A DNA stretch of 64,000 bases from the NCBI RefSeq assembly GCF_900107625.1, contig NZ_FNQK01000015.1, positions 1-64,000 on the forward strand, given 5' to 3'. The notes below the pieces were generated by a model. It was not told where the DNA came from, did not search any database, and saw nothing but the letters and a program-made list of their open reading frames with translations. Source of the stretch: Bizionia paragorgiae (GTDB taxonomy: Bacteria > Bacteroidota > Bacteroidia > Flavobacteriales > Flavobacteriaceae). Of the stretch, positions 1-64,000 are shown one piece after another. How positions within the stretch are numbered: position 1 is the stretch's first letter; every line of letters begins with the position of its first letter. Both the position numbers and the translations under genes were made by a program.

Positions 1-382
1 CCATTCGTGACCTGTATCAAAATCACCAAATTATTTTCTTTACAATTTAAAATCAGACCTATTGCGGTCAACAGTTAATTAAAAGTGTTAATATAGTGTC
101 AGGCCTACTTGTCATTTTATGTTAGCCTTTTTTGTTTTTTAAATAGTGTGTTTTTTATTGTAGATGTACATTCATGTACGTGTCTGAGTCTTAGTTTTAG
201 ATCTCTTAAGTGGTTGTACGCTGTCGCATTATAGTGTGAAAATTCAAGGTGTTTTATATCTTACCGGAAAGGTGAAATACCTAGAACTTTAAAGGGTGTA
301 ATAAGTTATTTTAGTGATATATGTCATTCTTTTTCAGTGGAGTTAATTGTAATTTTATAATGAATTCTAAAAACAACTACAC
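1..382. other. Left-edge stretch with no confident gene
   Basis: No complete gene is visible. Two plus-strand frames are open from the window edge, one ending with TAA at 48-50 and one with TAA at 76-78, so the tail of a gene lying to the left is possible but cannot be identified from so few codons. A weak hairpin-like AGGC...GCCT followed by a T-run sits near 103-140 and could be its terminator. The rest is AT-rich leader of the CBS gene. Confidence 0.25.
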
Positions 383-802
383 ATGAAAAAAAGAACACCA
401 GTAGCGTCAATAATGACGACAGACATTATAACTTTAAACCTTACAGATAGTTTAGAGACCGCCGAGGAGTTATTTAAAAACCATACGATTAGACATATAC
501 CTGTTGTTAGTGGTGACTCCATTATTGGAATGTTAAGTTATACCGATTTATTAAGAATTAGCTTTGTCGATGCTGTAGATGAAGACGAGAAGGATGTAGA
601 AGCTATCGTTTATAATATGTTTACCATAGAGCAGGTTATGGCTAAAAACATAATTAGTGTGTCCTCTACAACCTTAATTAAAGAAGTTGCTGAATTATTA
701 GCTAAAAAAGAATTTCATGCGTTACCAGTGGTAGATGATAATAAACTAGTGGGTATTGTAACAACGACCGATTTAATTAATTATTTAATTCAGCAGTACT
801 AA
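383..802 (+). CDS. CBS domain-pair protein
   Basis: A 139-residue cytoplasmic protein made of two CBS motifs (about residues 8-60 and 75-139) and little else. Each repeat shows the usual pattern: an ITL/ISV strand, a helix, an HIPVV or HALPVV strand, then a G(M/I)xxxTDL turn. Stand-alone CBS pairs (Bateman modules) bind adenine nucleotides or S-adenosylmethionine and usually regulate a partner. There is no fused catalytic or transport domain. It converges on the trk potassium genes, but sharing a function with them is only a guess. The first ATG of the frame gives a full-length pair, so the start is probably right. Confidence 0.85.
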   Translation: MKKRTPVASIMTTDIITLNLTDSLETAEELFKNHTIRHIPVVSGDSIIGMLSYTDLLRISFVDAVDEDEKDVEAIVYNMFTIEQVMAKNIISVSSTTLIKEVAELLAKKEFHALPVVDDNKLVGIVTTTDLINYLIQQY

Positions 803-822
803 TAAAAACTTGGTTTTTTAAG

Positions 823-862
823 GTTCCCGTTTTTAAATAGTGCATTTTCAAAAAATGGGAAC
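823..862. terminator. Terminator-like hairpin between convergent genes
   Basis: GTTCCCGTTTTT (823-834) can pair with AAAAAATGGGAAC (850-862) with one G-T pair around a loop of about 15 nt. It lies between the ends of the CBS gene and trkH. The A/T runs inside the stem could serve either strand, but the form is not a classical compact terminator. Confidence 0.45.
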
Positions 863-910
863 AGGCTAGGCTTTACAGTCTCCTTATTAAAAATGGTAGA
901 GTGGTGTTAC

Positions 911-2440
911 TTATCTATTCCTCCAAAAGAACGGAGTTAATAACACGAGTACTGTAAACAGTTCTAAACGTCCGATAAGCATTAAAAAGGAGGACCACCA
1001 CTTGCCTATACTGGGAAGAGCCCCGTAGTTATTTACTGGTCCAAACTCTCCTAAAGCAGGTCCTACATTTCCTAAACTAGAGGCCGCTAAACCTACCGAT
1101 TCGCTAAAGCCTAAATTCATCATCGAAAAGCCTAAAGCACCAACAATAAAAGATAGCATATATAAAATAAAGAAACCAAGGATGTTATATACAATATCGG
1201 CAGGCACAGAGCGCTTGTTGTAGCGAACGGGTAAAACAGCATTGGGGTGTAAGGCACGTTTAAATTCTAGAAAGCCGTTTTTAATGGTAATTAGGTGGCG
1301 CATCACTTTTATACCCCCAGAAGTACTTCCTGCCGATCCCCCTAAAAACATCAGTCCGAAAAATAGCAAGGTTAAAAATGGTGTCCAAAGCGTAAAGTCG
1401 GCAGTCACAAACCCGGTTGTGGTTATCACCGAAACCACTTGAAAAAGCGCGTGTCTAAAAGCACTTTCAGCAGGTCCTAACACCATAGGGTGGTCGATAG
1501 AGGACTGACTTAAATCGGCTTGAAAATAAATGATTAAAGCAGCAACGGCTGTAAATATAACAATAAACTTAAAGTATAATTTGAGCTCGTCATCCCCAAG
1601 AATCTTACTCACTTTTCCTTTTACAGCGTAATAACTTAGTACAAAGTTTGTACCGGCTAAAAACATGAAAAATATAATTATATATTGTATTAATGGCGTG
1701 TCATTCCAATACGCTACACTTGCATTTTTTGTTGAAAACCCACCTGTTGATAAGGTGCACATAGAATGGTTTATAGCATCAAAAAAAGACATTCCCGCTA
1801 CTTGTAGTAAAATCGTTTCAGCAGCAGTATATCCGAAATAAATTAACCATAATCGCTTTGCTGTATCTGTAATTCTAGGGTGTAATTTATCGGCGCTAGG
1901 TCCTGGGGCTTCCGCAGCAAACAGTTGCATTCCTCCAATCCCTAGTAAGGGTAAGATGGCTACCGCTAAAACAATAATCCCCATACCTCCAATCCAATGG
2001 GTTAAACTTCTCCAAAATAAGACCCCTTTCGGGACCACTTCAATATCATTTAAAATCGTAGCTCCAGTGGTTGTAAAACCAGACATGGTTTCGAAAAAAG
2101 CGTTTGTAAAACTAGGGATTGTTCCGGTTAGCAAATAGGGTAGGGTGCCAAATAACGCCATTACCACCCAGCCAAAAGATACGACAATATAGCCTTCTCG
2201 TTTTTTAATTTCCTTTTTATGGTCTCTCGTTATAATCATAGCGATAGCACCAATAATTAATGTGATTATCCCCGAAAGGAACAATCTGAAAGTTACCCCA
2301 TCATTATATAACCAACTCACTAAACTCGCCAATAAGACAAAACCTCCATTAAAAAGGACGAGTAGTCCAAAAAAATGAAGAATAATTTTAAAATTGAGTT
2401 TTAAATGCTTAGCCATGCTATTATAGGAAGAGTTTTTCAA
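911..2440 (-). CDS. trkH: Trk potassium uptake protein, membrane subunit TrkH
   Basis: Inner-membrane K+ translocating subunit of the Trk system, 509 residues, many hydrophobic helices. The four pore loops of the TrkH/KtrB family are readable in order: GFTTTGAT, STGGFST, TTTGFVT and GNVGPALG, each with the glycine of the selectivity filter. TrkH works with the cytoplasmic NAD-binding TrkA, encoded immediately upstream; the two frames overlap by 20 bp, which suggests one transcript with coupled translation. A second in-frame ATG eight codons in (start at 2416) lies just past the trkA stop and is an equally plausible start. Length is normal for the family. Confidence 0.93.
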   Translation of the reverse strand: MKNSSYNSMAKHLKLNFKIILHFFGLLVLFNGGFVLLASLVSWLYNDGVTFRLFLSGIITLIIGAIAMIITRDHKKEIKKREGYIVVSFGWVVMALFGTLPYLLTGTIPSFTNAFFETMSGFTTTGATILNDIEVVPKGVLFWRSLTHWIGGMGIIVLAVAILPLLGIGGMQLFAAEAPGPSADKLHPRITDTAKRLWLIYFGYTAAETILLQVAGMSFFDAINHSMCTLSTGGFSTKNASVAYWNDTPLIQYIIIFFMFLAGTNFVLSYYAVKGKVSKILGDDELKLYFKFIVIFTAVAALIIYFQADLSQSSIDHPMVLGPAESAFRHALFQVVSVITTTGFVTADFTLWTPFLTLLFFGLMFLGGSAGSTSGGIKVMRHLITIKNGFLEFKRALHPNAVLPVRYNKRSVPADIVYNILGFFILYMLSFIVGALGFSMMNLGFSESVGLAASSLGNVGPALGEFGPVNNYGALPSIGKWWSSFLMLIGRLELFTVLVLLTPFFWRNR

Positions 2441-3770
2441 CTTGTTTTATCGAGCGTGGTAAACAACAAACAACCATATAGTCGTTAGCTTGAATTTTAA
2501 AATCACCTAAAGCAATGATTCCTTTACCATCCCTTATAACTCCGCCTATAATTGCCGATCTAGGGAACTCGACATCTTTAATCTGTTTATTGCAAATTTT
2601 AGACACCGGTTTTACTCTAAATTCTAACAGTTCCGCGTTCATATTATTCAGTTTGGTCATAGCAATAACCTCTCCTTTTCTTATGTATCTAAAAATATTA
2701 TTGGCTGCTAAAAGCTTCTTGTTTATCAGGGTATCGATTCCTATAGACTGCGACAGTTCAAAATAATCCATGTTTTCGACAAGAGCTATTGTTTTAGGTA
2801 CTCCTTTAGATTTTGCTACCAGACAAGACATGATATTGGTTTCAGAATTTCCTGTAACCGCAATAAACGCGTCCATATCCTCAATGTTTTCTTCCTCTAG
2901 TAATTCTACATTTCTTCCGTCGCCATTAATTACTAAAACATTGGGTAGCTGATCGGCTAAATCGAATGCCGCTTCCCGGTTCTTTTCGACTAGTTTTACA
3001 TTAAAATTATGCTGACTTAAATCGCGAGAGGTTTTATATCCAATTTTACTTCCACCTAAAATCATTACATCTTTAATAGGTCGGTTGGTTTTTCCTGTCA
3101 TGCGACACAATTCCTCACCGCCATCTCTAGACGTAATAAAAACAACGGTGTCTCCTTCTTTAAACTGAGTGTCACCCCGAGGAATAATAGTAAACTGTGT
3201 TCCAAAACGCTGGATGGCGATGGGAACAAAATGAATTTTAGAAAATAATTCGGCGGCCTCTTTTACAGATCGTCCAACAAAAAGGGCTGTTCTAGCCAGT
3301 TTTAAACTCACCATAGTTAAAGCGCCATCTTCAAACTGATAGGTTTCTTTAAATGCCGATTGCTTTAGGAGTAGCTCAATTTCCTTAGCCGCTAAGGCTT
3401 CAGGAGAAATTAACTCATCGATACCAAAGCCAGTGAAATCAACTTCGTCTTTATGGGTTATAAATTCAGTATTAGATATTCTGGCAATATTTTTTTTGCT
3501 TCCTAATTGTTTAGCTAATACACAAACTGTAATATTTGTAGTCTCTGAGGCGGTTACAGCAATGACTAAATCACTAGAATCTACCCGAGCTTCTTTTAAA
3601 ATAGCTATTGAGGTGGCGTCACCTTTAATCACTTTGATATCTAAGTGATTATCGGCATATGAAAGACTTTCTCTATCGGTATCAATTAATGTTATTTCTT
3701 GAGATTCGTAGGATAAAAGCTTTGCCAAATGAAATCCTACTTCACCAGCACCAGCAATAATTATTTTCAT
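2421..3770 (-). CDS. trkA: Trk potassium system regulatory subunit TrkA
   Basis: Peripheral cytoplasmic regulator of the TrkH channel, 449 residues. It has the duplicated architecture of full-length TrkA: a Rossmann RCK-N domain beginning with GAGEVGFHLAKLL (residues 6-18), an RCK-C domain, then a second RCK-N beginning GGSKIGYKTSRDL near residue 237 and a second RCK-C to the end. Such proteins gate K+ uptake in response to nucleotides. It is the first gene of the trkA-trkH pair. A minus-strand -7 element (TATCTTTG, plus-strand 3800-3807) sits about 30 bp upstream of the start. Confidence 0.94.
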   Translation of the reverse strand: MKIIIAGAGEVGFHLAKLLSYESQEITLIDTDRESLSYADNHLDIKVIKGDATSIAILKEARVDSSDLVIAVTASETTNITVCVLAKQLGSKKNIARISNTEFITHKDEVDFTGFGIDELISPEALAAKEIELLLKQSAFKETYQFEDGALTMVSLKLARTALFVGRSVKEAAELFSKIHFVPIAIQRFGTQFTIIPRGDTQFKEGDTVVFITSRDGGEELCRMTGKTNRPIKDVMILGGSKIGYKTSRDLSQHNFNVKLVEKNREAAFDLADQLPNVLVINGDGRNVELLEEENIEDMDAFIAVTGNSETNIMSCLVAKSKGVPKTIALVENMDYFELSQSIGIDTLINKKLLAANNIFRYIRKGEVIAMTKLNNMNAELLEFRVKPVSKICNKQIKDVEFPRSAIIGGVIRDGKGIIALGDFKIQANDYMVVCCLPRSIKQVEKLFL

Positions 3771-3875
3771 GTATTATATAATATCTAAAAAAGAGAATAC
3801 AAAGATAATTAAAATTAATAACTGCCTTTGCTATTAATTATTTGTTTTCAAGTTTATTAAAGACGCTAGATGTAT

Positions 3876-3883
3876 TATCTTTG
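3876..3883 (+). promoter_or_regulatory. -7 promoter element of ubiE
   Basis: TTATCTTTGC contains the Bacteroidota -7 consensus TAnnTTTG at 3876-3883, 17 bp before the TTG start of ubiE. No TTG -33 element lies at the ideal spacing. The short distance implies a very short leader and supports the TTG start at 3900. Confidence 0.55.
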
Positions 3884-3899
3884 CTAAAAATTTGAAATT

Positions 3900-4628
3900 T
3901 TGGCAAAAGTAAACCCTTATAAAGACAGCGACCTTAGTAAAAAAGAGCAGGTTACAAAAATGTTCGATACCATTTCTGGTGACTACGATGGTTTAAACCG
4001 TGTAATTTCTTTCGGTATAGATATAAAATGGCGAAAAAAAGTAGTGCAAATTGTTAAAGATAGTAAGCCCAAAACTATTTTGGACATCGCTACTGGAACA
4101 GGAGATTTAGCAATAAACTTAGCGGAAACCGATGCCGAAAAAATTGTTGGGTTAGACATAAGCCGAGGGATGCTTGACGTAGGAGTTGAAAAAATTAAAA
4201 AGAAAAATTTAGATTCTAAAATTGAAATGGTACTTGGTGATTCTGAACATTTACCGTTTTCAGATAGTAGTTTTGATGCCATAACGGTTGCTTTTGGTGT
4301 TCGAAATTTTGAAAACTTAGAGACTGGTTTAAAAGAAATATTACGTGTTTTAAAACCGGGTGGAACTTTTGTTATTCTAGAAACATCGATGCCTACCAAA
4401 ACGCCTTACAAACAAGGTTATAATTTTTATTCTAAAAATATTTTACCTTTTATTGGTAAGACGTTTTCTAAAGACAAAAGCGCTTATAAATACCTTAGTG
4501 ATTCTGCATCTCAATTTCCTTTCGGAGAGGTGTTAAACAATATTTTAAGAAATATTGGGTTTATAAATGTTCAAGATCTGCCACAAACCTTTGGAGTAGC
4601 AACAATTTATAAAGCGTCAAAACAGTAA
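3900..4628 (+). CDS. ubiE: Demethylmenaquinone methyltransferase (UbiE/MenG)
   Basis: SAM-dependent C-methyltransferase that makes menaquinone from demethylmenaquinone, the last step of quinone synthesis. The 242-residue protein has motif [13 protein letters not shown] (about residues 60-71), the [10 protein letters not shown] segment, and the post-motif LRVLKPGG. In an organism with Nqr and without visible ubiquinone genes, menaquinone is the expected substrate. The start codon is TTG at 3900; no ATG gives a sensible N-terminus, and a -7 promoter element lies just upstream. porT follows after one base, so the two are probably co-transcribed. Confidence 0.93.
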
Positions 4629-4629
4629 T

Positions 4630-5355
4630 ATGAAAAAAATAATTGCCCTAATCACCTTATTCTTTTTTTACCAAGCCAGTACTGCACAACTTTTCACTAA
4701 AGAACGTGTTCAGAACAATCAAAGTATGGATAAGCAAACGCTGAGTTGGGGGTATTATTTAGGAACCAATAGTTTGGATTATAATTTTGATTATAATTCT
4801 AATGTGGAACAAATTCAAACTGAAAAAACCTTTAGCTTTAATGTAGGACTAGTTGGCGATGTGCGTCTTAACGATTACATTAATGTGCGTCTAGAGCCAG
4901 GATTAGTAATAAGTGCAAGAAATTTAATCTACCCGGAGAGTTATTTTGATGGTATTATCGAGCCCGAAGAATTAAAGGATTCCGACTTACTGCGAGAAGT
5001 GAAATCTACTTACGTTTATATTCCGCTTTTATTACGTTTTTCAACCAAGCGAATCAACAACTTCAAGCCATTTGTAACTTTTGGTTTGGCGACTTCTTTG
5101 AATTTATCGAGTAACGAAAAAAATCCAGAGGATAATAGTGGTGGAGAGTTTAGAACCACTAAAAACACACTCTTCTACGATATAGGTTTCGGAATCGATT
5201 TTTACTTATATTGGTTTAAATTCACACCATCAATTCGTGGGGTGTTTGCTTTAAATGATGAGTTAATTAGAGATGTCGATCCTAATAGTCCGTGGACAGG
5301 AAACATCTCTTCTATGAAAACAAGAGGGATTTTTATAAATTTCACCTTTAGGTAA
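4630..5355 (+). CDS. porT: Type IX secretion outer-membrane protein PorT
   Basis: A 241-residue outer-membrane beta-barrel protein with a signal peptide (cleavage after about residue 19, STAQ). It has amphipathic strands and the PorT-type pattern: a GYYLGTNSLDYNF opening and a long extracellular loop containing YPESYFDGI. PorT is a core component of the T9SS required for secretion and gliding in Bacteroidota. The ubiE-porT-rRNA methylase-tamL order seen here is one I recall from other flavobacteria, which supports the call over a generic porin. It starts one base after the ubiE stop. Confidence 0.82.
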   Translation: MKKIIALITLFFFYQASTAQLFTKERVQNNQSMDKQTLSWGYYLGTNSLDYNFDYNSNVEQIQTEKTFSFNVGLVGDVRLNDYINVRLEPGLVISARNLIYPESYFDGIIEPEELKDSDLLREVKSTYVYIPLLLRFSTKRINNFKPFVTFGLATSLNLSSNEKNPEDNSGGEFRTTKNTLFYDIGFGIDFYLYWFKFTPSIRGVFALNDELIRDVDPNSPWTGNISSMKTRGIFINFTFR

Positions 5356-5378
5356 ACCGGACTCTAAAAAGCGAGCTA

Positions 5379-6101
5379 CTACTTCCCGCGCTTAAACTCA
5401 CTGAGTAAAATAGCTGTTGCCGTTGCCACATTTAAACTTTCGGTGGCTTGTAAAGCTCCAAATCTCGGAATTGCAATACGATTGGTAACCAAAGCTTCTA
5501 TTTCCGGAGAGATGCCATTGGCTTCGTTACCTAATACTAAAATACCTGTCTCTGGTAAGGTGGTTTTATAGACGTTATCGCCATCCATAAAGGCTCCGAA
5601 TACGGGACTGTTAGACGCTTTAAGGTAGCTTTCTAAATCTATATAACTCACGTTTACACGGGTAATAGACCCCATTGTGGCTTGTATAACTTTTGGGTTA
5701 TAGCAGTCTACCGTTTCTGTATTACAGACCAATTCTTCAACACCAAACCAATCACACAAGCGTATTATGGTTCCCAAATTACCGGGGTCGCGAACGTTAT
5801 CTAAGGCCACAACAAATTGATTTGTTGGAATAGCCTGTTGTTGTGGGATTTTAAAAAGCGCTAAGGCCTTATTAGGGGTTTTTAAAAAACTTATTTTTTT
5901 TAATTCAGCTTCCGTTATCAACTGTTCTTTTTCTAAAGCAGTACCAAAACTGACTGTAGTAAATAATTGCTGCAATTCTAAATGAGATTCTAAAAGCTCG
6001 TTAATCACTTTTATCCCTTCAGCAACAAAAATTCCATCCTGTACTCTATATTTTTTTTGCTTTAAACGCGTTATAACTTTTATTTGGCTTTTTGATAGCA
6101 T
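5379..6101 (-). CDS. TrmH/SpoU-family RNA 2'-O-methyltransferase
   Basis: SPOUT-class RNA ribose methyltransferase, 240 residues. An N-terminal substrate-binding domain (about 1-90, starting LSKSQIKVITRLKQKKYR) is followed by the knotted catalytic domain. The three SpoU motifs are visible: LDNVRDPGNLGTIIR (motif 1), LVLGNEANGIS (motif 2) and IPRFGALQATESLNVATA (motif 3). Family members methylate 23S rRNA or tRNA; the exact target cannot be told from sequence. It is transcribed toward porT and divergently from the tamL-like gene. Confidence 0.9.
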   Translation of the reverse strand: MLSKSQIKVITRLKQKKYRVQDGIFVAEGIKVINELLESHLELQQLFTTVSFGTALEKEQLITEAELKKISFLKTPNKALALFKIPQQQAIPTNQFVVALDNVRDPGNLGTIIRLCDWFGVEELVCNTETVDCYNPKVIQATMGSITRVNVSYIDLESYLKASNSPVFGAFMDGDNVYKTTLPETGILVLGNEANGISPEIEALVTNRIAIPRFGALQATESLNVATATAILLSEFKRGK

Positions 6102-6179
6102 TTAAAAAATGTATTTTTGAATGTTTATAAATTGCAATGTAATTAAAGCTTACTAGTAACTATTAATAATTTTCTGTTT

Positions 6180-8711
6180 TTGAAAAATCAGCGATCAAAA
6201 GTACTACTTATAATTTTAACCTTAGGGTTGTTAACGGCATGTAATTCGGTTAAACGCGTTGCCGAAAACGAGCATTTGCTTACAGAGGCCAGTTTAATTG
6301 TTAACGATAAAAAGGAAAAAAAGGAGGCGATTACCAATTTAATTTATCAAAAACCGAATAGCAAGCTTCCGCTAATTAATGCGCCTCTTCGTTTACATAT
6401 CTACAATTTTGCTAGACCAAATATAGATTCTATAATTGAAGCCAAGCAAAATAAGCAAATGCAAGGTAAACGACGCTGGGAACGCTTTTTGTCAAAAAAA
6501 CAATTAAACCGCTACTACCAATCCCGAATTAATTTTAATAAGTGGATAAAAAGAACCGGTGAAGCGCCTGTTGTTATTAATGATACCTTAAACAAGAAAT
6601 CTGTAAAACGATTAGAAAGTTATTATTGGAATAACGGTTGGTTTGATATAGAAGCCGACTATAACACCGAAAAATTAGAAAATAAACGCGGTAAGGTAAC
6701 CTACACCATAAAAACAGGTAAACCATATCAAATAGATTCGCTAACAACAAAAATACAATCGCCAGTAGTCGACTCGCTTTATAACCTGACGAAAGACAAG
6801 TCGCTAATACAACCAAACACCCAATATAAAACGGAAACTGTTTTACAAGAAAAAGATCGACTTACAGAAGTGATGCGTAACAATGGTGTTTTTCACTTCT
6901 CTCAAGACTATTTTTATTTCGAAATGGATACCATTGGTAAGACAAAAAAAGTAAATGTCGACCTGCAAATTAGTAACCGCGAAACCATTCAAGGTGATTC
7001 GTCATCCTTTAGGCCATTTCAAGTTTATAAAGTAAAAGACGTTAATATCTATACAAATAGTGCCTTCGAGAATAAGAACAAGGTTATAACAGATACAACG
7101 ACGTATAATGGTTTTAATATTTATAGCATTGATAAATTACGCTATAACCCAAAAACATTAACGGATGCGGTGTTTATTACACCCAATTCAGTATTTAAAG
7201 ATAAAAACAGGCCTTATACGTCGCGAATCATATCAAATCTTAACACGTTTAAGTACCCGAGAATTGATTATATAGAAAACCAAGACACGACGTTAACGGC
7301 AAATATTTATTTAACACCAATAAAAAAATTCGGTTTAGATTTGAGTGCTGAGGTATCTCAAAGTAATATTCAAAGTGTCGGATTTTCATTAAGTCCGAGT
7401 TTGTTGTTTAGAAATGTTTTCAGAGGCGCCGAAACATTAGAAATTGGGGCAATAGCTTCTATTGGAGCGTCAAAGGATGGTGCTAATGATCGCGATAAAT
7501 TTTTCGATATTAATGAAATTGGTGCCGACTTACGCCTGAGAATTCCGAGGTTGTTTTCACCGTTTAATACGTCTAAGATTATTCCGAAATCCATGTTCCC
7601 CTCTACGCTAATCAGTCTGGCGACAACGAGTCAGACCAACGTAGGATTAGATAAAAACACGTTTACAGGGCGTATTAATTATAAGTGGTTCCCTAACGAA
7701 ACCGTAACCAATAGGTTAGATATATTTAATATTCAGTTTGTAAAAAATCAAAATGTAGGTAATTATTTCGGAGTGTATAGAAACACCTACAATACGCTAA
7801 ATGATATCGCAATAAATACTGGCTATATTTCGGGTGCAGATAATTTAGAATACCCTAATCAAACCAACGATTTTATAAACGCTGTAGTGACTGGTAATTT
7901 GGCAAATTCCATCTCAAACAATGATGTTCTAACGGTTAAGGCAATTAATGAACGTAAAAACAGACTCACCGAAGACAACCTTATCCTAGCTTCAAATTTT
8001 AGCTACGTAAAAGATAAACGCGATAATTTGTTCGATAACGACTTTTCTATTTTACGTTTGCGTTTTGAGTTAGCAGGGAATGTTTTAGCTACGGCTTCTA
8101 AGGTTTTAGGACTTCAAAAAAATAATAATGACCGCTACGAATTGTTTAATGTTGCTTTTTCTCAGTATGTGAAATCGGAAATCGATTATGTGAAGTATTG
8201 GGATTTGGGTAATAAAAACGTTCTAGCTATGCGTTCTTTTTTAGGGATTGCTATTCCTTATGGCAATTCTAATAATATTCCATTTTCAAAAAGTTTCTTT
8301 GCCGGTGGTGCTAACGATAACCGTGCATGGTCGCCTTACGACCTGGGGCCTGGTAGTTTGCAAAGTACAAACGAATTCAACGAAGCCAACCTAAAAATAG
8401 CGTTTAGTGTAGAGCAGCGTTTTAATATCTCTGGACCAGTAAACGGTGCTTTGTTTATAGACGCAGGAAATATATGGAATGTATTGGATGATGTTGAAGA
8501 TGAGCAAGCCACATTTAATTCCTTCTCATCACTTAAAAATATCGCGGTAGGGTCTGGTTTTGGTTTGCGTTATGATTTTAACTTCTTTGTGTTAAGAGGG
8601 GATATCGGTTTTAAAACTTACGACCCTTCTTACCCTGAAAATAACCGTTGGTTTACCAATTATAATTTTGCCAATGCGGTTTATAATATAGGTATCAACT
8701 ACCCGTTTTAA
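6180..8711 (+). CDS. tamL: BamA/TamA-family outer-membrane lipoprotein (TamL-like)
   Basis: An 843-residue outer-membrane assembly protein. The N-terminus is a lipoprotein signal (hydrophobic run then LLTAC, cysteine at about residue 21), the feature that separates TamL from BamA. POTRA-like segments fill roughly residues 30-390, and the C-terminal 450 residues form a D15-type 16-strand barrel, including the AGGANDNRAWSPYDLGPG block near residue 710 and a terminal aromatic strand ending NYPF. TamL is thought to partner with TamB in Bacteroidota. The start is TTG at 6180; no ATG precedes the signal sequence. The neighbouring trmH-type gene is divergent. Confidence 0.85.
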   Translation: MKNQRSKVLLIILTLGLLTACNSVKRVAENEHLLTEASLIVNDKKEKKEAITNLIYQKPNSKLPLINAPLRLHIYNFARPNIDSIIEAKQNKQMQGKRRWERFLSKKQLNRYYQSRINFNKWIKRTGEAPVVINDTLNKKSVKRLESYYWNNGWFDIEADYNTEKLENKRGKVTYTIKTGKPYQIDSLTTKIQSPVVDSLYNLTKDKSLIQPNTQYKTETVLQEKDRLTEVMRNNGVFHFSQDYFYFEMDTIGKTKKVNVDLQISNRETIQGDSSSFRPFQVYKVKDVNIYTNSAFENKNKVITDTTTYNGFNIYSIDKLRYNPKTLTDAVFITPNSVFKDKNRPYTSRIISNLNTFKYPRIDYIENQDTTLTANIYLTPIKKFGLDLSAEVSQSNIQSVGFSLSPSLLFRNVFRGAETLEIGAIASIGASKDGANDRDKFFDINEIGADLRLRIPRLFSPFNTSKIIPKSMFPSTLISLATTSQTNVGLDKNTFTGRINYKWFPNETVTNRLDIFNIQFVKNQNVGNYFGVYRNTYNTLNDIAINTGYISGADNLEYPNQTNDFINAVVTGNLANSISNNDVLTVKAINERKNRLTEDNLILASNFSYVKDKRDNLFDNDFSILRLRFELAGNVLATASKVLGLQKNNNDRYELFNVAFSQYVKSEIDYVKYWDLGNKNVLAMRSFLGIAIPYGNSNNIPFSKSFFAGGANDNRAWSPYDLGPGSLQSTNEFNEANLKIAFSVEQRFNISGPVNGALFIDAGNIWNVLDDVEDEQATFNSFSSLKNIAVGSGFGLRYDFNFFVLRGDIGFKTYDPSYPENNRWFTNYNFANAVYNIGINYPF

Positions 8712-8798
8712 TCTGTCGTCTTCATTTGTCGTTTCTCGGTGTAAACCAACCGTCCACCCAATTGTCAAGCAACACTTAGAGAATTAATCAAAATTCAT

Positions 8799-8806
8799 TA
8801 CTTTTG
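8799..8806 (+). promoter_or_regulatory. -7 promoter element of fbaA
   Basis: TACTTTTG matches TAnnTTTG and lies 34 bp upstream of the fbaA ATG. No TTG at the standard 17-23 bp spacing was found, so only the -7 half is supported. Confidence 0.45.
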
Positions 8807-8839
8807 ACGTTCAATTTTACAATAAAAAAACCATAACAC

Positions 8840-9907
8840 ATGGCACACCAAATAAAACCAGGAGTTGCAACTGGAAAAGAAGTTCAAGCAATTTTTAAAC
8901 TAGCAAAAGAAAAAGGCTTTGCGCTACCAGCAGTAAACGTTGTCGGATCAAGCAGTATTAATGGCGTTTTAGAAACAGCAGCGGCTTTAAATGCCCCTGT
9001 AATTATTCAATTTTCTAATGGTGGAGGTGTTTTTAACGCCGGTAAAGGTTTAAGTAACGATAACCACCAAGCAGCAATTTTAGGAAGTATTGCCGGAGCA
9101 AAACACGTGCATTTATTAGCTGAAGCTTATGGCGTACCTGTTATTTTACACACAGACCACTGTGCTAAAAAATTACTACCTTGGATAGACGGTTTATTGG
9201 ATGCCAGCGAACAGCACTTTAAAGAAACAGGAAAACCATTATACAGCTCGCATATGATTGATTTAAGTGAAGAACCACTTGAAGAAAATATCGCTATCTG
9301 TAAAGAGTACTTGGCGAGAATGAGTAAAATGGGGATGACTTTAGAAATCGAATTAGGAATCACCGGTGGAGAAGAAGATGGTGTCGATAATAGCGATGTG
9401 GATGAGTCAAAATTATACACGCAACCAGAAGAAGTAGCTTATGCTTACGAAGAGTTAAGTAAAGTGAGCGATCAGTTTACAATTGCGGCAGCTTTCGGGA
9501 ATGTTCACGGGGTTTACAAACCGGGGAATGTAAAGCTTACACCAAAAATTCTTAAAAACTCTCAAGAGTATGTGTCTAAAAAATACAATGTGGGACCTAA
9601 TCATATCGATTTCGTATTCCACGGCGGTTCGGGGTCTACTTTAGAAGAAATTAGAGAAGCTATTGGTTATGGTGTTATAAAAATGAACATCGATACCGAT
9701 ATGCAATACGCGTTTACTACAGGAGTACGCGATTATATGGCAGAAAAAACAGACTATTTACAGTCGCAAATTGGTAATCCAGAAGGAGCGGAGTTGCCAA
9801 ATAAGAAATATTACGATCCAAGAGTATGGCTTAGACAAGGTGAATTGGCTTTTGTAGAGCGTCTTAAAAAGGCATTCGAAGACCTTAATAACGTAAATAC
9901 TTTATAA
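8840..9907 (+). CDS. fbaA: Fructose-bisphosphate aldolase, class II
   Basis: Zinc-dependent aldolase that splits fructose 1,6-bisphosphate into dihydroxyacetone phosphate and glyceraldehyde 3-phosphate. The 355-residue length is that of the class IIA (E. coli FbaA) type. Catalytic Asp106 and zinc ligand His107 lie in HTDHCAKK; other ligands are in HGVYKPGNV and FHGGSGSTLEE, and MNIDTDMQYAFT carries the phosphate-binding residues. It is monocistronic, with its own -7 element upstream and a long inverted repeat downstream. Nothing unusual in the protein. Confidence 0.96.
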   Translation: MAHQIKPGVATGKEVQAIFKLAKEKGFALPAVNVVGSSSINGVLETAAALNAPVIIQFSNGGGVFNAGKGLSNDNHQAAILGSIAGAKHVHLLAEAYGVPVILHTDHCAKKLLPWIDGLLDASEQHFKETGKPLYSSHMIDLSEEPLEENIAICKEYLARMSKMGMTLEIELGITGGEEDGVDNSDVDESKLYTQPEEVAYAYEELSKVSDQFTIAAAFGNVHGVYKPGNVKLTPKILKNSQEYVSKKYNVGPNHIDFVFHGGSGSTLEEIREAIGYGVIKMNIDTDMQYAFTTGVRDYMAEKTDYLQSQIGNPEGAELPNKKYYDPRVWLRQGELAFVERLKKAFEDLNNVNTL

Positions 9908-9922
9908 AATTTTAATGGCGTT

Positions 9923-9958
9923 ACCACAAAATTAAAAACAAAACTTTAATTTTGTGGT
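9923..9958. repeat. Perfect 14-bp inverted repeat after fbaA
   Basis: ACCACAAAATTAAA (9923-9936) pairs exactly with TTTAATTTTGTGGT (9945-9958) around an 8-nt loop. Unlike the terminators elsewhere in the window it is not followed directly by a T-run (the next T-tract starts about 25 bp later). It may still end fbaA transcription or protect the 3' end. Confidence 0.6.
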
Positions 9959-10075
9959 CAGGCTTTCGCAACTCGCTTTTATTTTTTTTAAGTAAAAAAT
10001 AAAGAGCTCAAACAAATTGCTTAATCCTTAACGCAGCGATTTTAGCACATAAGCAACAATCGTAATAAACTAAAA

Positions 10076-10945
10076 ATGGCAGATACAATGGCTTGGTTTA
10101 AAAGAAAAGAAAAAGGAATACATACTACCACCGAAGAGAAAAAAGACATTCCTAAAGGATTGTGGTACAAATCTCCAACGGGTAAGATCGTTGACTCTAA
10201 AGAATTAGAGAAAAACTTTTATGTAAGTCCAGAAGACGGATACCATGTTAGAATAGGAAGTAAAGAATATTTCGAAATATTATTTGACGATAATAAATTT
10301 AAAGAATTCGATAAAGACCTGACTTCTAAAGATCCTTTAAAATTCGAAGACACAAAAAAATACCCGGAACGCTTAAAAGCAGCGCAAGCAAAAACGAACC
10401 TTACCGATGCCGTACGTACAGCTGTAGGGAAATCTAAAGGAAAAGATTTAGTTATCGCTTGTATGGATTTCGCTTTTATTGGTGGATCTATGGGAAGTGT
10501 TGTAGGAGAAAAAATTGCACGAGCTGCAGACTACGCGCTTAAAAACAAACTTCCGTTTATGATTATTTCAAAATCGGGAGGTGCAAGAATGATGGAGGCT
10601 GCATTATCATTAATGCAATTGGCTAAAACGTCTGTAAAATTAGCTCAACTTGCCGATGCTGGGATTCCTTACATTTCATTATGTACAGACCCCACTACAG
10701 GAGGAACTACAGCGTCTTTCGCTATGTTAGGAGATATTAATATAAGTGAACCTGGTGCCTTAATCGGATTCGCAGGACCGCGAATTGTAAGAGATACTAC
10801 AGGGAAAGACTTGCCTGAAGATTTTCAAACCGCTGAGTTTTTATTAGAACACGGGTTCTTGGATTTTATCACACATAGAAAATCATTAAAAGATAAAGTA
10901 AATCAATATATCGATTTAATTACTAATCAGCCAATGCGCGCTTAG
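10076..10945 (+). CDS. accD: Acetyl-CoA carboxylase carboxyltransferase subunit beta
   Basis: Beta half of the carboxyltransferase that moves the carboxyl group from biotin to acetyl-CoA, making malonyl-CoA for fatty acid synthesis. The crotonase-like fold is clear: [19 protein letters not shown], then [17 protein letters not shown] and the [16 protein letters not shown] oxyanion region. The usual N-terminal zinc ribbon (KCPxCG ... VCPxCG) is present by alignment, but its four cysteines are replaced (KSPTGK and VSPEDG), so this copy probably binds no zinc. Translation may start at Met5 (10088) rather than Met1. It is followed by a strong terminator. Confidence 0.95.
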
Positions 10946-10966
10946 TGTATTAGATTGTAAATTTTT

Positions 10967-11005
10967 AAATGGCATACGTTATATTAAACGTATGCCATTT
11001 TTTTT
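10967..11005 (+). terminator. Rho-independent terminator of accD
   Basis: AATGGCATACGTT and AACGTATGCCATT form a 13-bp perfect stem around a 6-nt loop, followed by a run of T. It lies about 20 bp after the accD stop. Confidence 0.9.
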
Positions 11006-11245
11006 GCTTAATATAAGAGGTAGTTATAGCAAAATACATTTCACACTACTACCACATGACGCTGTTTGTTCTTTTATAAGGACTACAAATAAACGCTTAC
11101 TAATTAATAATGTAAGCGTGTTTATAACTTGTAAATCGTCAACACCAAGGTTGCCAAGACCTGTTTTTGATTGCGTTGAGTATCGCTTTTAAAAAACCTT
11201 CACATTTTTTTTATTTGTATATAATTACAAATCAATAAAAATAAG
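11006..11245. other. Non-coding stretch between accD terminator and rpsO promoter
   Basis: Part of a 362-bp gene-free interval. A short open frame runs through part of it but has low-complexity, non-protein-like composition and overlaps the terminator, so no gene is called. No tRNA, repeat or recognisable riboswitch is seen. Confidence 0.5.
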
Positions 11246-11253
11246 TATATTTG
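11246..11253 (+). promoter_or_regulatory. -7 promoter element of rpsO
   Basis: TATATTTG followed by C fits TAnnTTTG and lies 54 bp before the rpsO ATG. Its position means that an in-frame upstream start at 11251 lies inside the promoter, which fixes the true start at 11308. Confidence 0.6.
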
Positions 11254-11307
11254 CAAATCGAAAGATATACTTTCGTTTACATAACAATCATTTACAACAA
11301 TATTAGC

Positions 11308-11577
11308 ATGTATTTAGATCAAAAAGAAAAAGAAGCAATCTTCAAAAAACACGGAAAAGGACCAAAAGATACCGGTTCAGCTGAAGGGCAAATTGCTTTA
11401 TTCACGTACAGAATTAGCCATTTAACAGAGCACTTAAAAAACAATCGTAAAGATTATAATACAGAGCGTTCATTAGTAAAACTAGTAGGTAAAAGAAGAG
11501 CTTTACTTGACTATTTAACTAAGAAAGATGTCTTAAGATATCGTGCAATTATTAAAGAACTAGGATTAAGAAAATAA
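11308..11577 (+). CDS. rpsO: 30S ribosomal protein S15
   Basis: Small-subunit protein that binds 16S rRNA early in assembly of the platform. The 89-residue length and sequence are standard: the helical region contains DTGSAEGQIALFTYRI, LTEHL and the signature LVGKRRALLDYL. The frame is open further upstream, but the ATG at 11308 gives the family N-terminus (MYLDQKEKEAIF) and lies downstream of the -7 element. It precedes pnp, the classical rpsO-pnp order, with a terminator-like hairpin between them that may allow partial read-through. Confidence 0.97.
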   Translation: MYLDQKEKEAIFKKHGKGPKDTGSAEGQIALFTYRISHLTEHLKNNRKDYNTERSLVKLVGKRRALLDYLTKKDVLRYRAIIKELGLRK

Positions 11578-11587
11578 TCTAACTCTT

Positions 11588-11614
11588 AAACCACGCCTAC
11601 AAGCGTGGTTTTTT
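11588..11614 (+). terminator. Terminator after rpsO
   Basis: AACCACGC and GCGTGGTT form an 8-bp stem with a 5-nt loop followed by TTTT, 10 bp after the rpsO stop. pnp lies 165 bp downstream. Confidence 0.85.
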
Positions 11615-11779
11615 ATTACCTAAACATCCTCAAATGCAAGAGGGTAAAATGCATAGAGAAGAAGCTAGTTACAGTTTTTCATTGGTCATACAACAACTAC
11701 TACTACAACAACAACACAACGACCATTGTTTAACATCGTTCTAGTCAGCAATAATGGGCTAGAACTTAGAATTAAAATT

Positions 11780-14026
11780 ATGATTCCAAAAGTATTTAAA
11801 GAGGTCATAGACCTTGGTGACGGGAGAGAGATTTCTATCGAAACCGGAAAATTAGCAAAACAAGCGCATGGTAGCGTTGTGGTGCAGTCAGGGAAATGTA
11901 TGCTGTTATGTACAGTTGTTTCCAATTACGAACAAAAAGACGTAGATTTTTTACCCTTAACGGTAGACTACAGAGAAAAATTTGCTGCGGCAGGTCGTTA
12001 CCCAGGAGGGTTCTTTAAAAGAGAAGCAAGACCTAGTGACGGTGAAGTATTAACGATGCGTTTAGTGGACCGTGTTTTACGTCCGTTATTCCCTAAAGAT
12101 TATCACTCTGAAACTCAGGTGATGATACAGTTAATGTCTCATGATGATGATGTTATGCCAGATGCTATGGCAGGATTAGCCGCTTCTGCTGCTATTCAAT
12201 TATCAGATTTACCTTTCGAATGCCCTATCTCTGAAGTTAGAGTTGGACGTGTTAATGGTGAATTTGTTATCAACCCAACACGTGCTCAATTAGAGGAATC
12301 TGATTTAGAGATGATGATTGGTGCTTCTGCAGACTCAGTAATGATGGTAGAAGGTGAAATGGATGAGGTTTCTGAAGAGGAAATGGCAGACGCTATTAAG
12401 TTTGCTCACGAAGCGATTAAAGTACAATGTGCTGCTCAAGTAAAATTAGCTGAAGCCTTTGGAAAGAAAGCCGTTCGTGAATACGAACCAGAAAGAGAAG
12501 ATAAAGATTTAGAGAAAAAAGTGTATGATATGGCCTACGATAAAGTGTATGCTATAGCAAAAGCTGGATCTGCTAAACATGAAAGAAGTGCTGCTTTTCA
12601 ACAGATTAAAGAAGATATAAAAGCGACTTTTTCTGAAGAAGAATTGGCTGATTTTGGAGGATTAGTATCTGATTATTATAGAAAAGCTGAAAAAGCAGCT
12701 ATTCGCGATCTAACCTTAAATGAAGGCTTGCGTTTAGATGGAAGAAAAACAGACCAAATTAGACCAATCTGGTGTGAAGTAGATTACTTACCATCTACTC
12801 ACGGTTCTGCAGTTTTTACTCGTGGTGAAACACAAGCATTAGCAACAGTAACTTTAGGTACGTCTAGAGACGCTAACCAATTAGATATGCCGTCTTACGA
12901 AGGTGAAGAGCGTTTCTATTTACATTATAACTTCCCTCCATTTTGTACAGGAGAAGCAAGACCAATCCGTGGGACATCACGTCGTGAAATCGGACATGGT
13001 AACTTAGCACAACGTGCTTTAAAAGGTATGGTGCCAGACGATAGTCCGTACACAATCCGTGTTGTATCTGAAGTTTTAGAATCTAACGGTTCGTCTTCTA
13101 TGGCAACAGTTTGTGCTGGAACTATGGCTTTAATGGATGCCGGTGTTCAAATGACAAAACCAGTTTCTGGTATTGCTATGGGATTAATCTCTGATGCTGA
13201 ATCTGGAAAATATGCTGTATTATCTGATATTTTAGGTGATGAAGATCACTTAGGAGATATGGATTTTAAAGTAACAGGTACTGCCGATGGTATTACCGCT
13301 TGTCAAATGGATATTAAAGTAAAAGGTTTATCATACGAGATTTTAGTGAATGCACTAAAACAAGCGCGTGAAGGTCGTTTACATATCTTAGAGAAGTTAA
13401 CAGATACTATTGCTAAACCAAATGCTGAAGTTAAAGAGCATGCGCCTACAATGGTAACAAGACGTGTTCCTAATGAATTTATCGGTGCCTTAATTGGTCC
13501 TGGTGGAAAAGTAATTCAGGAAATGCAAAAAGAAACTGAGACGACTATCGTTATTAACGAAGATCCAGTTACTGAAGAAGGTATTGTAGAAATATTAGGT
13601 GTTGGTAAGAAAGGTATTGATGCTGTTATGGCAAAAATTGATGCGATCTTATTTAAGCCTACAGTGGGTAACGTATACAAAGTGAAAGTCATTAAAATGT
13701 TAGATTTTGGTGCTGTTGTTGAGTATCTAGATGCTCCAGGTAACGAAGTCTTATTACACGTTAGTGAATTGGCTTGGGAACGTACAGAAAATGTTAGCGA
13801 TGTGGTTAATATGGGTGACGAATTTGAAGTTAAATACTTCGGTTTAGACCCTAGAACACGTAAAGAAAAAGTATCTCGTAAAGCGATTTTACCAAAACCA
13901 GAAGGTTTTAAAGAAAGACCGCCAAGAGATAACGATCGTAACAACGACCGTAATAAAGGTAGAGACAACCGTGGACGCGATAACCGTAGAGACGACAGAA
14001 AACCTAGAGAAGATAAAAAAGACTAA
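11780..14026 (+). CDS. pnp: Polyribonucleotide nucleotidyltransferase (PNPase)
   Basis: Phosphorolytic 3'-5' exoribonuclease of mRNA decay, about 748 residues from the ATG at 11780 ([15 protein letters not shown]). Domains in order: RNase PH-like 1, an all-helical linker, RNase PH-like 2 with the catalytic core, a KH domain with the loop IGPGGK, and an S1 domain beginning [19 protein letters not shown]. The tail after about residue 705 is rich in Arg, Asp and Asn, and probably disordered. An in-frame upstream ATG at 11726 would add 18 residues foreign to the family, so 11780 is preferred. Confidence 0.95.
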
Positions 14027-14045
14027 ACACTTTTTTAAAATAACT

Positions 14046-14080
14046 AAAAGCCCTTCAATTTATTTTGAAGGGCTTTTTTT
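14046..14080 (+). terminator. Rho-independent terminator of pnp
   Basis: AAAGCCCTTCAA and TTGAAGGGCTTT form a 12-bp stem around about 7 nt, followed by a run of eight or more T, 20 bp after the pnp stop. Confidence 0.92.
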
Positions 14081-14160
14081 TGTGCCTCTGTTAGTCGTAA
14101 ACTGTTATTTTAGTGAGATCCAATACGTCGAAATAACCTACTAATCATTCTAAACTCTAC

Positions 14161-14179
14161 CCTAACCTAACCTAACCCT
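14161..14179. repeat. Short CCTAA tandem repeat
   Basis: Three perfect CCTAA units plus a partial one (preceded by CCTAACC-like bases) lie in the 260-bp leader between the pnp terminator and the accessory gene at 14342. No promoter consensus is obvious around it. The rest of this 315-bp interval shows nothing else beyond the terminator. Confidence 0.7.
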
Positions 14180-14341
14180 ATGTATTACATGTCTTCATAA
14201 TTAATTATTTAATTTATTAAAAATCAGTACATTTATAGTATCCAAAACTATATCTGTCCAAACAATAGTAGGGCACACCAAGTAATTGCGAAAAGAAAGA
14301 GGATTTAACTTGGTGAAAAACGAAACCAACAGCGCGTAAAC

Positions 14342-15376
14342 ATGGTATCTAATTCTTTATTTAATATACAGTCGTTCGATGGCGAATTAACCAACGCTAT
14401 TCATTCTAGTATTCGAGATTTCGGACAAGAACAGCGTAGTGCAAATTTTTGGGCGATGACTAGCTTGCAAAGACATATTGAAGAAGCGGTAAAAAACATA
14501 ACTCAAAAAAACAATCTTGCCCAGGGGGCTTCAGGAGTCAACCCTCCAGGTGGAGGGTTTCGTGTTACTTTCGGATTGCAAATACAAGTGGGGTATACCA
14601 TTAGACTTCGCGGTTCGGCGAATGTAGGTTATGGGAACCGATGGGGTAATTTTGGAGGGACATCCTCGCTTCATTTCTCAGCTTATAATGGTGGTTTAGG
14701 CACCGGTGTAAATAAAAATAACCTTGTTGTAGATGTTACAGCTGCGGTTAATCTTACTGTAGGAAGAGGAACAGGAACACCACTACAATCTTATGCATTA
14801 AATTACAACGCTCCAATACCTTCACTTAATACCTTTAAAAATTCCTTTAGCTACGGTCAGCTTTTAACATGGAATTCGGCAATTAATAATAATCAGTTTT
14901 CTTTAGATAACATTCAGCGTGAAGGGATGATTGGGTTTAGGCTTGGTGATGTAAATGTGAGCTCCAATAACGATACGCGTATAGGTTATTTTGGTGCGGG
15001 GACAGATATGGGGTGGACAGGAGGTTTAGTAGTAACAACCCCATTTTTTGAAGTCGGATTTCAAGATTTTTCTGGGGATTATTTTAAAGGTCCTCGAGAC
15101 GGAAAAGGTAGCTTTAACGACGATGAACGGCGAGAGCTATTACGTCGGAATAATGAGAACGCTTTCGAATCGGGATTTCACCGTCAATCCCCTTATCAGA
15201 AAAGGTTAAATAAAGCCTCAACTTATGTTCGCATTAATAGCAGTGATGGCTATACTATTTCGGTGGATTTAATTGGAGATGCTTGGCTCCAAAATGCCAT
15301 TCATAAAGCGATAAAAGATTTTAAATTTGAATATAATTATAAAACTATAGAAGCATGGGGTGGCAAAAATTGGTAA
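14342..15376 (+). CDS. Gly/aromatic-rich protein of unknown function; candidate secreted toxin
   Basis: A 344-residue protein without signal peptide or membrane helix. The middle (about residues 65-260) is rich in Gly, Asn, Phe and Tyr with alternating beta-like strands, e.g. GGGFRVTFGLQIQVGYTIRL. The composition reminds me of the polymorphic toxin type 23 domain found in Bacteroidota, but I cannot confirm that by eye. The motif NAIHSSIRDF (18-27) recurs as NAIHKAIKDF (about 318-327), framing the protein. The last 22 bp overlap the start of a lipoprotein gene in another frame, an arrangement common for effector/immunity pairs. No secretion marker domain is visible, so the effector idea is inference. 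Confidence 0.7.
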   Translation: MVSNSLFNIQSFDGELTNAIHSSIRDFGQEQRSANFWAMTSLQRHIEEAVKNITQKNNLAQGASGVNPPGGGFRVTFGLQIQVGYTIRLRGSANVGYGNRWGNFGGTSSLHFSAYNGGLGTGVNKNNLVVDVTAAVNLTVGRGTGTPLQSYALNYNAPIPSLNTFKNSFSYGQLLTWNSAINNNQFSLDNIQREGMIGFRLGDVNVSSNNDTRIGYFGAGTDMGWTGGLVVTTPFFEVGFQDFSGDYFKGPRDGKGSFNDDERRELLRRNNENAFESGFHRQSPYQKRLNKASTYVRINSSDGYTISVDLIGDAWLQNAIHKAIKDFKFEYNYKTIEAWGGKNW

Positions 15377-15858
15377 TACTATCATTACTAGGGGTTTTGA
15401 TTCAAAGTTGCTGTACGCCCTTACTTCAAAAAAAATTCTACACTACAGAATTTGGAGGCGAGCGACCTCTTAAAAGTAAGTTTAAATTGGCGAAAACGCC
15501 CTATATTCTGAAAAAAGAAGACGTTATAAAAACGAATCATATCTACTCAACGTCGTTTAAAATGGATGGAGGTAAGAAAAGTGAATACACTAGTTTTTTG
15601 CGTTTTTTTAGTGATGGTAGGTTTATTTCAAACGCTTTAGACACGAGTGGTCCTTTATTAGATCAGTATAATAATTTAAAAAAGGGCAATGTAGGCTACT
15701 ACAAAATTGAAGGTAATACCATTCGTTTAGAGGAGTTTATTGTTGGAGCTCAAGATTGTGGTAAATACCATGAGTACACCTTGCCCCTTTCACAAGATGG
15801 TATTAAAGGATATATCCATACCCTAGTAAGTGCTTTGTCAGGAACACCCGATTGGTAG
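15355..15858 (+). CDS. Small lipoprotein overlapping the preceding gene; possible immunity protein
   Basis: A 167-residue putative lipoprotein: MGWQKLVILSLLGVLIQSCC gives a hydrophobic signal with a lipobox before Cys19 or Cys20. The remainder is a small soluble domain with no family I recognise; it contains a Tyr/Gly-rich stretch around GNVGYYKIEGNTIRLEEF, reminiscent of lipocalin-like or META-type sheets. It overlaps the previous gene by 22 bp, so expression is almost certainly coupled. If the upstream protein is a toxin, a periplasmic-facing lipoprotein would be a natural immunity factor; this is untested. Confidence 0.7.
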   Translation: MGWQKLVILSLLGVLIQSCCTPLLQKKFYTTEFGGERPLKSKFKLAKTPYILKKEDVIKTNHIYSTSFKMDGGKKSEYTSFLRFFSDGRFISNALDTSGPLLDQYNNLKKGNVGYYKIEGNTIRLEEFIVGAQDCGKYHEYTLPLSQDGIKGYIHTLVSALSGTPDW

Positions 15859-16159
15859 CTATGACCAATATTTAAAACGTAGTAAAACATGGTTATTCTT
15901 AAAAAAACAATCTAAAATCGGGGTTATATTTAAAAATCGGACTGTTTTTCCGACAATATGTCAGCTTTTTAACGTGGTGTCAAGGTCTTGCTATTTCCAA
16001 AGTCGTAAGTAAATCCTCAAATTGTTAACAACATCTCAATTTTACGGTAATTTGTTACCAAATTGATGATTCTTGAAATTAAATCAAATAACTGGCACTT
16101 TCGCATAGTACTTGCACATTTTACAGTAGAATTAATAATTAGAATTAATAATAAACAAA
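15859..16159. other. Gap between accessory pair and proline operon
   Basis: About 300 bp with no convincing gene. A 60-codon open frame overlaps the end of the lipoprotein gene and has no protein-like features. A short TCGGA...TCCGA hairpin near 15935-15955 lacks a T-run. The promoter of proC must lie in the distal part; a TAGTACTTGC near 16105 is only a poor match to TAnnTTTG. Confidence 0.4.
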
Positions 16160-16966
16160 ATGAAAGTATTAGTAATTGGAGCAGGAAACATGGGATTAAC
16201 TTATTCGGAAGGGATGGCGACATCGCCTTTATTGAGTAAGCACAAATTAAGAATATACGATACTGATCCAAAAAAAATTAAACTATTAGTTCAGCAACCT
16301 CTTTTTAATGTTTACGACGATCTTGAAGATTGTCTTCCAAAAGCCGATGTAGTATTTATAGCGGTAAAGCCATACCACTGTGAGGATTTATTTAAAAAAA
16401 TGAAACCTTTAATTAATAATGATCAATTGTTTGTATCGTTAATGGCAGGAGTAACTATAGAATTAATACAAGATCAATTAGGTATAGAAAAAGTTATTAG
16501 AACTATGCCCAATTTACCCGCTCAAGTGGGCAAAGGTGTTACTTCTTATACTGAATCTGAAGCTGTTTCTAAACTAGAACTTATCATGGTTCGTAATTTA
16601 TTAGATACTACAGGGACCTCAATTCACGTGGAAACAGAAAAATTTATCGATGCGTCTACGGGTATTTCTGGTAGTGGTCCAGCTTATGTCTTTTACTTTA
16701 TGCAATCAATGTTAGAAGCTGCTCTAAAAATGGGCTTTTCGCAGTTCGACTCTAAAATATTGGTAAGAAGCACATTTGAAGGTGCAATTGAGTTATTTAA
16801 CCAAAATGACATATCACCAGAAAACTGGATTACTCGTGTGGCTTCTAAAGGAGGCACCACCCAAGCAGCTATAGATTCCTTAGATGCTAATAATGTAAAT
16901 CAGCTTATTCAAGATGCCGCGTATGCTGCTTTTAACAGAGCTGTCGAATTAGGGAAAGAGTATTAA
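16160..16966 (+). CDS. proC: Pyrroline-5-carboxylate reductase
   Basis: Last enzyme of proline biosynthesis: NAD(P)H reduction of pyrroline-5-carboxylate to proline. The 268-residue protein opens with the Rossmann dinucleotide site VIGAGNMGLTYSEGM (residues 4-18) and carries the family signature in GISGSGPAYVFYFMQSM and ASKGGTTQAAIDSL near residues 170 and 232. It is the first gene of proC-proB-proA, with gaps of 14 and 10 bp, so all three steps from glutamate are in one operon. Synthesis is thereby kept apart from the catabolic pruA gene found further along. Confidence 0.95.
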   Translation: MKVLVIGAGNMGLTYSEGMATSPLLSKHKLRIYDTDPKKIKLLVQQPLFNVYDDLEDCLPKADVVFIAVKPYHCEDLFKKMKPLINNDQLFVSLMAGVTIELIQDQLGIEKVIRTMPNLPAQVGKGVTSYTESEAVSKLELIMVRNLLDTTGTSIHVETEKFIDASTGISGSGPAYVFYFMQSMLEAALKMGFSQFDSKILVRSTFEGAIELFNQNDISPENWITRVASKGGTTQAAIDSLDANNVNQLIQDAAYAAFNRAVELGKEY

Positions 16967-16980
16967 TAGAAAACACATTT

Positions 16981-17751
16981 ATGAGTTTAAAAAGAGTAGT
17001 AGTAAAAGTAGGTACCAATGTACTTACAAATAAAGATAATAGAATATTAGGCCCAGTACTAAAAGAACTAGTTCGTCAAATTTCAGTGCTTTACGAACGC
17101 GATATCATGGTGGTTTTAGTGTCTTCAGGTTCGGCAATAGCCGGAAAAGAAGTTATTGGAGAAACAAATATACAAGATGCATCGGTGCGTAGACAAGTTT
17201 ACTCTGCGGTAGGTCAACCTCGAATGATGCGTCATTACTATAGTTTGTTTCATGATTACGGAATGCGATGTGCACAGGTTTTGGCTACAAAGCGTGATTT
17301 TGATATGGGCGTGCATAGAGATAATATGATTAATTGTTATGAAGGGCTTCTATCGGAAGGCATTATTCCTATTGCCAATGAAGATGATGCAGTATCAATT
17401 ACTATGTCTATGTTTACAGACAACGACGAACTTGCAAGCTTAATCGCCGAGCTTATAGATGCCGATCGCTTAATTATCCTATCGGATACCGACGGACTAT
17501 ATACCGGGCATCCTGATGACGAAGACTCTGAACAGATAAGTGAGGTGAAAGGGAATGAAAACGTCGAACAGTATGTTCAGGCTTCTAACAAAAAAGAAGG
17601 CGAAGGCCGTGGCGGTATGGCTTCGAAATTAAGAATTGCAAAAAAAACCGCGAAAAAACAGATTCCTACCTATATCGCCAATGGTAAACGACAAAATGTA
17701 ATAGTCGATATTATTGATGATAAGGAGATCGGAACAAAATTTATTCACTAA
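16981..17751 (+). CDS. proB: Glutamate 5-kinase
   Basis: First committed enzyme of proline synthesis, phosphorylating glutamate to glutamyl-5-phosphate; it is the usual target of proline feedback inhibition. The 256-residue protein consists of the amino acid kinase domain only: VVKVGTNVLTNKD at the N-terminus, VLVSSGSAIAGKE, the NEDDAV loop, and LSDTDGLYTG. It lacks the C-terminal PUA domain of the E. coli enzyme, which is normal for many Bacteroidota. GRGGMASKLRIAKK near residue 213 is the conserved substrate loop. Confidence 0.95.
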   Translation: MSLKRVVVKVGTNVLTNKDNRILGPVLKELVRQISVLYERDIMVVLVSSGSAIAGKEVIGETNIQDASVRRQVYSAVGQPRMMRHYYSLFHDYGMRCAQVLATKRDFDMGVHRDNMINCYEGLLSEGIIPIANEDDAVSITMSMFTDNDELASLIAELIDADRLIILSDTDGLYTGHPDDEDSEQISEVKGNENVEQYVQASNKKEGEGRGGMASKLRIAKKTAKKQIPTYIANGKRQNVIVDIIDDKEIGTKFIH

Positions 17752-17761
17752 AAACAAGCAA

Positions 17762-18961
17762 ATGAAATTATTACCAATAGATATAAAAAATAAGGTTCTT
17801 GATGCCATGATGCGCATTATAGACAGAGATAGAACCAAAATATTAGAAGAAAATAAAAAAGATTTAGAAGCGTTTAATAAAGAAGATCGCGCATTGTATG
17901 ACCGATTAGTTGTTGATGATAATAAAATCGATGACATGATAAACGCTATTAAAAAAGTAAGACATCAAGAGGATCCTGTAAATCAAGAGATCTCGAGTAT
18001 TACCTTAGATAGCGGTTTAGAGATTACGAATAAAACAGCGCCTTTTGGAACTATTTTAATCATTTACGAGTCGCGACCGGATGTCACTATTGAAGCCGCA
18101 GTACTTGCGTTTAAAGCCAATAATAAGATATTATTAAAAGGTGGTAAAGAAGCGATTCACAGTAATCTCATTCTTGAAAAATGCTGGCATGAGGCTTTAG
18201 AAGAAAATAATTTATCTAGAGATTGGATTAAATTATTGCATCTTAAGCGTGAAGAAACACAAGAATTTTTACGTAATCCAACCGAGAAATTAGACCTTAT
18301 AGTGCCAAGAGGAGGTGAGCGATTAATTAAGTTTGTTAAAGACAATGCTACCTGTGCTGTGCTTATTAGTGGTCGAGGTAATAACTTTTTGTATGTTGCC
18401 GAAGATGCCGATTGGGATAAAGCAGTTAAAGTGATTGTGAACGCTAAAACAGATAAGATTTCGGGGTGTAATGCCTTGGATAAAGTTTTAATTAATAAAA
18501 GCATTCCTAATTATGAAGCGAAAGTAAAGGAGCTTCAGCAGGTTTTAAAACAACTAGATGTCGCTTTGGTTGTCGATCAAGCGATTGGGAATATATTGCC
18601 TAATGAAGAAGTAATTCAAGAGGAATCCATCTGGTATGAAGAGTTTTTGGCGATGAAATTATTAATTGCTGAATCATCAGATTTAGATCAAGCAATTTCT
18701 GTAATTAATACGTTTTCTGGCGGACACTCCGCAGCGATATTAACCGAAAGTCAGCAACAAGCAGCAACCTTTATGGAGCAAGTGGATAGCGCCGCAGTTT
18801 ATCATAACGCTTCCACTAGGTTTACCGATGGTGGCCAAATGGGCGTTGGTGCAGAATTGGCTATTAGTACCGATAAATTACACCACCGTGGTCCGTTAGG
18901 ATTAAAACAATTAGTAACTAATAAATACTATGTTTTTGGTGATGGACATATCCGTGTGTAG
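17762..18961 (+). CDS. proA: Glutamate-5-semialdehyde dehydrogenase
   Basis: NADPH-dependent reduction of glutamyl-5-phosphate to glutamate semialdehyde, which cyclises to the ProC substrate. About 399 residues of the aldehyde dehydrogenase fold: YESRPDVTIEAAVLAFKANN, LIVPRGGERLIKFV, the nucleophilic cysteine in KISGCNALDKVL, and STRFTDGGQMGVGAE near the C-terminus. The frame is open further upstream across the end of proB (to 17714), but MKLLPIDIKNKVL at 17762 is the family start and lies just past the proB stop. Confidence 0.95.
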   Translation: MKLLPIDIKNKVLDAMMRIIDRDRTKILEENKKDLEAFNKEDRALYDRLVVDDNKIDDMINAIKKVRHQEDPVNQEISSITLDSGLEITNKTAPFGTILIIYESRPDVTIEAAVLAFKANNKILLKGGKEAIHSNLILEKCWHEALEENNLSRDWIKLLHLKREETQEFLRNPTEKLDLIVPRGGERLIKFVKDNATCAVLISGRGNNFLYVAEDADWDKAVKVIVNAKTDKISGCNALDKVLINKSIPNYEAKVKELQQVLKQLDVALVVDQAIGNILPNEEVIQEESIWYEEFLAMKLLIAESSDLDQAISVINTFSGGHSAAILTESQQQAATFMEQVDSAAVYHNASTRFTDGGQMGVGAELAISTDKLHHRGPLGLKQLVTNKYYVFGDGHIRV

Positions 18962-18999
18962 TTTTTTTAGATTAATTACGAATTAATACGTTAGTTATT

Positions 19000-19038
19000 A
19001 AGGGGTTAGGTGATTTAATTATTTAATCCCTTTTTTTT
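19000..19038 (+). terminator. Terminator of the proline operon
   Basis: AAGGGGTTA can pair with TAATCCCTT (one G-T pair) around a loop of about 16 nt, followed by TTTTTTT. It lies 39 bp after the proA stop. The long loop makes it less ideal than others in the window. Confidence 0.65.
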
Positions 19039-19112
19039 GTAACAAAAAGAAGTCTTTCTACGTATAACTATCGATAGCAAATTATTCACGCAGTAAAATC
19101 ACTTTATTTTAG

Positions 19113-19976
19113 ATGAGACAACTTAAAATTACCAAGCAGGTAACCAATAGGGAGACCGCTTCATTAGATAAATATCTTCAAGAAATTGGAAAAGTTGACT
19201 TAATTACCGCAGACGAAGAAGTAGAATTAGCACAACGCATCAAGGCAGGTGATCAGATCGCTCTTGAAAAGTTGACTAAGGCTAACTTGCGTTTCGTTGT
19301 ATCGGTAGCTAAGCAATACCAAAATCAAGGATTAACTTTACCAGATTTAATTAATGAAGGTAATTTAGGTTTAATTAAAGCCGCACAACGTTTCGATGAA
19401 ACGCGTGGGTTTAAATTTATCTCTTATGCTGTTTGGTGGATTAGACAATCTATTTTACAAGCCTTAGCCGAACAATCTCGTATTGTGCGTTTACCGCTTA
19501 ATAAAATTGGATCGATTAATAAAATCAACAAAACCTTTGCATTCTTAGAGCAAGCACATGAGCGTCCGCCAAGTGCAGAAGAAATTGCAAAAGAATTGGA
19601 TATGACTATTAACGACGTTAAAGAATCGATGAAGAATTCTGGACGCCACGTTAGTATGGATGCACCATTAGTAGAAGGTGAAGACTCTAACCTTTACGAC
19701 GTACTAAACTCTGGTGAATCTCCAAATCCAGACCGCGAATTATTACATGAATCGTTACGTACTGAAATTGAAAGAGCGCTTGAAACACTAACACCTCGTG
19801 AAGCTGATGTTATCAGACTATACTTTGGTTTAGGTAACCAACACCCAATGACACTGGAAGAAATTGGAGAAACTTTCGATTTAACAAGAGAACGTGTTAG
19901 ACAAATTAAAGAAAAAGCAATACGCAGACTGAAACATACGTCTCGCAGTAAAATATTAAAAACATACTTAGGATAA
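19113..19976 (+). CDS. rpoD: Primary sigma factor RpoD/SigA
   Basis: Housekeeping sigma-70 factor, 287 residues, the compact Bacteroidota form lacking region 1.1 and the long non-conserved insert. Region 1.2 is [19 protein letters not shown] (residues 24-42). Region 2 follows with [20 protein letters not shown] and [10 protein letters not shown], then region 3. Region 4.2 has the helix-turn-helix [19 protein letters not shown] near the C-terminus. This is the factor expected to read the TTG/TAnnTTTG promoters seen in this window. A good terminator follows. Confidence 0.95.
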
Positions 19977-20061
19977 GATACATCCTAAGAACCACAACAA
20001 ACAGTAAAATTTATTCACCTTGGTGAAAAAAGATAACTGTTCGTTTTTTGATTGATGAAAG

Positions 20062-20090
20062 AACCCACGGCTGATTACCGTGGGTTTATT
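20062..20090 (+). terminator. Terminator of the sigma factor gene
   Basis: AACCCACGG and CCGTGGGTT form a 9-bp stem with a 7-nt loop followed by a T-rich tract, about 85 bp after the stop. Confidence 0.85.
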
Positions 20091-20163
20091 TATTTAAATA
20101 AATTTAACACCATATTGTGTTAGTTTTCACGTGGATTACTATTATTTAATTAAAGATTAATCT

Positions 20164-20171
20164 TACATTTG
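20164..20171 (+). promoter_or_regulatory. -7 promoter element of the BLUF gene
   Basis: TACATTTG matches TAnnTTTG exactly, 36 bp before the ATG at 20207. No well-spaced TTG was found. Confidence 0.5.
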
Positions 20172-20206
20172 TTTGTTGTGAAAATTAAAGAGTATAGTAT
20201 AGATCT

Positions 20207-20626
20207 ATGATTAAAACCATTTGCTACAAGAGTCACCCACGAGGAAACCGTACTATTTTGGAAAATATGGCCTTGTTAGATGAATCCAAAAAAAGAAATG
20301 ACACTATCGGCGTTGTTGGCATATTGGTTGTTCATGAAGATGCCTTTTTACAAATTATAGAAGGGGAGTCTCAAAAAATTGACGATTTATTTAATAGTAT
20401 TCTAAAAGATAATAGACATAAGGATATTACAGTAATTCTCAACGAACCTATAAAGGAATACACCTTTAATAGCTTTGAAGTCGATTATTCTGTGCTTCAG
20501 AATATAGACTCTTTGTACGCTTTACAAGAGTATGTTAACCACTTGGAAGTTAACAAAAAAGAGCACAGTGATGTATTTTCAAATTTTTTAGCTAATCTGC
20601 TTAAAGAACATTCAGAAATATCATAA
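20207..20626 (+). CDS. BLUF-domain blue-light photoreceptor
   Basis: A 139-residue stand-alone flavin (FAD) photoreceptor. The BLUF residues line up with AppA at exact spacing: photoactive Tyr7, FAD-binding Asn31, Gln49 within FLQIIEGE, and the Arg70-His71 pair in the DNRH motif. The equivalent of the AppA semi-conserved Trp appears absent (the segment reads FNSFEVDY). After about residue 95 there is a short helical cap and no output domain, so signalling must go through a protein partner. It has its own promoter element and lies between sigA and rpe, neither of which is an obvious partner. Confidence 0.92.
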   Translation: MIKTICYKSHPRGNRTILENMALLDESKKRNDTIGVVGILVVHEDAFLQIIEGESQKIDDLFNSILKDNRHKDITVILNEPIKEYTFNSFEVDYSVLQNIDSLYALQEYVNHLEVNKKEHSDVFSNFLANLLKEHSEIS

Positions 20627-20655
20627 TTTTGTAAAACAACAACTCAACAAAAATT

Positions 20656-21318
20656 ATGTCTTCAAAATTAATTGCTCCCTCTGTATTAGCTGCAGATTTC
20701 GGAAATTTACAACGCGATATAGAAATGATTAACTCTAGTGATGCCGATTGGTTTCACATTGATATTATGGACGGTGTTTTCGTGCCTAATATTTCTTACG
20801 GTATGCCCGTTTTAAAAGCGATTACTAAACACGCTACCAAAACAATAGATGTTCACTTAATGATTGTCGATCCAGATCGCTATATCAAATCATTTGCCGA
20901 TTTAGGGAGTGATATTCTTACGGTACATTATGAAGCTTGTACGCATTTACACAGAACGATACAAGCTATAAAGGATGCTGGAATGAAGGCGGGAGTAGCT
21001 CTTAATCCACATACTAATATTAACGTCTTAGAAGACACGATTAACGCTATTGATTTGGTATTGGTTATGAGTGTGAATCCTGGTTTTGGCGGACAAAGTT
21101 TTATTGAAAACACGTTTAATAAAGTTAAGGATCTAAAAAAACTAATTGAAAGAAAAAACGCAAAAACACTAATAGAAGTCGATGGTGGTGTAACTAACAA
21201 AAATGCTAAACAATTAGTAGATGCCGGTGCCGATGCACTTGTGGCTGGATCTTATGTGTTTAAAAGTGATAATCCAACGTCCACGATAAAAGACTTGAAA
21301 GATTTGGTTAATAATTAA
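20656..21318 (+). CDS. rpe: Ribulose-phosphate 3-epimerase
   Basis: Pentose phosphate pathway TIM-barrel enzyme interconverting ribulose 5-phosphate and xylulose 5-phosphate. The 220-residue protein contains the family signatures: the N-terminal APSVLAADFGNL, metal/catalytic segment WFHIDIMDGVFVPN, HLMIVDP, MSVNPGFGGQSFI (phosphate loop) and EVDGGVTNKNA. A TAATTTTG element (20624-20631) overlaps the end of the BLUF gene, so it can be transcribed on its own. Followed by a clear terminator. Confidence 0.96.
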   Translation: MSSKLIAPSVLAADFGNLQRDIEMINSSDADWFHIDIMDGVFVPNISYGMPVLKAITKHATKTIDVHLMIVDPDRYIKSFADLGSDILTVHYEACTHLHRTIQAIKDAGMKAGVALNPHTNINVLEDTINAIDLVLVMSVNPGFGGQSFIENTFNKVKDLKKLIERKNAKTLIEVDGGVTNKNAKQLVDAGADALVAGSYVFKSDNPTSTIKDLKDLVNN

Positions 21319-21340
21319 CCAAACACCTTATATCAGAGTA

Positions 21341-21375
21341 AAAAGGCTTCAAGTAATTGAAGCCTTTTGTTTTTA
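21341..21375 (+). terminator. Terminator of rpe
   Basis: AAAAGGCTTCAA and TTGAAGCCTTTT form a perfect 12-bp stem around a 4-nt loop followed by GTTTTT, 22 bp after the stop. Confidence 0.93.
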
Positions 21376-21485
21376 AAATAGTGTTTGCTTTTATTCTCTT
21401 AGAAGTTTTGAGGTGTGTATTTTAATTTTTTCAATTGAAATAAATGCGAGGTTTTTGGCTTAGGTGTAGCTATTCATATAAGCTT

Positions 21486-21882
21486 TCATGTGGTATTTCT
21501 ATAAGTGGTAGTGTGTTTATTATAGTCGCGACGCGCTCCCAACTTCCATCTAAATAAAAGTCCGTAGCTAATCATTGTGTTCGATGTCGTTATATTGGTA
21601 TGTAGTTGCAGTCCGCATCAAAATCGTTTTCCAGTTTTCAAATGCTTATTGATATGCAGTACTAAGGCTTATTTAACAAGATGTGACTTATTATCTGGGT
21701 ATTCGTATTGAGTATAAGTAAATATTTCGCTTCCTTCTTCTGGGTAGCCAGGCCAAGGTGTTTTATTAGGTGTATTTAAGACTGCTAGTATCGGGAGCAT
21801 AAGAACCTAATAGGATAAACTTTTATCTTGTGTAGTCTTCCGCTGGTTGTAGGTATAAGTTCTAGAGTGAAGGGAAGTGAAT
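21486..21882 (-). pseudogene. Decayed 3' end of an outer-membrane protein gene
   Basis: Within the 620-bp gene-free interval, one minus-strand frame from about 21882 to the TGA at 21486-21488 reads as protein interrupted by stops. Pieces include SRTYTYNQRKTTQDKSLSY, NKTPWPGYPEEGSEIFTYTQ, YEYPDNKSHLVK and TMISYGLLFRWKLGARR. In-frame stops occur near 21808 (TAG), at 21669-21671 (TAA) and 21618-21620 (TGA); between the first two pieces a better reading (LLGSYAPDTSSLKYT) lies in another frame, suggesting a frameshift. The style is that of the C-terminal strands of a barrel protein. The 5' part is missing, cut off at the aminotransferase terminator. Confidence 0.55.
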
Positions 21883-21883
21883 T

Positions 21884-21914
21884 AAAAAAGCCACGGCGAA
21901 GTGCAGTGGCTTTA
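21884..21914 (-). terminator. Terminator of the aminotransferase gene
   Basis: On the minus strand AAAGCCAC and GTGGCTTT form an 8-bp stem with an 11-nt loop followed by TTTT, 25 bp past the aminotransferase stop. Confidence 0.8.
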
Positions 21915-21938
21915 ATGCTTTAAGAAGATGCTTAAAGC

Positions 21939-23129
21939 TTAGCTTAAAGCTTCTTTTATTCTTTTAATAGCTTCTATAATTTGTTCTTGAGAGGCAGCAT
22001 AAGAAATTCTAATACAGTCTGGGTTACCAAAAGCATCACCAGTAACTGTAGCAACTAGTGCTTCTTCTAATAAATACAATGAGAAGTCAGTAGCGTTATT
22101 TATCGTTTTCCCTCGTAATGTTTTTCCAAAGAACGCGGTTACGTTTGGAAACACATAAAAGGCACCTTCAGGAATGTTTGTTTTAAAACCTTCGATATCA
22201 TTTAATAAATCTAATACTAAATCACGACGGATTTTAAACTCATCAATCATATACTTCACTGAAGATGGTTCTGCGTTTAAAGCCGTAATTACAGCGCGTT
22301 GTGCAATACAGTTGGCACCACTAGTAATTTGCCCTTGCATTTTATTACACGCGCGAGCAATCCAATCTGGAGCACCAATATATCCAATTCTCCATCCTGT
22401 CATGGCAAAGGCTTTAGATACACCATTAACCGTAATAGTACGATCAAACATGCCTGGAATTCCAGCCATACTAGCATGTGCTTTTCCTGTGTAGTTTATA
22501 TGCTCGTAAATCTCATCAGAAACCACATAGAGATTCGGGTGTTTTAAAATCACTTCAGCAAGTGCTTCTAGTTCTTCTTTGCTATACAGTGAACCACTTG
22601 GGTTACACGGTGAGCTAAACCAAATCATTTTAGTTTGTGGTGTAATAGCAGCCTCTAATTGAGCGGCTGTCATTTTAAAGTCGTTATCTATTGTTGTTTT
22701 AACCTCTACAGGAGTCCCTTCGGCAAGCTTAACAATATCACTATAACTTACCCAATATGGGCAAGGTAAAATAACTTCATCACCTTTATTTAACATAACC
22801 ATTGCTATGTTGGCTAGAGACTGTTTAGCTCCTGTAGACACCACAATTTGTGGCAAGGTGTAACTTAAATTATTGTCTCTCTTAAACTTGGTGATTACAG
22901 CTTCTTTTAATTCAACATACCCATCTACTGGAGAATAGGAATTGTAGTTGTCATTAATAGCATCAATAGCAGCTTCCTTGATAAAATCGGGAGTGTTAAA
23001 ATCGGGTTCACCAAGGCTTAAACCAATAATATCTTTGCCTTCAGCTCTTAGTTCTCTGGCTTTTGCAGCCATGGCTAATGTAGCTGAAGTAGCCATGTTT
23101 AAAATACGTTCTGAAAGTTGTGTACTCAT
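21939..23129 (-). CDS. PLP-dependent aspartate/aromatic aminotransferase
   Basis: Class I aminotransferase, 396 residues, subgroup I-gamma (the thermophilic AspC type). It would transfer amino groups between aspartate (or related amino acids) and 2-oxoglutarate. Visible signatures: GLSLGEPDFNTPDFI (residues 39-53), VSTGAKQSLANIAMVML, SSPCNPSGSLYSKEEL, SDEIYEHI and the PLP-binding lysine in VSKAFAMTGWRIGYIGAP. The substrate range (Asp, prephenate or aromatic) cannot be decided from sequence. The desaturase gene lies 12 bp upstream on the same strand, so the two may share a transcript. Confidence 0.9.
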   Translation of the reverse strand: MSTQLSERILNMATSATLAMAAKARELRAEGKDIIGLSLGEPDFNTPDFIKEAAIDAINDNYNSYSPVDGYVELKEAVITKFKRDNNLSYTLPQIVVSTGAKQSLANIAMVMLNKGDEVILPCPYWVSYSDIVKLAEGTPVEVKTTIDNDFKMTAAQLEAAITPQTKMIWFSSPCNPSGSLYSKEELEALAEVILKHPNLYVVSDEIYEHINYTGKAHASMAGIPGMFDRTITVNGVSKAFAMTGWRIGYIGAPDWIARACNKMQGQITSGANCIAQRAVITALNAEPSSVKYMIDEFKIRRDLVLDLLNDIEGFKTNIPEGAFYVFPNVTAFFGKTLRGKTINNATDFSLYLLEEALVATVTGDAFGNPDCIRISYAASQEQIIEAIKRIKEALS

Positions 23130-23141
23130 TAAAATGTAAAA

Positions 23142-24242
23142 TTAAGCTTGTAGTGCCGGATTATTCCCCATTTCTTTTAAATATCTGAAATGAGCAATAA
23201 TAGCTTCACGTGTGGATTTATATTCGTTATAAGGTAAATTAAATTCTTTCGCTGTTTCCTTTACAATTTTAGCTATTTCATTATAGTGAATATGGCTAAT
23301 GTTAGGGAAGATATGGTGTTCTACTTGGTGATTTAAACCTCCTGTAAACCAGTTTACAATTTTATTGTTTGCTCCAAAATTTACAGTCGTTTTAAGCTGG
23401 TGAATAGCCCAAGTGTTTTTCATTGTACCATTTTCTTCAGGAAGTGGCATTTCTGCTTCTTCCATAACGTGTGCTAATTGAAAAACAACACTTAGTATTA
23501 AACCTGCAGTATAATGCATAACAAAGAAACCTAATAGAATTTTCCACCACGCCGCATCTAAAATTAGCATAGGTAAAATAATCCACATACTTAAATAAAT
23601 AAGTTTAGAGATTACCAACTTACTCCAGTTCCATACCGGATTAGGGAATTCACCGTAAGATAACTTACGCTTCATATAACGTCTCATTTGTTGGATATCG
23701 GTAGTAATAGCCCAGTTAATAGTTAATAAACCGTATAATAATACAGAGTAGTAGTGTTGAAATTTATGGTGCTTTCTCCATTCAGAATGCTTTGTGAAAC
23801 GCAATATACGCCCCGCTTCTAAATCTTCATCATGCCCATGAATATTGGTATACGTATGGTGTAAAACATTGTGCTGAACTTGCCAGTTATACACGTTACC
23901 TGCAAGGATGTAAATGCTACTTCCCATAATACGATTTACCCATTCTTTATTAGAAAAGGAACCATGGTTACCATCGTGCATAACATTCATACCAACACCG
24001 GCCATTCCAATTCCCATAACAACCGTTAGTAGTAATTGCCCCCAGCCAGGAAGGTTTAGTGTTAATATTAAGAAATAAGGGACTAAAAATATCGAAAACA
24101 TAATGATGGTTTTCAACCATAATTTCCAATTTCCAGTACGTTTTATATTATTGTCTTTAAAATAAGAATTTACTCGTTTGTTAAGTGTGCGGAAGAATTT
24201 CGCTGGATCAGTTCTCGAAAAGGATAGTGATTGCTCTGTCAT
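23142..24242 (-). CDS. Membrane fatty acid desaturase (acyl-CoA/linoleoyl-type)
   Basis: Integral membrane di-iron desaturase, 366 residues, which introduces a double bond into acyl chains and so adjusts membrane fluidity. The three histidine boxes are intact: HDGNHGSF near residue 88, HNVLHHTYT near 125, and QVEHHIFP near 306. Two pairs of hydrophobic helices surround them. The form lacks a cytochrome b5 domain and resembles bacterial front-end/linoleoyl-CoA desaturases. A minus-strand -7 element TATCTTTG (plus-strand 24298-24305) lies 56 bp upstream of the ATG. Confidence 0.9.
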   Translation of the reverse strand: MTEQSLSFSRTDPAKFFRTLNKRVNSYFKDNNIKRTGNWKLWLKTIIMFSIFLVPYFLILTLNLPGWGQLLLTVVMGIGMAGVGMNVMHDGNHGSFSNKEWVNRIMGSSIYILAGNVYNWQVQHNVLHHTYTNIHGHDEDLEAGRILRFTKHSEWRKHHKFQHYYSVLLYGLLTINWAITTDIQQMRRYMKRKLSYGEFPNPVWNWSKLVISKLIYLSMWIILPMLILDAAWWKILLGFFVMHYTAGLILSVVFQLAHVMEEAEMPLPEENGTMKNTWAIHQLKTTVNFGANNKIVNWFTGGLNHQVEHHIFPNISHIHYNEIAKIVKETAKEFNLPYNEYKSTREAIIAHFRYLKEMGNNPALQA

Positions 24243-24385
24243 AATTTAATTGTATTTAATAAGATAACGCACAAAACGTGCCAATCATATTTGGCCTCAA
24301 AGATAATTAATAAAGGTGGTTAACTAATATACAAAATCATAAATTTATGAGTTTAAAATGTATATTTTTGCAATAAAATTTATCT

Positions 24386-25015
24386 ATGGAGCTTATTTTA
24401 AAATATTTCCCTGACCTTACTCAGGATCAAATAAATAAATTCACAAAGCTTGAAGAGCTTTATAAAGACTGGAATTTAAAGATAAATGTGGTGTCCCGTA
24501 AAGATATAGATGAGCTGTATTTACGCCATGTTTTACATTCTTTAGCGATTGCGAAAGTGATTCAGTTTGAAGACGGTTCGAAAATTATGGATGTGGGTAC
24601 TGGAGGGGGATTCCCTGGAATACCATTAGCGATTTTATTTCCAGAATGCTCATTTCATTTGGTAGATAGTATTGCTAAAAAATTAAAAGTAGTGAATGAA
24701 GTGGTGGAAGGTCTCGGACTTGAAAATGTGAGAACAACCCACTCTCGAGTAGAAGAAATAAAAGAGACTTACGACTTTATTGTGAGCCGCGCCGTGGCGG
24801 CTATGCCAACTTTTGTACATTGGATTAAAGGAAAAGTAGCAAAAGATCAAAAGCACACACTTAAAAATGGCGTGATTTATTTAAAAGGTGGCGATTTGGA
24901 TGACGAGTTAAAAGACTATAGAACGGCAACTATTTATAATATCTCCGATTACTATACAGAAGCATTTTATGAAACTAAAAAAGTAGTACACCTCCCTATT
25001 AAGTGGAGAGGTTGA
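24386..25015 (+). CDS. rsmG: 16S rRNA m7G527 methyltransferase RsmG (GidB)
   Basis: SAM-dependent methyltransferase for G527 of 16S rRNA, 209 residues. The SAM site IMDVGTGGGFPGIPLAILFP is at about residues 68-87 and VSRAVAAMPTFVHWIK near 134 is the family's conserved helix. An N-terminal helical segment contains LYKDWNLKINVVSRKD, typical of GidB. Loss of RsmG gives low-level streptomycin resistance in other bacteria. A TATTTTTG element lies at 24363-24370, just upstream. A strong palindromic terminator follows. Confidence 0.95.
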   Translation: MELILKYFPDLTQDQINKFTKLEELYKDWNLKINVVSRKDIDELYLRHVLHSLAIAKVIQFEDGSKIMDVGTGGGFPGIPLAILFPECSFHLVDSIAKKLKVVNEVVEGLGLENVRTTHSRVEEIKETYDFIVSRAVAAMPTFVHWIKGKVAKDQKHTLKNGVIYLKGGDLDDELKDYRTATIYNISDYYTEAFYETKKVVHLPIKWRG

Positions 25016-25034
25016 TTTTATAGTTAAAGATAAA

Positions 25035-25067
25035 TAAAAAAGGCTTCTTATTAAGAAGCCTTTTTTA
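25035..25067. terminator. Bidirectional terminator between rsmG and the DUF6029 gene
   Basis: AAAAAAGGCTTCTTA and its complement TAAGAAGCCTTTTTT form a near-continuous palindrome with A- and T-runs on both sides, positioned between two convergent genes. Confidence 0.92.
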
Positions 25068-25084
25068 TTTACTAGTGTATGTTT

Positions 25085-26875
25085 TTAAAAGGAAGTCGCT
25101 AGATTTAAAGTAACACCGGTGTTTTTGCTAACTGGTCTACAGACCCCTCCCACACAAATCAATCCACCTCTTTGTCTACCGTAATTTAGAGATACTCTAG
25201 TAGCACCCTTGGTGAAACTACCACCCATATTAAAGAAATGAATTTTTGAATTTTCAATAAAAGGACTGTCTTCATAATTGTATGAATCATTGAAATAAAC
25301 GCCTAATTTCGAGTTCAAAAAATACTCAACGGTGCCTCCCACCCAATTCCTTGCGTCATCATTGGTTGATAAATGTTGCGCTTCTAACCTTACAGATTTT
25401 CCATTGCCAAATTTATAGGTTCCTTCTGCAATTCCAATCCAAGCATCTACTTTTGCACCATTTGCTTCTACCAAATAATCTGAATTGTAATGCAAATCTA
25501 TGAGTGTAAATATAGAACTGAAATTCTTTGTCCATTTTTTATTAATCTCTAAGTTGAATTCTGAATATATCTTATTTTTAAAATTTAAAAAATCGCTTTC
25601 ATAAGTAAGGTTGTCACTACTAAAATAGGGCATGCCATCTTGATCAGTAACATCAACATTTAAAGCGGCCCAATAAGCTAAATTAGCTGATATTTTAGTT
25701 CCGTACTTCCCTCCCAATAATGAGCCTTTTTTAATTTTATAAAACACATCTATTTGGTTACCTATTTCTCCCGCTTTTACTCGAGGAGTTTCATAATTTT
25801 CAACATATAATCCAGGTTGAGCTTGATAGATGTAAATGTTTGCAAGCGTGTAATCATGTTGCTTGGTTAAAGCAGGTAAGTAGTTAAGTGTGGCTCTGTT
25901 TGTAGGATTGTTAATTAGATTTCTGTCTTCCCTTTGAGAGTGAAAACTCATGTTTTCTAGTCTTCTAAAGGTGTAGTTTAAACCAAATCCTTTTGCGGAA
26001 TATCCTAAATTAAATAATAAGGCATTTCCATCAAATAGTTTGTTTTCTGAAAAGGAAACTTTGTCCGGTCTGATGTTGTTGAGTCTAACATCTTTTTCTT
26101 TGGTAATGTACTCTATATTCGTATAGATGTCTTTAAACGAAAGGCCTAAGCGGGCAGAGTACGCTCCGACACTTTCTGGAATAGCTACTTTGTTAATGTC
26201 TAAACTTGTGCTTTCAAAATCCTCTTTTCTATTAACATAACTTAGGCCCATGCTAAATTGATCAAAGAATTTGGAGTCTATTAATTCGCCTATATTTAAT
26301 TCTGCATTAAATGCCATAATGTCTGAGTTTGATACATCAAAGCCTCTTCTTTGGTTTCCGTAGAGCCCTGTAACTTCTAAAAAGTTAAAAGGAGTATATT
26401 TAACACGTCCTCCTCGAATAGAATTGTTGAGTCCTAAAGCTCTATCCTCCCATGCTCGAAGAATTAATCCGCTTCCAAATTGTTCATAAAAGTATCCCGC
26501 AGTGGCATCTACCTTGTTTGTTCTATAGTTTATGTAATATTGAGCTAGTCCTACTTCGCGGTCTAGTTCTTTGTCATAGTTTAACAGTGCCTGAGGGGCG
26601 TAACTTTCTACCTGAACTCCCGCTGAAAAATTACTTAAGAAATAGTAATTTAGTTTTAAATAACTATTAGCTCTAAGATGTTCTTCTTCTTCAAATTGTC
26701 CGGTTTCTTTATCATTTAGATACCATTGTGCATTACTTTCAAAACTCCCTGTTAAATTATTAAAAAACTTATTAAAAGTGGTTGTTGACGTTGTAGTACT
26801 ATCAATGTTTTCTTGACTAAATAATAGTGTAGGTAATAGTAGGCATCCTAGTAATAAATTAATAGTGCTTTTCAT
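25085..26875 (-). CDS. DUF6029-type outer-membrane beta-barrel protein
   Basis: A 596-residue protein with a signal peptide (cleavage near residue 21, LLFSQ). The rest is alternating amphipathic strands with aromatic ends, as in a large outer-membrane barrel. The N-terminal part includes AQWYLNDKETGQFEEEEHLR and SYAPQALLNYDKELDREVGL. I recognise the general look of DUF6029 proteins of flavobacteria, which have no established function. A CVGGVC pair near the C-terminus could form a disulfide, which is notable because a TlpA thioredoxin is encoded 53 bp upstream on the same strand and an Omp28-like CxxC protein beyond that. Confidence 0.75.
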   Translation of the reverse strand: MKSTINLLLGCLLLPTLLFSQENIDSTTTSTTTFNKFFNNLTGSFESNAQWYLNDKETGQFEEEEHLRANSYLKLNYYFLSNFSAGVQVESYAPQALLNYDKELDREVGLAQYYINYRTNKVDATAGYFYEQFGSGLILRAWEDRALGLNNSIRGGRVKYTPFNFLEVTGLYGNQRRGFDVSNSDIMAFNAELNIGELIDSKFFDQFSMGLSYVNRKEDFESTSLDINKVAIPESVGAYSARLGLSFKDIYTNIEYITKEKDVRLNNIRPDKVSFSENKLFDGNALLFNLGYSAKGFGLNYTFRRLENMSFHSQREDRNLINNPTNRATLNYLPALTKQHDYTLANIYIYQAQPGLYVENYETPRVKAGEIGNQIDVFYKIKKGSLLGGKYGTKISANLAYWAALNVDVTDQDGMPYFSSDNLTYESDFLNFKNKIYSEFNLEINKKWTKNFSSIFTLIDLHYNSDYLVEANGAKVDAWIGIAEGTYKFGNGKSVRLEAQHLSTNDDARNWVGGTVEYFLNSKLGVYFNDSYNYEDSPFIENSKIHFFNMGGSFTKGATRVSLNYGRQRGGLICVGGVCRPVSKNTGVTLNLATSF

Positions 26876-26928
26876 TTTGGGTAATTAGTTATTGGTTGGT
26901 ATAGTTAGTCACTCCGTGAAGAGTAATT

Positions 26929-27408
26929 TTAGATATGTTTTTTCAACTCTTTATATAGAGCGTCTTCAGCTCCGGGAGTGTATCCGGAATGACGAAATAC
27001 AATCTCTCCGTTTTTAACTATTAGTGTCAATGGTACAGTGGCAATATTTAAAGCTCTTTTTAAATCGTTATTAGTATCAAGTAATATAGTGTAGTCCCAA
27101 TCTTTCCCATTTACCAAAGGTTTTACTCTGTTTACAGTTCTAGAGTCATCTATGGATACCGCAACTAACTGAACATTTGTTTCGTCTTGCCAGTCTTGAT
27201 AGACATCATTAATAGCATCTAATTCATTTTTACAAGGTACGCACCACGTAGCCCAAAGGGATACAATTACTAAGTCGTTTTTAGCAGTAAACTCGGCTAG
27301 GCTAGTTGTTTTTCCGTCTAAGGTTTTGATGGCGGTGCCTAAAGCTTGCTCTTGAGAATATATAAATGAAGATGTTAATAATATAATTATTAGTAATGTT
27401 TTTTTCAT
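26929..27408 (-). CDS. TlpA-like thioredoxin-fold lipo/periplasmic protein
   Basis: A 159-residue secreted thiol-disulfide protein. The chosen ATG at 27408 gives a clean signal peptide (MKKTLLIIILLTSSFIYSQ); an open frame continues upstream to 27801 but overlaps the divergent gene and has unrelated composition. The active site is WATWCVPCKNEL near residue 57 (a CVPC redox centre), followed by the AhpC/TSA-like SIDDSRTV and cis-proline ATVPLTLIVKNG. It could reduce or isomerise disulfides in periplasmic proteins. It lies upstream of the DUF6029 gene in the same direction, with a 73-bp divergent promoter region shared with the Omp28-like gene. Confidence 0.88.
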   Translation of the reverse strand: MKKTLLIIILLTSSFIYSQEQALGTAIKTLDGKTTSLAEFTAKNDLVIVSLWATWCVPCKNELDAINDVYQDWQDETNVQLVAVSIDDSRTVNRVKPLVNGKDWDYTILLDTNNDLKRALNIATVPLTLIVKNGEIVFRHSGYTPGAEDALYKELKKHI

Positions 27409-27481
27409 AATTCTTAGTTTTAATAAAAGATTTTTGTCGAATTGTGTTATATTCGGCAAAATAACCAAATATAATATCATA

Positions 27482-28783
27482 ATGAAAACAAAAAGCATTT
27501 TTAATTTATTCTTCATGACGCTCGTTATAATGGCGTTTAGTTTTACGTCCTGTGGGTCGGATGATGATGGAAACAGTGGGGAACAATTATCTTCAATTAC
27601 GTTATCTAGTTCTGCAAATGGAGGGCTAGTAGGTGATGAGTTCACTTTTACAGTTAAGGATAATAATAATAATAATATTACTGCAAATGCAGAAATAAAA
27701 GTTGACGGCGTTATTATCTCAAATCCACATGTGTTTTCATCTAATGGGGTGTATAGTGTTGTAGCAACGTATTCAGGGAAAACGTCTAATGCGTTAAACA
27801 TAATTATAGATCAGGAATTATCTATTTCTATGACATATAATCCAGAGTCTGTTACTAATCAAGATATGGTGAGCTTCACTGTTATGAATAATTTAGGTGT
27901 TGATGTGACGAGTAATACAGTGTTAACTTTAGGTGGAGTAGAAATTTCTAATCCTTACCAGTTTACTAATTTAGGAGATAATGTAGTTACAGCGTCATAT
28001 AGTTCATTTACGACTTCAGAAACAATAAATGTAACTAGAGGGTTTACGAAGAAAGTATTATTAGAAGATTTTACGGGAACTTGGTGTCCAAATTGCCCCC
28101 CAGCTGCTGCATCAGTAAGTAATGTGACAAGTTCATATTCTAATGTATTTGGTGTTGGTTACCACGATGGTGTTTCTGGTTACCCGGACCCAATGGAGAT
28201 TCCTGAAACGGCATTTTGGGCGTCTTATTATAATGTGACCGGTTTCCCTACAGTATATGTGAACGGTCCAGACACGAGGTGGGATTTCCCAGGAATCGCT
28301 CAAATAAATAGCGAATTGGCAGAGAAAGCCACTACAGGTCTATCTATTGATTCCGAAATTGTAGGAGGGCTTCTAAACTTAGAGGTTAAAGTTGCTTTTA
28401 ATCAAATCCCATCCGAAGAAGTTAAATTAATGCTTTATTTAGTAGAGGACAATGTAACGACTTCATCGCCACAAGCAGGATCTAATCAAGGTGCTAATTA
28501 CGTGCACAAAGATGTGTTACGTAAAGTATATTCAGATCAGTTGGGAGATGTGATTCCAGCAGGGAGCATCTCGTTGTCTTCAGACTATACCTTCTCGCTA
28601 ACAGGGGTGGCTTTACCGTCTAATATTAATGATATGAATCAGTTAAAAATTATTGCTTTTGTAAGAAACACTTATACGAAAACATTTGTTGACTATTTTG
28701 GTACAACTCATGCAAATTCTCCGCATTATGATATCTACAATGTTCAAGAAGCTGAAGTAGGAAGTGCTGTAGGTTTTGATTAA
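27482..28783 (+). CDS. Omp28-related surface lipoprotein with CPNC motif
   Basis: A 433-residue lipoprotein. The ATG at 27482 yields a signal peptide ending FSFTSC, followed by GSDDDG, which matches the flavobacterial lipoprotein export signal (Ser plus acidic residues after the cysteine), so surface exposure is expected. Two Ig-like beta repeats occupy about residues 30-200 (each with ISNPxxF). The C-terminal Omp28 domain starts KKVLLEDFTGTWCPNCPP, a thioredoxin-like fold with a CxxC. The divergent TlpA gene suggests a redox link. The frame is open upstream to 27434, but that region is promoter. Confidence 0.87.
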   Translation: MKTKSIFNLFFMTLVIMAFSFTSCGSDDDGNSGEQLSSITLSSSANGGLVGDEFTFTVKDNNNNNITANAEIKVDGVIISNPHVFSSNGVYSVVATYSGKTSNALNIIIDQELSISMTYNPESVTNQDMVSFTVMNNLGVDVTSNTVLTLGGVEISNPYQFTNLGDNVVTASYSSFTTSETINVTRGFTKKVLLEDFTGTWCPNCPPAAASVSNVTSSYSNVFGVGYHDGVSGYPDPMEIPETAFWASYYNVTGFPTVYVNGPDTRWDFPGIAQINSELAEKATTGLSIDSEIVGGLLNLEVKVAFNQIPSEEVKLMLYLVEDNVTTSSPQAGSNQGANYVHKDVLRKVYSDQLGDVIPAGSISLSSDYTFSLTGVALPSNINDMNQLKIIAFVRNTYTKTFVDYFGTTHANSPHYDIYNVQEAEVGSAVGFD

Positions 28784-28822
28784 AAGATATTTGTTACTTG
28801 ATTTTAAAAAAAATATAAGTAT

Positions 28823-28857
28823 AAAAAAAAACCGAAGCGAAAGCTTCGGTTTTTTTT
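28823..28857. terminator. Bidirectional terminator between the Omp28-like gene and pruA
   Basis: AAAAAAAACCGAAGC, a GAAA tetraloop and GCTTCGGTTTTTTTT form a 15-bp stem flanked by A and T runs, between convergent genes. Confidence 0.94.
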
Positions 28858-28876
28858 ATACTATTTAAGGAGTTAA

Positions 28877-30505
28877 TTACTCTCCTAAAAATGGGTATCT
28901 GTAATCTTCTGGAGTTACAAATGTTTCTTTAATTAATCGAGGAGAAATCCAACGCATTAAGTTTTGTGCCGAACCTGCTTTGTCATTTGTACCAGATGCT
29001 CTAGCACCTCCAAATGGTTGTTGTCCTACAACAGCACCTGTTGGCTTGTCGTTAATATAGAAGTTACCAGCACTGTTTTGTAAAGCTGTAGTTGCCTCGT
29101 TAATAGCGTATCTACAAGTTGCTAAAATAGCTCCTGTTAATGCGTATTCACTAGTTTCATCAACTAATTTTAAAGTTTCTGAGAACTTGTCTTCATCATA
29201 TACATAAATGGTAATAACCGGACCAAATAACTCGTCTACCATTGTTGTATATTTCGGATTTGTTGTAACGATAACCGTAGGCTCAATAAAGTATCCTTTA
29301 GATTTGTCGTAGTTACCTCCAATAATGACCTCGGCATCTTTATCATTTTTAGCATCGTCAATATACTTTGCTAATTTATCGAAAGATCCCTCGTTGATTA
29401 CTGCAGTAATAAAGTTACCCATGTCTTCTGGAGAACCCATTTTAAATGACTTTACGTCTTCGATAACGAAATTCTTCACCTCTTCCCAAATGTTGCTAGG
29501 GATGTATGCGCGAGATGCAGCACTACATTTCTGACCTTGGAATTCGAAAGCACCTCTAGAAATAGCTGTTGCTACTTGCTTAGGTTTAGCCGTTTTGTGT
29601 GCAACGATAAAATCTTTACCACCAGTTTCACCAACGATTCTAGGGTAGGTTTTATAGTTTGCAATATTGTTTCCTATTTGTTTCCATAAATCTTGGAATA
29701 CTGGAGTAGATCCTGTGTAGTGTAATCCAGAAAAATCAGGACTAGCCATAACCGTATCGGTAATCATTCCTGGGTTACCAAATACAACGTTAATAACTCC
29801 TGCAGGAACACCAGCTTCTTCAAAGACATCCATGATTACTTTTGCAGAATACACTTGGTTGTTACTAGGTTTCCAAACTACAACATTCCCCATCATAGCC
29901 ATACAAGATGGTAAGTTTCCTGCTATAGCAGTAAAGTTAAAAGGTGTTACTGCATAAGTAAACCCTTCTAATGGTCTGTATTCAACTCTGTTCCAAGCAT
30001 CACTTGTGCTTTCTGGTTGTTCTTGGTAAATGTCAGACATAAACTGAACATTATAACGTAAAAAGTCTATTAACTCACAAGCCGAATCAATTTCTGCTTG
30101 GTAGATATTTTTAGACTGCGCAAGCATGGTTGCGGCGTTTATTTTAGCTCTATAAGGTCCCGCGATTAATTCAGCAGCTTTTAAAAAGATACCAGCGCGT
30201 TGTTCCCATGGCATTTGAGACCATTCTTTTCGTGCTTCAAGAGCCGTAGCAATAGCCTCTTCAACGTGAGATTTTTCAGCTAAGTGGTATTCACCAAGAA
30301 TATGCTTGTGATCGTGAGGTGGAGACATTGTTCTAGTGTTTCCAGTTTCTACGTATTTACCGTTTATATACAAAGGCACGTTAACTTTCTCGTTATACAT
30401 TTTTTTGTATTCGTTTAATACGGCTTCTCTTTCTGGAGATCCTGGTGCGTAACTTTTAACAGGCTCGTTAATAGCAATTGGCACATTGAAAAATCCTTTT
30501 CCCAT
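28877..30505 (-). CDS. pruA: L-glutamate gamma-semialdehyde dehydrogenase
   Basis: NAD+-dependent enzyme of proline catabolism that oxidises glutamate semialdehyde (from pyrroline-5-carboxylate) to glutamate. The 542-residue length matches the single-domain PruA/P5CDH type. Signatures: TPFNFTAIAGNLPSCMAMMG, catalytic Glu in IVGETGGKDF, catalytic Cys in GAFEFQGQKCSAASRAYIP, and GQQPFGGARASGTNDKAG near the end. The proline dehydrogenase gene (putA domain) is not in the window. A TAACTTTG element is visible at plus-strand 30543-30550, 38 bp upstream. Confidence 0.95.
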   Translation of the reverse strand: MGKGFFNVPIAINEPVKSYAPGSPEREAVLNEYKKMYNEKVNVPLYINGKYVETGNTRTMSPPHDHKHILGEYHLAEKSHVEEAIATALEARKEWSQMPWEQRAGIFLKAAELIAGPYRAKINAATMLAQSKNIYQAEIDSACELIDFLRYNVQFMSDIYQEQPESTSDAWNRVEYRPLEGFTYAVTPFNFTAIAGNLPSCMAMMGNVVVWKPSNNQVYSAKVIMDVFEEAGVPAGVINVVFGNPGMITDTVMASPDFSGLHYTGSTPVFQDLWKQIGNNIANYKTYPRIVGETGGKDFIVAHKTAKPKQVATAISRGAFEFQGQKCSAASRAYIPSNIWEEVKNFVIEDVKSFKMGSPEDMGNFITAVINEGSFDKLAKYIDDAKNDKDAEVIIGGNYDKSKGYFIEPTVIVTTNPKYTTMVDELFGPVITIYVYDEDKFSETLKLVDETSEYALTGAILATCRYAINEATTALQNSAGNFYINDKPTGAVVGQQPFGGARASGTNDKAGSAQNLMRWISPRLIKETFVTPEDYRYPFLGE

Positions 30506-30653
30506 GATAGTATGTTATTTTTTATTATAAATTTTCGAAGCACAAAGTTACGAATATTTTAGCGATTTATTTTTGTACTCTTCAGACTTAATATTTCTTT
30601 AGTTTTGTGTTATTTTTGAATAACATTTAGCTGCTTTCTAACGTCGTAATTCT

Positions 30654-31355
30654 ATGTGTACCGTAACTTTATTTCCAGTAAATGCTACCGATTTTATTTT
30701 AACGTCCAACCGTGACGAATCTCCAAATCGTCTTGCATTGGCGCCACGAATATATACAATGGGTTCTGCGGAAGTACTGCTGCCAAAAGATGAAATTTCT
30801 GGTGGAAGCTGGATAGGCGCAAGTTCTAAAAAAAGAGTGTTGTGTTTGCTCAATGGCGGAAGTATTCCATATATAAGAAAAGCATCTTACAGAAAAAGTA
30901 GAGGAGAAGTAGTTCGCGATTTTTTAACGGCTGATATGCTTTTAGAAACAATTGAAGCTTATAACCTTAGCGATATAGAGCCTTTTACATTAGTAATTTC
31001 CGATTGGAACACGAGATTAAATTATTATGAATTTATTTGGGACGGACTAGCAAAACAGCTCACTCTATTACCACCCGAACCCCGAATATGGTCTTCTACT
31101 ACCTTATATACGCAACAGCAAAAGGACCTGAGAAAAGATTGGTTTGAAACGTTTAAATCTAATAACGTATTAAATGCGCAATCGTTATTAAAATTTCACC
31201 ACACCGCTGGAAACGAACACCCAGATTTTGGAGTGATTATGGATCGCGGTTTCGTGAAAACCACAAGTATTACTCAAGTTATAAAAAATAAAAATAAGAT
31301 AGCAATGCGTTTTGAGAGTTTGGATTCTGGGGAGGTGATAGAAAAAGAACTTTAG
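30654..31355 (+). CDS. NRDE-family protein
   Basis: A 233-residue protein of the NRDE (TANGO2-like) family, named after its N-terminal motif. The start MCTVTLFP places Cys2 at the N-terminus after Met removal, as in N-terminal nucleophile hydrolases, followed by ILTSNRDESPNRL near residue 18 and GGSWIGASSKKRVLCLLNGG. Eukaryotic homologues affect Golgi organisation and haem/lipid handling; bacterial function is not settled. It is oriented away from pruA and toward the lipoprotein array, with no obvious partner. Confidence 0.88.
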   Translation: MCTVTLFPVNATDFILTSNRDESPNRLALAPRIYTMGSAEVLLPKDEISGGSWIGASSKKRVLCLLNGGSIPYIRKASYRKSRGEVVRDFLTADMLLETIEAYNLSDIEPFTLVISDWNTRLNYYEFIWDGLAKQLTLLPPEPRIWSSTTLYTQQQKDLRKDWFETFKSNNVLNAQSLLKFHHTAGNEHPDFGVIMDRGFVKTTSITQVIKNKNKIAMRFESLDSGEVIEKEL

Positions 31356-31377
31356 TGGAGAGGTTTGTTTTTTGTTG

Positions 31378-31920
31378 TTATTGTGTAAAAATGGTATCGA
31401 AATAACCTTCTCTAATTTGCACTATTTCTCCCGTTACAGGATTTAAAATATCAAACCAAAAAGTTCCTGATACAATGTTATTTGTAAAATCTAATTTTGT
31501 TATAGTTAATTCTCCAGAGTTATTTATATCTGTAGTACTAGACTCACCCTGAGTAGTCGATATGCTAAAAAAAGCACTACCAGCCGCATTTCCATTAGTT
31601 TCTTCTATTAATTGTAAAGTTTCTCCTTCCATTATAGTTTTTGCTATAGTTCCAAATGAAATACTCCATGGTAAATTTGTATTTTTATAATTATTATCAA
31701 TACCGCTGATACTAAAGTAGTATTCACCATCAACGTTTTGATAAAAGCAATTAAAAAATCCACCACTGGTGTCTATAAAATTTTGTCCATTTACCTTACA
31801 AGCAAAAGTGCCTGCACCACTTTGTGTAATTGGTGGTAAAGGTTGGTCATCGTTATCATCATCTTTATTGCAACAGGTTAATAACCCGCAAATGGAAAAT
31901 AGTATTAGTAATTTTTTCAT
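31378..31920 (-). CDS. Array lipoprotein 5 (type B)
   Basis: A 180-residue lipoprotein, last of five tandem paralogues in transcription order. The signal ends GLLTCC and is followed by NKDDDNDD, an acidic run that suggests surface export. The body has the family opening LPPxTQSGAGTFACKVNG and the type B C-terminus ELTITKLDFTNNIVSGTFWF...IREGYFD...FTQ shared with the two genes at 33306-34448. It is the most diverged type B member (Lys-Val in place of Leu-Leu after the conserved Cys, longer centre). I think the family corresponds to DUF6252; no function is known to me. Confidence 0.85.
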   Translation of the reverse strand: MKKLLILFSICGLLTCCNKDDDNDDQPLPPITQSGAGTFACKVNGQNFIDTSGGFFNCFYQNVDGEYYFSISGIDNNYKNTNLPWSISFGTIAKTIMEGETLQLIEETNGNAAGSAFFSISTTQGESSTTDINNSGELTITKLDFTNNIVSGTFWFDILNPVTGEIVQIREGYFDTIFTQ

Positions 31921-31946
31921 AATATCTATTTTTTATTGGTTAATGT

Positions 31947-32459
31947 TTATGGGATATATTGTAAGTCAAAGCGACCATTAGTAATTGAAATATCATCACA
32001 ACTATTCGTTGCTGTGGAAAAATCAAATGTTCCAGAAATTATGAAATTTGTTTGATCAAAATTTGATATTGTTATTATACCATTTAGAGTGCTTGGGTAA
32101 TCATAATAGCACCCATTTCCATTGTTGATATATAAAGATTGATTAGTTGGTGTATTGGTTAAGTTATAACTTGTATTTTGGGTAATAACTTCACTAGCTC
32201 TTATTATTACACGTATATCCATATCCGAATTATCTATGCCACCACCAATTTGTAAAACGCCTCCTTGGTAAATAGCTGTTTGTTGAGAAGTGTTAGTAAC
32301 ATTTATTGGTTCCCCATTAACTAAAAAACCAAAGGTATTAGCACCAGTTTGTGTTGCAGGTGGCAATTGGTCTATAGGGTTTGTTGGTTGGTCGTCGTCG
32401 TTTTTGTTACAGCAACTTAATGTAAGTGAAACTGTTAGTAGTAAAAGTAGCTTTTTCAT
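31947..32459 (-). CDS. Array lipoprotein 4 (type A)
   Basis: A 170-residue lipoprotein. The ATG at 32459 gives the signal MKKLLLLLTVSLTLSCCNK followed by NDDDQ; an upstream in-frame ATG at 32510 would bury this signal. After the shared linker PTNPIDQLPPATQTGA the type A body begins NTFGFLVNGEPINVTNTSQQ and ends FIISGTFDFS...ITNGRFDLQYIP. It is clearly the sister of the gene at 32712-33230: ends nearly identical, centre strongly different. Its signal peptide, however, differs from that sister. The start lies inside the remnant frame at 32407-32685. Confidence 0.85.
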   Translation of the reverse strand: MKKLLLLLTVSLTLSCCNKNDDDQPTNPIDQLPPATQTGANTFGFLVNGEPINVTNTSQQTAIYQGGVLQIGGGIDNSDMDIRVIIRASEVITQNTSYNLTNTPTNQSLYINNGNGCYYDYPSTLNGIITISNFDQTNFIISGTFDFSTATNSCDDISITNGRFDLQYIP

Positions 32460-32685
32460 AGTTTTGTTTTTTTGATTTAGTAACAAAGTTAGCGGTAGAT
32501 AGGTTGCCATTACAAGCTTCTATATTTGCAAAACGAACTCCAAATTCTTTAAGGTAGCCTGTGGTAACTTTTGCCTTATCTATATTACCAAATACATATT
32601 GCATACGATTGGCATAAGATGAGTTTTGAGCTTGAACATTGTAGAATGTTACAAAGCAAAATAGCAGTAGTAAAAATTTTTTCAT
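32460..32685 (-). pseudogene. 5' remnant of a larger secreted protein gene
   Basis: The frame opens with a good signal peptide (MKKFLLLLFCFVTFYNVQAQ) and continues YANRMQYVFGNIDKAKVTTG, an N-terminus I associate with large secreted or surface proteins of flavobacteria. After about residue 68 (LSTANFVT) the frame runs into the leader of array lipoprotein 4 and ends within it at 32407, so the native remainder is missing. It looks like a gene broken when the lipoprotein cassette expanded. A short genuine peptide cannot be excluded. Confidence 0.6.
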
Positions 32686-32711
32686 AATATCTGTTTTTTA
32701 TTGGTTAATAT

Positions 32712-33230
32712 TTATGGTATATATTGTAAGTCAAAGCGACCATTGGTTATATTTATGTTTTCACAATCATCAGTTACCGTTGAGAATTCAAATGTGCCAG
32801 ACACAATAAAGTTTGTAGTATCTATATTTGTTAATGTCATACTACCTTGGTATGTATCTTCATAAGCATAATTACAATTTATTGTTCCTTGTCTTTTTCT
32901 GAATTTAGCAGCATGAACAGGAAAATTCGTTAAATCATAACTAGTATTGATATTAATAGGGTCTTCCATTATAATACTTACACTAATATCTCTTTCAGTA
33001 TTATCAATACCACCTCCAATCTGTAAAATGCCACCTTGATAAATAGCAACTTGCTGTGAAGTGTTTGTAACATTTATTGGTTCTCCATTAGCTAAAAAAC
33101 CAAAGGTATTAGCACCTGTTTGAGTTGCAGGTGGTAATTGGTCTATTGGGTTTGTGGGTTGGTCGTCGTCGTTTTTGTTGCAATTGCTTACTATAAGAAG
33201 CATTGCGAATGCTAAAAGTAGATTTTTCAT
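32712..33230 (-). CDS. Array lipoprotein 3 (type A)
   Basis: A 172-residue lipoprotein. Signal peptide and linker (MKNLLLAFAMLLIVSNCNK then NDDDQ, PTNPIDQLPPATQTGA) are identical to those of lipoproteins 1 and 2, but the body is type A, like lipoprotein 4: NTFGFLANGEPINVTNTSQQ at the front and SGTFEFS...ITNGRFDLQYIP at the end. The residue before the lipid cysteine is Asn, unusual for a lipobox but tolerated in Bacteroidota. It thus joins the signal of one subfamily to the body of another, a mosaic. Confidence 0.86.
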   Translation of the reverse strand: MKNLLLAFAMLLIVSNCNKNDDDQPTNPIDQLPPATQTGANTFGFLANGEPINVTNTSQQVAIYQGGILQIGGGIDNTERDISVSIIMEDPININTSYDLTNFPVHAAKFRKRQGTINCNYAYEDTYQGSMTLTNIDTTNFIVSGTFEFSTVTDDCENINITNGRFDLQYIP

Positions 33231-33305
33231 CGTTTTGTTATATTATTTACTCGGTTTTTTTTAGATATAATTTTTGTGATTTGTTCCAGCAAAACGAGTT
33301 TTATT

Positions 33306-33839
33306 TTATTGGGTAAATTGCATATCAAAGCGTCCTTCACGTATTTGATGAACAACTCCATTGTAATCTTCTATATCGTACCAAAATGTTCCTGATACTA
33401 TGTTATTAGTAAAGTCAAGTTTTGTGATAGTTAATTCACCTGTGTAATCTTGGGACGTATAGTTTAAGAATGTATTAAAGAAATATATACCACTAGCATT
33501 TCCATCTATATTTGCAGAAAGATTATATGTATTTCCTTGATTAATTTCTAGATTTTCTGTCCCAATACCCAATCTAATGAGGTTGTTTTCTGAATTTCTT
33601 TTATTAGCTTGAAGAGAAAAGTAATAACCTCCATTAACAAATTGATAGACACAATCTAAAGGGTTTTGGCTAATACCTGGCAAAAAAGGTTCTCCATCTA
33701 ACAAACAACCAAATGTATTAGCTCCTGTTTGTGTTGCAGGTGGTAATTGGTCTATTGGGTTTGTAGGTTGGTCGTCGTCGTTTTTGTTGCAATTGCTTAC
33801 TATAAGAAGCATTGCGAATGCTAAAAGCAAATTTTTCAT
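33306..33839 (-). CDS. Array lipoprotein 2 (type B)
   Basis: A 177-residue lipoprotein, one unit of an exact 609-bp tandem duplication with the gene at 33915-34448. The first 75 residues and the last 45 are almost identical between the two copies. The centre (plus-strand 33461-33595, about 45 codons) is strongly substituted without any length change. Signal MKNLLLAFAMLLIVSNC plus NKNDDDQ points to a surface lipoprotein. Conserved cysteines in FGCLLDGE and LDCVYQF may form a disulfide. Function unknown. Confidence 0.87.
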   Translation of the reverse strand: MKNLLLAFAMLLIVSNCNKNDDDQPTNPIDQLPPATQTGANTFGCLLDGEPFLPGISQNPLDCVYQFVNGGYYFSLQANKRNSENNLIRLGIGTENLEINQGNTYNLSANIDGNASGIYFFNTFLNYTSQDYTGELTITKLDFTNNIVSGTFWYDIEDYNGVVHQIREGRFDMQFTQ

Positions 33840-33914
33840 CGTTTTGTTATATTATTTACTCGGTTTTTTTTAGATATAATTTTTGTGATTTGTTCCAGCA
33901 AAACGAGTTTTATT

Positions 33915-34448
33915 TTATTGGGTAAATTGCATATCAAAGCGTCCTTCACGTATTTGATGAACAACTCCATTGTAATCTTCTATATCATACCAAAAAGTTC
34001 CTGATACTATGTTATTAGTAAAGTCAAGTTTTGTGATAGTTAATTCACCTGTGTAATCTTGCGAAGTATATGTTTCAAGAGTTGCATAAGAGTATCTTCC
34101 ATAAGCATTCCCATCAATATTTTCTAGTAAGTTAAATACTTCATTTTCTTCAATCTCTAGAGACTTTGTAGAGAGGGAGAGAGTTATTCTATTATTTAAA
34201 TCATCTCTTTTATTAGCTTGAAGAGAAAAGTAATAACCTCCATTAATAAATTGATAGACACAATCTAAAGGGTTTTGGCTATTACCTGGCAAAAAAGGTT
34301 CTCCATTTAATAAGCACCCAAATGTACCTGCACCAGTTTGTGTTGCAGGTGGCAATTGGTCTATTGGGTTTGTGGGTTGGTCGTCGTCGTTTTTGTTGCA
34401 ATTGCTTACTATAAGAAGCATTGCGAATGCTAAAAGTAGATTTTTCAT
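33915..34448 (-). CDS. Array lipoprotein 1 (type B), first gene of the array
   Basis: A 177-residue lipoprotein, the promoter-proximal member of the five. It carries the same signal and linker as lipoproteins 2 and 3, the FGCLLNGEPFLPG opening, and the type B end TITKLDFTNNIVSGTFWYDI...REGRFDMQFTQ. The variable centre corresponds to plus-strand 34070-34204. The 75-bp spacer after it (33840-33914) is repeated identically after lipoprotein 2 (33231-33305). A perfect inverted repeat lies 39 bp upstream of the start and could act as operator or leader hairpin. Confidence 0.87.
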   Translation of the reverse strand: MKNLLLAFAMLLIVSNCNKNDDDQPTNPIDQLPPATQTGAGTFGCLLNGEPFLPGNSQNPLDCVYQFINGGYYFSLQANKRDDLNNRITLSLSTKSLEIEENEVFNLLENIDGNAYGRYSYATLETYTSQDYTGELTITKLDFTNNIVSGTFWYDIEDYNGVVHQIREGRFDMQFTQ

Positions 34449-34756
34449 AGTTTTTTTGGTTTAAATGTAGGGCTAATTTTAATACTATCATTACGGTAAA
34501 AACCGTAATGATTATTTTTTGTTGGTCGTAAATCTGTGAGAAAAGCTGTGGGTATTGCGTTGCGCTGTGTTTAAAATTTTTATAAATTAAATGAGATAGA
34601 TTAAACTAAAGTATTCAGTTCGCAGAGCGTAAAAAAAACGTATAATAATAGAGCGGGTTTCAAAAGAAACGATGGTCTTTCCGAAGACTAATTTAAATAA
34701 AGAACAATTCAAATTAAAACGGCAGAGTTAAAAAATCAGAAGAAAAAAGAATAGTA
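34449..34756. other. Gene-free interval between array and apaG
   Basis: About 308 bp, AT-rich, holding the inverted repeat at 34487-34512 and presumably the array promoter on the minus strand. I find no CAAAnnTA (reverse of the -7 element) near the first lipoprotein start. No other structure is evident. Confidence 0.45.
34487..34512. repeat. Perfect 11-bp inverted repeat upstream of the lipoprotein array
   Basis: ATCATTACGGT (34487-34497), AAAA, ACCGTAATGAT (34502-34512). On the plus strand it is followed by a T-rich tract, so it could also be an orphan terminator; relative to the lipoprotein genes it sits 39-64 bp before the first start codon. Confidence 0.7.
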
Positions 34757-35143
34757 TTAGTTTAGCGCAAAAGGTGCACTTAATTTAAAGGTAGGAATTT
34801 CGACATTAAAATACCTGTTGGTAGTGAAATCTAACATTTTATAATGACCGTTCATTGCGCCAAAAGGAGCGCTTAATAAACATCCTGAGGAATAGGTGTG
34901 CGATTCGCCCGGTTTTAATACTGGTGTTTTGCCAACAACGCCTTCTCCGGTAACAATTTCGAGAGCGTTAAGTGCGTCGTAAATATTCCAATGTCTCGCT
35001 AATAACTGCACCTCATTTTTACTTTGGTTTTCTATAGTTATTTGGTACCCAAAAGCATAGTGGATTTTATAGTCTTTATAAAATGTCCCTTCAAAATGTG
35101 TGTCTACAGATATTTTAATACCTTGAGTTACTTGTTGCACCAT
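34757..35143 (-). CDS. apaG: ApaG-domain protein
   Basis: A 128-residue ApaG protein, a small fibronectin-III/immunoglobulin-like beta sandwich. The family core is clear: YAFGYQITIENQS near residue 28, VQLLARHWNIYDA, and GVVGKTPVLKPGESHTYSSG (about residues 72-91), followed by GAMNGHYKM. The name comes from linkage to apaH in enterobacteria; it was once linked to Co2+/Mg2+ efflux, but a biochemical function is not firmly known. Same strand as the T9SS plug gene, separated by about 100 bp. Confidence 0.93.
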   Translation of the reverse strand: MVQQVTQGIKISVDTHFEGTFYKDYKIHYAFGYQITIENQSKNEVQLLARHWNIYDALNALEIVTGEGVVGKTPVLKPGESHTYSSGCLLSAPFGAMNGHYKMLDFTTNRYFNVEIPTFKLSAPFALN

Positions 35144-35244
35144 GACAGCTTGTTTTAGTGTTAGGTCGTAATTAATGTAAGATTATTACGTGTTAAATCA
35201 TAATAATATATGTAACGATTAAAAATACTCGTTGAAACGCAGAT

Positions 35245-36492
35245 TTAGTTCGTGATATTAACCGAATTGCCTTCACCAACACCAATTATACGATCGTAAC
35301 GCGCGCCCAAATCGCGGTAATAAATAAGGACTTTGTAATCGTTTTCAGTCTGATAAAAGTTACCGCTTATTGCATTCTCGTCTATAGTTCCCTTCTTGTC
35401 TTTTACTACAAATTTGTAATTGTAAAAACCTTGTTTTAAAAGGAGTGGCAGTTCGTAACTCCCTGAGTCGTTATAATAAGTCATCTGGTTGCTTTCGTCT
35501 ACCACATAATTATTAAAATAACCGTAAACGTGTACGGTCTTATCCTCCGGTAACTGCTCTAATTGCAAGCTAAAATGTACCTGCGCATAATCGGCATTCG
35601 TTTTAGGTGTATCCGTATCTAGCGCTGTTATTAAAAAATTACCGTTAATATCGGGGTTGTATGTATACGGCGCGTCATATCTTGGAAGATTGCGGTACAA
35701 ATACGTGTTGTAAAGCGCCTTGAGTTGTATAAATTGTACTCCGTTATTGGCTCCTCTTAAATCTTTATTTTCAAAATACAAATACTCATTGCCGGCATAA
35801 AAACTGCTTTCTTTGGTATAACGGTAGGTTAATTGTTCGCCTAAGATATACTGGGGTTTTAAGTTGGTAATGGCTGTTTTTAAATTGTTATTCTGAATAA
35901 TAACCGCTTTAACCGCTTGTTTGGGGTTGTTAAATTGAAAATTATTAGCATTAACAACAATGTCTACCGTTTGCTTTTCTTTAATAGCGGATACATCGCG
36001 AGAGCGTTTAATGGCCACGCCCACATTAACTATATCTTCATACACCATAAACTTTCGGGTAAACTCAATCTCGTCATAATCGTTATAAATAGTGATAATA
36101 TAGTTTCCCGATTTTTTTAGTCCACGAGTCTGCTCATTCGGTATCGTCATGGAATAATGCGAATAAATTTGGTACGTGTTAAATGAGTTTTGATACTCGC
36201 GAATACGTTGCTCGTTAAAGCCCTCAAGGTATTCAGACTCTATAAGAGACGAAGGTGTCCAATCGGTATTGTAGTGTTTTACTTCGTAGTAATAATCTTC
36301 CTCATTACCATTGAGAACATCAAATTCTAAGGTAATTGCCTCTCCTAGTTTAAAAATTGGAAATTCACTTTGCGGACCTTTTCCAAAACTAATGGTTTTA
36401 ATATAGTCTTGCGGCTGAATCTCTTTTACTTGAGAAAAGACCATGCCAAAAGAGAGTAATGCAAGTAGGAAAAGTTTTGATGATAAAGACAT
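35245..36492 (-). CDS. Type IX secretion system plug protein (DUF5103)
   Basis: A 415-residue secreted protein. The ATG at 36492 gives the signal MSLSSKLFLLALLSFGMVFS; an in-frame ATG at 36540 only adds an unrelated leader. The N-terminal half (from ISFGKGPQSEFPIFKLGEAI) and beta-rich modules fit DUF5103, the family that contains the Plug protein found bound to the SprA translocon of the T9SS in Flavobacterium johnsoniae, where it blocks the pore when idle. The second half has Ig-like strands (PRYDAPYTYNPDINGNFLIT). With porT it is the second T9SS gene in the window. Confidence 0.82.
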   Translation of the reverse strand: MSLSSKLFLLALLSFGMVFSQVKEIQPQDYIKTISFGKGPQSEFPIFKLGEAITLEFDVLNGNEEDYYYEVKHYNTDWTPSSLIESEYLEGFNEQRIREYQNSFNTYQIYSHYSMTIPNEQTRGLKKSGNYIITIYNDYDEIEFTRKFMVYEDIVNVGVAIKRSRDVSAIKEKQTVDIVVNANNFQFNNPKQAVKAVIIQNNNLKTAITNLKPQYILGEQLTYRYTKESSFYAGNEYLYFENKDLRGANNGVQFIQLKALYNTYLYRNLPRYDAPYTYNPDINGNFLITALDTDTPKTNADYAQVHFSLQLEQLPEDKTVHVYGYFNNYVVDESNQMTYYNDSGSYELPLLLKQGFYNYKFVVKDKKGTIDENAISGNFYQTENDYKVLIYYRDLGARYDRIIGVGEGNSVNITN

Positions 36493-36584
36493 TTTATTGG
36501 TTTTAGAGTGTAAATATAAACAAATTCTATGCCTAATCATTTTGGCTTATTTAGAATTGTTATAAATAAATAAGATACTTTTTT

Positions 36585-36619
36585 TTGAACGTGTAATTAG
36601 GTAAATATTCGTAAATTTG
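36585..36619 (+). promoter_or_regulatory. Promoter of the nqr operon
   Basis: TTG at 36585-36587 and TAAATTTG at 36612-36619 are separated by 24 bp, close to the Bacteroidota spacing of 17-23. The -7 element is followed by C, as is typical. The nqrA ATG lies 61 bp downstream. Confidence 0.65.
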
Positions 36620-36680
36620 CCTCGATTTTTATTGATCGTAAAAATCATATCAATAAACTATTAACAAATAGATTTTTAAT

Positions 36681-38036
36681 ATGTCAAACGACATTAAGAT
36701 TAAGAAGGGTCTAGATATAAAGCTACAAGGAGCTGCTGAAAAGGTGACTGAAAACGCCATTATTAGTAACTTTTATAGCGTTAGACCAGACGACTTCCAC
36801 AGTGTAACTCCTAAATTGGTAGTTAAAGTTGGCGCAAAAGTAAAAGCAGGAGATGTTCTCTTTTACAATAAAGCTAACGAAGACGTAAAATTCGTATCTC
36901 CTGTTTCTGGTGAGATAGTTGAAATTCCTCGAGGAGCAAAAAGAAAGATTCTTTCAGTAAAAATTCAAGCTGATAAAGAACAAACCTTCAAAGATTTTGG
37001 GACTTTAAATGTTGATAGCGCAAATGCTGATGCTATAAAGTCAAGATTGCTTGAGTCGGGTTGTTGGGCTTTTGTAAAACAACGTCCTTACGATGTTATT
37101 GCAAAACCTGAAGTTACCCCTAAAGCGATTTTTGTATCGGCTTACGCCAGTGCACCATTAGCTGCTGATTTAGACTATGTGTTACAAGGCAAAGAGGCAG
37201 AGCTTCAAGCTGCGGTAACGGCATTGGGTAAATTAACGAATGGTAAGGTTCATGTGAGTGTGGATAAAAATGGTAACTCTCCATTGGCTGGGTTATCAGG
37301 TATCACACTTCATAAAGTGTCAGGGCCACACCCGTCAGGGAATGTGGGGACACAAATTAATAAAATCGATCCAGTAAATAAGGGTGAGACCGTGTGGACA
37401 GTAAGTGCACAAGATCTTGTTATTATTGGAGAGTTGTTATTAACCGGAAAATTTAGCGCAAAACGTACTGTTGCTTTAGCAGGGTCTTCTGTTAAAAAAC
37501 CAAGATATTTCAAAACCGTAATTGGTAGTGAAGTCGCTACTATGGTTTTTGATAATGGTGTAGAAAAAGGCGGTAACGATCGTATTATTTCTGGTGATGT
37601 GTTAACTGGACTACAGGTTAAGGCCGACGGGTATTTAGATTATTATAGCAATATAATAACAGTTATCCCAGAAGGTGATGATTATGAGTTTTTTGGATGG
37701 AATAAGCCTGTATTTAACAAAGTGTCTACGTCTAGAGCAATGACGTTCTCTTGGTTGACACCAAATAAAAAATACGACTTAAATACCAATACAAACGGAG
37801 AGCATAGAAATTTTGTAACTACAGGAACATTCGAGGAAGTATTTCCTTTAGATATTTACCCGATGCAAATTCTAAAAGCATGTATGTATGAGGATTTAGA
37901 TGAAATGGAAGCTTTAGGGATGTACGAAGTAGCACCTGAAGATTTTGCTTTAACAGAATTCGTATGTGTGTCTAAGCAACCACATCAAGATATTATTAGA
38001 AAAGGTTTAGACTTAATGCTTAAAGAAATTGGATAA
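36681..38036 (+). CDS. nqrA: Na+-translocating NADH:quinone reductase subunit A
   Basis: Cytoplasmic subunit of the sodium-pumping NADH dehydrogenase, 451 residues. It shows the RnfC-like N-terminal barrel (KKGLDIKLQGAAEKV, then VKVGAKVKAGDVLFYNK) and the central GISG...HPSGNVGTQI block (residues about 203-222). It carries no Fe-S motif, as expected for NqrA versus RnfC. First gene of nqrABCDEF. The complex couples electron flow from NADH to (mena)quinone with Na+ export. Confidence 0.96.
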   Translation: MSNDIKIKKGLDIKLQGAAEKVTENAIISNFYSVRPDDFHSVTPKLVVKVGAKVKAGDVLFYNKANEDVKFVSPVSGEIVEIPRGAKRKILSVKIQADKEQTFKDFGTLNVDSANADAIKSRLLESGCWAFVKQRPYDVIAKPEVTPKAIFVSAYASAPLAADLDYVLQGKEAELQAAVTALGKLTNGKVHVSVDKNGNSPLAGLSGITLHKVSGPHPSGNVGTQINKIDPVNKGETVWTVSAQDLVIIGELLLTGKFSAKRTVALAGSSVKKPRYFKTVIGSEVATMVFDNGVEKGGNDRIISGDVLTGLQVKADGYLDYYSNIITVIPEGDDYEFFGWNKPVFNKVSTSRAMTFSWLTPNKKYDLNTNTNGEHRNFVTTGTFEEVFPLDIYPMQILKACMYEDLDEMEALGMYEVAPEDFALTEFVCVSKQPHQDIIRKGLDLMLKEIG

Positions 38037-38074
38037 ATTATTCATTGCATAAAGCAAAATGAAAAATACACAAG

Positions 38075-39286
38075 ATGGGTTTAAAAAATAATTTACATAA
38101 TTTAAAAGAGAAGTATAAGGGGACTAAGATGGCACCTGCGTTTAACGCAATCCATACGTTTTTATACTTGCCAAATGAGACCACTCACAATGGAACTCAT
38201 ATTAAGGTGGCCGACGATTTAAAAAGAACAATGAACACTGTTATTATGGCATTGGTTCCTTGTTTAATTTTTGGAATCTTCAATGCAGGTTACCAACATC
38301 ATGCAGCAATCAATGCTGCTAAAGGTATCGCTACCGAAGTGTCTTTAATGGGGAATTTCCTAACTTGGGATAATTTTGTTATAGGTGCTTGGACAGTATT
38401 GCCATTAGTCATAGTGTCGTACGTAGTCGGTTTAGCCGTTGAGTTTGTTTTTGCTGTAATTAAAGGTCATGAAGTAGAAGAAGGTTACTTAGTAACTGGA
38501 ATGTTAGTGCCTTTAATCGTTCCAATCGACACACCACTATGGATGCTTGCAGTAGCTGTTATCTTTGGAGTTGTTATTGGTAAAGAAGTGTTTGGAGGAA
38601 CAGGAATGAATATTCTTAACCCGGCGCTTACTATTCGTGCCTTTTTATTCTTCGCCTACCCAACATGGATGTCGGGAGATAAAGTATGGGTACACGGAGC
38701 TAAAGCAATGGAAGGTCAGCCAGACGCCATATCAGGTGAAACTATTTTAGGTAGTTTAGCACAAAACCAAACCGTAGCTTACGATTGGACCGATATGTTC
38801 TTCGGATTTATTCCTGGTTCTGTTGGAGAGACTTCAGCCTTGTTAATTTTATTAGGAGGATTGTTCTTAATCTTTTCTAAAATTGGAAGCTGGAGAATTA
38901 TGTTGTCTTCTGTTTTAGGAGCTGTTGTTATGGGGTTAATCTTTAACGGTGTTGTAGATGCCGGATGGATCTCAGAATCTAGTAAGTTTTACGGATTAAT
39001 GAGCACCGATTTCTGGATGCACTTATTAATTGGAGGATTTGCTTTTGGTACCGTTTATATGGCTACCGATCCTGTTACCGCTTCACAAACAAACAAAGGA
39101 AAATGGATTTACGGATTCTTAATTGGATTTATTTCTATTATGATTCGTGTCTTCAACCCAGCATACCCAGAAGGTGTAATGTTAGCGATTTTATTAATGA
39201 ACGTGTTTGCGCCAACTATCGACCACTATGTGGTACAAGGTAACGTTAAGCGTAGAATGAAACGTTTAAAACTAAAAACAGCATAA
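38075..39286 (+). CDS. nqrB: Na+-translocating NADH:quinone reductase subunit B
   Basis: Membrane subunit with about ten helices, 403 residues, holding covalent FMN and riboflavin. The ApbE-type flavinylation site reads DAISGET with Thr223 as the expected FMN acceptor; the usual Ala before the Thr is Glu here. Other conserved stretches: NTVIMALVPCLIFGIFNAG, GMNILNPALTIRAFLFFAYP, and MATDPVTASQTNKGKWIYG near the C-terminus. Starts 38 bp after nqrA. Confidence 0.96.
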   Translation: MGLKNNLHNLKEKYKGTKMAPAFNAIHTFLYLPNETTHNGTHIKVADDLKRTMNTVIMALVPCLIFGIFNAGYQHHAAINAAKGIATEVSLMGNFLTWDNFVIGAWTVLPLVIVSYVVGLAVEFVFAVIKGHEVEEGYLVTGMLVPLIVPIDTPLWMLAVAVIFGVVIGKEVFGGTGMNILNPALTIRAFLFFAYPTWMSGDKVWVHGAKAMEGQPDAISGETILGSLAQNQTVAYDWTDMFFGFIPGSVGETSALLILLGGLFLIFSKIGSWRIMLSSVLGAVVMGLIFNGVVDAGWISESSKFYGLMSTDFWMHLLIGGFAFGTVYMATDPVTASQTNKGKWIYGFLIGFISIMIRVFNPAYPEGVMLAILLMNVFAPTIDHYVVQGNVKRRMKRLKLKTA

Positions 39287-39288
39287 TT

Positions 39289-40086
39289 ATGGCAGTTAAT
39301 ACAGATAAAAATTCATACACCATACTATTTGCTATCGCAATGGTGGTTGTAGTAGGTTCCTTATTAGCCTTTACAGCGTCTTCTTTAAAACCAACAATTG
39401 AGGAGAACGAGCGTATGGAAAAACAACAAAACATTCTATATGCTATCGGCGTAAATGAGAATGGAGATAATGATATTGTTTTTGTTGGTACAGACAAAGT
39501 AGGTGATTTGTTTTCTACAAAAATTTCAGAGCAATTAGTTTTGGAGTCTAAAGATGGAAACATTGTTAAGCAAATGACACGTCAAGAGTATATGACGGCA
39601 AATAACAATCAAGAACCTTACTTAATTGATGTTAAAAAACAACAAGCAAACGCTAAGGCTGGAGCGTCTAGATTATTGCCTCTATTTGTAGGAGAGAAAG
39701 ATGGTCAAACCGTATATGTTGCCCCTATAAGAGGTAAAGGTTTATGGGATGCTATCTGGGGATATGTTGCATTAGATAAGAATATGGTTATTCAAGGGGT
39801 GTTCTTTGATCACGCTGGAGAAACACCAGGTTTAGGTGCTAATATTAAGCAACGTTATTTTATGGATGATTTCGAAGGAGAGCATTTACTTAGCGATACT
39901 GGAGCCTTTAAAGGAATTACAGTAGCTAAAGGAAATAACGATCCACTAAACGAAAGAAAAGAAGATTTTAAAGTTGATGCCTTAGCAGGAGCAACAATTA
40001 CAGGAGATGGTATTGCCGCAATGATAAAAAATGATTTAAAATTGTATGTGCCTTTCTTCGAGAACTTAAAAAAACAAACTAACTAA
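39289..40086 (+). CDS. nqrC: Na+-translocating NADH:quinone reductase subunit C
   Basis: Membrane-anchored periplasmic flavoprotein, 265 residues, with a single N-terminal helix (YTILFAIAMVVVVGSLLAFT). The FMN-binding domain contains GLWDAIWGYVALD, GETPGLGANI and the flavinylation motif DALAGATIT, in which Thr236 should carry FMN attached by ApbE (an apbE gene lies at 44179). Two bases separate it from nqrB and one from nqrD. Confidence 0.96.
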   Translation: MAVNTDKNSYTILFAIAMVVVVGSLLAFTASSLKPTIEENERMEKQQNILYAIGVNENGDNDIVFVGTDKVGDLFSTKISEQLVLESKDGNIVKQMTRQEYMTANNNQEPYLIDVKKQQANAKAGASRLLPLFVGEKDGQTVYVAPIRGKGLWDAIWGYVALDKNMVIQGVFFDHAGETPGLGANIKQRYFMDDFEGEHLLSDTGAFKGITVAKGNNDPLNERKEDFKVDALAGATITGDGIAAMIKNDLKLYVPFFENLKKQTN

Positions 40087-40087
40087 T

Positions 40088-40732
40088 ATGGGACTACTTT
40101 CAAAAAAGGACAGTAAGTTAATTACCGATCCGTTAGCAGATAATAACCCAATTACTATTCAAGTACTAGGTATTTGTTCGGCGTTAGCAATTACTGCCGA
40201 GCTAAAAGCGTCGCTTGTAATGGGAATTGCAGTGTTATTCGTATTAGGAATAGGAAATGTTGTTATCTCTTTAATGCGTAACATTATTCCTTCAAAAATT
40301 AGAATTATTGTACAACTTATCGTTGTAGCAACTCTAGTAATTATTGTAGATCAAGTTTTAAAAGCCTTTGCATACGAGTTAAGTAAAACCCTATCTGTTT
40401 TTATTGGGTTAATTATTACAAACTGTATCATTATGGGGCGTTTTGAAGCCTTTGCCTTAGGTAACGGACCTTGGAGAGCGTTCTTAGATGGTATTGGAAA
40501 CGCTTTAGGATATGCTGTGATTCTTATTATAGTAGGTTTCTTTAGAGAACTACTTGGATCTGGTACTTTATTCGGTATCCCTGTACTTGGAGATGCAATT
40601 GAAAAAACAGGTGTTTACGCTTTAGGATACGAGAATAATGGGTTTATGTTAATGCCTCCAATGGCTTTAATTATCGTAGGACTTATTATTTGGGTACAAC
40701 GTAGTAGAAACAAAGCATTAATCGAAGACTAA
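40088..40732 (+). CDS. nqrD: Na+-translocating NADH:quinone reductase subunit D
   Basis: Six-helix membrane subunit, 214 residues, paired with NqrE to hold an intramembrane 2Fe-2S centre and form part of the Na+ path. Cysteines expected for the cluster appear in LGICSALAITAELKASLVM (helix 1) and GLIITNCIIMGRFEAFALG. The family signature GNGPWRAFLDGIGNALGYAV follows. 63 bp separate it from nqrE, the largest gap within the operon. Confidence 0.96.
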   Translation: MGLLSKKDSKLITDPLADNNPITIQVLGICSALAITAELKASLVMGIAVLFVLGIGNVVISLMRNIIPSKIRIIVQLIVVATLVIIVDQVLKAFAYELSKTLSVFIGLIITNCIIMGRFEAFALGNGPWRAFLDGIGNALGYAVILIIVGFFRELLGSGTLFGIPVLGDAIEKTGVYALGYENNGFMLMPPMALIIVGLIIWVQRSRNKALIED

Positions 40733-40795
40733 TCAAAACACAGTTTATGTTCGCGTTTGTATTAACAACAACAAAAACTAAAAAAATAAAAGACA

Positions 40796-41527
40796 ATGAT
40801 AGAACACATAGAATTATTTTTTAAGTCAATCTTTATTGACAATATGGTGTTTGCGGTATTCTTAGGTATGTGTTCATACTTAGCAGTATCTAAAAAAGTA
40901 GCTACAGCTGTTGGTTTAGGAGCGGCGGTAATATTCGTATTAGCTATTACAGTACCATTAAACTGGTTATTAGATCAGTATTTACTACAGCCAGGTGCTT
41001 TAAAATGGTTAGGTGCAGAATATGCAGATTACGATTTAAGCTTCCTATCTTTCATTATGTTTATTGCTACCATCGCAACAATGGTACAATTGGTAGAGAT
41101 AGTAGTTGAAAAATTCTCACCTTCACTTTATAACTCATTAGGTATTTTCTTACCACTTATTGCAGTAAACTGTGCCATCTTAGGAGGGTCTTTATTCATG
41201 CAAGCTCGTGAAATTGAAACACTAGGATTAGCTCTTAATTACGGAGTGTCTTCTGGAATCGGATGGTTTTTAGCAATTCTAGCTATTGCAGCAATCCGTG
41301 AGAAAATCAGATATAGTAATGTACCTGCTCCGCTAAGAGGTTTAGGTATTACTTTTATCATTACCGGATTAATGGGTATTGGTTTCTTAAGTTTTGGTGG
41401 AATGTTAACAGGAGGTGATGAAGAAGAAGCGCCTAAAGAAGGAGAACCAACGTCTCAGGTAGAAACAATAGAAACGGAAACTGAAACAGTAGTAGAATTA
41501 GCCAATAACACTAAAATAATAGAATAA
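40796..41527 (+). CDS. nqrE: Na+-translocating NADH:quinone reductase subunit E, with extra acidic tail
   Basis: Six-helix membrane subunit homologous to NqrD, inverted in the membrane. The first 205 residues match the usual ~200-residue Nqr[15 protein letters not shown] (cysteine for the intramembrane 2Fe-2S centre), [19 protein letters not shown], and the last helix ending GFLSFGGM. After this come about 35 additional residues rich in Glu and Thr ([18 protein letters not shown] and on), absent from the classical proteins. The stop is followed after one base by nqrF. Confidence 0.95.
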
Positions 41528-41528
41528 T

Positions 41529-42836
41529 ATGATTTTAGCAGCAGGAACAACAGGAACAATAATAGCTACCGTTGCAGCGTTTTTAATAATTACCCTAATA
41601 TTGGTTAGTTTACTATTATTTGTTAAGCAAAAATTATCACCTTCAGGTCCAGTAAAGATTACGATCAATGGTGAAAAAGAAATAGAAGTAGATTCAGGAG
41701 GAACTTTATTATCTACTTTAGGTAGTAATAAAATATTCTTACCATCTGCTTGTGGTGGTGGTGGAACGTGTATTCAATGTGAATGTCACGTACTTTCAGG
41801 AGGTGGTGAAGCACTTCCAACAGAAACACCTCACTTTTCAAGAAAAGAATTGAAAGAAGGTGCACGTTTATCTTGCCAGGTAAAAGTGAAACAAGACATG
41901 GAAATTACGATTCCAGAGGAAGTTTTCGGAATTAAGAAATGGGAAGCTACCGTGGTACGTAATTATAATGTGGCATCATTTATTAAAGAATTCGTAGTAG
42001 AGATTCCAGAAGATATGGGATATAAAGCAGGAGGGTATATTCAGATTGAAATACCACCATGTGAAATCAAGTATTCTGAAATGGATATTACTGCGCACCC
42101 AGAAGAACACGATACACCAGACAAGTTTCAAGCGGAATGGGATAAGTTTAAATTATGGCCTCTAGTTATGAAAAACACAGAGACTGTAGAACGTGCTTAT
42201 TCTATGGCTTCTTACCCAGCTGAAGGACGTGAGATTATGCTTAACGTACGTATTGCTACCCCACCGTTCGATAGAGCAAAAGGAGGATGGGCAGATATTA
42301 ATCCAGGTATCGCATCGTCTTATATCTTTAACCAAAAGAAAGGTGATAAAGTAACAATCTCTGGACCTTACGGTGAATTCTTTATCAACGAAAGTGAAGC
42401 AGAAATGTTATACGTAGGTGGTGGAGCAGGAATGGCACCAATGCGTTCTCACTTATATCACTTATTTAAAACCCTTAAAACAGGTCGTAAAGTGACGTAT
42501 TGGTATGGTGGACGTTCTAAGAGAGAGTTGTTCTATATCGATCACTTTAAAGAATTAGAAAGAGACTTTCCAAACTTTAAATTTTACTTGGCTTTATCAG
42601 AACCTTTAGAGGAAGATAACTGGAAAGTAAAAGAGAATATTGATGCTCCAGGAGATGGTTTTGTTGGATTTATTCACAACTGTGTGATTGACAACTATTT
42701 AAATCACCACGAAACTCCTGAAGATATCGAACTGTACTTCTGTGGACCACCATTAATGAACAAAGCCGTTCAGAAAATGGGTGAAGATTTCGGAATCCCA
42801 GATGAGAACATTAGATTTGATGACTTTGGAGGATAA
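41529..42836 (+). CDS. nqrF: Na+-translocating NADH:quinone reductase subunit F
   Basis: NADH-oxidising entry subunit, 435 residues. One N-terminal helix, then a ferredoxin domain with the 2Fe-2S cysteines in [16 protein letters not shown] and LSCQV, an FAD-binding domain (RAYSMASYP), and an NADH-binding domain with [17 protein letters not shown] and [14 protein letters not shown]. Ends with the conserved FDDFGG. Last gene of the operon; a strong terminator follows. Confidence 0.97.
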
Positions 42837-42856
42837 ACTTTTCCATTAATTATATT

Positions 42857-42888
42857 AAAACCCCAACACCAACGTGTTGGGGTTTTTT
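42857..42888 (+). terminator. Terminator of the nqr operon
   Basis: AAAACCCCAACAC and GTGTTGGGGTTTT form a 13-bp stem with a 4-nt loop followed by T's, about 20 bp after nqrF. Confidence 0.94.
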
Positions 42889-43029
42889 ATTTATAAAAGC
42901 CAAACCAATCACTATAAAATTATATATGAAAGTATAGTTATTATGTTAAAATTTTATATCTTACTTTGTAACCCGTTGTAATTCAGTTTAATTGATAGCT
43001 GATTTGCGAGCTAACCAAATCTACCTACC

Positions 43030-43612
43030 ATGAAAAACGCATTAAAATTACTTTTGCTGGTACGCGTACTTGCACAACCTGCTAAGAGCTTAGCGCAAGA
43101 CACACCGTTGGATTCTAAGTATTGGCAGTTTAGTCCTAGAATAGGTTACGATATGCCTGAGTATAAGAATAACACCCGTATATAGATTATACTTCAGGTT
43201 TGGAATTTGGTTTGTCTGTAGATTATTATTTTAATTGGTTTGGTTTATGGGTGGATGTCGATTATATAAACAATTCACCAGAAAACACCTACCCAAGCTC
43301 TAATCTCTATGAGCCCGATGCCAATACTGCTATAAATTCTTTTAATATAAATGAAGAAAAAATTACTCGACTCTTTTATGGTGTGGGTCCGAATGCTCAA
43401 TTCAGATCAACTTCTGGTCGCTTTAAAACGGAGTTGAATACACGCTTTGGTTTGGCATCCATAAAAGGAGGAAAGACCGAGCTAACCGGAACATCTTCTT
43501 CAGGAACAGTCTTTCCACTAAATTATCACGCGGGCTATAAGGATTCTGTTGTCTTAACCTTTAAAGGTCAATTGCGGTTTACGTATTTTCTTAATGACAA
43601 TTTTGAATATTA
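43030..43612 (+). pseudogene. Frameshifted outer-membrane beta-barrel protein gene
   Basis: The ATG at 43030 opens MKNALKLLLLVRVLAQPAKS, a signal peptide followed by YWQFSPRIGYDMPEYKNNT, then a stop at 43180-43182. Adding one C to the CCC run at 43175-43177 restores the frame to NTPYIDYTSGLEFGL and on to the TAA at 43610-43612. The body (SVDYYFNWFGLWVDVDYINN, FYGVGPNAQFRSTSGRFKTE) is the N-terminal half of an OmpA-type barrel. It also ends early with YFLNDNFEY, short of a complete barrel. So it has both a frameshift and probably a 3' truncation. Confidence 0.78.
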
Positions 43613-43752
43613 AGCTAGCGAAATGTTATAACTTCAAATTGTAGTTGTAACATGTTTTGCTTTATTAAATATACAGCGTTTTAAAACGGTCTTTTTTAAA
43701 TAAGTGATTTCATTTTTTAGTAAAAGTTATTATTATGTATTAATTTTGAAGT

Positions 43753-44130
43753 ATGAGTAAAGCACTTACAAAACAAGAATTGCATAACCTTGCAATGAAT
43801 CACGTTGGAAAGGATTTAGAGAAACGTGGCTTCGAATTTATAGCTATCAATAGTAAGCTTAAAAGACATCCACAATTCGTATGTATAGACGCAAACAAAC
43901 AGTATTTTTTTGTGATTGTAAAAGCTGTTATTTTGCCGGAAAATCCTAATAATTACGATGTCATCTGGATGGAGTCGTTTAAGAAACACGCTCGAGAAAA
44001 TGATGCAAAAGTATTATATGCAGGCGTAGGATTAGGGAACCCTAATGGAGAAGACTTGCCCATTTACTTAAATGAAGACTATTTAATAGAATACAACGGT
44101 ATTCAGTTTATAGAGACGCATTTAAACTAA
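43753..44130 (+). CDS. Small conserved protein linked to nqr/apbE, unknown function
   Basis: A 125-residue cytoplasmic protein. In flavobacterial genomes I recall it being labelled as an NqrF subunit, which the sequence does not support: no ferredoxin, FAD or NADH motif is present. The N-terminal half (LAMNHVGKDLEKRGFEFIAI ... FVCIDANKQYFFVIVKA) has the outline of a PD-(D/E)XK-like alpha/beta fold without clear catalytic acids; this is inference. A TAATTTTG element (43741-43748) ends 4 bp before the start. It sits 48 bp before apbE, suggesting co-transcription and a possible role in Nqr maturation. Confidence 0.75.
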   Translation: MSKALTKQELHNLAMNHVGKDLEKRGFEFIAINSKLKRHPQFVCIDANKQYFFVIVKAVILPENPNNYDVIWMESFKKHARENDAKVLYAGVGLGNPNGEDLPIYLNEDYLIEYNGIQFIETHLN

Positions 44131-44178
44131 TCCGTGCTTATAGCCGCCATTCCACATTATAGACTTTAATAAAATAAA

Positions 44179-45162
44179 ATGAAAAAATTAGGATTATTGA
44201 TAACGCTAGTACTTGCGGTTACAGCTTGTACAAAAGAACCTGTTAATACAAAAGTTAAAGGCGATGTGTTTGGTACATTTTACGAGGTAACCTACCATTC
44301 TGAGACCAACGAGAACTATAGAACTCAATTTGACAGCCTCTTTACTGTTATTAATAATTCGATGTCCAATTATCAAACCGATTCTGATATTGCCAAGTAT
44401 AACCGTCGTGAAATTGAAGTTGTAGACAATCATTTTGTAAATGTTTTTATTGCCTCCAAGAAAATTTTTAAGGAAACAAAAGGTGTTTTCGATCCTACAA
44501 TTGGGATTTTGGTTAATGCTTGGGATTTCGGCTCAGAGAAAAATCCTAAACCTATAGATAGTGTTAAAGTAGATAGTTTAATGCAGTATGTAGGCTTTAA
44601 TAGAATGTTGTTAAGTGGTAACAGGATTAGAGAGAGCTACCCACGACCATATCTGGATTTTAACGCCATAGCTAAAGGGTATGCTGTTGATGTTATTGGA
44701 GACTTTTTATTGCGTGAAAAAGTGACTAATTTTATGGTGAATGTCGGCGGTGAATTGGTAGCAAGAGGGCAAAATGTAGAAACTAAAAAAGGATGGACTG
44801 TAGGAATTGAAAATCCTAATTTTGATGGTTCTCAGACTTATGATAAAGTATTCGTTTTAAAGGATGAGGCCATGGCTACTTCTGGAACGTATAGAAAGTT
44901 TAAAATTGACGAAAACGGAAACAGATACGCACATATTATAGATACTAAAACCGGATACCCTACAAAAACCAATATTCTTAGTGCCTCGGTGATAGCTGAA
45001 AATTGTATGCTAGCCGATGGGTATGCTACCGCTTTACAAGCCATGGGATTAGAAGGCGTTAAACAATTTTTGTCCAAACATAAAGAGCTTAAAGCCTATA
45101 TCATCTTTGAAAATGAAAATAAGGAGTATGAATCTATTGGGTTTAATAACTTCCCAGAATAG
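44179..45162 (+). CDS. apbE: FAD:protein FMN transferase (ApbE)
   Basis: Periplasmic lipoprotein (signal MKKLGLLITLVLAVTACTKE, lipid Cys at residue 17), 327 residues. ApbE transfers FMN from FAD to a Thr in the SGAT-type motifs of NqrB and NqrC, so its place just after the nqr operon makes functional sense. Signatures: GTFYEVTYHS, a substrate segment YLDFNAIAKGYAVDVIGD, VNVGGELVARG, and ATSGTYRKF...HIIDTKTGYPT, which contain Mg2+- and FAD-binding residues. Full length. Confidence 0.95.
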   Translation: MKKLGLLITLVLAVTACTKEPVNTKVKGDVFGTFYEVTYHSETNENYRTQFDSLFTVINNSMSNYQTDSDIAKYNRREIEVVDNHFVNVFIASKKIFKETKGVFDPTIGILVNAWDFGSEKNPKPIDSVKVDSLMQYVGFNRMLLSGNRIRESYPRPYLDFNAIAKGYAVDVIGDFLLREKVTNFMVNVGGELVARGQNVETKKGWTVGIENPNFDGSQTYDKVFVLKDEAMATSGTYRKFKIDENGNRYAHIIDTKTGYPTKTNILSASVIAENCMLADGYATALQAMGLEGVKQFLSKHKELKAYIIFENENKEYESIGFNNFPE

Positions 45163-45165
45163 CGC

Positions 45166-45933
45166 TTATTTTTTATAGACTACAGGAATAATTTCGCCTT
45201 TTGCTAAGCAGTAAGTCGTGATGTCGTTATCGCTTAATTTTGCAGTGTAATCGACTTCTTCAACAGTAAACCCAACCCGTCTTAACATGTTAAAATAGTC
45301 GCGGCCGTAAACCCGTACGTGGTCGTATTGTCCAAATACTCTAGCGCGTTCTTTTTTATCGGTTATCGAGTCGTCTTCAAATGTTGTTTCACGCTCTAGA
45401 TCTTGAGGGATTTGAAAAATACCATAGCCTCCAGGTTTCATAACTCGGTAGAGCTCTTTCATTGCAGTCTTATCGTCTGGGATGTGTTCTAAGACGTGAT
45501 TACATAAAATAACATCATAACTGTTGTCTTTAAATGGTAAAGCGCATATATCTGCTTTAACATCTGCAATCGGAGACTCTAAATCGGTCGTTGTATAGTC
45601 TAAATTCTTTAAGTCGCGAAAACACTGTAAAAAACACTGCTCGGGAGCAAAATGTAAAACACTTTTTTGCGCCGTAAAAAAATCGGTATCATTTTTTAAA
45701 TACAGCCATAAAAGACGGTGACGCTCTAAGCTTAATGTAGACGGTGATAATACATTGTTTCTTTGGTTGCCATAACCGTAAGGTAAAAAGGTTTTAAACC
45801 CTTTACCATCTATAGGGTCGATAAACTGGTCCCCTTTTAAAAAGAAGGCTAAAAACGGACGAACAGTATAGCTTAACCTAATTAAAAAAGGTCGAGGTAA
45901 AAAGTTTAAAAAGAATTTAAAAAGGTGTTTCAA
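45166..45933 (-). CDS. Class I SAM-dependent methyltransferase
   Basis: A 255-residue methyltransferase of the Methyltransf_11 type. Motif I is atypical (LHFAPEQCFLQCF near residue 92), followed by YTTTDLESPIADVKADICAL (the acidic residue that binds the SAM ribose, then motif II), DVILCNHVLEHIPDD and LYRVMKPGGYGIFQIP. The first 60 residues are basic with an amphipathic LRF-type pattern, perhaps membrane-associated. The substrate is unknown; relatives are found in cell-surface glycan or lipid clusters. It is the distal gene of a minus-strand run map, DUF3050, methyltransferase with gaps of 10 and 8 bp, so probably an operon. Confidence 0.85.
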   Translation of the reverse strand: MKHLFKFFLNFLPRPFLIRLSYTVRPFLAFFLKGDQFIDPIDGKGFKTFLPYGYGNQRNNVLSPSTLSLERHRLLWLYLKNDTDFFTAQKSVLHFAPEQCFLQCFRDLKNLDYTTTDLESPIADVKADICALPFKDNSYDVILCNHVLEHIPDDKTAMKELYRVMKPGGYGIFQIPQDLERETTFEDDSITDKKERARVFGQYDHVRVYGRDYFNMLRRVGFTVEEVDYTAKLSDNDITTYCLAKGEIIPVVYKK

Positions 45934-45941
45934 AGCAGTAG

Positions 45942-46730
45942 CTAGGCTAGTTTATTTTTCCTCTCTAGGATAAGGTTATTAATAGTGTCCCAAAGAAGCA
46001 GTCTAGAACGAAGAGAAGCTTTTGCCGTAAGCAATACATCTTCCCATTTTTTCGCGTCATCACCACATAATTCGGAAATCATTTTTATAGATAACGGACC
46101 GTGATTATCGCCATCAACCTCTATATGACGATGTAAATAATAACTTAACTTACTATATGGGCTCGGGCTACTATCTTTCTCAGATTCCGAAATAATTTGT
46201 AAAAACATATCTGGAATTAAATCTTCACGACCAAACGTGAAATCGGAAGCGATTTTATGAATTTCATTCGTGTTAATAACCTCAAAAGTATGTGTAACGA
46301 AGGCTTTAGTGTCTTTGTGGATCTCAATTTTATCTAAAGCTGTTGATAGAGAATCACCGTTTTGTATATAGGTCACCAATTGGGTTACTGGCGTTGTATT
46401 CGCGTTAATTTGATGCATCGCATCAAGATACATTTCATAATGACTTTGTGGTACATTATGGGCGTTAACATCGCTCTCTTCTCCTAAAACGATTTCATTA
46501 ATGAATTGAGAAATTGTGGGGTTACTCACCGGAACCCATGGTAAAGTTACCGTGGTTAAATGAATTTGAAGCGCTTTTAATAAGGACATAAAATCCCAAA
46601 CAGCATAAACATGCTGCTCCATAAAGATTTTAATATCTTCAATAGAGTTTAGGTTTTTGTACAGTTTATGCTCCTTTAATTGTGTTTTTAAAGGCGCTAA
46701 TTCCGCTTCAATGTGAGCAATATGATTCAT
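45942..46730 (-). CDS. DUF3050 haem-oxygenase-like-fold protein
   Basis: A 262-residue protein, essentially all helical. HVYAVWDFMSLLKALQIHLT near residue 40, EIVLGEESDVNAH, FTFGREDLIPDMF and YYLHRHIEVDGDNHGPLSIK near residue 200 are typical of DUF3050, which belongs to the haem-oxygenase/TenA-like fold group. The conserved His, Glu and Asp residues in these motifs look arranged as metal (di-iron) ligands, but that is inference. Likely co-transcribed with map and the methyltransferase. Confidence 0.82.
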   Translation of the reverse strand: MNHIAHIEAELAPLKTQLKEHKLYKNLNSIEDIKIFMEQHVYAVWDFMSLLKALQIHLTTVTLPWVPVSNPTISQFINEIVLGEESDVNAHNVPQSHYEMYLDAMHQINANTTPVTQLVTYIQNGDSLSTALDKIEIHKDTKAFVTHTFEVINTNEIHKIASDFTFGREDLIPDMFLQIISESEKDSSPSPYSKLSYYLHRHIEVDGDNHGPLSIKMISELCGDDAKKWEDVLLTAKASLRSRLLLWDTINNLILERKNKLA

Positions 46731-46740
46731 TTTAGAATAA

Positions 46741-47559
46741 TTATAGCGCTAATGGCACTTGTCTAAATGCATCTTCCTCGTTAGATGTTATGCCTAATGC
46801 TTCATAAATATACGCGAAAGTGGATAGCAATTCTGGTTTTCCATCAACAATAGCCACATCATGTTCAAAATGTGCACTTGGTTTTCCATCTAATGTGGTG
46901 ATTGTCCAACCGTCTCTATGTTGTTTAATACGTTGTGTACCTAGGTTAATCATAGGCTCGATAGCAACGACCATACCGTCAACTAATTTTTTACCGCGAC
47001 CACGTTTTCCGTAGTTTGGCATTTCAGGATCTTCGTGCATTTTACGGCCTATACCATGTCCGACCAATTCACGAACAACACCGTACCCGTAATCTTCACA
47101 ATACTTCTGAATAGCAAAACCAACATCACCAACGCGATTCCCCTTTTTTAATTCAGCAATACCAATATATAAAGAGTCTTTAGTGACTTGCAAAAGTTTT
47201 TCGATTTCAGCATCGATTTCGCCTACTGCAAACGTATAGGCATGATCACCATAAAATCCATTTTTAATAGCCCCACAATCTACCGAAATAATATCGCCTT
47301 CTTCTAAAGGTGTGCTGTTAGGGATACCGTGAACGACTTGCGAGTTAGGACTCATGCAAAGCGTGTTTGGAAAATCATATAAGCCTAAAAATCCTGGTAT
47401 GGCACCTTGATCCCTAATACATTCTTCGGCAATTTTATCTAATTCTAAAGTGCTAACACCTGGTTTTATAGCTTTTGCTACTTCACCTAAGGTTTTAGAT
47501 ACTACTAATGCGCTTTCTCGCATGAGTTCTATTTCTTCTCTTGTTTTTATTATAATCAT
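46741..47559 (-). CDS. map: Methionine aminopeptidase, type I
   Basis: Removes the initiator methionine from nascent proteins. The five metal ligands of the pita-bread fold are visible in order: two Asp in VDCGAIKNGFYGDHAYTF, His in GHGIGRKMHEDP, Glu in AIEPMIN and Glu in HFEHDVAI. About 272 residues from the ATG at 47559 (MIIIKTREEIELM); the ATG at 47565 is also possible. The longer in-frame start at 47580 lies within the -7 promoter element and is rejected. It heads a small operon with the DUF3050 and methyltransferase genes. Confidence 0.95.
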   Translation of the reverse strand: MIIIKTREEIELMRESALVVSKTLGEVAKAIKPGVSTLELDKIAEECIRDQGAIPGFLGLYDFPNTLCMSPNSQVVHGIPNSTPLEEGDIISVDCGAIKNGFYGDHAYTFAVGEIDAEIEKLLQVTKDSLYIGIAELKKGNRVGDVGFAIQKYCEDYGYGVVRELVGHGIGRKMHEDPEMPNYGKRGRGKKLVDGMVVAIEPMINLGTQRIKQHRDGWTITTLDGKPSAHFEHDVAIVDGKPELLSTFAYIYEALGITSNEEDAFRQVPLAL

Positions 47560-47577
47560 GGACATAAAAATATCTTG

Positions 47578-47585
47578 CAAAGATA
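47578..47585 (-). promoter_or_regulatory. -7 promoter element of map
   Basis: Reads TATCTTTG followed by C on the minus strand, matching TAnnTTTG, 13-19 bp before the two candidate map starts. The divergent CoA-transferase gene begins 99 bp away on the other side. Confidence 0.55.
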
Positions 47586-47683
47586 ATAAATTTAATGCGC
47601 TATATAATGTTTCTAGAATATGACTTTTGGTAGTTTTTAGGTCTATTATTTTTGAGATATTTGTAAATCTAAAATCAGTGATT

Positions 47684-48955
47684 ATGTATACCCCAGTTTC
47701 GGCTGAAGACGCCGTAAAAGTTATAAAGTCTAATAGTAAAATTTATATTCAAGCGGCTGCTGCGGCTCCTCGACTTCTCATTGAAGCACTAACGAATAGA
47801 CATGAAGAATTAAGAAATGTTCAAATTTGTCAGTTGCACACCGAGGGCGAGGCACCTTATGCGAATCCGGAATTGCGAGCCAGTTTTCATGTCAATTCTT
47901 TTTTTATCGGAAAAAATGTCCGCCATACCCTAAAAGCTGGAAATGGGTCGTATACCCCTGTGTTTTTAAGTGAAGTGCCTTTGTTATTTAAACGTAATAT
48001 AGTTGATTTACAAGCGGCATTAATACAAGTGTCTGTTCCCGATCGTCATGGGTACTGTTCCTTAGGTGTTTCGGTAGAGGCTACTTTAGCAGCGATTGAT
48101 AATGCCGATTATGTGATTGCACAAGTCAATAAGCAAATGCCAAGAACTCATGGGGCAGGGATAATTCATGTTTCTGAAATTGATGCGTTTGTAGAATCTG
48201 ATGAGCCTTTACCAGAACACGGGGGAGCAGAACCTTCGGCTATAGAGAACGAAATAGGAAACCATGTTGCTAGTTTAATTGAAGATAAAAGCACCCTGCA
48301 AATGGGAATTGGTAACATCCCGAACGCCGTGTTGTCACGGTTAATTCACCACAAAGATTTAGGCTTGCATACCGAAATGTTTTCAGATGGTGTGATTGAT
48401 TTGATTTTAAAAAACGTGATTAATTGTAATTACAAAGGTGTAAATAGAGGTCGTGCTTTAGCTACGTTTTTAATAGGGTCAAAACGTTTATACGATTTCG
48501 TAGATGATAATCCGTATATAGAAATGCGGGCTGCTAACTATACAAATGACGTGTCGGTAATTAAGCAAAACCCTAAAATGGTAGCTATTAACTCGGCTAT
48601 CGAAGTTGATTTAACAGGCCAAGTGTGCGCTGATTCTATTGGTTCTAATATGTACTCTGGAGTGGGTGGACAAATGGACTTTATTAGAGGAGCGTCGCTA
48701 AGTGAGGGGGGTAAAGCGATTATTGCATTACCATCAACAACCAAATCGGGGATAAGTCGTATTGTTCCGAGTTTAAATCCTGGTGCAGGCGTGGTAACCA
48801 CAAGGGCACATGTGCATTATGTGGTTACGGAATATGGTATTGCAAACCTGTATGGAAAAACTATTCAAGAGCGCGAAAAAGCCTTAGTAAATATCGCGCA
48901 CCCTAAGCATCAAGAACACATTGATAAACAGTATTTTGAATTGTCTAGAGGCTAG
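47684..48955 (+). CDS. Acetyl-CoA hydrolase/CoA-transferase family protein
   Basis: A 423-residue family I CoA-transferase, of the acetyl-CoA hydrolase / 4-hydroxybutyrate CoA-transferase group. The ATG at 47684 gives MYTPVSAEDAVKVIKSNSKI, the usual opening; the frame is open upstream to 47627. Signatures: SVPDRHGYCSLGVSVE, IENEIGNHVASLIEDKSTL, MGIGNIPNAVLSRL, the putative catalytic Glu in TEMFSDGVIDL, GVGGQMDFIRGASLS and VTEYGIANLYGKTI. It likely exchanges CoA between acetyl-CoA and a short-chain acid; the precise substrate is not determinable. Confidence 0.9.
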   Translation: MYTPVSAEDAVKVIKSNSKIYIQAAAAAPRLLIEALTNRHEELRNVQICQLHTEGEAPYANPELRASFHVNSFFIGKNVRHTLKAGNGSYTPVFLSEVPLLFKRNIVDLQAALIQVSVPDRHGYCSLGVSVEATLAAIDNADYVIAQVNKQMPRTHGAGIIHVSEIDAFVESDEPLPEHGGAEPSAIENEIGNHVASLIEDKSTLQMGIGNIPNAVLSRLIHHKDLGLHTEMFSDGVIDLILKNVINCNYKGVNRGRALATFLIGSKRLYDFVDDNPYIEMRAANYTNDVSVIKQNPKMVAINSAIEVDLTGQVCADSIGSNMYSGVGGQMDFIRGASLSEGGKAIIALPSTTKSGISRIVPSLNPGAGVVTTRAHVHYVVTEYGIANLYGKTIQEREKALVNIAHPKHQEHIDKQYFELSRG

Positions 48956-49363
48956 TTATTTGTTTAGAAAAGAAAATAAGCCTTTCTTTTTAGGTTTTGG
49001 AATCGTTGGGGTTTCGTTGGTTAATTTTTGATAAACTTCTCCCCAACCATAAACACCACCAATATTACGATCGTCTATAAAAATATCGGCATTAATTTTC
49101 CGACTTACAGTAGCTGTAAGTTCTTCGTTGGGGTAACTTTCATTAACAGCATAAAAAGAGATGCCGTTTTCTTTACAAAAGTTAACGGCTTCATCTAATT
49201 TTTCACCCGATCTATAGGTCCATAAAATTAAACGGTGACCATCGTGTTGCAGTCGTTTTAATGTTTCAAAAACAAAGAGTCTTGGTTTTCCAATCCCAGG
49301 GTATTTGTCCTCTACAATCGTTCCATCAAAATCTACCGCTATTATTAATCCTTTTTTCATCAT
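48956..49363 (-). CDS. Small HAD-like phosphatase (BT0820 type)
   Basis: A 135-residue cap-less HAD hydrolase. Motif I AVDFDGTIVEDKYPGIG begins at residue 9 (nucleophile in DFDG), motif II is LILWTYRSGEKL with Thr and Arg, and motif IV is DIFIDDRNIGG. This compact layout matches the BT0820-type family structurally characterised in Bacteroides. The C-terminal PKPKKKGLFSFLNK is a basic tail. The gene ends one base after the stop of the CoA-transferase on the opposite strand and follows gpmI with a 27-bp gap, so gpmI and this gene may be co-transcribed. Confidence 0.88.
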   Translation of the reverse strand: MMKKGLIIAVDFDGTIVEDKYPGIGKPRLFVFETLKRLQHDGHRLILWTYRSGEKLDEAVNFCKENGISFYAVNESYPNEELTATVSRKINADIFIDDRNIGGVYGWGEVYQKLTNETPTIPKPKKKGLFSFLNK

Positions 49364-49390
49364 TGATTTCTTTTTTTATGCTACTCCCAA

Positions 49391-50908
49391 TTAAATTAAT
49401 GCATGTTGGGTCATGGCTTTTGGCTGTTCAATACCCATTAATTTTAAAATGGTAGGCGCTACATCGCCAAGAATTCCATTTTTAATTGCGGTTAAGTCTT
49501 TATCTATTAAAATTAGAGGTACCGGGTTAGTGGTATGTGCTGTATTTGGTGATCCGTCTGGGTTTATCATCGTTTCACAATTACCATGATCGGCAATTAA
49601 TAGTGTGGTGTATCCGTTTTCCAACGCTGTAGTCACCACCTTTTCTACACAGGTGTCCACAGCCTCACAAGCTTTTATGGCCGCGTCCATAACTCCTGTA
49701 TGTCCGACCATATCACCATTAGCAAAATTTAAACAAACAAAATCGGGCGCTTGATTCTTTAATTCCGGAACAAGGGCATCAGTAAGTTCAAAAGCACTCA
49801 TTTCAGGTTTTAAATCGTAAGTAGCTACTTTAGGTGAATGTTTTAATATACGCGATTCTCCTATAAATGGCGTTTCTCTACCACCGGAAAAGAAAAAAGT
49901 AACGTGCGGATACTTTTCTGTCTCAGCAATTCTAATTTGTTTTTTATTTTCTTTTTCTAATACTTCGCCTAAAGTTTTAGTGATATTATCTTTATTAAAA
50001 ACGACATGTAGCCCTTTAAAATTTTCGTCGTAATTAGTTAAGGTAACGTAGTGCAGATTTAACTTATGCATTTCGTATACTGGAAAATCACGTTGTGATA
50101 AAGCATCTGTTAGCTGACGCCCTCTGTCGGTTCTAAAATTAAAAAAGACAACAACATCATCCTCTTTTATGGTTGCTAACGGCTTCTGATTGTTGTCGAC
50201 CATTATAATTGGTTGGATAAACTCATCAGTAATACCATTATCATAACTTTCTTGTATGCTATCTACTGCGTTAGTAGAATGGGTGCCTTGACCATGTATT
50301 AAAGCATCGTATGCTAATTTTACGCGTTCCCAACGTTGGTCTCTGTCCATGGCGTAATAGCGCCCAGTAATTGAGGCTAATTTTGCACGTGTATTTGCTG
50401 TGTAATTTTGAAGGTCTTCAATAAAATGCTTTCCCGATTTAGGGTCTACATCTCTACCGTCAGTAAAGGCATGGATAAAGGTGTTGTCGAGTTCTAAGTT
50501 CTCGGCAACATCCAATAAGCCTTTTAAATGATTAATGTGAGAATGGACTCCGCCATCGCTTACAAGTCCTAAAAAATGAACCGCTTTATTATTTTCCTTT
50601 GCGTATTGAAAGGCATTTCGCAATACAGGTTCTAAAGCTAAAGTCTGCTTTTCTACAGCTAAATTTATTTTTGCTAAATCTTGATATACAATGCGTCCCG
50701 CCCCTAAATTCATATGGCCAACCTCACTATTTCCCATTTGTCCTTCTGGAAGACCTACATGTAAGCCATCGGTACGCAATTGCGCATGTGGATACTTGGT
50801 ATATAAACTATCTATAAACGGAGTCTTCGCATGATCTATAGCAGAAACTTTAGGGTCTGGAGATTTACCCCAACCATCAAGAATCATTAAAATAACTTTT
50901 TTGTTCAT
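49391..50908 (-). CDS. gpmI: Phosphoglycerate mutase, cofactor-independent
   Basis: Mn2+-dependent glycolytic mutase interconverting 3- and 2-phosphoglycerate, about 505 residues. The alkaline-phosphatase-like catalytic serine lies in GQMGNSEVGHMNLGAG near residue 58, and metal ligands occur in LDGWGKS (N-terminus), NFANGDMVGHTG and LLIADHGNCETM. The ATG at 50908 (MNKKVILMILDGWG) is the family start; a further ATG at 50935 would overlap the -7 element TACCTTTG (plus-strand 50933-50940). Confidence 0.96.
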   Translation of the reverse strand: MNKKVILMILDGWGKSPDPKVSAIDHAKTPFIDSLYTKYPHAQLRTDGLHVGLPEGQMGNSEVGHMNLGAGRIVYQDLAKINLAVEKQTLALEPVLRNAFQYAKENNKAVHFLGLVSDGGVHSHINHLKGLLDVAENLELDNTFIHAFTDGRDVDPKSGKHFIEDLQNYTANTRAKLASITGRYYAMDRDQRWERVKLAYDALIHGQGTHSTNAVDSIQESYDNGITDEFIQPIIMVDNNQKPLATIKEDDVVVFFNFRTDRGRQLTDALSQRDFPVYEMHKLNLHYVTLTNYDENFKGLHVVFNKDNITKTLGEVLEKENKKQIRIAETEKYPHVTFFFSGGRETPFIGESRILKHSPKVATYDLKPEMSAFELTDALVPELKNQAPDFVCLNFANGDMVGHTGVMDAAIKACEAVDTCVEKVVTTALENGYTTLLIADHGNCETMINPDGSPNTAHTTNPVPLILIDKDLTAIKNGILGDVAPTILKLMGIEQPKAMTQHALI

Positions 50909-51053
50909 TATTTTCGAGTTTTTAGCTGATTGCAAAGGTACTGAAGTTTGAGAAATAAAGTAGAATACACTTTTGAAAACTGATACGCCCCTAGGTGTAA
51001 CCGGTACTTGTTAATTACGAATAGGGTCCATTATTAATGCTGTGTTTTAAATA

Positions 51054-51776
51054 TCACAACAACTTAGGATTAATATCTAAAATGTTTTCAGAAATGTAGT
51101 GTTGTATAAAATCAGCATCAAAATACGTACTCCCTAAAAGGTCTGCAGTTTTTAAAAGTTTTGATATATCAAGCTTACGATACGCCTCTAAGTACGGTTT
51201 TGAAAGGGGCTTATAACTGTAATGCCAAGGTTCATATTTAAAGCCTTTTCGATGATAGGTGTCTGTGAACACTAAATAGAATCCATGGCGTTCGGCATTT
51301 TTATCCATCCAGTCTTTAAGCTTGCAATACACCCCATTACCATGGTAATTTTTAGGCTGTAAAATCCCTGAAGGTTGCGGTACACTGGTGTCGTAAACAT
51401 CGATATCCGTTCCCCAATGGTGTCTAGAGGTACCTGGAATTGTAGAGTATTCAATTATTTTAGCAATGCTAGCCTGTGGAGAGAGTCCTTGAGAAATATA
51501 TCTGTTATATTTTCTATTCCATATACGTTTTTGATGATTAAAATTACGATAACTGGAAACTGCAGCTATGCTAATACCTTCTTTTTTTGCTTCGGCCTGT
51601 AGCTTTAAGAATGCATCATAGGCTTCTTTACGCAATTTGTATCCGTTGCCATATAAAGCAGGTGTTCCTTGCCCGAGTAGTTCTTCGGTAGGAATGGTTT
51701 GCTGGCTATAGCTAGTCGATGCTGTAAACATAAATACGCATAGGAGAAAAATAAGAAAGGGTTTAATCTGTGTCAT
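51054..51776 (-). CDS. M15-family D-alanyl-D-alanine carboxypeptidase
   Basis: Secreted zinc peptidase acting on peptidoglycan, 240 residues with a signal peptide (FLLCVFMFTASTSYSQ). The VanY/M15B signature is complete: AVSSYRNFNHQKRIWNRKYN, zinc ligands His and Asp in SRHHWGTDIDVYD, and the catalytic Glu plus third zinc His in YEPWHYSY near residue 190. It trims the terminal D-Ala from cell-wall peptides. No van genes are nearby, so a housekeeping role is more likely than glycopeptide resistance. Confidence 0.9.
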   Translation of the reverse strand: MTQIKPFLIFLLCVFMFTASTSYSQQTIPTEELLGQGTPALYGNGYKLRKEAYDAFLKLQAEAKKEGISIAAVSSYRNFNHQKRIWNRKYNRYISQGLSPQASIAKIIEYSTIPGTSRHHWGTDIDVYDTSVPQPSGILQPKNYHGNGVYCKLKDWMDKNAERHGFYLVFTDTYHRKGFKYEPWHYSYKPLSKPYLEAYRKLDISKLLKTADLLGSTYFDADFIQHYISENILDINPKLL

Positions 51777-51899
51777 GGATTGAAAAGATAATACTGTTGC
51801 AATTCGTGCGCCTAAAATACCTGAAATAGATTTCAGAGAGAAATAAATAAGTCAGCGATTTAAATTATAAGTAATTTTGCTAAAATAAAACCGTTAGAT

Positions 51900-52325
51900 A
51901 TGCCTGTTGATTTTAAAATTATAGACGCGAAAGATATTTTTGTAATCATTCCATTTTTACAAAAACTGTCCGATGATGCCAATTCGGAAGCTGTTTTACA
52001 AGAACGCCTTTTAGAAATGGTAACTCAGAATTATGAGTGTATTGGTGTCTATAAAAACGGTAACCTTATAGGAATCTGTGGGTTATGGTTTATGACCCGT
52101 CATTATGTAGGAAAATCGGTAGAAATCGATCATCTCTACATCGAAAAAAAATTTCAGGGTCAAGGACTAGGAAAAATAGTGATGGAATGGGTCGATAATT
52201 ATGCGCAATCTAAAGGGTGTAAGGCTTCAGAATTAAATACTTACGTCCAAAACTACCCGTCACACAAATTCTACTACAATCGAGGGTATGAAATTAAAGG
52301 GTATCATTTTTTAAAGAAATTTTAA
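51900..52325 (+). CDS. GNAT-family N-acetyltransferase
   Basis: A 141-residue acetyl-CoA-dependent N-acetyltransferase. Motif A is YIEKKFQGQGLGKIVMEWV with the pyrophosphate-binding QGQGLG (about residues 84-98), and motif B is KFYYNRGYEIKGYHF at the end. The substrate cannot be predicted. A TAATTTTG element followed by C at 51872-51879 lies 21 bp upstream of the ATG. Confidence 0.88.
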   Translation: MPVDFKIIDAKDIFVIIPFLQKLSDDANSEAVLQERLLEMVTQNYECIGVYKNGNLIGICGLWFMTRHYVGKSVEIDHLYIEKKFQGQGLGKIVMEWVDNYAQSKGCKASELNTYVQNYPSHKFYYNRGYEIKGYHFLKKF

Positions 52326-52332
52326 AAAATCC

Positions 52333-52364
52333 TTGTAGATAATTAAAATGTTTAATTATATTTG
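52333..52364 (+). promoter_or_regulatory. Promoter of tRNA-Gly
   Basis: TTG at 52333-52335, a 21-bp spacer and TATATTTG at 52357-52364 followed by C: an exact match to the Bacteroidota primary promoter. The tRNA begins 11 bp later, so transcription would start just before it. Confidence 0.85.
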
Positions 52365-52375
52365 CACTCGGAAAT

Positions 52376-52448
52376 GCGAGAGTAGCTCAGTTGGTAGAGC
52401 GTCAGCCTTCCAAGCTGAATGTCGCCGGTTCGAACCCGGTCTCTCGCT
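52376..52448 (+). tRNA. tRNA-Gly (anticodon TCC)
   Basis: Complete cloverleaf: acceptor GCGAGAG/CTCTCGC, D arm GCTC-AGTTGGTA-GAGC, anticodon arm TCAGC-CTTCCAA-GCTGA with anticodon TCC (reads GGA and wobble Gly codons), variable loop ATGTC, T arm GCCGG-TTCGAAC-CCGGT. Discriminator base T, as usual for bacterial tRNA-Gly; CCA is not fully encoded (TCA follows). Confidence 0.97.
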
Positions 52449-52449
52449 C

Positions 52450-52479
52450 AAAGCCTCATCAAACGATGAGGCTTTTTTA
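52450..52479. terminator. Terminator shared by tRNA-Gly and peptidase E
   Basis: AAAGCCTCATC, AAAC, GATGAGGCTTT and further T's: an 11-bp stem directly after the tRNA. The stop codon of the minus-strand peptidase gene lies in the T-tract, so the A-run on the other strand could also serve that gene. Confidence 0.9.
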
Positions 52480-53184
52480 TTTTATATGCTTTAAGGAGCT
52501 TCCAGATTCCATTTCATAAGCCGCTTTTTTATACTCAAAAATAATTGCTTTTAAAGGACCTTTTAGTAACGTAGTGTCATCTTTTATTTCTATCCAACTG
52601 CCTTCTCGTAATCCAACAACCGGTTGTGTGTTATAATGGTGGAATTCATTAATTCGCGTCTCACGGGTTTCTCCCATGTGTGTGTCTCCTTCAATAGGGT
52701 CTAAATAATGGGGGTTGATATTAAAGGGAACAAAACCTAAGGTCTTAAAGCTAGGCGGGTATACAATGGGCATATCGTTAGTCGTACTCATTGTCAATCC
52801 GCATATATTACTTCCTGCGCTGGTACCCAAATAAGGAACCCCGTTTAAAACGACATCTTTTAAGATGTTTAAACAGTTGTTTTTATACAATTGGCTGACT
52901 AGAACAAAGGTGTTTCCACCACCAACATAAATTCCCTTTGCCTCTTGAAGCGCTTGTGTTGCCGATTTAAACGTGTGGATGCCCACGACCTTTTTGTTTA
53001 TTTTGCTAAAAGCAACTTGAATTTTACTGGTGTATTCATCATGAGTAATGCCTCCAGGTCGCGCGTAGGGTATAAATAAAACGGTATCGGTATTTTTGTA
53101 TAATTCAGAAAGCGCTTCTAGAAGATAATCTAAGGGCTCACCTCCAAATACAGTTGAAGTACTCGCAATAATTAAATGTTTCAT
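52477..53184 (-). CDS. pepE: Peptidase E (alpha-aspartyl dipeptidase, S51)
   Basis: Cytoplasmic serine peptidase that splits Asp-X dipeptides, 235 residues, class I glutamine amidotransferase-like fold. The nucleophile elbow is YLGTSAGSNICG near residue 118 (Ser in GTSAGS), with the conserved GIYVGGGNTFVLVSQL before it, and the catalytic His segment FNINPHYLD near residue 157. Full length. Ends inside the tRNA terminator. It may help use peptides rich in aspartate, in keeping with a protein-degrading life style. Confidence 0.93.
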   Translation of the reverse strand: MKHLIIASTSTVFGGEPLDYLLEALSELYKNTDTVLFIPYARPGGITHDEYTSKIQVAFSKINKKVVGIHTFKSATQALQEAKGIYVGGGNTFVLVSQLYKNNCLNILKDVVLNGVPYLGTSAGSNICGLTMSTTNDMPIVYPPSFKTLGFVPFNINPHYLDPIEGDTHMGETRETRINEFHHYNTQPVVGLREGSWIEIKDDTTLLKGPLKAIIFEYKKAAYEMESGSSLKHIK

Positions 53185-53333
53185 AGCTGGGTATTATGTT
53201 AAAGACGATTTTAGTTTAAGTATTTATTGTAAATTTAAGTAAAGCATATATTTAACAAAAGTTTAAACGCCTTTTAAATCTATTTTAGGATTTGAAAGAC
53301 TTTATTTACAATACTAAACCAAACCAAATTGAT

Positions 53334-54128
53334 ATGAAGCACTTTTTATGTATTATAAGTGTACTGTGCTGTGTGTGTACTAGTTATGCGCAAGATACAG
53401 GGCGGGTGGAGGTTTCAGGACAGATTTATGTCGCTATTGACGATGTTGAGAATGTCACTGTTTACAACGCTTCAACCAACAAAGGAGCGATTACGGATAG
53501 TGAGGGTGCGTTTAAAATTGTTGTGGGTTTAAACGACGAAATTCAAGTTTCTGCTTTGCAATTAAAACCGTTTAAGACCAAAATAACTGAGGAGGTTGTG
53601 GCAAATAAAAGTTTAAAGATTTACCTCGTAGAACAAATTAATAGTTTAGCCGAAGTGGTGTTGCTACCTTATAATTTAACAGGGCATCTTGAAACCGATG
53701 TGGCTAATGTAAAGGTTGTGGACCCGCTCGTGTTTTCTTTTGGTAGTTTTGAGAATTTTGAGATGCCTCCAGATTATAAAACGAAGGTCGAAAATATCGC
53801 GATGAATCAAGGGCAAATTCGCTATCAAGCTGATTTTGTTGCGATTTTAAGTGGACTGGTTGGTTTGCTAGTAAAGAATAAAAAAAAGGGGGTCCAGGAA
53901 CAGCAAAATCCGCGATTAGAAACACCTATTTCTATATGGGCAGATGCTTTTTCTGAAGATTATTATATCGCTAATTTTAATATTCCCAAAGAAAATGTCT
54001 CCGAATTTGTTTCCTTCTTAGAACGTCAAAACGGACCAGAGCAGTTATTGCAAGATGAGAACGAAATGCAACGTATCGATTTTCTACACCAACAAAGTGA
54101 ATTGTTTTTAAAGGGCTTAAATGACTAG
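53334..54128 (+). CDS. Secreted carboxypeptidase-regulatory-like domain protein
   Basis: A 264-residue protein. The ATG at 53334 gives a signal peptide (MKHFLCIISVLCCVCTSYAQ); the frame is open back to 53292. A single CarboxypepD_reg-like beta sandwich follows (VSGQIYVAIDDVENVTVYN, KGAITDSEGAFKIVVG, and a YLVEQINSLAEVVL end). The rest is helical without known motif. Such domains are common in TonB-dependent receptors, but no barrel follows here. The gene overlaps the next by 8 bp (ATGA-type), pointing to coupled expression of two related proteins. Confidence 0.82.
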   Translation: MKHFLCIISVLCCVCTSYAQDTGRVEVSGQIYVAIDDVENVTVYNASTNKGAITDSEGAFKIVVGLNDEIQVSALQLKPFKTKITEEVVANKSLKIYLVEQINSLAEVVLLPYNLTGHLETDVANVKVVDPLVFSFGSFENFEMPPDYKTKVENIAMNQGQIRYQADFVAILSGLVGLLVKNKKKGVQEQQNPRLETPISIWADAFSEDYYIANFNIPKENVSEFVSFLERQNGPEQLLQDENEMQRIDFLHQQSELFLKGLND

Positions 54129-54882
54129 GTTCACATTTCTTTTTTTTATACTTACTCTATCTGCTTTTCATGTAGATGCTCAAAACCATGAGATCACTGG
54201 TGAGGTCCTTTCCGAAGATAGTGGCGCTGTAGAAGGGTTGCATGTTTCTAACCTAACCCAAAATATAAACACGACTACCGATGCAGAAGGGAAGTTTTAT
54301 ATTGATGTTGCAGTGAATGATGTATTGCAGGTGAGTTCCATTCAATATAAAAAAGTAAGTTTAGTGCTATCTGAAACACATATTAAAAATAAGCGTGTTG
54401 TTTTATACTTAGAAATTCAAGTCAATGAACTGGCAGAAGTTAGGATAGGACGTATTTTAACGGGTAATTTATACGATGATATTCAAACTACCGAGGTAGA
54501 ACGACCACTAGATTTTTACGATGTAGGTATACCAGGTTATACCGGGAAACGAAAAACTAAGAGTGAGCGCAGATTATATGAAGCGCAATCGTTTTCTCTT
54601 TTACCAATTAACCCCATACTTAATGGTTTATCTGGAAGAACCAAAATGCTTAAAAAACGTGTGGCTCTAGAAAAAAATACGGATGCCATGTTTCGTTTAA
54701 AAGATAAATTGGGTAGAACATTTTTTGAAAGCTATCCTTTAGAAGCCTCAAAACAAATGGAGTTTTTTTATTTCTGTGCTGAAGACGAGGATTTTAATCG
54801 TCTAACAAGTGGAAGTGATCTTGAAGCTTTCGATTTTATGGTTAAAAAATATCAAGATTTCCAGCATAATCTAAAAAAATAA
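54121..54882 (+). CDS. Second secreted carboxypeptidase-regulatory-like domain protein
   Basis: A 253-residue paralogue of the upstream protein: signal peptide (FLFFILTLSAFHVDAQ), the beta sandwich EITGEVLSEDSGAVEGLHVS, NTTTDAEGKFYIDVAVND, then YLEIQVNELAEVRIGRILTG. The C-terminal half also resembles the upstream protein in layout but little in sequence. Function unknown. The 8-bp overlap with the preceding gene supports an operon of the two. Confidence 0.82.
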   Translation: MTRFTFLFFILTLSAFHVDAQNHEITGEVLSEDSGAVEGLHVSNLTQNINTTTDAEGKFYIDVAVNDVLQVSSIQYKKVSLVLSETHIKNKRVVLYLEIQVNELAEVRIGRILTGNLYDDIQTTEVERPLDFYDVGIPGYTGKRKTKSERRLYEAQSFSLLPINPILNGLSGRTKMLKKRVALEKNTDAMFRLKDKLGRTFFESYPLEASKQMEFFYFCAEDEDFNRLTSGSDLEAFDFMVKKYQDFQHNLKK

Positions 54883-54949
54883 AGATTAACGCAGTTAAGG
54901 AATGCTTTTTGAAAGTATTGGTTAGATTTGTAACTCAAATTAATTACTT

Positions 54950-55450
54950 ATGAATACCCTGAAAAAAGCAGTCCTACTCTTAATTCTGCCACTATTTGCA
55001 TTTACTGTGGCTCATAAATATTATGTTAGTGTCACCCAAATTGATTATGTCGAAGAGCAGGAAACCGTTCAAATAATTACCCGTATATTTATAGACGACT
55101 TTGAAAATGTACTACGACAACGCTATGATGAGTCTTTGGTTTTAAACGATAATAGAGACGAAGATGAAATAGATAAGTACATAGAAAAATATTTAACTTC
55201 TCGTATTCAGATTAAAATCAATAATCAACCAGTCACCATTAGCTATCTCGGTAAAAAATATACCGATGATATTGCAAATTGTTATATTGAAATTACAAAC
55301 GTAAAGTCAATAAAGTCGTTCGAGGTTAAAAACGAAGTCTTGTTTGATGTCTTTCCGGATCAGAAGAATATTGTAAGGACCAATATCAATTCAAAAAATA
55401 AATCTTTTATATTAATCACCGAAGACGATAAAGGTTTGTTAAAATTTTAA
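54950..55450 (+). CDS. DUF6702 family secreted protein
   Basis: A 166-residue protein with an N-terminal signal (VLLLILPLFAFTVAHKYYVS). The body YVSVTQIDYVEEQETVQIIT, RIFIDDFENVLRQRYDES and YLGKKYTDDIANCYIEITNV matches what I know as DUF6702, of unknown function. In flavobacteria it is often found just before the M1 metallopeptidase gene, as here (66 bp gap), so a shared role in protein or peptide turnover is possible but unproven. Confidence 0.8.
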   Translation: MNTLKKAVLLLILPLFAFTVAHKYYVSVTQIDYVEEQETVQIITRIFIDDFENVLRQRYDESLVLNDNRDEDEIDKYIEKYLTSRIQIKINNQPVTISYLGKKYTDDIANCYIEITNVKSIKSFEVKNEVLFDVFPDQKNIVRTNINSKNKSFILITEDDKGLLKF

Positions 55451-55516
55451 CAAAACAAATACCCCTATAATTTAATATTGTTAAATTCAAATTCTATTTT
55501 TGAAAAAAATCTAATT

Positions 55517-57823
55517 ATGCGTAACATTAAGTTTTATTTTCTTTCCATTCTTTTTGTGACTGTTGGTGCATTTGCTCAACAAAACCAAAATGAAAAACGT
55601 GTTCCTCAAGAAGGTCACACAAACAACAACAAGTTTAAACAACTATATGAGGAGTTTTCAACTCCAAATATGTTTCGATCAGCTTCAGGAGCACCAGGTC
55701 CTGCTTACTACCAACAGCAAGCCGATTATAAAATGGATATTGTTTTAGATGACGAAAAAGCAATCCTTTCAGGAAAAGAAACAATTACCTATACCAATAA
55801 TTCTCCTGAAACCTTAAATTATTTATGGGTGCAATTGGATCAAAATGTAAGAGCTAAAGATTCTAAGTCACCATTAATTGAAACGAGTTCTGTTTCTCCA
55901 GTTCAACAAGCGTCGTCTTTTGCTAAAAATCACTTAGCTGAAACTTTTGATGGCGGATTCAATATTGAATCGGTAACAGATACAAACGGGAAGCCGCTAG
56001 AACATATGATTAATAGAACCATGATGCGTGTTGAGGTGCCTAAAGCACTAAAAACAGGTGATCAGTTTTCTTTTAATATAAAATGGTGGTATAATATTAA
56101 CGATCACGTTAAAGATGGTGGCCGTTCAGGTTATGAGTACTTTCCAGAAGATGGAAATAGAACCTATGTAATTGCTCAGTTTTATCCAAGAATGGCAGTT
56201 TATAATGATGTTGAAGGATGGCAAAACTCTCAATTTTGGGGGCGTGATGAATTCGCATTACCATTTGGAAATTTTGAAGTAAATATTACGGTACCTGCAG
56301 ATCACATATTAGACGCAACCGGAAAGCTTACCAATAGAAAAGAGGTGTTTTCTAAAGAGATGATGAAGCGTTATGAAAAAGCTAAAAAATCTTATGATGA
56401 ACCTGTTTTAATTGTAACACAAGAGGAGGCTGAACGTGCTGAAAAAAGCAGGTCTAAAAAGACTAAAACGTGGAAAATGTACGCCGAAAATGTGCGTGAC
56501 TTTGGTTTTGCAACGTCAAGAAAATACATCTGGGATATGATGGCTGTTAAGCTTGGTGATAGAGATGTTATGGCGGTTTCAATGTATGCAAAAGAAGGAA
56601 ACCCACTTTGGGAGCAATGGTCTACAAAAGCAGTAGCAAGTACCCTAAAAACGTATTCTAGAATGACTTTCGATTACCCGTACCATAAAGCGATTTCTGT
56701 TCATGCGCAACGTCAAGGAATGGAGTATCCTATGATATGTTGGAACTATGGTCGTCCGGATAAGGATGGGAATTATAGCGATAGAATTAAGTACGGAATG
56801 ATAAGTGTAATTATTCATGAAGTAGGTCACAATTTTTTCCCGATGATCGTAAATAGTGACGAGCGTCAGTGGACTTGGATGGATGAAGGACTAAATACTT
56901 TTGCACAATATGTTGCAGAGCAAGATTTTGGAAAATGGTATCCTTCGGCACTTTCTGAAGGGCAAACAACGTATCCTTCACGTCGTGGTCCAGCAGCTAA
57001 AATTGTAAATTATATGGGTGGTGATCAGAATTATATTGCACCAATCATGACCAAAGGATTAAATACATACCAATTTGGTAATAATGCCTACGGTAAACCT
57101 GGAACAGCTTTAAATATTCTTAGAGAAACTGTAATGGGTGAGGAGTTATTTGACTATGCTTTTAGAGAGTATGCTAACCGATGGAAGTTTAAGCACCCAA
57201 CACCAGAAGATTTTTTCCGTACAATGGAAGATGCTTCAGCATTCGATTTAGATTGGTTCTGGAGAGGATGGTTTTATACAACTGATTATGTAGATATCGG
57301 AATTAAATCGGTTAAGAAATTCCACGTGACGTCTAAACCTAATAAGGAAGGTGCTAAAATAGCTGAGCGTTTTAGTATTGATCCTAAAAGTTTAATCTAT
57401 TATGTAGAGGAAGGTAGCGAAGAGTTTACAGAGGACATGAAAAGCAGCGGTAACTTACAAGACGAAATCCCAACGTTAAAAGAGTATGTTATGGACAACT
57501 TTACACCTCAAGAACGTGCTAAAATAGAGCAGCCTAAATACTTCTATGAAGTGACTTTCGATAAGCCAGGCGGGTTAGTAATGCCAATTATTGTTGAGTT
57601 TACATATGCCGATGGGACGACTAAAACAGAGAAGTATCCTGCACAAATATGGAGACTTAACGACAAAGAAGTGAGTAAGGTTATTGCTTCAGGAAAAGAA
57701 ATTGTGAAAATTACTGTAGATCCAAAAATGCAAACTGCAGATGTAGATACATCAAATAATTCATGGCCTCGTGAAGTGCAACAAAGTGAATTTGATGCTT
57801 TTAAAAATAAAGCTAAAAACTAA
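55517..57823 (+). CDS. Secreted M1-family metallopeptidase
   Basis: A 768-residue zinc peptidase. The ATG at 55517 (MRNIKFYFLSILFVTVGAFA) gives a signal peptide; the open frame extends to 55478 without one. The catalytic motif is VIIHEVGHNFFPM near residue 434 (HExxH), with the third zinc ligand Glu 18 residues later in WTWMDEGLNTFAQ. The usual M1 N-terminal beta domain begins YKMDIVLDDEKAILSGKE. Family members are aminopeptidases. No C-terminal T9SS domain is obvious; the end (WPREVQQSEFDAFKNKAKN) lacks the typical sorting motif. Confidence 0.92.
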   Translation: MRNIKFYFLSILFVTVGAFAQQNQNEKRVPQEGHTNNNKFKQLYEEFSTPNMFRSASGAPGPAYYQQQADYKMDIVLDDEKAILSGKETITYTNNSPETLNYLWVQLDQNVRAKDSKSPLIETSSVSPVQQASSFAKNHLAETFDGGFNIESVTDTNGKPLEHMINRTMMRVEVPKALKTGDQFSFNIKWWYNINDHVKDGGRSGYEYFPEDGNRTYVIAQFYPRMAVYNDVEGWQNSQFWGRDEFALPFGNFEVNITVPADHILDATGKLTNRKEVFSKEMMKRYEKAKKSYDEPVLIVTQEEAERAEKSRSKKTKTWKMYAENVRDFGFATSRKYIWDMMAVKLGDRDVMAVSMYAKEGNPLWEQWSTKAVASTLKTYSRMTFDYPYHKAISVHAQRQGMEYPMICWNYGRPDKDGNYSDRIKYGMISVIIHEVGHNFFPMIVNSDERQWTWMDEGLNTFAQYVAEQDFGKWYPSALSEGQTTYPSRRGPAAKIVNYMGGDQNYIAPIMTKGLNTYQFGNNAYGKPGTALNILRETVMGEELFDYAFREYANRWKFKHPTPEDFFRTMEDASAFDLDWFWRGWFYTTDYVDIGIKSVKKFHVTSKPNKEGAKIAERFSIDPKSLIYYVEEGSEEFTEDMKSSGNLQDEIPTLKEYVMDNFTPQERAKIEQPKYFYEVTFDKPGGLVMPIIVEFTYADGTTKTEKYPAQIWRLNDKEVSKVIASGKEIVKITVDPKMQTADVDTSNNSWPREVQQSEFDAFKNKAKN

Positions 57824-57846
57824 TTAATAGTACATAGCGTTTATAT

Positions 57847-57875
57847 AAACCCACTCAATTTGAGTGGGTTTTTTA
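57847..57875 (+). terminator. Terminator of the M1 peptidase gene
   Basis: AACCCACTCAA and TTGAGTGGGTT form an 11-bp stem with almost no loop, followed by TTTTTT. Confidence 0.9.
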
Positions 57876-57983
57876 TTGCTTGTTGTTTTATATTTTATTA
57901 ATTCTTAGTGCCTTAATTAAATTTATTTTTCACATTATTTTCCTACATTAGTATTCTTAATAACCAACTAAACAACTAATTAT

Positions 57984-60482
57984 ATGGAGTCAATGATGAT
58001 TTATGTGCCTATTATTATGGCATTCTTGGGTTTAATTTTTATGTGGATTAAACGAACATGGGTTTTAAAACAAGATGCTGGAGATGGTAAAATGAAAGAA
58101 ATTTCAGATCACATTTACGAAGGTGCACTCGCTTTTTTAGGTGCAGAGTATAGGCTTTTAACCATTTTTGTAGTTATAGTTAGTGTGTTACTTTTTATAG
58201 TCTCTCAAGTTGTAGATACGACACATTGGTTAATTGTAATCGCTTTTATTTTTGGAGCTGTATTCTCGGCTTACGCAGGAAATGTAGGGATGAAAATTGC
58301 TACTAAAACCAATGTTCGAACTACTCAAGCCGCTAAAACGAGTCTGCCAAACGCTTTAAAAATAGCGTTTGGAGGCGGGACAGTTATGGGACTTGGAGTT
58401 GCTGGTTTAGCAGTTTTAGGCTTAACGGCATTCTTTATTTTTTTCTATCACTTTTTTACAGGTGGCGTTTGGGTATCGACCGATAAAATGACTATTGTAT
58501 TAGAAACTTTAGCAGGCTTTTCTTTAGGAGCCGAATCTATTGCTCTTTTTGCTCGTGTAGGTGGAGGGATTTATACAAAAGCAGCCGATGTAGGTGCCGA
58601 TTTAGTAGGGAAGGTTGAAGCAGGAATCCCAGAAGATGATCCGAGAAATCCAGCAACTATTGCCGATAATGTAGGGGATAATGTAGGGGATGTTGCAGGT
58701 ATGGGGGCCGATTTATTTGGGTCTTATGTTGCCACTGTTTTGGCGGCTATGGTATTAGGGAATTATGTGATTAAGGATATGGGCGGAAGTATTGAGGATG
58801 CCTTTGGAGGTATCGGTCCTATTTTATTACCTATGGCCATAGCGGGTGTAGGAATTATAATTTCTATTATAGGAACGCTATTAGTGAAAATAAAAAATAA
58901 CGACGCTAAAGAAGCTGAGGTTATGGGAGCTTTAAATGTGGGGAATTGGACGTCCATTATTTTAGTAGCTATCGCTTGTTTTGGCTTGTGTTATTGGATG
59001 CTGCCAAAGCAGATGATGATGCATTATTTTGGGGAAGGCTTGCAGGAAGTGTCTTCTATGCGTGTGTTTTATGCCACTTTAGTCGGCTTGTTTGTTGGTG
59101 CTATGATATCTTCAGTTACCGAGTATTATACGGGACTGGGTAAAAAGCCAATCTTAAAAATTGTTGAGCAGTCGAGTACAGGTGCAGGTACCAATATTAT
59201 TGCAGGTTTAGCCACAGGAATGATATCTACTTTTCCTTCAGTATTATTATTTGCAGGTGCCATATGGGCATCTTATGCCTTTGCAGGGTTTTATGGTGTT
59301 GCCTTAGCGGCTTCTGCTATGATGGCTACCACGGCAATGCAATTAGCAATCGATGCTTTTGGACCGATATCAGATAATGCAGGTGGTATTGCCGAAATGA
59401 GCGAGCAAGACCCAATTGTGCGCGAACGAACAGATATATTAGATTCTGTAGGTAATACAACTGCAGCGACAGGAAAAGGGTTTGCTATCGCTTCTGCCGC
59501 TTTAACGTCTTTGGCTTTATTTGCTGCTTATGTAACCTTTACCGGAATCGATGGGATTAATATTTTTAAAGCGCCAGTTTTAGCGATGTTGTTTGTCGGA
59601 GGAATGGTGCCTGTAGTGTTTTCTGCTTTGGCGATGAATGCCGTAGGTAAGGCGGCTATGCAAATGGTTCAGGAAGTGCGTAGACAGTTTAGAGAGATTC
59701 CGGGGATTATGGAAGGAACGGGTAAACCAGAGTACGATAAATGTGTCGATATTTCTACCAAAGCGTCCCTTAGAGAAATGATGTTGCCGGGGCTGTTAAC
59801 TATTGGTTTTCCTATTGTGATTGCTTTTTTACCTATGCTTTTTGGAATGGATTCTTTAGCTATAGCTGAAATGTTAGGAGGTTATATGGCAGGAGTAACA
59901 GTGTCTGGTGTTTTATGGGCAATATTTCAAAATAATGCTGGTGGAGCATGGGATAATGCTAAAAAATCATTTGAAGCTGGTGTGGAAATTAATGGGGTCA
60001 TGACGTTTAAAGGTTCCGATGCGCATAAAGCTGCTGTTACTGGGGATACTGTAGGTGATCCGTTTAAAGATACATCTGGTCCTTCGATGAATATCCTTAT
60101 AAAGCTTACCTGTTTAATCGGATTGGTAATCGCTCCTATTTTAGGAGGGCACTCAGAAGGTGTAAATGTTATAGAAACCCAAGAAGTTAATATCTGGATA
60201 GATGAAAATGGAGAACGCCATGTAATGGATGGTGCCGAAACCGTAAAGTTTATTAGTAAGGAAGAAGCGGCAGGAAAATTACCTCCAAATAGTACACATA
60301 CCTCGGTTGAAATGACGAAAAACGAAACTACCGATCAAGTGACAGCAGTGGTGACTATTAAGCGTACAATAAGCGGAGAAACCAAAGTGGAAACTCAGGA
60401 GTTTACGGGTACTGAAGAAGAAGTAAGAAGTCAGTTAAAAGACGTTGAAGATTTTAAAATTAAAGTCAAAGACAAACAGTAG
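57984..60482 (+). CDS. hppA: Membrane-bound pyrophosphatase (Na+/H+ pump), with C-terminal extension
   Basis: Integral membrane pump driven by pyrophosphate, 832 residues, about 16 helices. Active-site loops: [55 protein letters not shown] and [30 protein letters not shown] has Ala at the position that in K+-independent pumps is Lys, so a K+-dependent enzyme is predicted; these often pump Na+, consistent with Nqr in the same genome. After the last helix ([14 protein letters not shown]) there are about 100 extra residues (from 728) with a beta-like, charged composition, beyond the normal C-terminus. Confidence 0.93.
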
Positions 60483-60504
60483 TTATAATATTATATTTAG
60501 AAAG

Positions 60505-60532
60505 AAACCACAGTTTAGGCTGTGGTTTTTTT
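60505..60532 (+). terminator. Terminator of hppA
   Basis: AAACCACAG and CTGTGGTTT form a 9-bp stem with a 6-nt loop and a T-run, 22 bp after the stop. Confidence 0.9.
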
Positions 60533-60574
60533 ATTAAAATTGATATCTTCAAGCCTTGGTAAACCCAATGTGTT

Positions 60575-61573
60575 ATGTTTAAAAAAGATCCCCTTCAAAT
60601 TATAGCGTTCCATAGTTATGGTACCGATTCACAGTTTTATTTGAAAGGACGTGCTTTAGAGGATGAAAATATTAACCTTGAAAATAAAACTTGGCTTGGA
60701 TTACTAATAAATTCATGGAAACGCTTGGGGGTTGATGAGGTTAAAAATACCGAGTTAGAGATAAAGCTACCTCATGGTGTTTTGTTAAAAACAACCACCG
60801 ATGATAAGGGGTATTTTAAGGTGAGAGCCAATTTGAGTGGCTTAAAAGGATTGACCAATAGCGAAGGGTGGCTGCCCTGCGAAGTTGCTTATAGTGATGT
60901 GTCAGTGAAACGGCATATAAAAAATGAAAATCGCTTTCCCGCCGAGATATTAATTCCCTCTTCCGAAGCAAAATTTGGGGTGGCTAGTGATATCGACGAT
61001 ACGATTTTACACACTGGGGTGGTGTCCTTTTTAAAATGGCGCTTAATTATTAACACGATTTTTAAGTCGGCGTATACGCGATTACCTTTGGAAGGCGCGT
61101 CAGAATTTTATCATAAACTGCATCGTGGAGCTTCCGGAAAAGAAGCCAACCCTATATTTTATGTCAGCCATAGCCCATGGAACCTATACCGTTACCTCAA
61201 GCTTTTTTTAAAGCAAAATGATTTTCCGAAAGGGCCTATACTATTGCGAAGTTTAGATAGTTTGTTTAAAAAGAAATCTATAGACGAAAAACCTCAAAAA
61301 CAAAAGGAGATTATTAATTTACTAACTATGTACCCTGACTTACCTTTTATTTTAATAGGGGATAGCGGAGAGCATGATCCTGATATTTATATTGAAGTTG
61401 CAGAAAAATTCCCAAATAGAATTCTAGCCATTTATTTAAGAAGTGTAAATCATAAAAAACGCATGCAACGCGTAAAAGGAATTGTAGCGTCGTACAAGTC
61501 GACACCTATTTTATTAGTGGAATCTAGTAAAGAAGCTATTGAGCATGCGCGATCTATAGGGTTTATTAAATAG
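60575..61573 (+). CDS. App1-family phosphatidate phosphatase-like protein
   Basis: A 332-residue protein of the DUF2183/App1 family, HAD-like, known in yeast as a Mg2+-dependent phosphatidate phosphatase. Motif I is ASDIDDTILHTGVVSF near residue 136 (DxDDT-like), followed by LPLEGASEFYHKLHRG, the YVSHSPWNLYR motif and FILIGDSGEHDPDIY near residue 265. The N-terminal 120 residues form a beta domain (GVLLKTTTDDKGYFKVRANL). There is no signal peptide; lipid metabolism is assumed from the family. Confidence 0.88.
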   Translation: MFKKDPLQIIAFHSYGTDSQFYLKGRALEDENINLENKTWLGLLINSWKRLGVDEVKNTELEIKLPHGVLLKTTTDDKGYFKVRANLSGLKGLTNSEGWLPCEVAYSDVSVKRHIKNENRFPAEILIPSSEAKFGVASDIDDTILHTGVVSFLKWRLIINTIFKSAYTRLPLEGASEFYHKLHRGASGKEANPIFYVSHSPWNLYRYLKLFLKQNDFPKGPILLRSLDSLFKKKSIDEKPQKQKEIINLLTMYPDLPFILIGDSGEHDPDIYIEVAEKFPNRILAIYLRSVNHKKRMQRVKGIVASYKSTPILLVESSKEAIEHARSIGFIK

Positions 61574-61576
61574 TGG

Positions 61577-62635
61577 TTACTGGTGAAAAAGACCGCCTTT
61601 TAAATTAATTAAATTATTTTTTAGTCCTTTTTCTCTTAAAATATGAATGGCCATTTGGCTTCGCATTCCTGCCTTACAATACACGATAATATCTTTATTG
61701 GTGGTAATTTCTTTATATCGCCTGTCTAATTCTTGTAAGGGAATGTGCAAGCCTCCAAGGTTAAAATGTTCGCGTTCTAATGGCGATCTGACATCTAATA
61801 AAGTGTAGTTGTGTTGATAGGCTTTTAATTCTTTTAAGGTGATTTCTGCTCGTGTTTCTATTCCGCAAAACGTTTCGTAGTTGTCTTGTAAGGCACTAAT
61901 TACGGTATTGCCTTCTTTGCTATAGTTTAATATCCGCTGTTGCATAGTTAGGGTATTTATGGTGAGAAGCTTTCCCGATAATAGAGTTCCTATACCGCAG
62001 ATTATTTTAATAACCTCATTGGCTTGCAAGCTACCAATAATTCCTGGTAATACGCCTAATACTCCTATGTCAGAGCAGTTAGGGACGCTGTCTGGCTTAG
62101 GGGGTGTAGGGAATAAACAACGATAGGTAGGTCCGTTGTTATAATTAAAAACAGACACTTGGCCTTCAAATTTAAAAATAGATCCAAATACAAAAGGGGT
62201 GTTGGTGAGCACCGCGGCATCGTTAATTAAATAGCGTGTTGGGAAATTATCGGTACCATCTACAATAATGTCGAATAAGTTAAATAAAGCGATTGCATTT
62301 TTAGGGGAAAGCCGCTCCTTGAACACTTGAAATTTAACATACGGGTTTAGTGCCGATAATCTATTAGCAGCGCATTCTGCTTTGTGTTTTCCAAGGTCTC
62401 GATGGGTGTATAATACCTGACGTTGTAAATTACTTTGGGAAACCAGGTCATCGTCTATAATACCTATCGTACCCACTCCCGAAGCGGTAAGGTATTGTAA
62501 AACCGGGCAGCCTAATCCGCCGGCGCCAACAACGAGAACGCTTGATTGTTTTAGTTTTTCTTGGCCGGTAAGGCCAATCTCCTCTAAAATAAGATGGCGG
62601 TTGTACTGCTCCTCTTCTCCGTATGTTAAAGTCAT
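61577..62635 (-). CDS. ThiF/MoeB/HesA-type adenylyltransferase fused to rhodanese domain
   Basis: A 352-residue E1-like enzyme that adenylates the C-terminus of a ubiquitin-like sulfur carrier, here probably ThiS. The N-terminal 240 residues contain the ATP site VVGAGGLGCPVLQYLTASG, then the acidic IIDDDLVSQSNLQRQVLYT and the DGTDNFPTRYLINDA loop. A C-terminal rhodanese domain (DVRSPLEREHF, nucleophilic Cys in YCKAGMRSQ) can supply persulfide sulfur. The CxxC zinc pairs of classical MoeB are not visible. Placed 36 bp after thiH in a thiamine-synthesis run, so a ThiF role is favoured over molybdopterin synthesis. Confidence 0.88.
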   Translation of the reverse strand: MTLTYGEEEQYNRHLILEEIGLTGQEKLKQSSVLVVGAGGLGCPVLQYLTASGVGTIGIIDDDLVSQSNLQRQVLYTHRDLGKHKAECAANRLSALNPYVKFQVFKERLSPKNAIALFNLFDIIVDGTDNFPTRYLINDAAVLTNTPFVFGSIFKFEGQVSVFNYNNGPTYRCLFPTPPKPDSVPNCSDIGVLGVLPGIIGSLQANEVIKIICGIGTLLSGKLLTINTLTMQQRILNYSKEGNTVISALQDNYETFCGIETRAEITLKELKAYQHNYTLLDVRSPLEREHFNLGGLHIPLQELDRRYKEITTNKDIIVYCKAGMRSQMAIHILREKGLKNNLINLKGGLFHQ

Positions 62636-62671
62636 TGATTGTCTGTTTAATGTTTCAAAATTATAGCTGTG

Positions 62672-63787
62672 TTACCCTATGGAAAATGCTTCCCAGTCTT
62701 TCCATACGACTTCAAACCCTTTTTCTTTTAAAAGTTCGGTGATACTTTCTGTACTTCGGTCGTCGGAAATTTCAAACTGTTCTAAAGATTGAGGTTCTAC
62801 AACATAACCTCCAGGGTTGGTTTTAGACTCCGCACTAATAGAGGTGATGCCGAGATTAATAATATGGTTTCTAAACGTTTCACTTTCTCGTGTCGATAAG
62901 GACAGTTCAACATCTTCGTCTAATAAACGGTAGGCGCAAATAAGTTGTGCTAAATCGGCGTCTTCCATAACCACTTTGGGCTCTAAGCCACCAGAATGCG
63001 GACGAAGTCTTGGGAAGGATATAGAGTATTTTGTTTGCCAATAGGTTTTTTGAAGGTATTTTAAGTGAAGGGCGGTAAAAAAACTATCTGCCCGCCAATC
63101 TTCAAGTCCGAACAAGGCGCCTAATCCAATTTTATGCACGCCTGCTTCCCCCAGTCGGTCTGGGGTTTCTAGGCGGTATTCGAAATTAGATTTCTTACCT
63201 TTAGGGTGGTGCTTTTTGTATTCATCCTTATGGTAGGTTTCTTGATAGACTAAAACGGCATATAAACCATTTTCTATTAATAACCTGTAGTCTTCGTGAT
63301 CGAGAGGCTGTACCTCTATAGTGATATTTGCAAACGTTTTATTTAGGATAGCGATTGCATTTTTAATGTAGTCTACGCCTACGGTATTATTTGCTTCTCC
63401 TGTAACGAGTAGGATATGATCGTATCCCTTGTTTTTTAAAAAAGCTGCTTCTTTAAGGATTTCGCTATCGCTGAGAGTGCGTCTAGGAATTTTATTAGTT
63501 AAACTAAAACCACAATAGGTACAAATATTTTGGCATTCATTACTTAGATATAACGGTGCATACATTTGCATTGTATTCCCAAAGCGCTTTTTTGTGAGTT
63601 GATTACTTAGTTGTGCCATGTGCTCTAAATAAGGCTTGGCAGCGGGAGATATTAAGGCTTTAAAATCGTCTAAATCGCGCGTTTTTTTTGCTAGGGCCCT
63701 TTCGACATCTGTATGCGTTTTGTTATAAATATCGGCTACAATGGCGTTCCAGTTATAAGTGTTAAAAAGGGAAGTGAAGCTAGGCAT
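62672..63787 (-). CDS. thiH: 2-iminoacetate synthase (ThiH)
   Basis: Radical SAM tyrosine lyase that makes dehydroglycine for the thiazole of thiamine, 371 residues. The 4Fe-4S motif [10 protein letters not shown] (CxxxCxxC) is near residue 85, following the family [27 protein letters not shown] and [18 protein letters not shown] (C-terminal BATS region) are typical of ThiH. It overlaps thiG by 8 bp, which signals a single operon with the downstream E1 enzyme. Confidence 0.95.
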
Positions 63788-64000
63788 TTAAAAAAGAGGT
63801 TAGAGGTGAACTGGCTTTTGCTGTTTGGTTTATAGGTGCTAACTTGGCGTTATATGCTAAACGACCAGCTTCAACTGCACGTTTAAACGCGCTAGCCATA
63901 GCAACCGGATTTTGAGATACTGCAATTGCAGTGTTTACTAGTACGGCATCAGCTCCCATTTCCATAGCGTGTGCGGCGTGCGATGGTGCACCAATACCCG
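63780..64000 (-). CDS. thiG: Thiazole synthase ThiG, partial (C-terminal end)
   Basis: Only the last 73 or so residues are inside the window; the 5' part is beyond the right edge. The visible portion reads [20 protein letters not shown], then [20 protein letters not shown] and [13 protein letters not shown], the characteristic C-terminal half of the ThiG barrel. ThiG assembles the thiazole phosphate from DXP, ThiH-derived iminoacetate and sulfur from ThiS. The open frame continues through position 64000. Confidence 0.93.

What the first reader, a model, noticed from the sequence alone, without database searches (positions are those of the whole stretch)
31378..34448. Array of five paralogous surface lipoproteins with conserved ends and a hypervariable centre
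Five small lipoproteins lie in tandem on one strand. Two of them are an exact 609-bp duplication (33231-33839 and 33840-34448), with spacers and both gene ends nearly identical. The central 135 bp (33461-33595 and 34070-34204) are heavily substituted with no indel. In the protein, conserved positions persist inside the variable block in an alternating, beta-strand-like pattern (I-x-L-x-x-x-T, LEI, NIDGNA). Lipoproteins 3 and 4 show the same layout. The acidic run after the lipid cysteine suggests display on the cell surface. This pattern suggests diversifying selection or recombination of a ligand-, phage- or antibody-exposed segment.
Basis: partly seen in the sequence, partly recalled or inferred. 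Interest (0 to 1): 0.72.

Follow-up and report, generated by a model that had tools for sequence, protein, structure and literature searches.

The report
Shuffled lipoprotein partners of secreted esterases
A marine bacterium carries five side-by-side copies of a small surface protein whose middle part appears to be swapped between copies and even between genera, and whose relatives sit next to a secreted lipid-cutting type of enzyme, which suggests a stock of antidotes kept after the toxin gene was lost.

Summary
Five tandem lipoproteins are real; all belong to NCBIfam's Riean_0653 family. The 609-bp unit is in exact register but not an exact copy: 523 of 609 bases match. L4 and L5 share near-identical ends around a heavily substituted centre whose synonymous sites are saturated (pS 0.78, pN 0.42), so this is no recent point-mutation diversification. 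It is a mosaic: old centres between homogenised ends, seen in 27 of 27 comparable within-locus pairs (13 loci). Two Bizionia centres are 98-100% identical in DNA to copies in another genus, Neptunitalea; a purM-like gene there is 76%. Outside the coordinates: at 34 of 79 sites a long secreted alpha/beta-hydrolase, usually with a type IX secretion tail, follows the lipoproteins; 15 more have only fragments. The window keeps a 74-codon stump, and no full copy was found in its genome. Best reading: orphan partner, most likely immunity, lipoproteins of a T9SS-exported esterase, reshuffled by homologous recombination like TipC and EsaG arrays. Immunity is inferred; a published Riemerella mutant with lost haemolysis leaves an activating role open.

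The parts
31378..31920 (-). L1, Riean_0653-family lipoprotein (180 aa); centre nearest to an Oceanihabitans copy (L068)
   Evidence: (167 bits, cut-off 57)
31947..32459 (-). L2, Riean_0653-family lipoprotein (170 aa); centre identical in protein and 98% in DNA to a Neptunitalea chrysea copy
32464..32685 (-). Stump of the secreted hydrolase gene: its first 74 codons, 95% identical in protein to the Neptunitalea gene; the ORF runs on to 32407
32712..33230 (-). L3, Riean_0653-family lipoprotein (172 aa); directly upstream of the stump
33231..33305 (.). Spacer between L4 and L3, identical to 33840-33914
33306..33839 (-). L4, Riean_0653-family lipoprotein (177 aa)
   Evidence: (180 bits)
33461..33595 (-). 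Variable centre of L4; lies in the stretch of residues 71-130, which holds 5 of the 11 predicted strands
33840..33914 (.). Spacer between L5 and L4, identical to 33231-33305
33915..34448 (-). L5, Riean_0653-family lipoprotein (177 aa); 98.9% identical to the copy at the same place in Bizionia saleffrena
34070..34204 (-). Variable centre of L5

Best explanation
The array is a stock of partner lipoproteins for a T9SS-exported serine esterase, most likely immunity proteins, kept after the esterase gene was lost. SHOWN by sequence: (1) the genes are mosaics of conserved ends and one of many old, divergent centres; (2) near-identical centres occur in different genera with more diverged ends, while ends are alike within arrays; (3) in many relatives the last lipoprotein gene is followed, on the same strand and usually within about 150 bp, by a large alpha/beta-hydrolase, mostly with a T9SS sorting tail; (4) in this genome only a 74-codon stump of that gene was found, while the lipoprotein genes are intact. 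INFERRED: the lipid-anchored beta protein binds the hydrolase through its variable part and protects the cell from the enzyme of neighbours; the centre sets which variant is matched; homologous recombination through the conserved ends lets cells gain and swap specificities.
For: Mosaic: 27 of 27 within-locus pairs with an end at or above 85% identity have centre pS of 0.45 or more (the pairs are not independent). Cross-genus centres at 98-100% DNA identity with ends at 84-96%; baseline purM-like gene 76%. Ends put the five L066 copies in one clade; the centre rejects it (AU p 0.00045); L067+L068 likewise (p 0.0057); the opposite grouping L066_7348+L067 is rejected by the ends (groups chosen after the trees were seen). 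Partner: of 79 sites 34 have a long hydrolase, 15 fragments only, 25 none, 4 a contig end, 1 a cut gene; all 34 frames of 600+ aa found in these loci follow a lipoprotein gene on the same strand; 12 of 18 further loci of my choice have it. GxSxG serine in all 34; PGAP1-like match in 21 of 21 and T9SS tail in 17 of 21 at E<=0.01; esterase-like fold. Orphaning: no full hydrolase found in G000 or G001; of 46 genomes with the lipoprotein family 22 gave none at E<=1e-20, the window's stump counted as none. The orphan L5 is under purifying selection (2 non-synonymous, 9 synonymous changes, p 2e-5). Parallel: TipC and EsaG immunity arrays (PMC9484751).
Against: Riean_0653 transposon mutants of Riemerella anatipestifer lost most of their haemolysis and the lipoprotein ORF alone restored it (PMC7881567): an activating role, not simple immunity. 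The lipoprotein lies upstream, whereas immunity genes often follow the toxin (recalled). Matching of centre to hydrolase is unproven: the adjacent copy fits better than the others for 11 of 16 hydrolases (p 0.21); over all loci adjacent copies are no more alike in the centre than adjacent and non-adjacent ones (0.171 v 0.169); in Neptunitalea a non-adjacent copy fits better. 3 of 8 long hydrolases checked have no lipoprotein beside them. Loci were found through the lipoprotein, so the association is biased in that direction; 25 of 79 sites have no hydrolase trace. Of the 22 genomes without hydrolase, 8 have only weak lipoprotein matches (E 1e-19 to 1e-16), and the genome search scores only part of its candidates. 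For L4 and L5 themselves the centre tree does not reject a sister relation (p 0.207). No toxicity or binding data exist here.
Confidence: 0.58

Rival explanations
1. The lipoprotein is a dedicated helper (foldase, activator or surface anchor) of the T9SS esterase rather than its antidote.
For: Gene order lipoprotein then hydrolase; 30 of 33 hydrolase ORFs start 18-147 bp after the lipoprotein stop. Loss of haemolysis in Riean_0653 mutants, restored by the lipoprotein gene. The genome that I take for R. anatipestifer (exact bioF primer match) has three tandem copies directly before the hydrolase. The Tle/Tli pair of Enterobacter shows one lipoprotein can both activate and neutralise a lipase (PMC10294624).
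Against: 22 of 46 genomes with the lipoprotein family, the window's included, gave no hydrolase at E<=1e-20, and the orphan L5 is under purifying selection. A helper needs no polymorphic centre and no tandem stock (inference).
Confidence: 0.25
2. The proteins are surface antigens or phage/ligand receptors that vary for reasons unrelated to the hydrolase.
For: Sequence consistent with surface display; variable part of a lipid-anchored all-beta protein; weak fold likeness to lipoproteins such as LpqH and factor H binding protein; 25 of 79 sites without hydrolase trace.
Against: Recurrent operon-like coupling to one enzyme family, and enzyme fragments beside lipoprotein genes. Free-living marine hosts make antibody escape unlikely (inference). 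No signal of diversifying selection.
Confidence: 0.12
3. The centre is made variable by a diversity-generating retroelement or a silent-cassette switch.
For: Variable block with sharp edges in a conserved frame; two reverse-transcriptase genes exist on other contigs.
Against: No template copy: the L4 centre matches nothing else in the genome beyond L5 and short chance-level hits. Changes are not adenine-biased (39 of 69 involve A in DNA that is 39% A). Near-identical centres occur in another genus.
Confidence: 0.02

Closest known systems
TipC and EsaG immunity-gene arrays of type VII secretion (Garrett et al. 2022, PMC9484751; abstract, outline and passages seen)
   Same: Tandem non-identical paralogues, homology blocks (in TipC at the 5' and 3' ends, with a variable centre and a lipoprotein signal), recombination through the blocks, link to a secreted toxin. 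The same paper mentions a toxin fragment inside the TsaI array.
   Different: Firmicutes and T7SS, other protein families. Here Bacteroidota, a T9SS-tailed partner, and near-identical centres shared between genera. Immunity is established there, not here; TsaI arrays showed little recombination.
Tle lipases and Tli lipoprotein immunity of type VI secretion (PMC9860674: abstract; PMC10294624: abstract and part 1 of the text)
   Same: Alpha/beta-hydrolase lipase paired with a lipoprotein; in Enterobacter Tli both activates and neutralises, which would fit the Riemerella phenotype.
   Different: Secretion route (T6SS against a T9SS tail); Tli3 fold is three stacked sheets; no sequence or fold relation between Tli and these lipoproteins was tested.
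TANFOR polymorphic toxins of Bacteroidetes (PMC7073777; abstract, outline and passages seen)
   Same: Bacteroidetes toxin-immunity class proposed to use T9SS.
   Different: Toxin domains such as a DNase at the C-terminus; the words lipoprotein and lipase do not occur in its main text. No TANFOR hit appeared in the scans; whether those libraries hold such a model was not checked.
Riean_0653 of Riemerella anatipestifer (PMC7881567; passages and discussion seen)
   Same: Names the NCBIfam family; in the genome taken for R. anatipestifer the three copies found at E<=1e-15 are tandem and lie just before the hydrolase.
   Different: The paper lists it as a hypothetical protein; the words lipase and phospholipase do not occur in its main text.

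Membership tests
NCBIfam NF052634 (Riean_0653 family) | Whole-protein score above the curated cut-off of 57 bits | tested here: met
   All five score 156.5-180.2 bits
Pfam DUF6252 (PF19765) | Score above the gathering threshold of 27.2 bits | tested here: inconclusive
   1 of 5 passes (L2, 29.0); L1 26.7 and L4 15.7 fall short; L3 and L5 give no hit
Recombining immunity-gene array (TipC/EsaG kind) | Tandem paralogues with conserved blocks around a variable block | tested here: met
Recombining immunity-gene array (TipC/EsaG kind) | Sequence evidence of recombination between copies | tested here: met
   Conflicting trees and AU tests; not significant for the L4/L5 pair alone (p 0.207)
Recombining immunity-gene array (TipC/EsaG kind) | Beside a cognate secreted toxin or its fragments | tested here: inconclusive
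   Secreted-type hydrolase or fragments at 49 of 79 sites, stump in the window; that the hydrolase is a toxin is not shown
Recombining immunity-gene array (TipC/EsaG kind) | Lipoprotein neutralises the toxin | not testable with these tools
   Needs an assay
T9SS cargo (hydrolase) | C-terminal sorting domain above its cut-off | tested here: met
   L053 33.3 bits against 27; 17 of 21 relatives match at E<=0.01; copy in the genome taken for R. anatipestifer 24.3 against 23, while one of five scanned (L197) gave none
Tle/Tli (T6SS) | Delivery by T6SS | tested here: inconclusive
   The hydrolases mostly carry a T9SS tail; T6SS genes were not searched for
Diversity-generating retroelement | Template repeat and adenine-specific changes | tested here: not met
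   two RT genes on other contigs

The most novel reading that the evidence does not exclude
T9SS exports a family of lipid-cutting toxins between Bacteroidota, and surface lipoproteins act as their antidotes. The antidote's specificity segment is itself a mobile cassette: a pool of old centres passes between genera by homologous recombination while the ends are kept uniform, so cells collect antidotes after dropping the toxin.
Probability: 0.42. Interest if true: 0.8.

Novelty: new variant of a known kind. Interest (0 to 1): 0.6.

Why it matters
Whether T9SS takes part in fighting between bacteria is open; the authors of PMC7073777 write that their hypothesis, if true, would imply it. This gives a concrete, widespread gene pair to test. 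It also gives a possible reason why an unexplained 'hypothetical protein' is needed for haemolysis in a duck pathogen. And it shows specificity segments shared between genera at near-identity while their frames evolve in concert, a clean case for studying how recombination keeps antidote repertoires diverse.

Tried and rejected
Recent point-mutation diversification: rejected, because synonymous sites in the centre are saturated. Retroelement or silent cassettes: see rivals. Known anti-phage families: no PADLOC hit for L5, L2 or the hydrolase at E<=0.1. Transferrin-binding-protein B model as a first guess: no hit, and the control rang nowhere, so this says nothing. Fold search: the lipoprotein model is confident (pLDDT 90), but Foldseek's best E was 0.04 and VIA-align's best was LpqH at Z 9.1, then YceI 6.8; I draw no function from it. 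The hydrolase model is weak overall (pLDDT 65) and good only in parts. Matching of lipoprotein and hydrolase distances: rank correlations of 0.36-0.63 for the three main domains and 0.16-0.23 for the tail, no stronger for the centre than for the ends, so no proof of specificity. Reverse search: of 30 hydrolase loci 26, with frames of 468-829 aa, had no lipoprotein in the stored flanks of about 1-1.5 kb; two of the four with one are the window and B. saleffrena. Literature: no paper held DUF6252 or Riean_0651, 0652, 0654 or 0655; the listings of the searches for T9SS lipases, lipoprotein chaperones and T9SS immunity showed no title or abstract describing this pair; most of those papers were not opened. 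No bioRxiv and few subscription papers are held.
Full report
What is there. The window lies in a Flavobacteriaceae genome whose nearest named relative in these searches is Bizionia saleffrena. Five lipoprotein genes stand in tandem on the minus strand between 30654-31355 (an NRDE-type gene) and the small gene 34757-35143 (apaG-like), near the nqr operon (the names of these neighbours are mine, by eye). All five lipoproteins match NCBIfam NF052634, the Riean_0653 family, at 156-180 bits. No sixth copy above the family cut-off was found in the genome; two weak matches lie elsewhere (one search scored 47 of 99 candidates).

The L4/L5 repeat. The unit is 609 bp in exact register, with 523 of 609 bases identical. 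The 75-bp spacers are identical; 67 of the 86 coding differences lie in one 135-nt stretch (0 of 20000 shuffles). In the centre pS is 0.78 and pN 0.42; in the 5' part 0.20 and 0.03, in the 3' part 0.13 and 0. A centre with saturated synonymous sites between ends that are nearly identical cannot come from recent mutation of a fresh duplicate. Either the ends were homogenised or the centre was replaced. The centre tree does not reject that the two centres are sisters (p 0.207), so for this pair alone I cannot choose between the two.

The pattern is general. One scan of named genomes gave 78 loci, the best kept of 152 confirmed stretches. With the window they hold 148 family frames; 40 of 79 sites have two or more, fragments and two opposite-strand cases counted. 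Of 130 full-length members, 88 pairs share a locus. The 27 of these with an end at or above 85% identity, from 13 loci, all have centre pS of at least 0.45; pN exceeds pS in one. On a tree of the ends of 35 genes the five copies of locus L066 are one clade, and L067 joins L068. On the centre tree one L066 copy joins L067, and L068 joins window L1; the centre rejects the five-copy clade (p 0.00045) and L067+L068 (p 0.0057); the ends reject L066_7348+L067 and the two Neptunitalea copies as a pair. I chose these groups after seeing the trees. The other AU tests were not significant: L068+window L1 on the ends 0.112; on the centre L4+L5+L049 0.207, three L050 copies 0.133, two L051 copies 0.053, two L054 copies 0.288.

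Transfer between genera. Window L2 and a Neptunitalea chrysea copy share a centre at 98% DNA and 100% protein identity, with ends at 89% and 91%. A B. saleffrena copy and another Neptunitalea copy have identical centres with ends at 84% and 96%. The one housekeeping gene compared (purM-like by eye) is 76% identical over 1158 bases between Neptunitalea and the window's genome. At the same place in B. saleffrena, L5 has dS 0.09, while flanking genes have 0.34-1.6, except the gene at 30654 next to the array with 0.16. The lipoprotein gene just before the stump differs in its centre between the two Bizionia species (35% in protein) while its 5' part stayed 95% identical. So centres travel and ends stay local.

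The partner. In Neptunitalea the last lipoprotein gene is followed 27 bp later by a 1045-residue protein with a weak alpha/beta-hydrolase match and a T9SS tail. The window's ORF 32407-32685 is its truncated start: 74 codons, 95% identical in protein. A profile of this hydrolase, run over all 79 sites, found a long hydrolase at 34, fragments only at 15 (of which L063 and L067 may be whole genes with a frame break or a contig end), nothing at 25, a contig end straight after the array at 4, and one cut lipoprotein gene. In a separate count, all 34 frames of at least 600 residues (from 33 loci, one with two) followed a lipoprotein gene on the same strand. Of 33 hydrolase ORFs, whole or partial, 30 start 18-147 bp behind a lipoprotein stop. 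In 18 further loci from other genomes of the order, picked for their lipoproteins, 12 had it. The serine in GxSxG is kept in 34 of 34, and a histidine and an aspartate are nearly invariant. Foldseek finds esterases (E 1e-7). The reverse search shows the limit: of eight hydrolases longer than 960 residues, five had the lipoprotein and three did not, and 26 of 30 loci from that search, with shorter frames, had none in the stored flanks.

Orphans. Of 393 genomes of the order, 45 have the lipoprotein family at E<=1e-15. Searching these 45 and G001 for the hydrolase gave 25 of 46 at E<=1e-20, one being the window's stump; so 22 of 46 gave none. Of these 22, eight have only weak lipoprotein matches. 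Fragments of either end, and at one site both ends, lie beside lipoprotein genes. L5 between the two Bizionia species, in neither of which a full hydrolase was found, shows 9 synonymous and 2 non-synonymous changes (p 2e-5), so it is still under selection, unless the copy arrived recently from a lineage with the enzyme.

Mechanism. The lipoprotein is predicted with confidence as an all-beta protein; residues 71-130 hold 5 of its 11 strands, with variation alternating along four of them. An acidic run after the lipid cysteine is common in the family (89 of 109 with a lipobox by my rule), which in Bacteroidota often marks surface export (recalled). Tandem copies, conserved end blocks, a variable centre and recombination match the TipC and EsaG immunity arrays, and the same paper reports a toxin fragment inside the TsaI array (PMC9484751). 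I therefore favour immunity against a T9SS-exported lipase-like toxin. Against it stands the Riemerella result: Riean_0653 mutants lost most haemolysis, and the gene restored it (PMC7881567). The genome that I identify as R. anatipestifer (one exact 27-base bioF primer match; primer from PMC6168606, passages seen) has three copies in tandem just before a hydrolase with a T9SS tail and a GxSxG motif, so Riean_0653 is very probably one of them (inference). The Enterobacter Tli lipoprotein, which both activates and neutralises its lipase (PMC10294624), shows that both results can hold together. A test of specificity was inconclusive: the copy next to the hydrolase fits best for 11 of 16 (p 0.21).

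Verdict. A new variant of a known kind, pending a toxicity and binding test.

Noticed in passing
window 30654-31355 and 34757-35143: The two genes bordering the array are less diverged from B. saleffrena at synonymous sites (dS 0.16 and 0.34) than the other eleven flanking genes compared (0.48-1.6), as if recombination tracts spill out of the array.
   Followed up: partly
L061 6662-10452; L073 6004-7791: The hydrolase appears split: an ORF for its N-terminal part, then a lipoprotein gene, then the catalytic part.
   Followed up: no
L157, L159, L160: Long hydrolases without a Riean_0653 lipoprotein lie between a secG-like gene and a groEL-like gene (names by eye) in three genomes, with a different small gene upstream.
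   Followed up: no
L036 11293-11354: B. saleffrena has a second, very short copy of the hydrolase start (about 22 codons) after its last lipoprotein.
   Followed up: no
L037 (Bizionia MAG, G002): The contig ends inside the array, probably an assembly break at the repeats; copy numbers from short-read genomes may be too low.
   Followed up: no
L195 3183-4405: In the genome taken for R. anatipestifer the first two tandem lipoprotein genes also look, by eye, like near-identical ends around a different centre.
   Followed up: no
L197, L198 (G382): One genome carries three separate lipoprotein-hydrolase loci, one with seven lipoprotein frames in a row.
   Followed up: no
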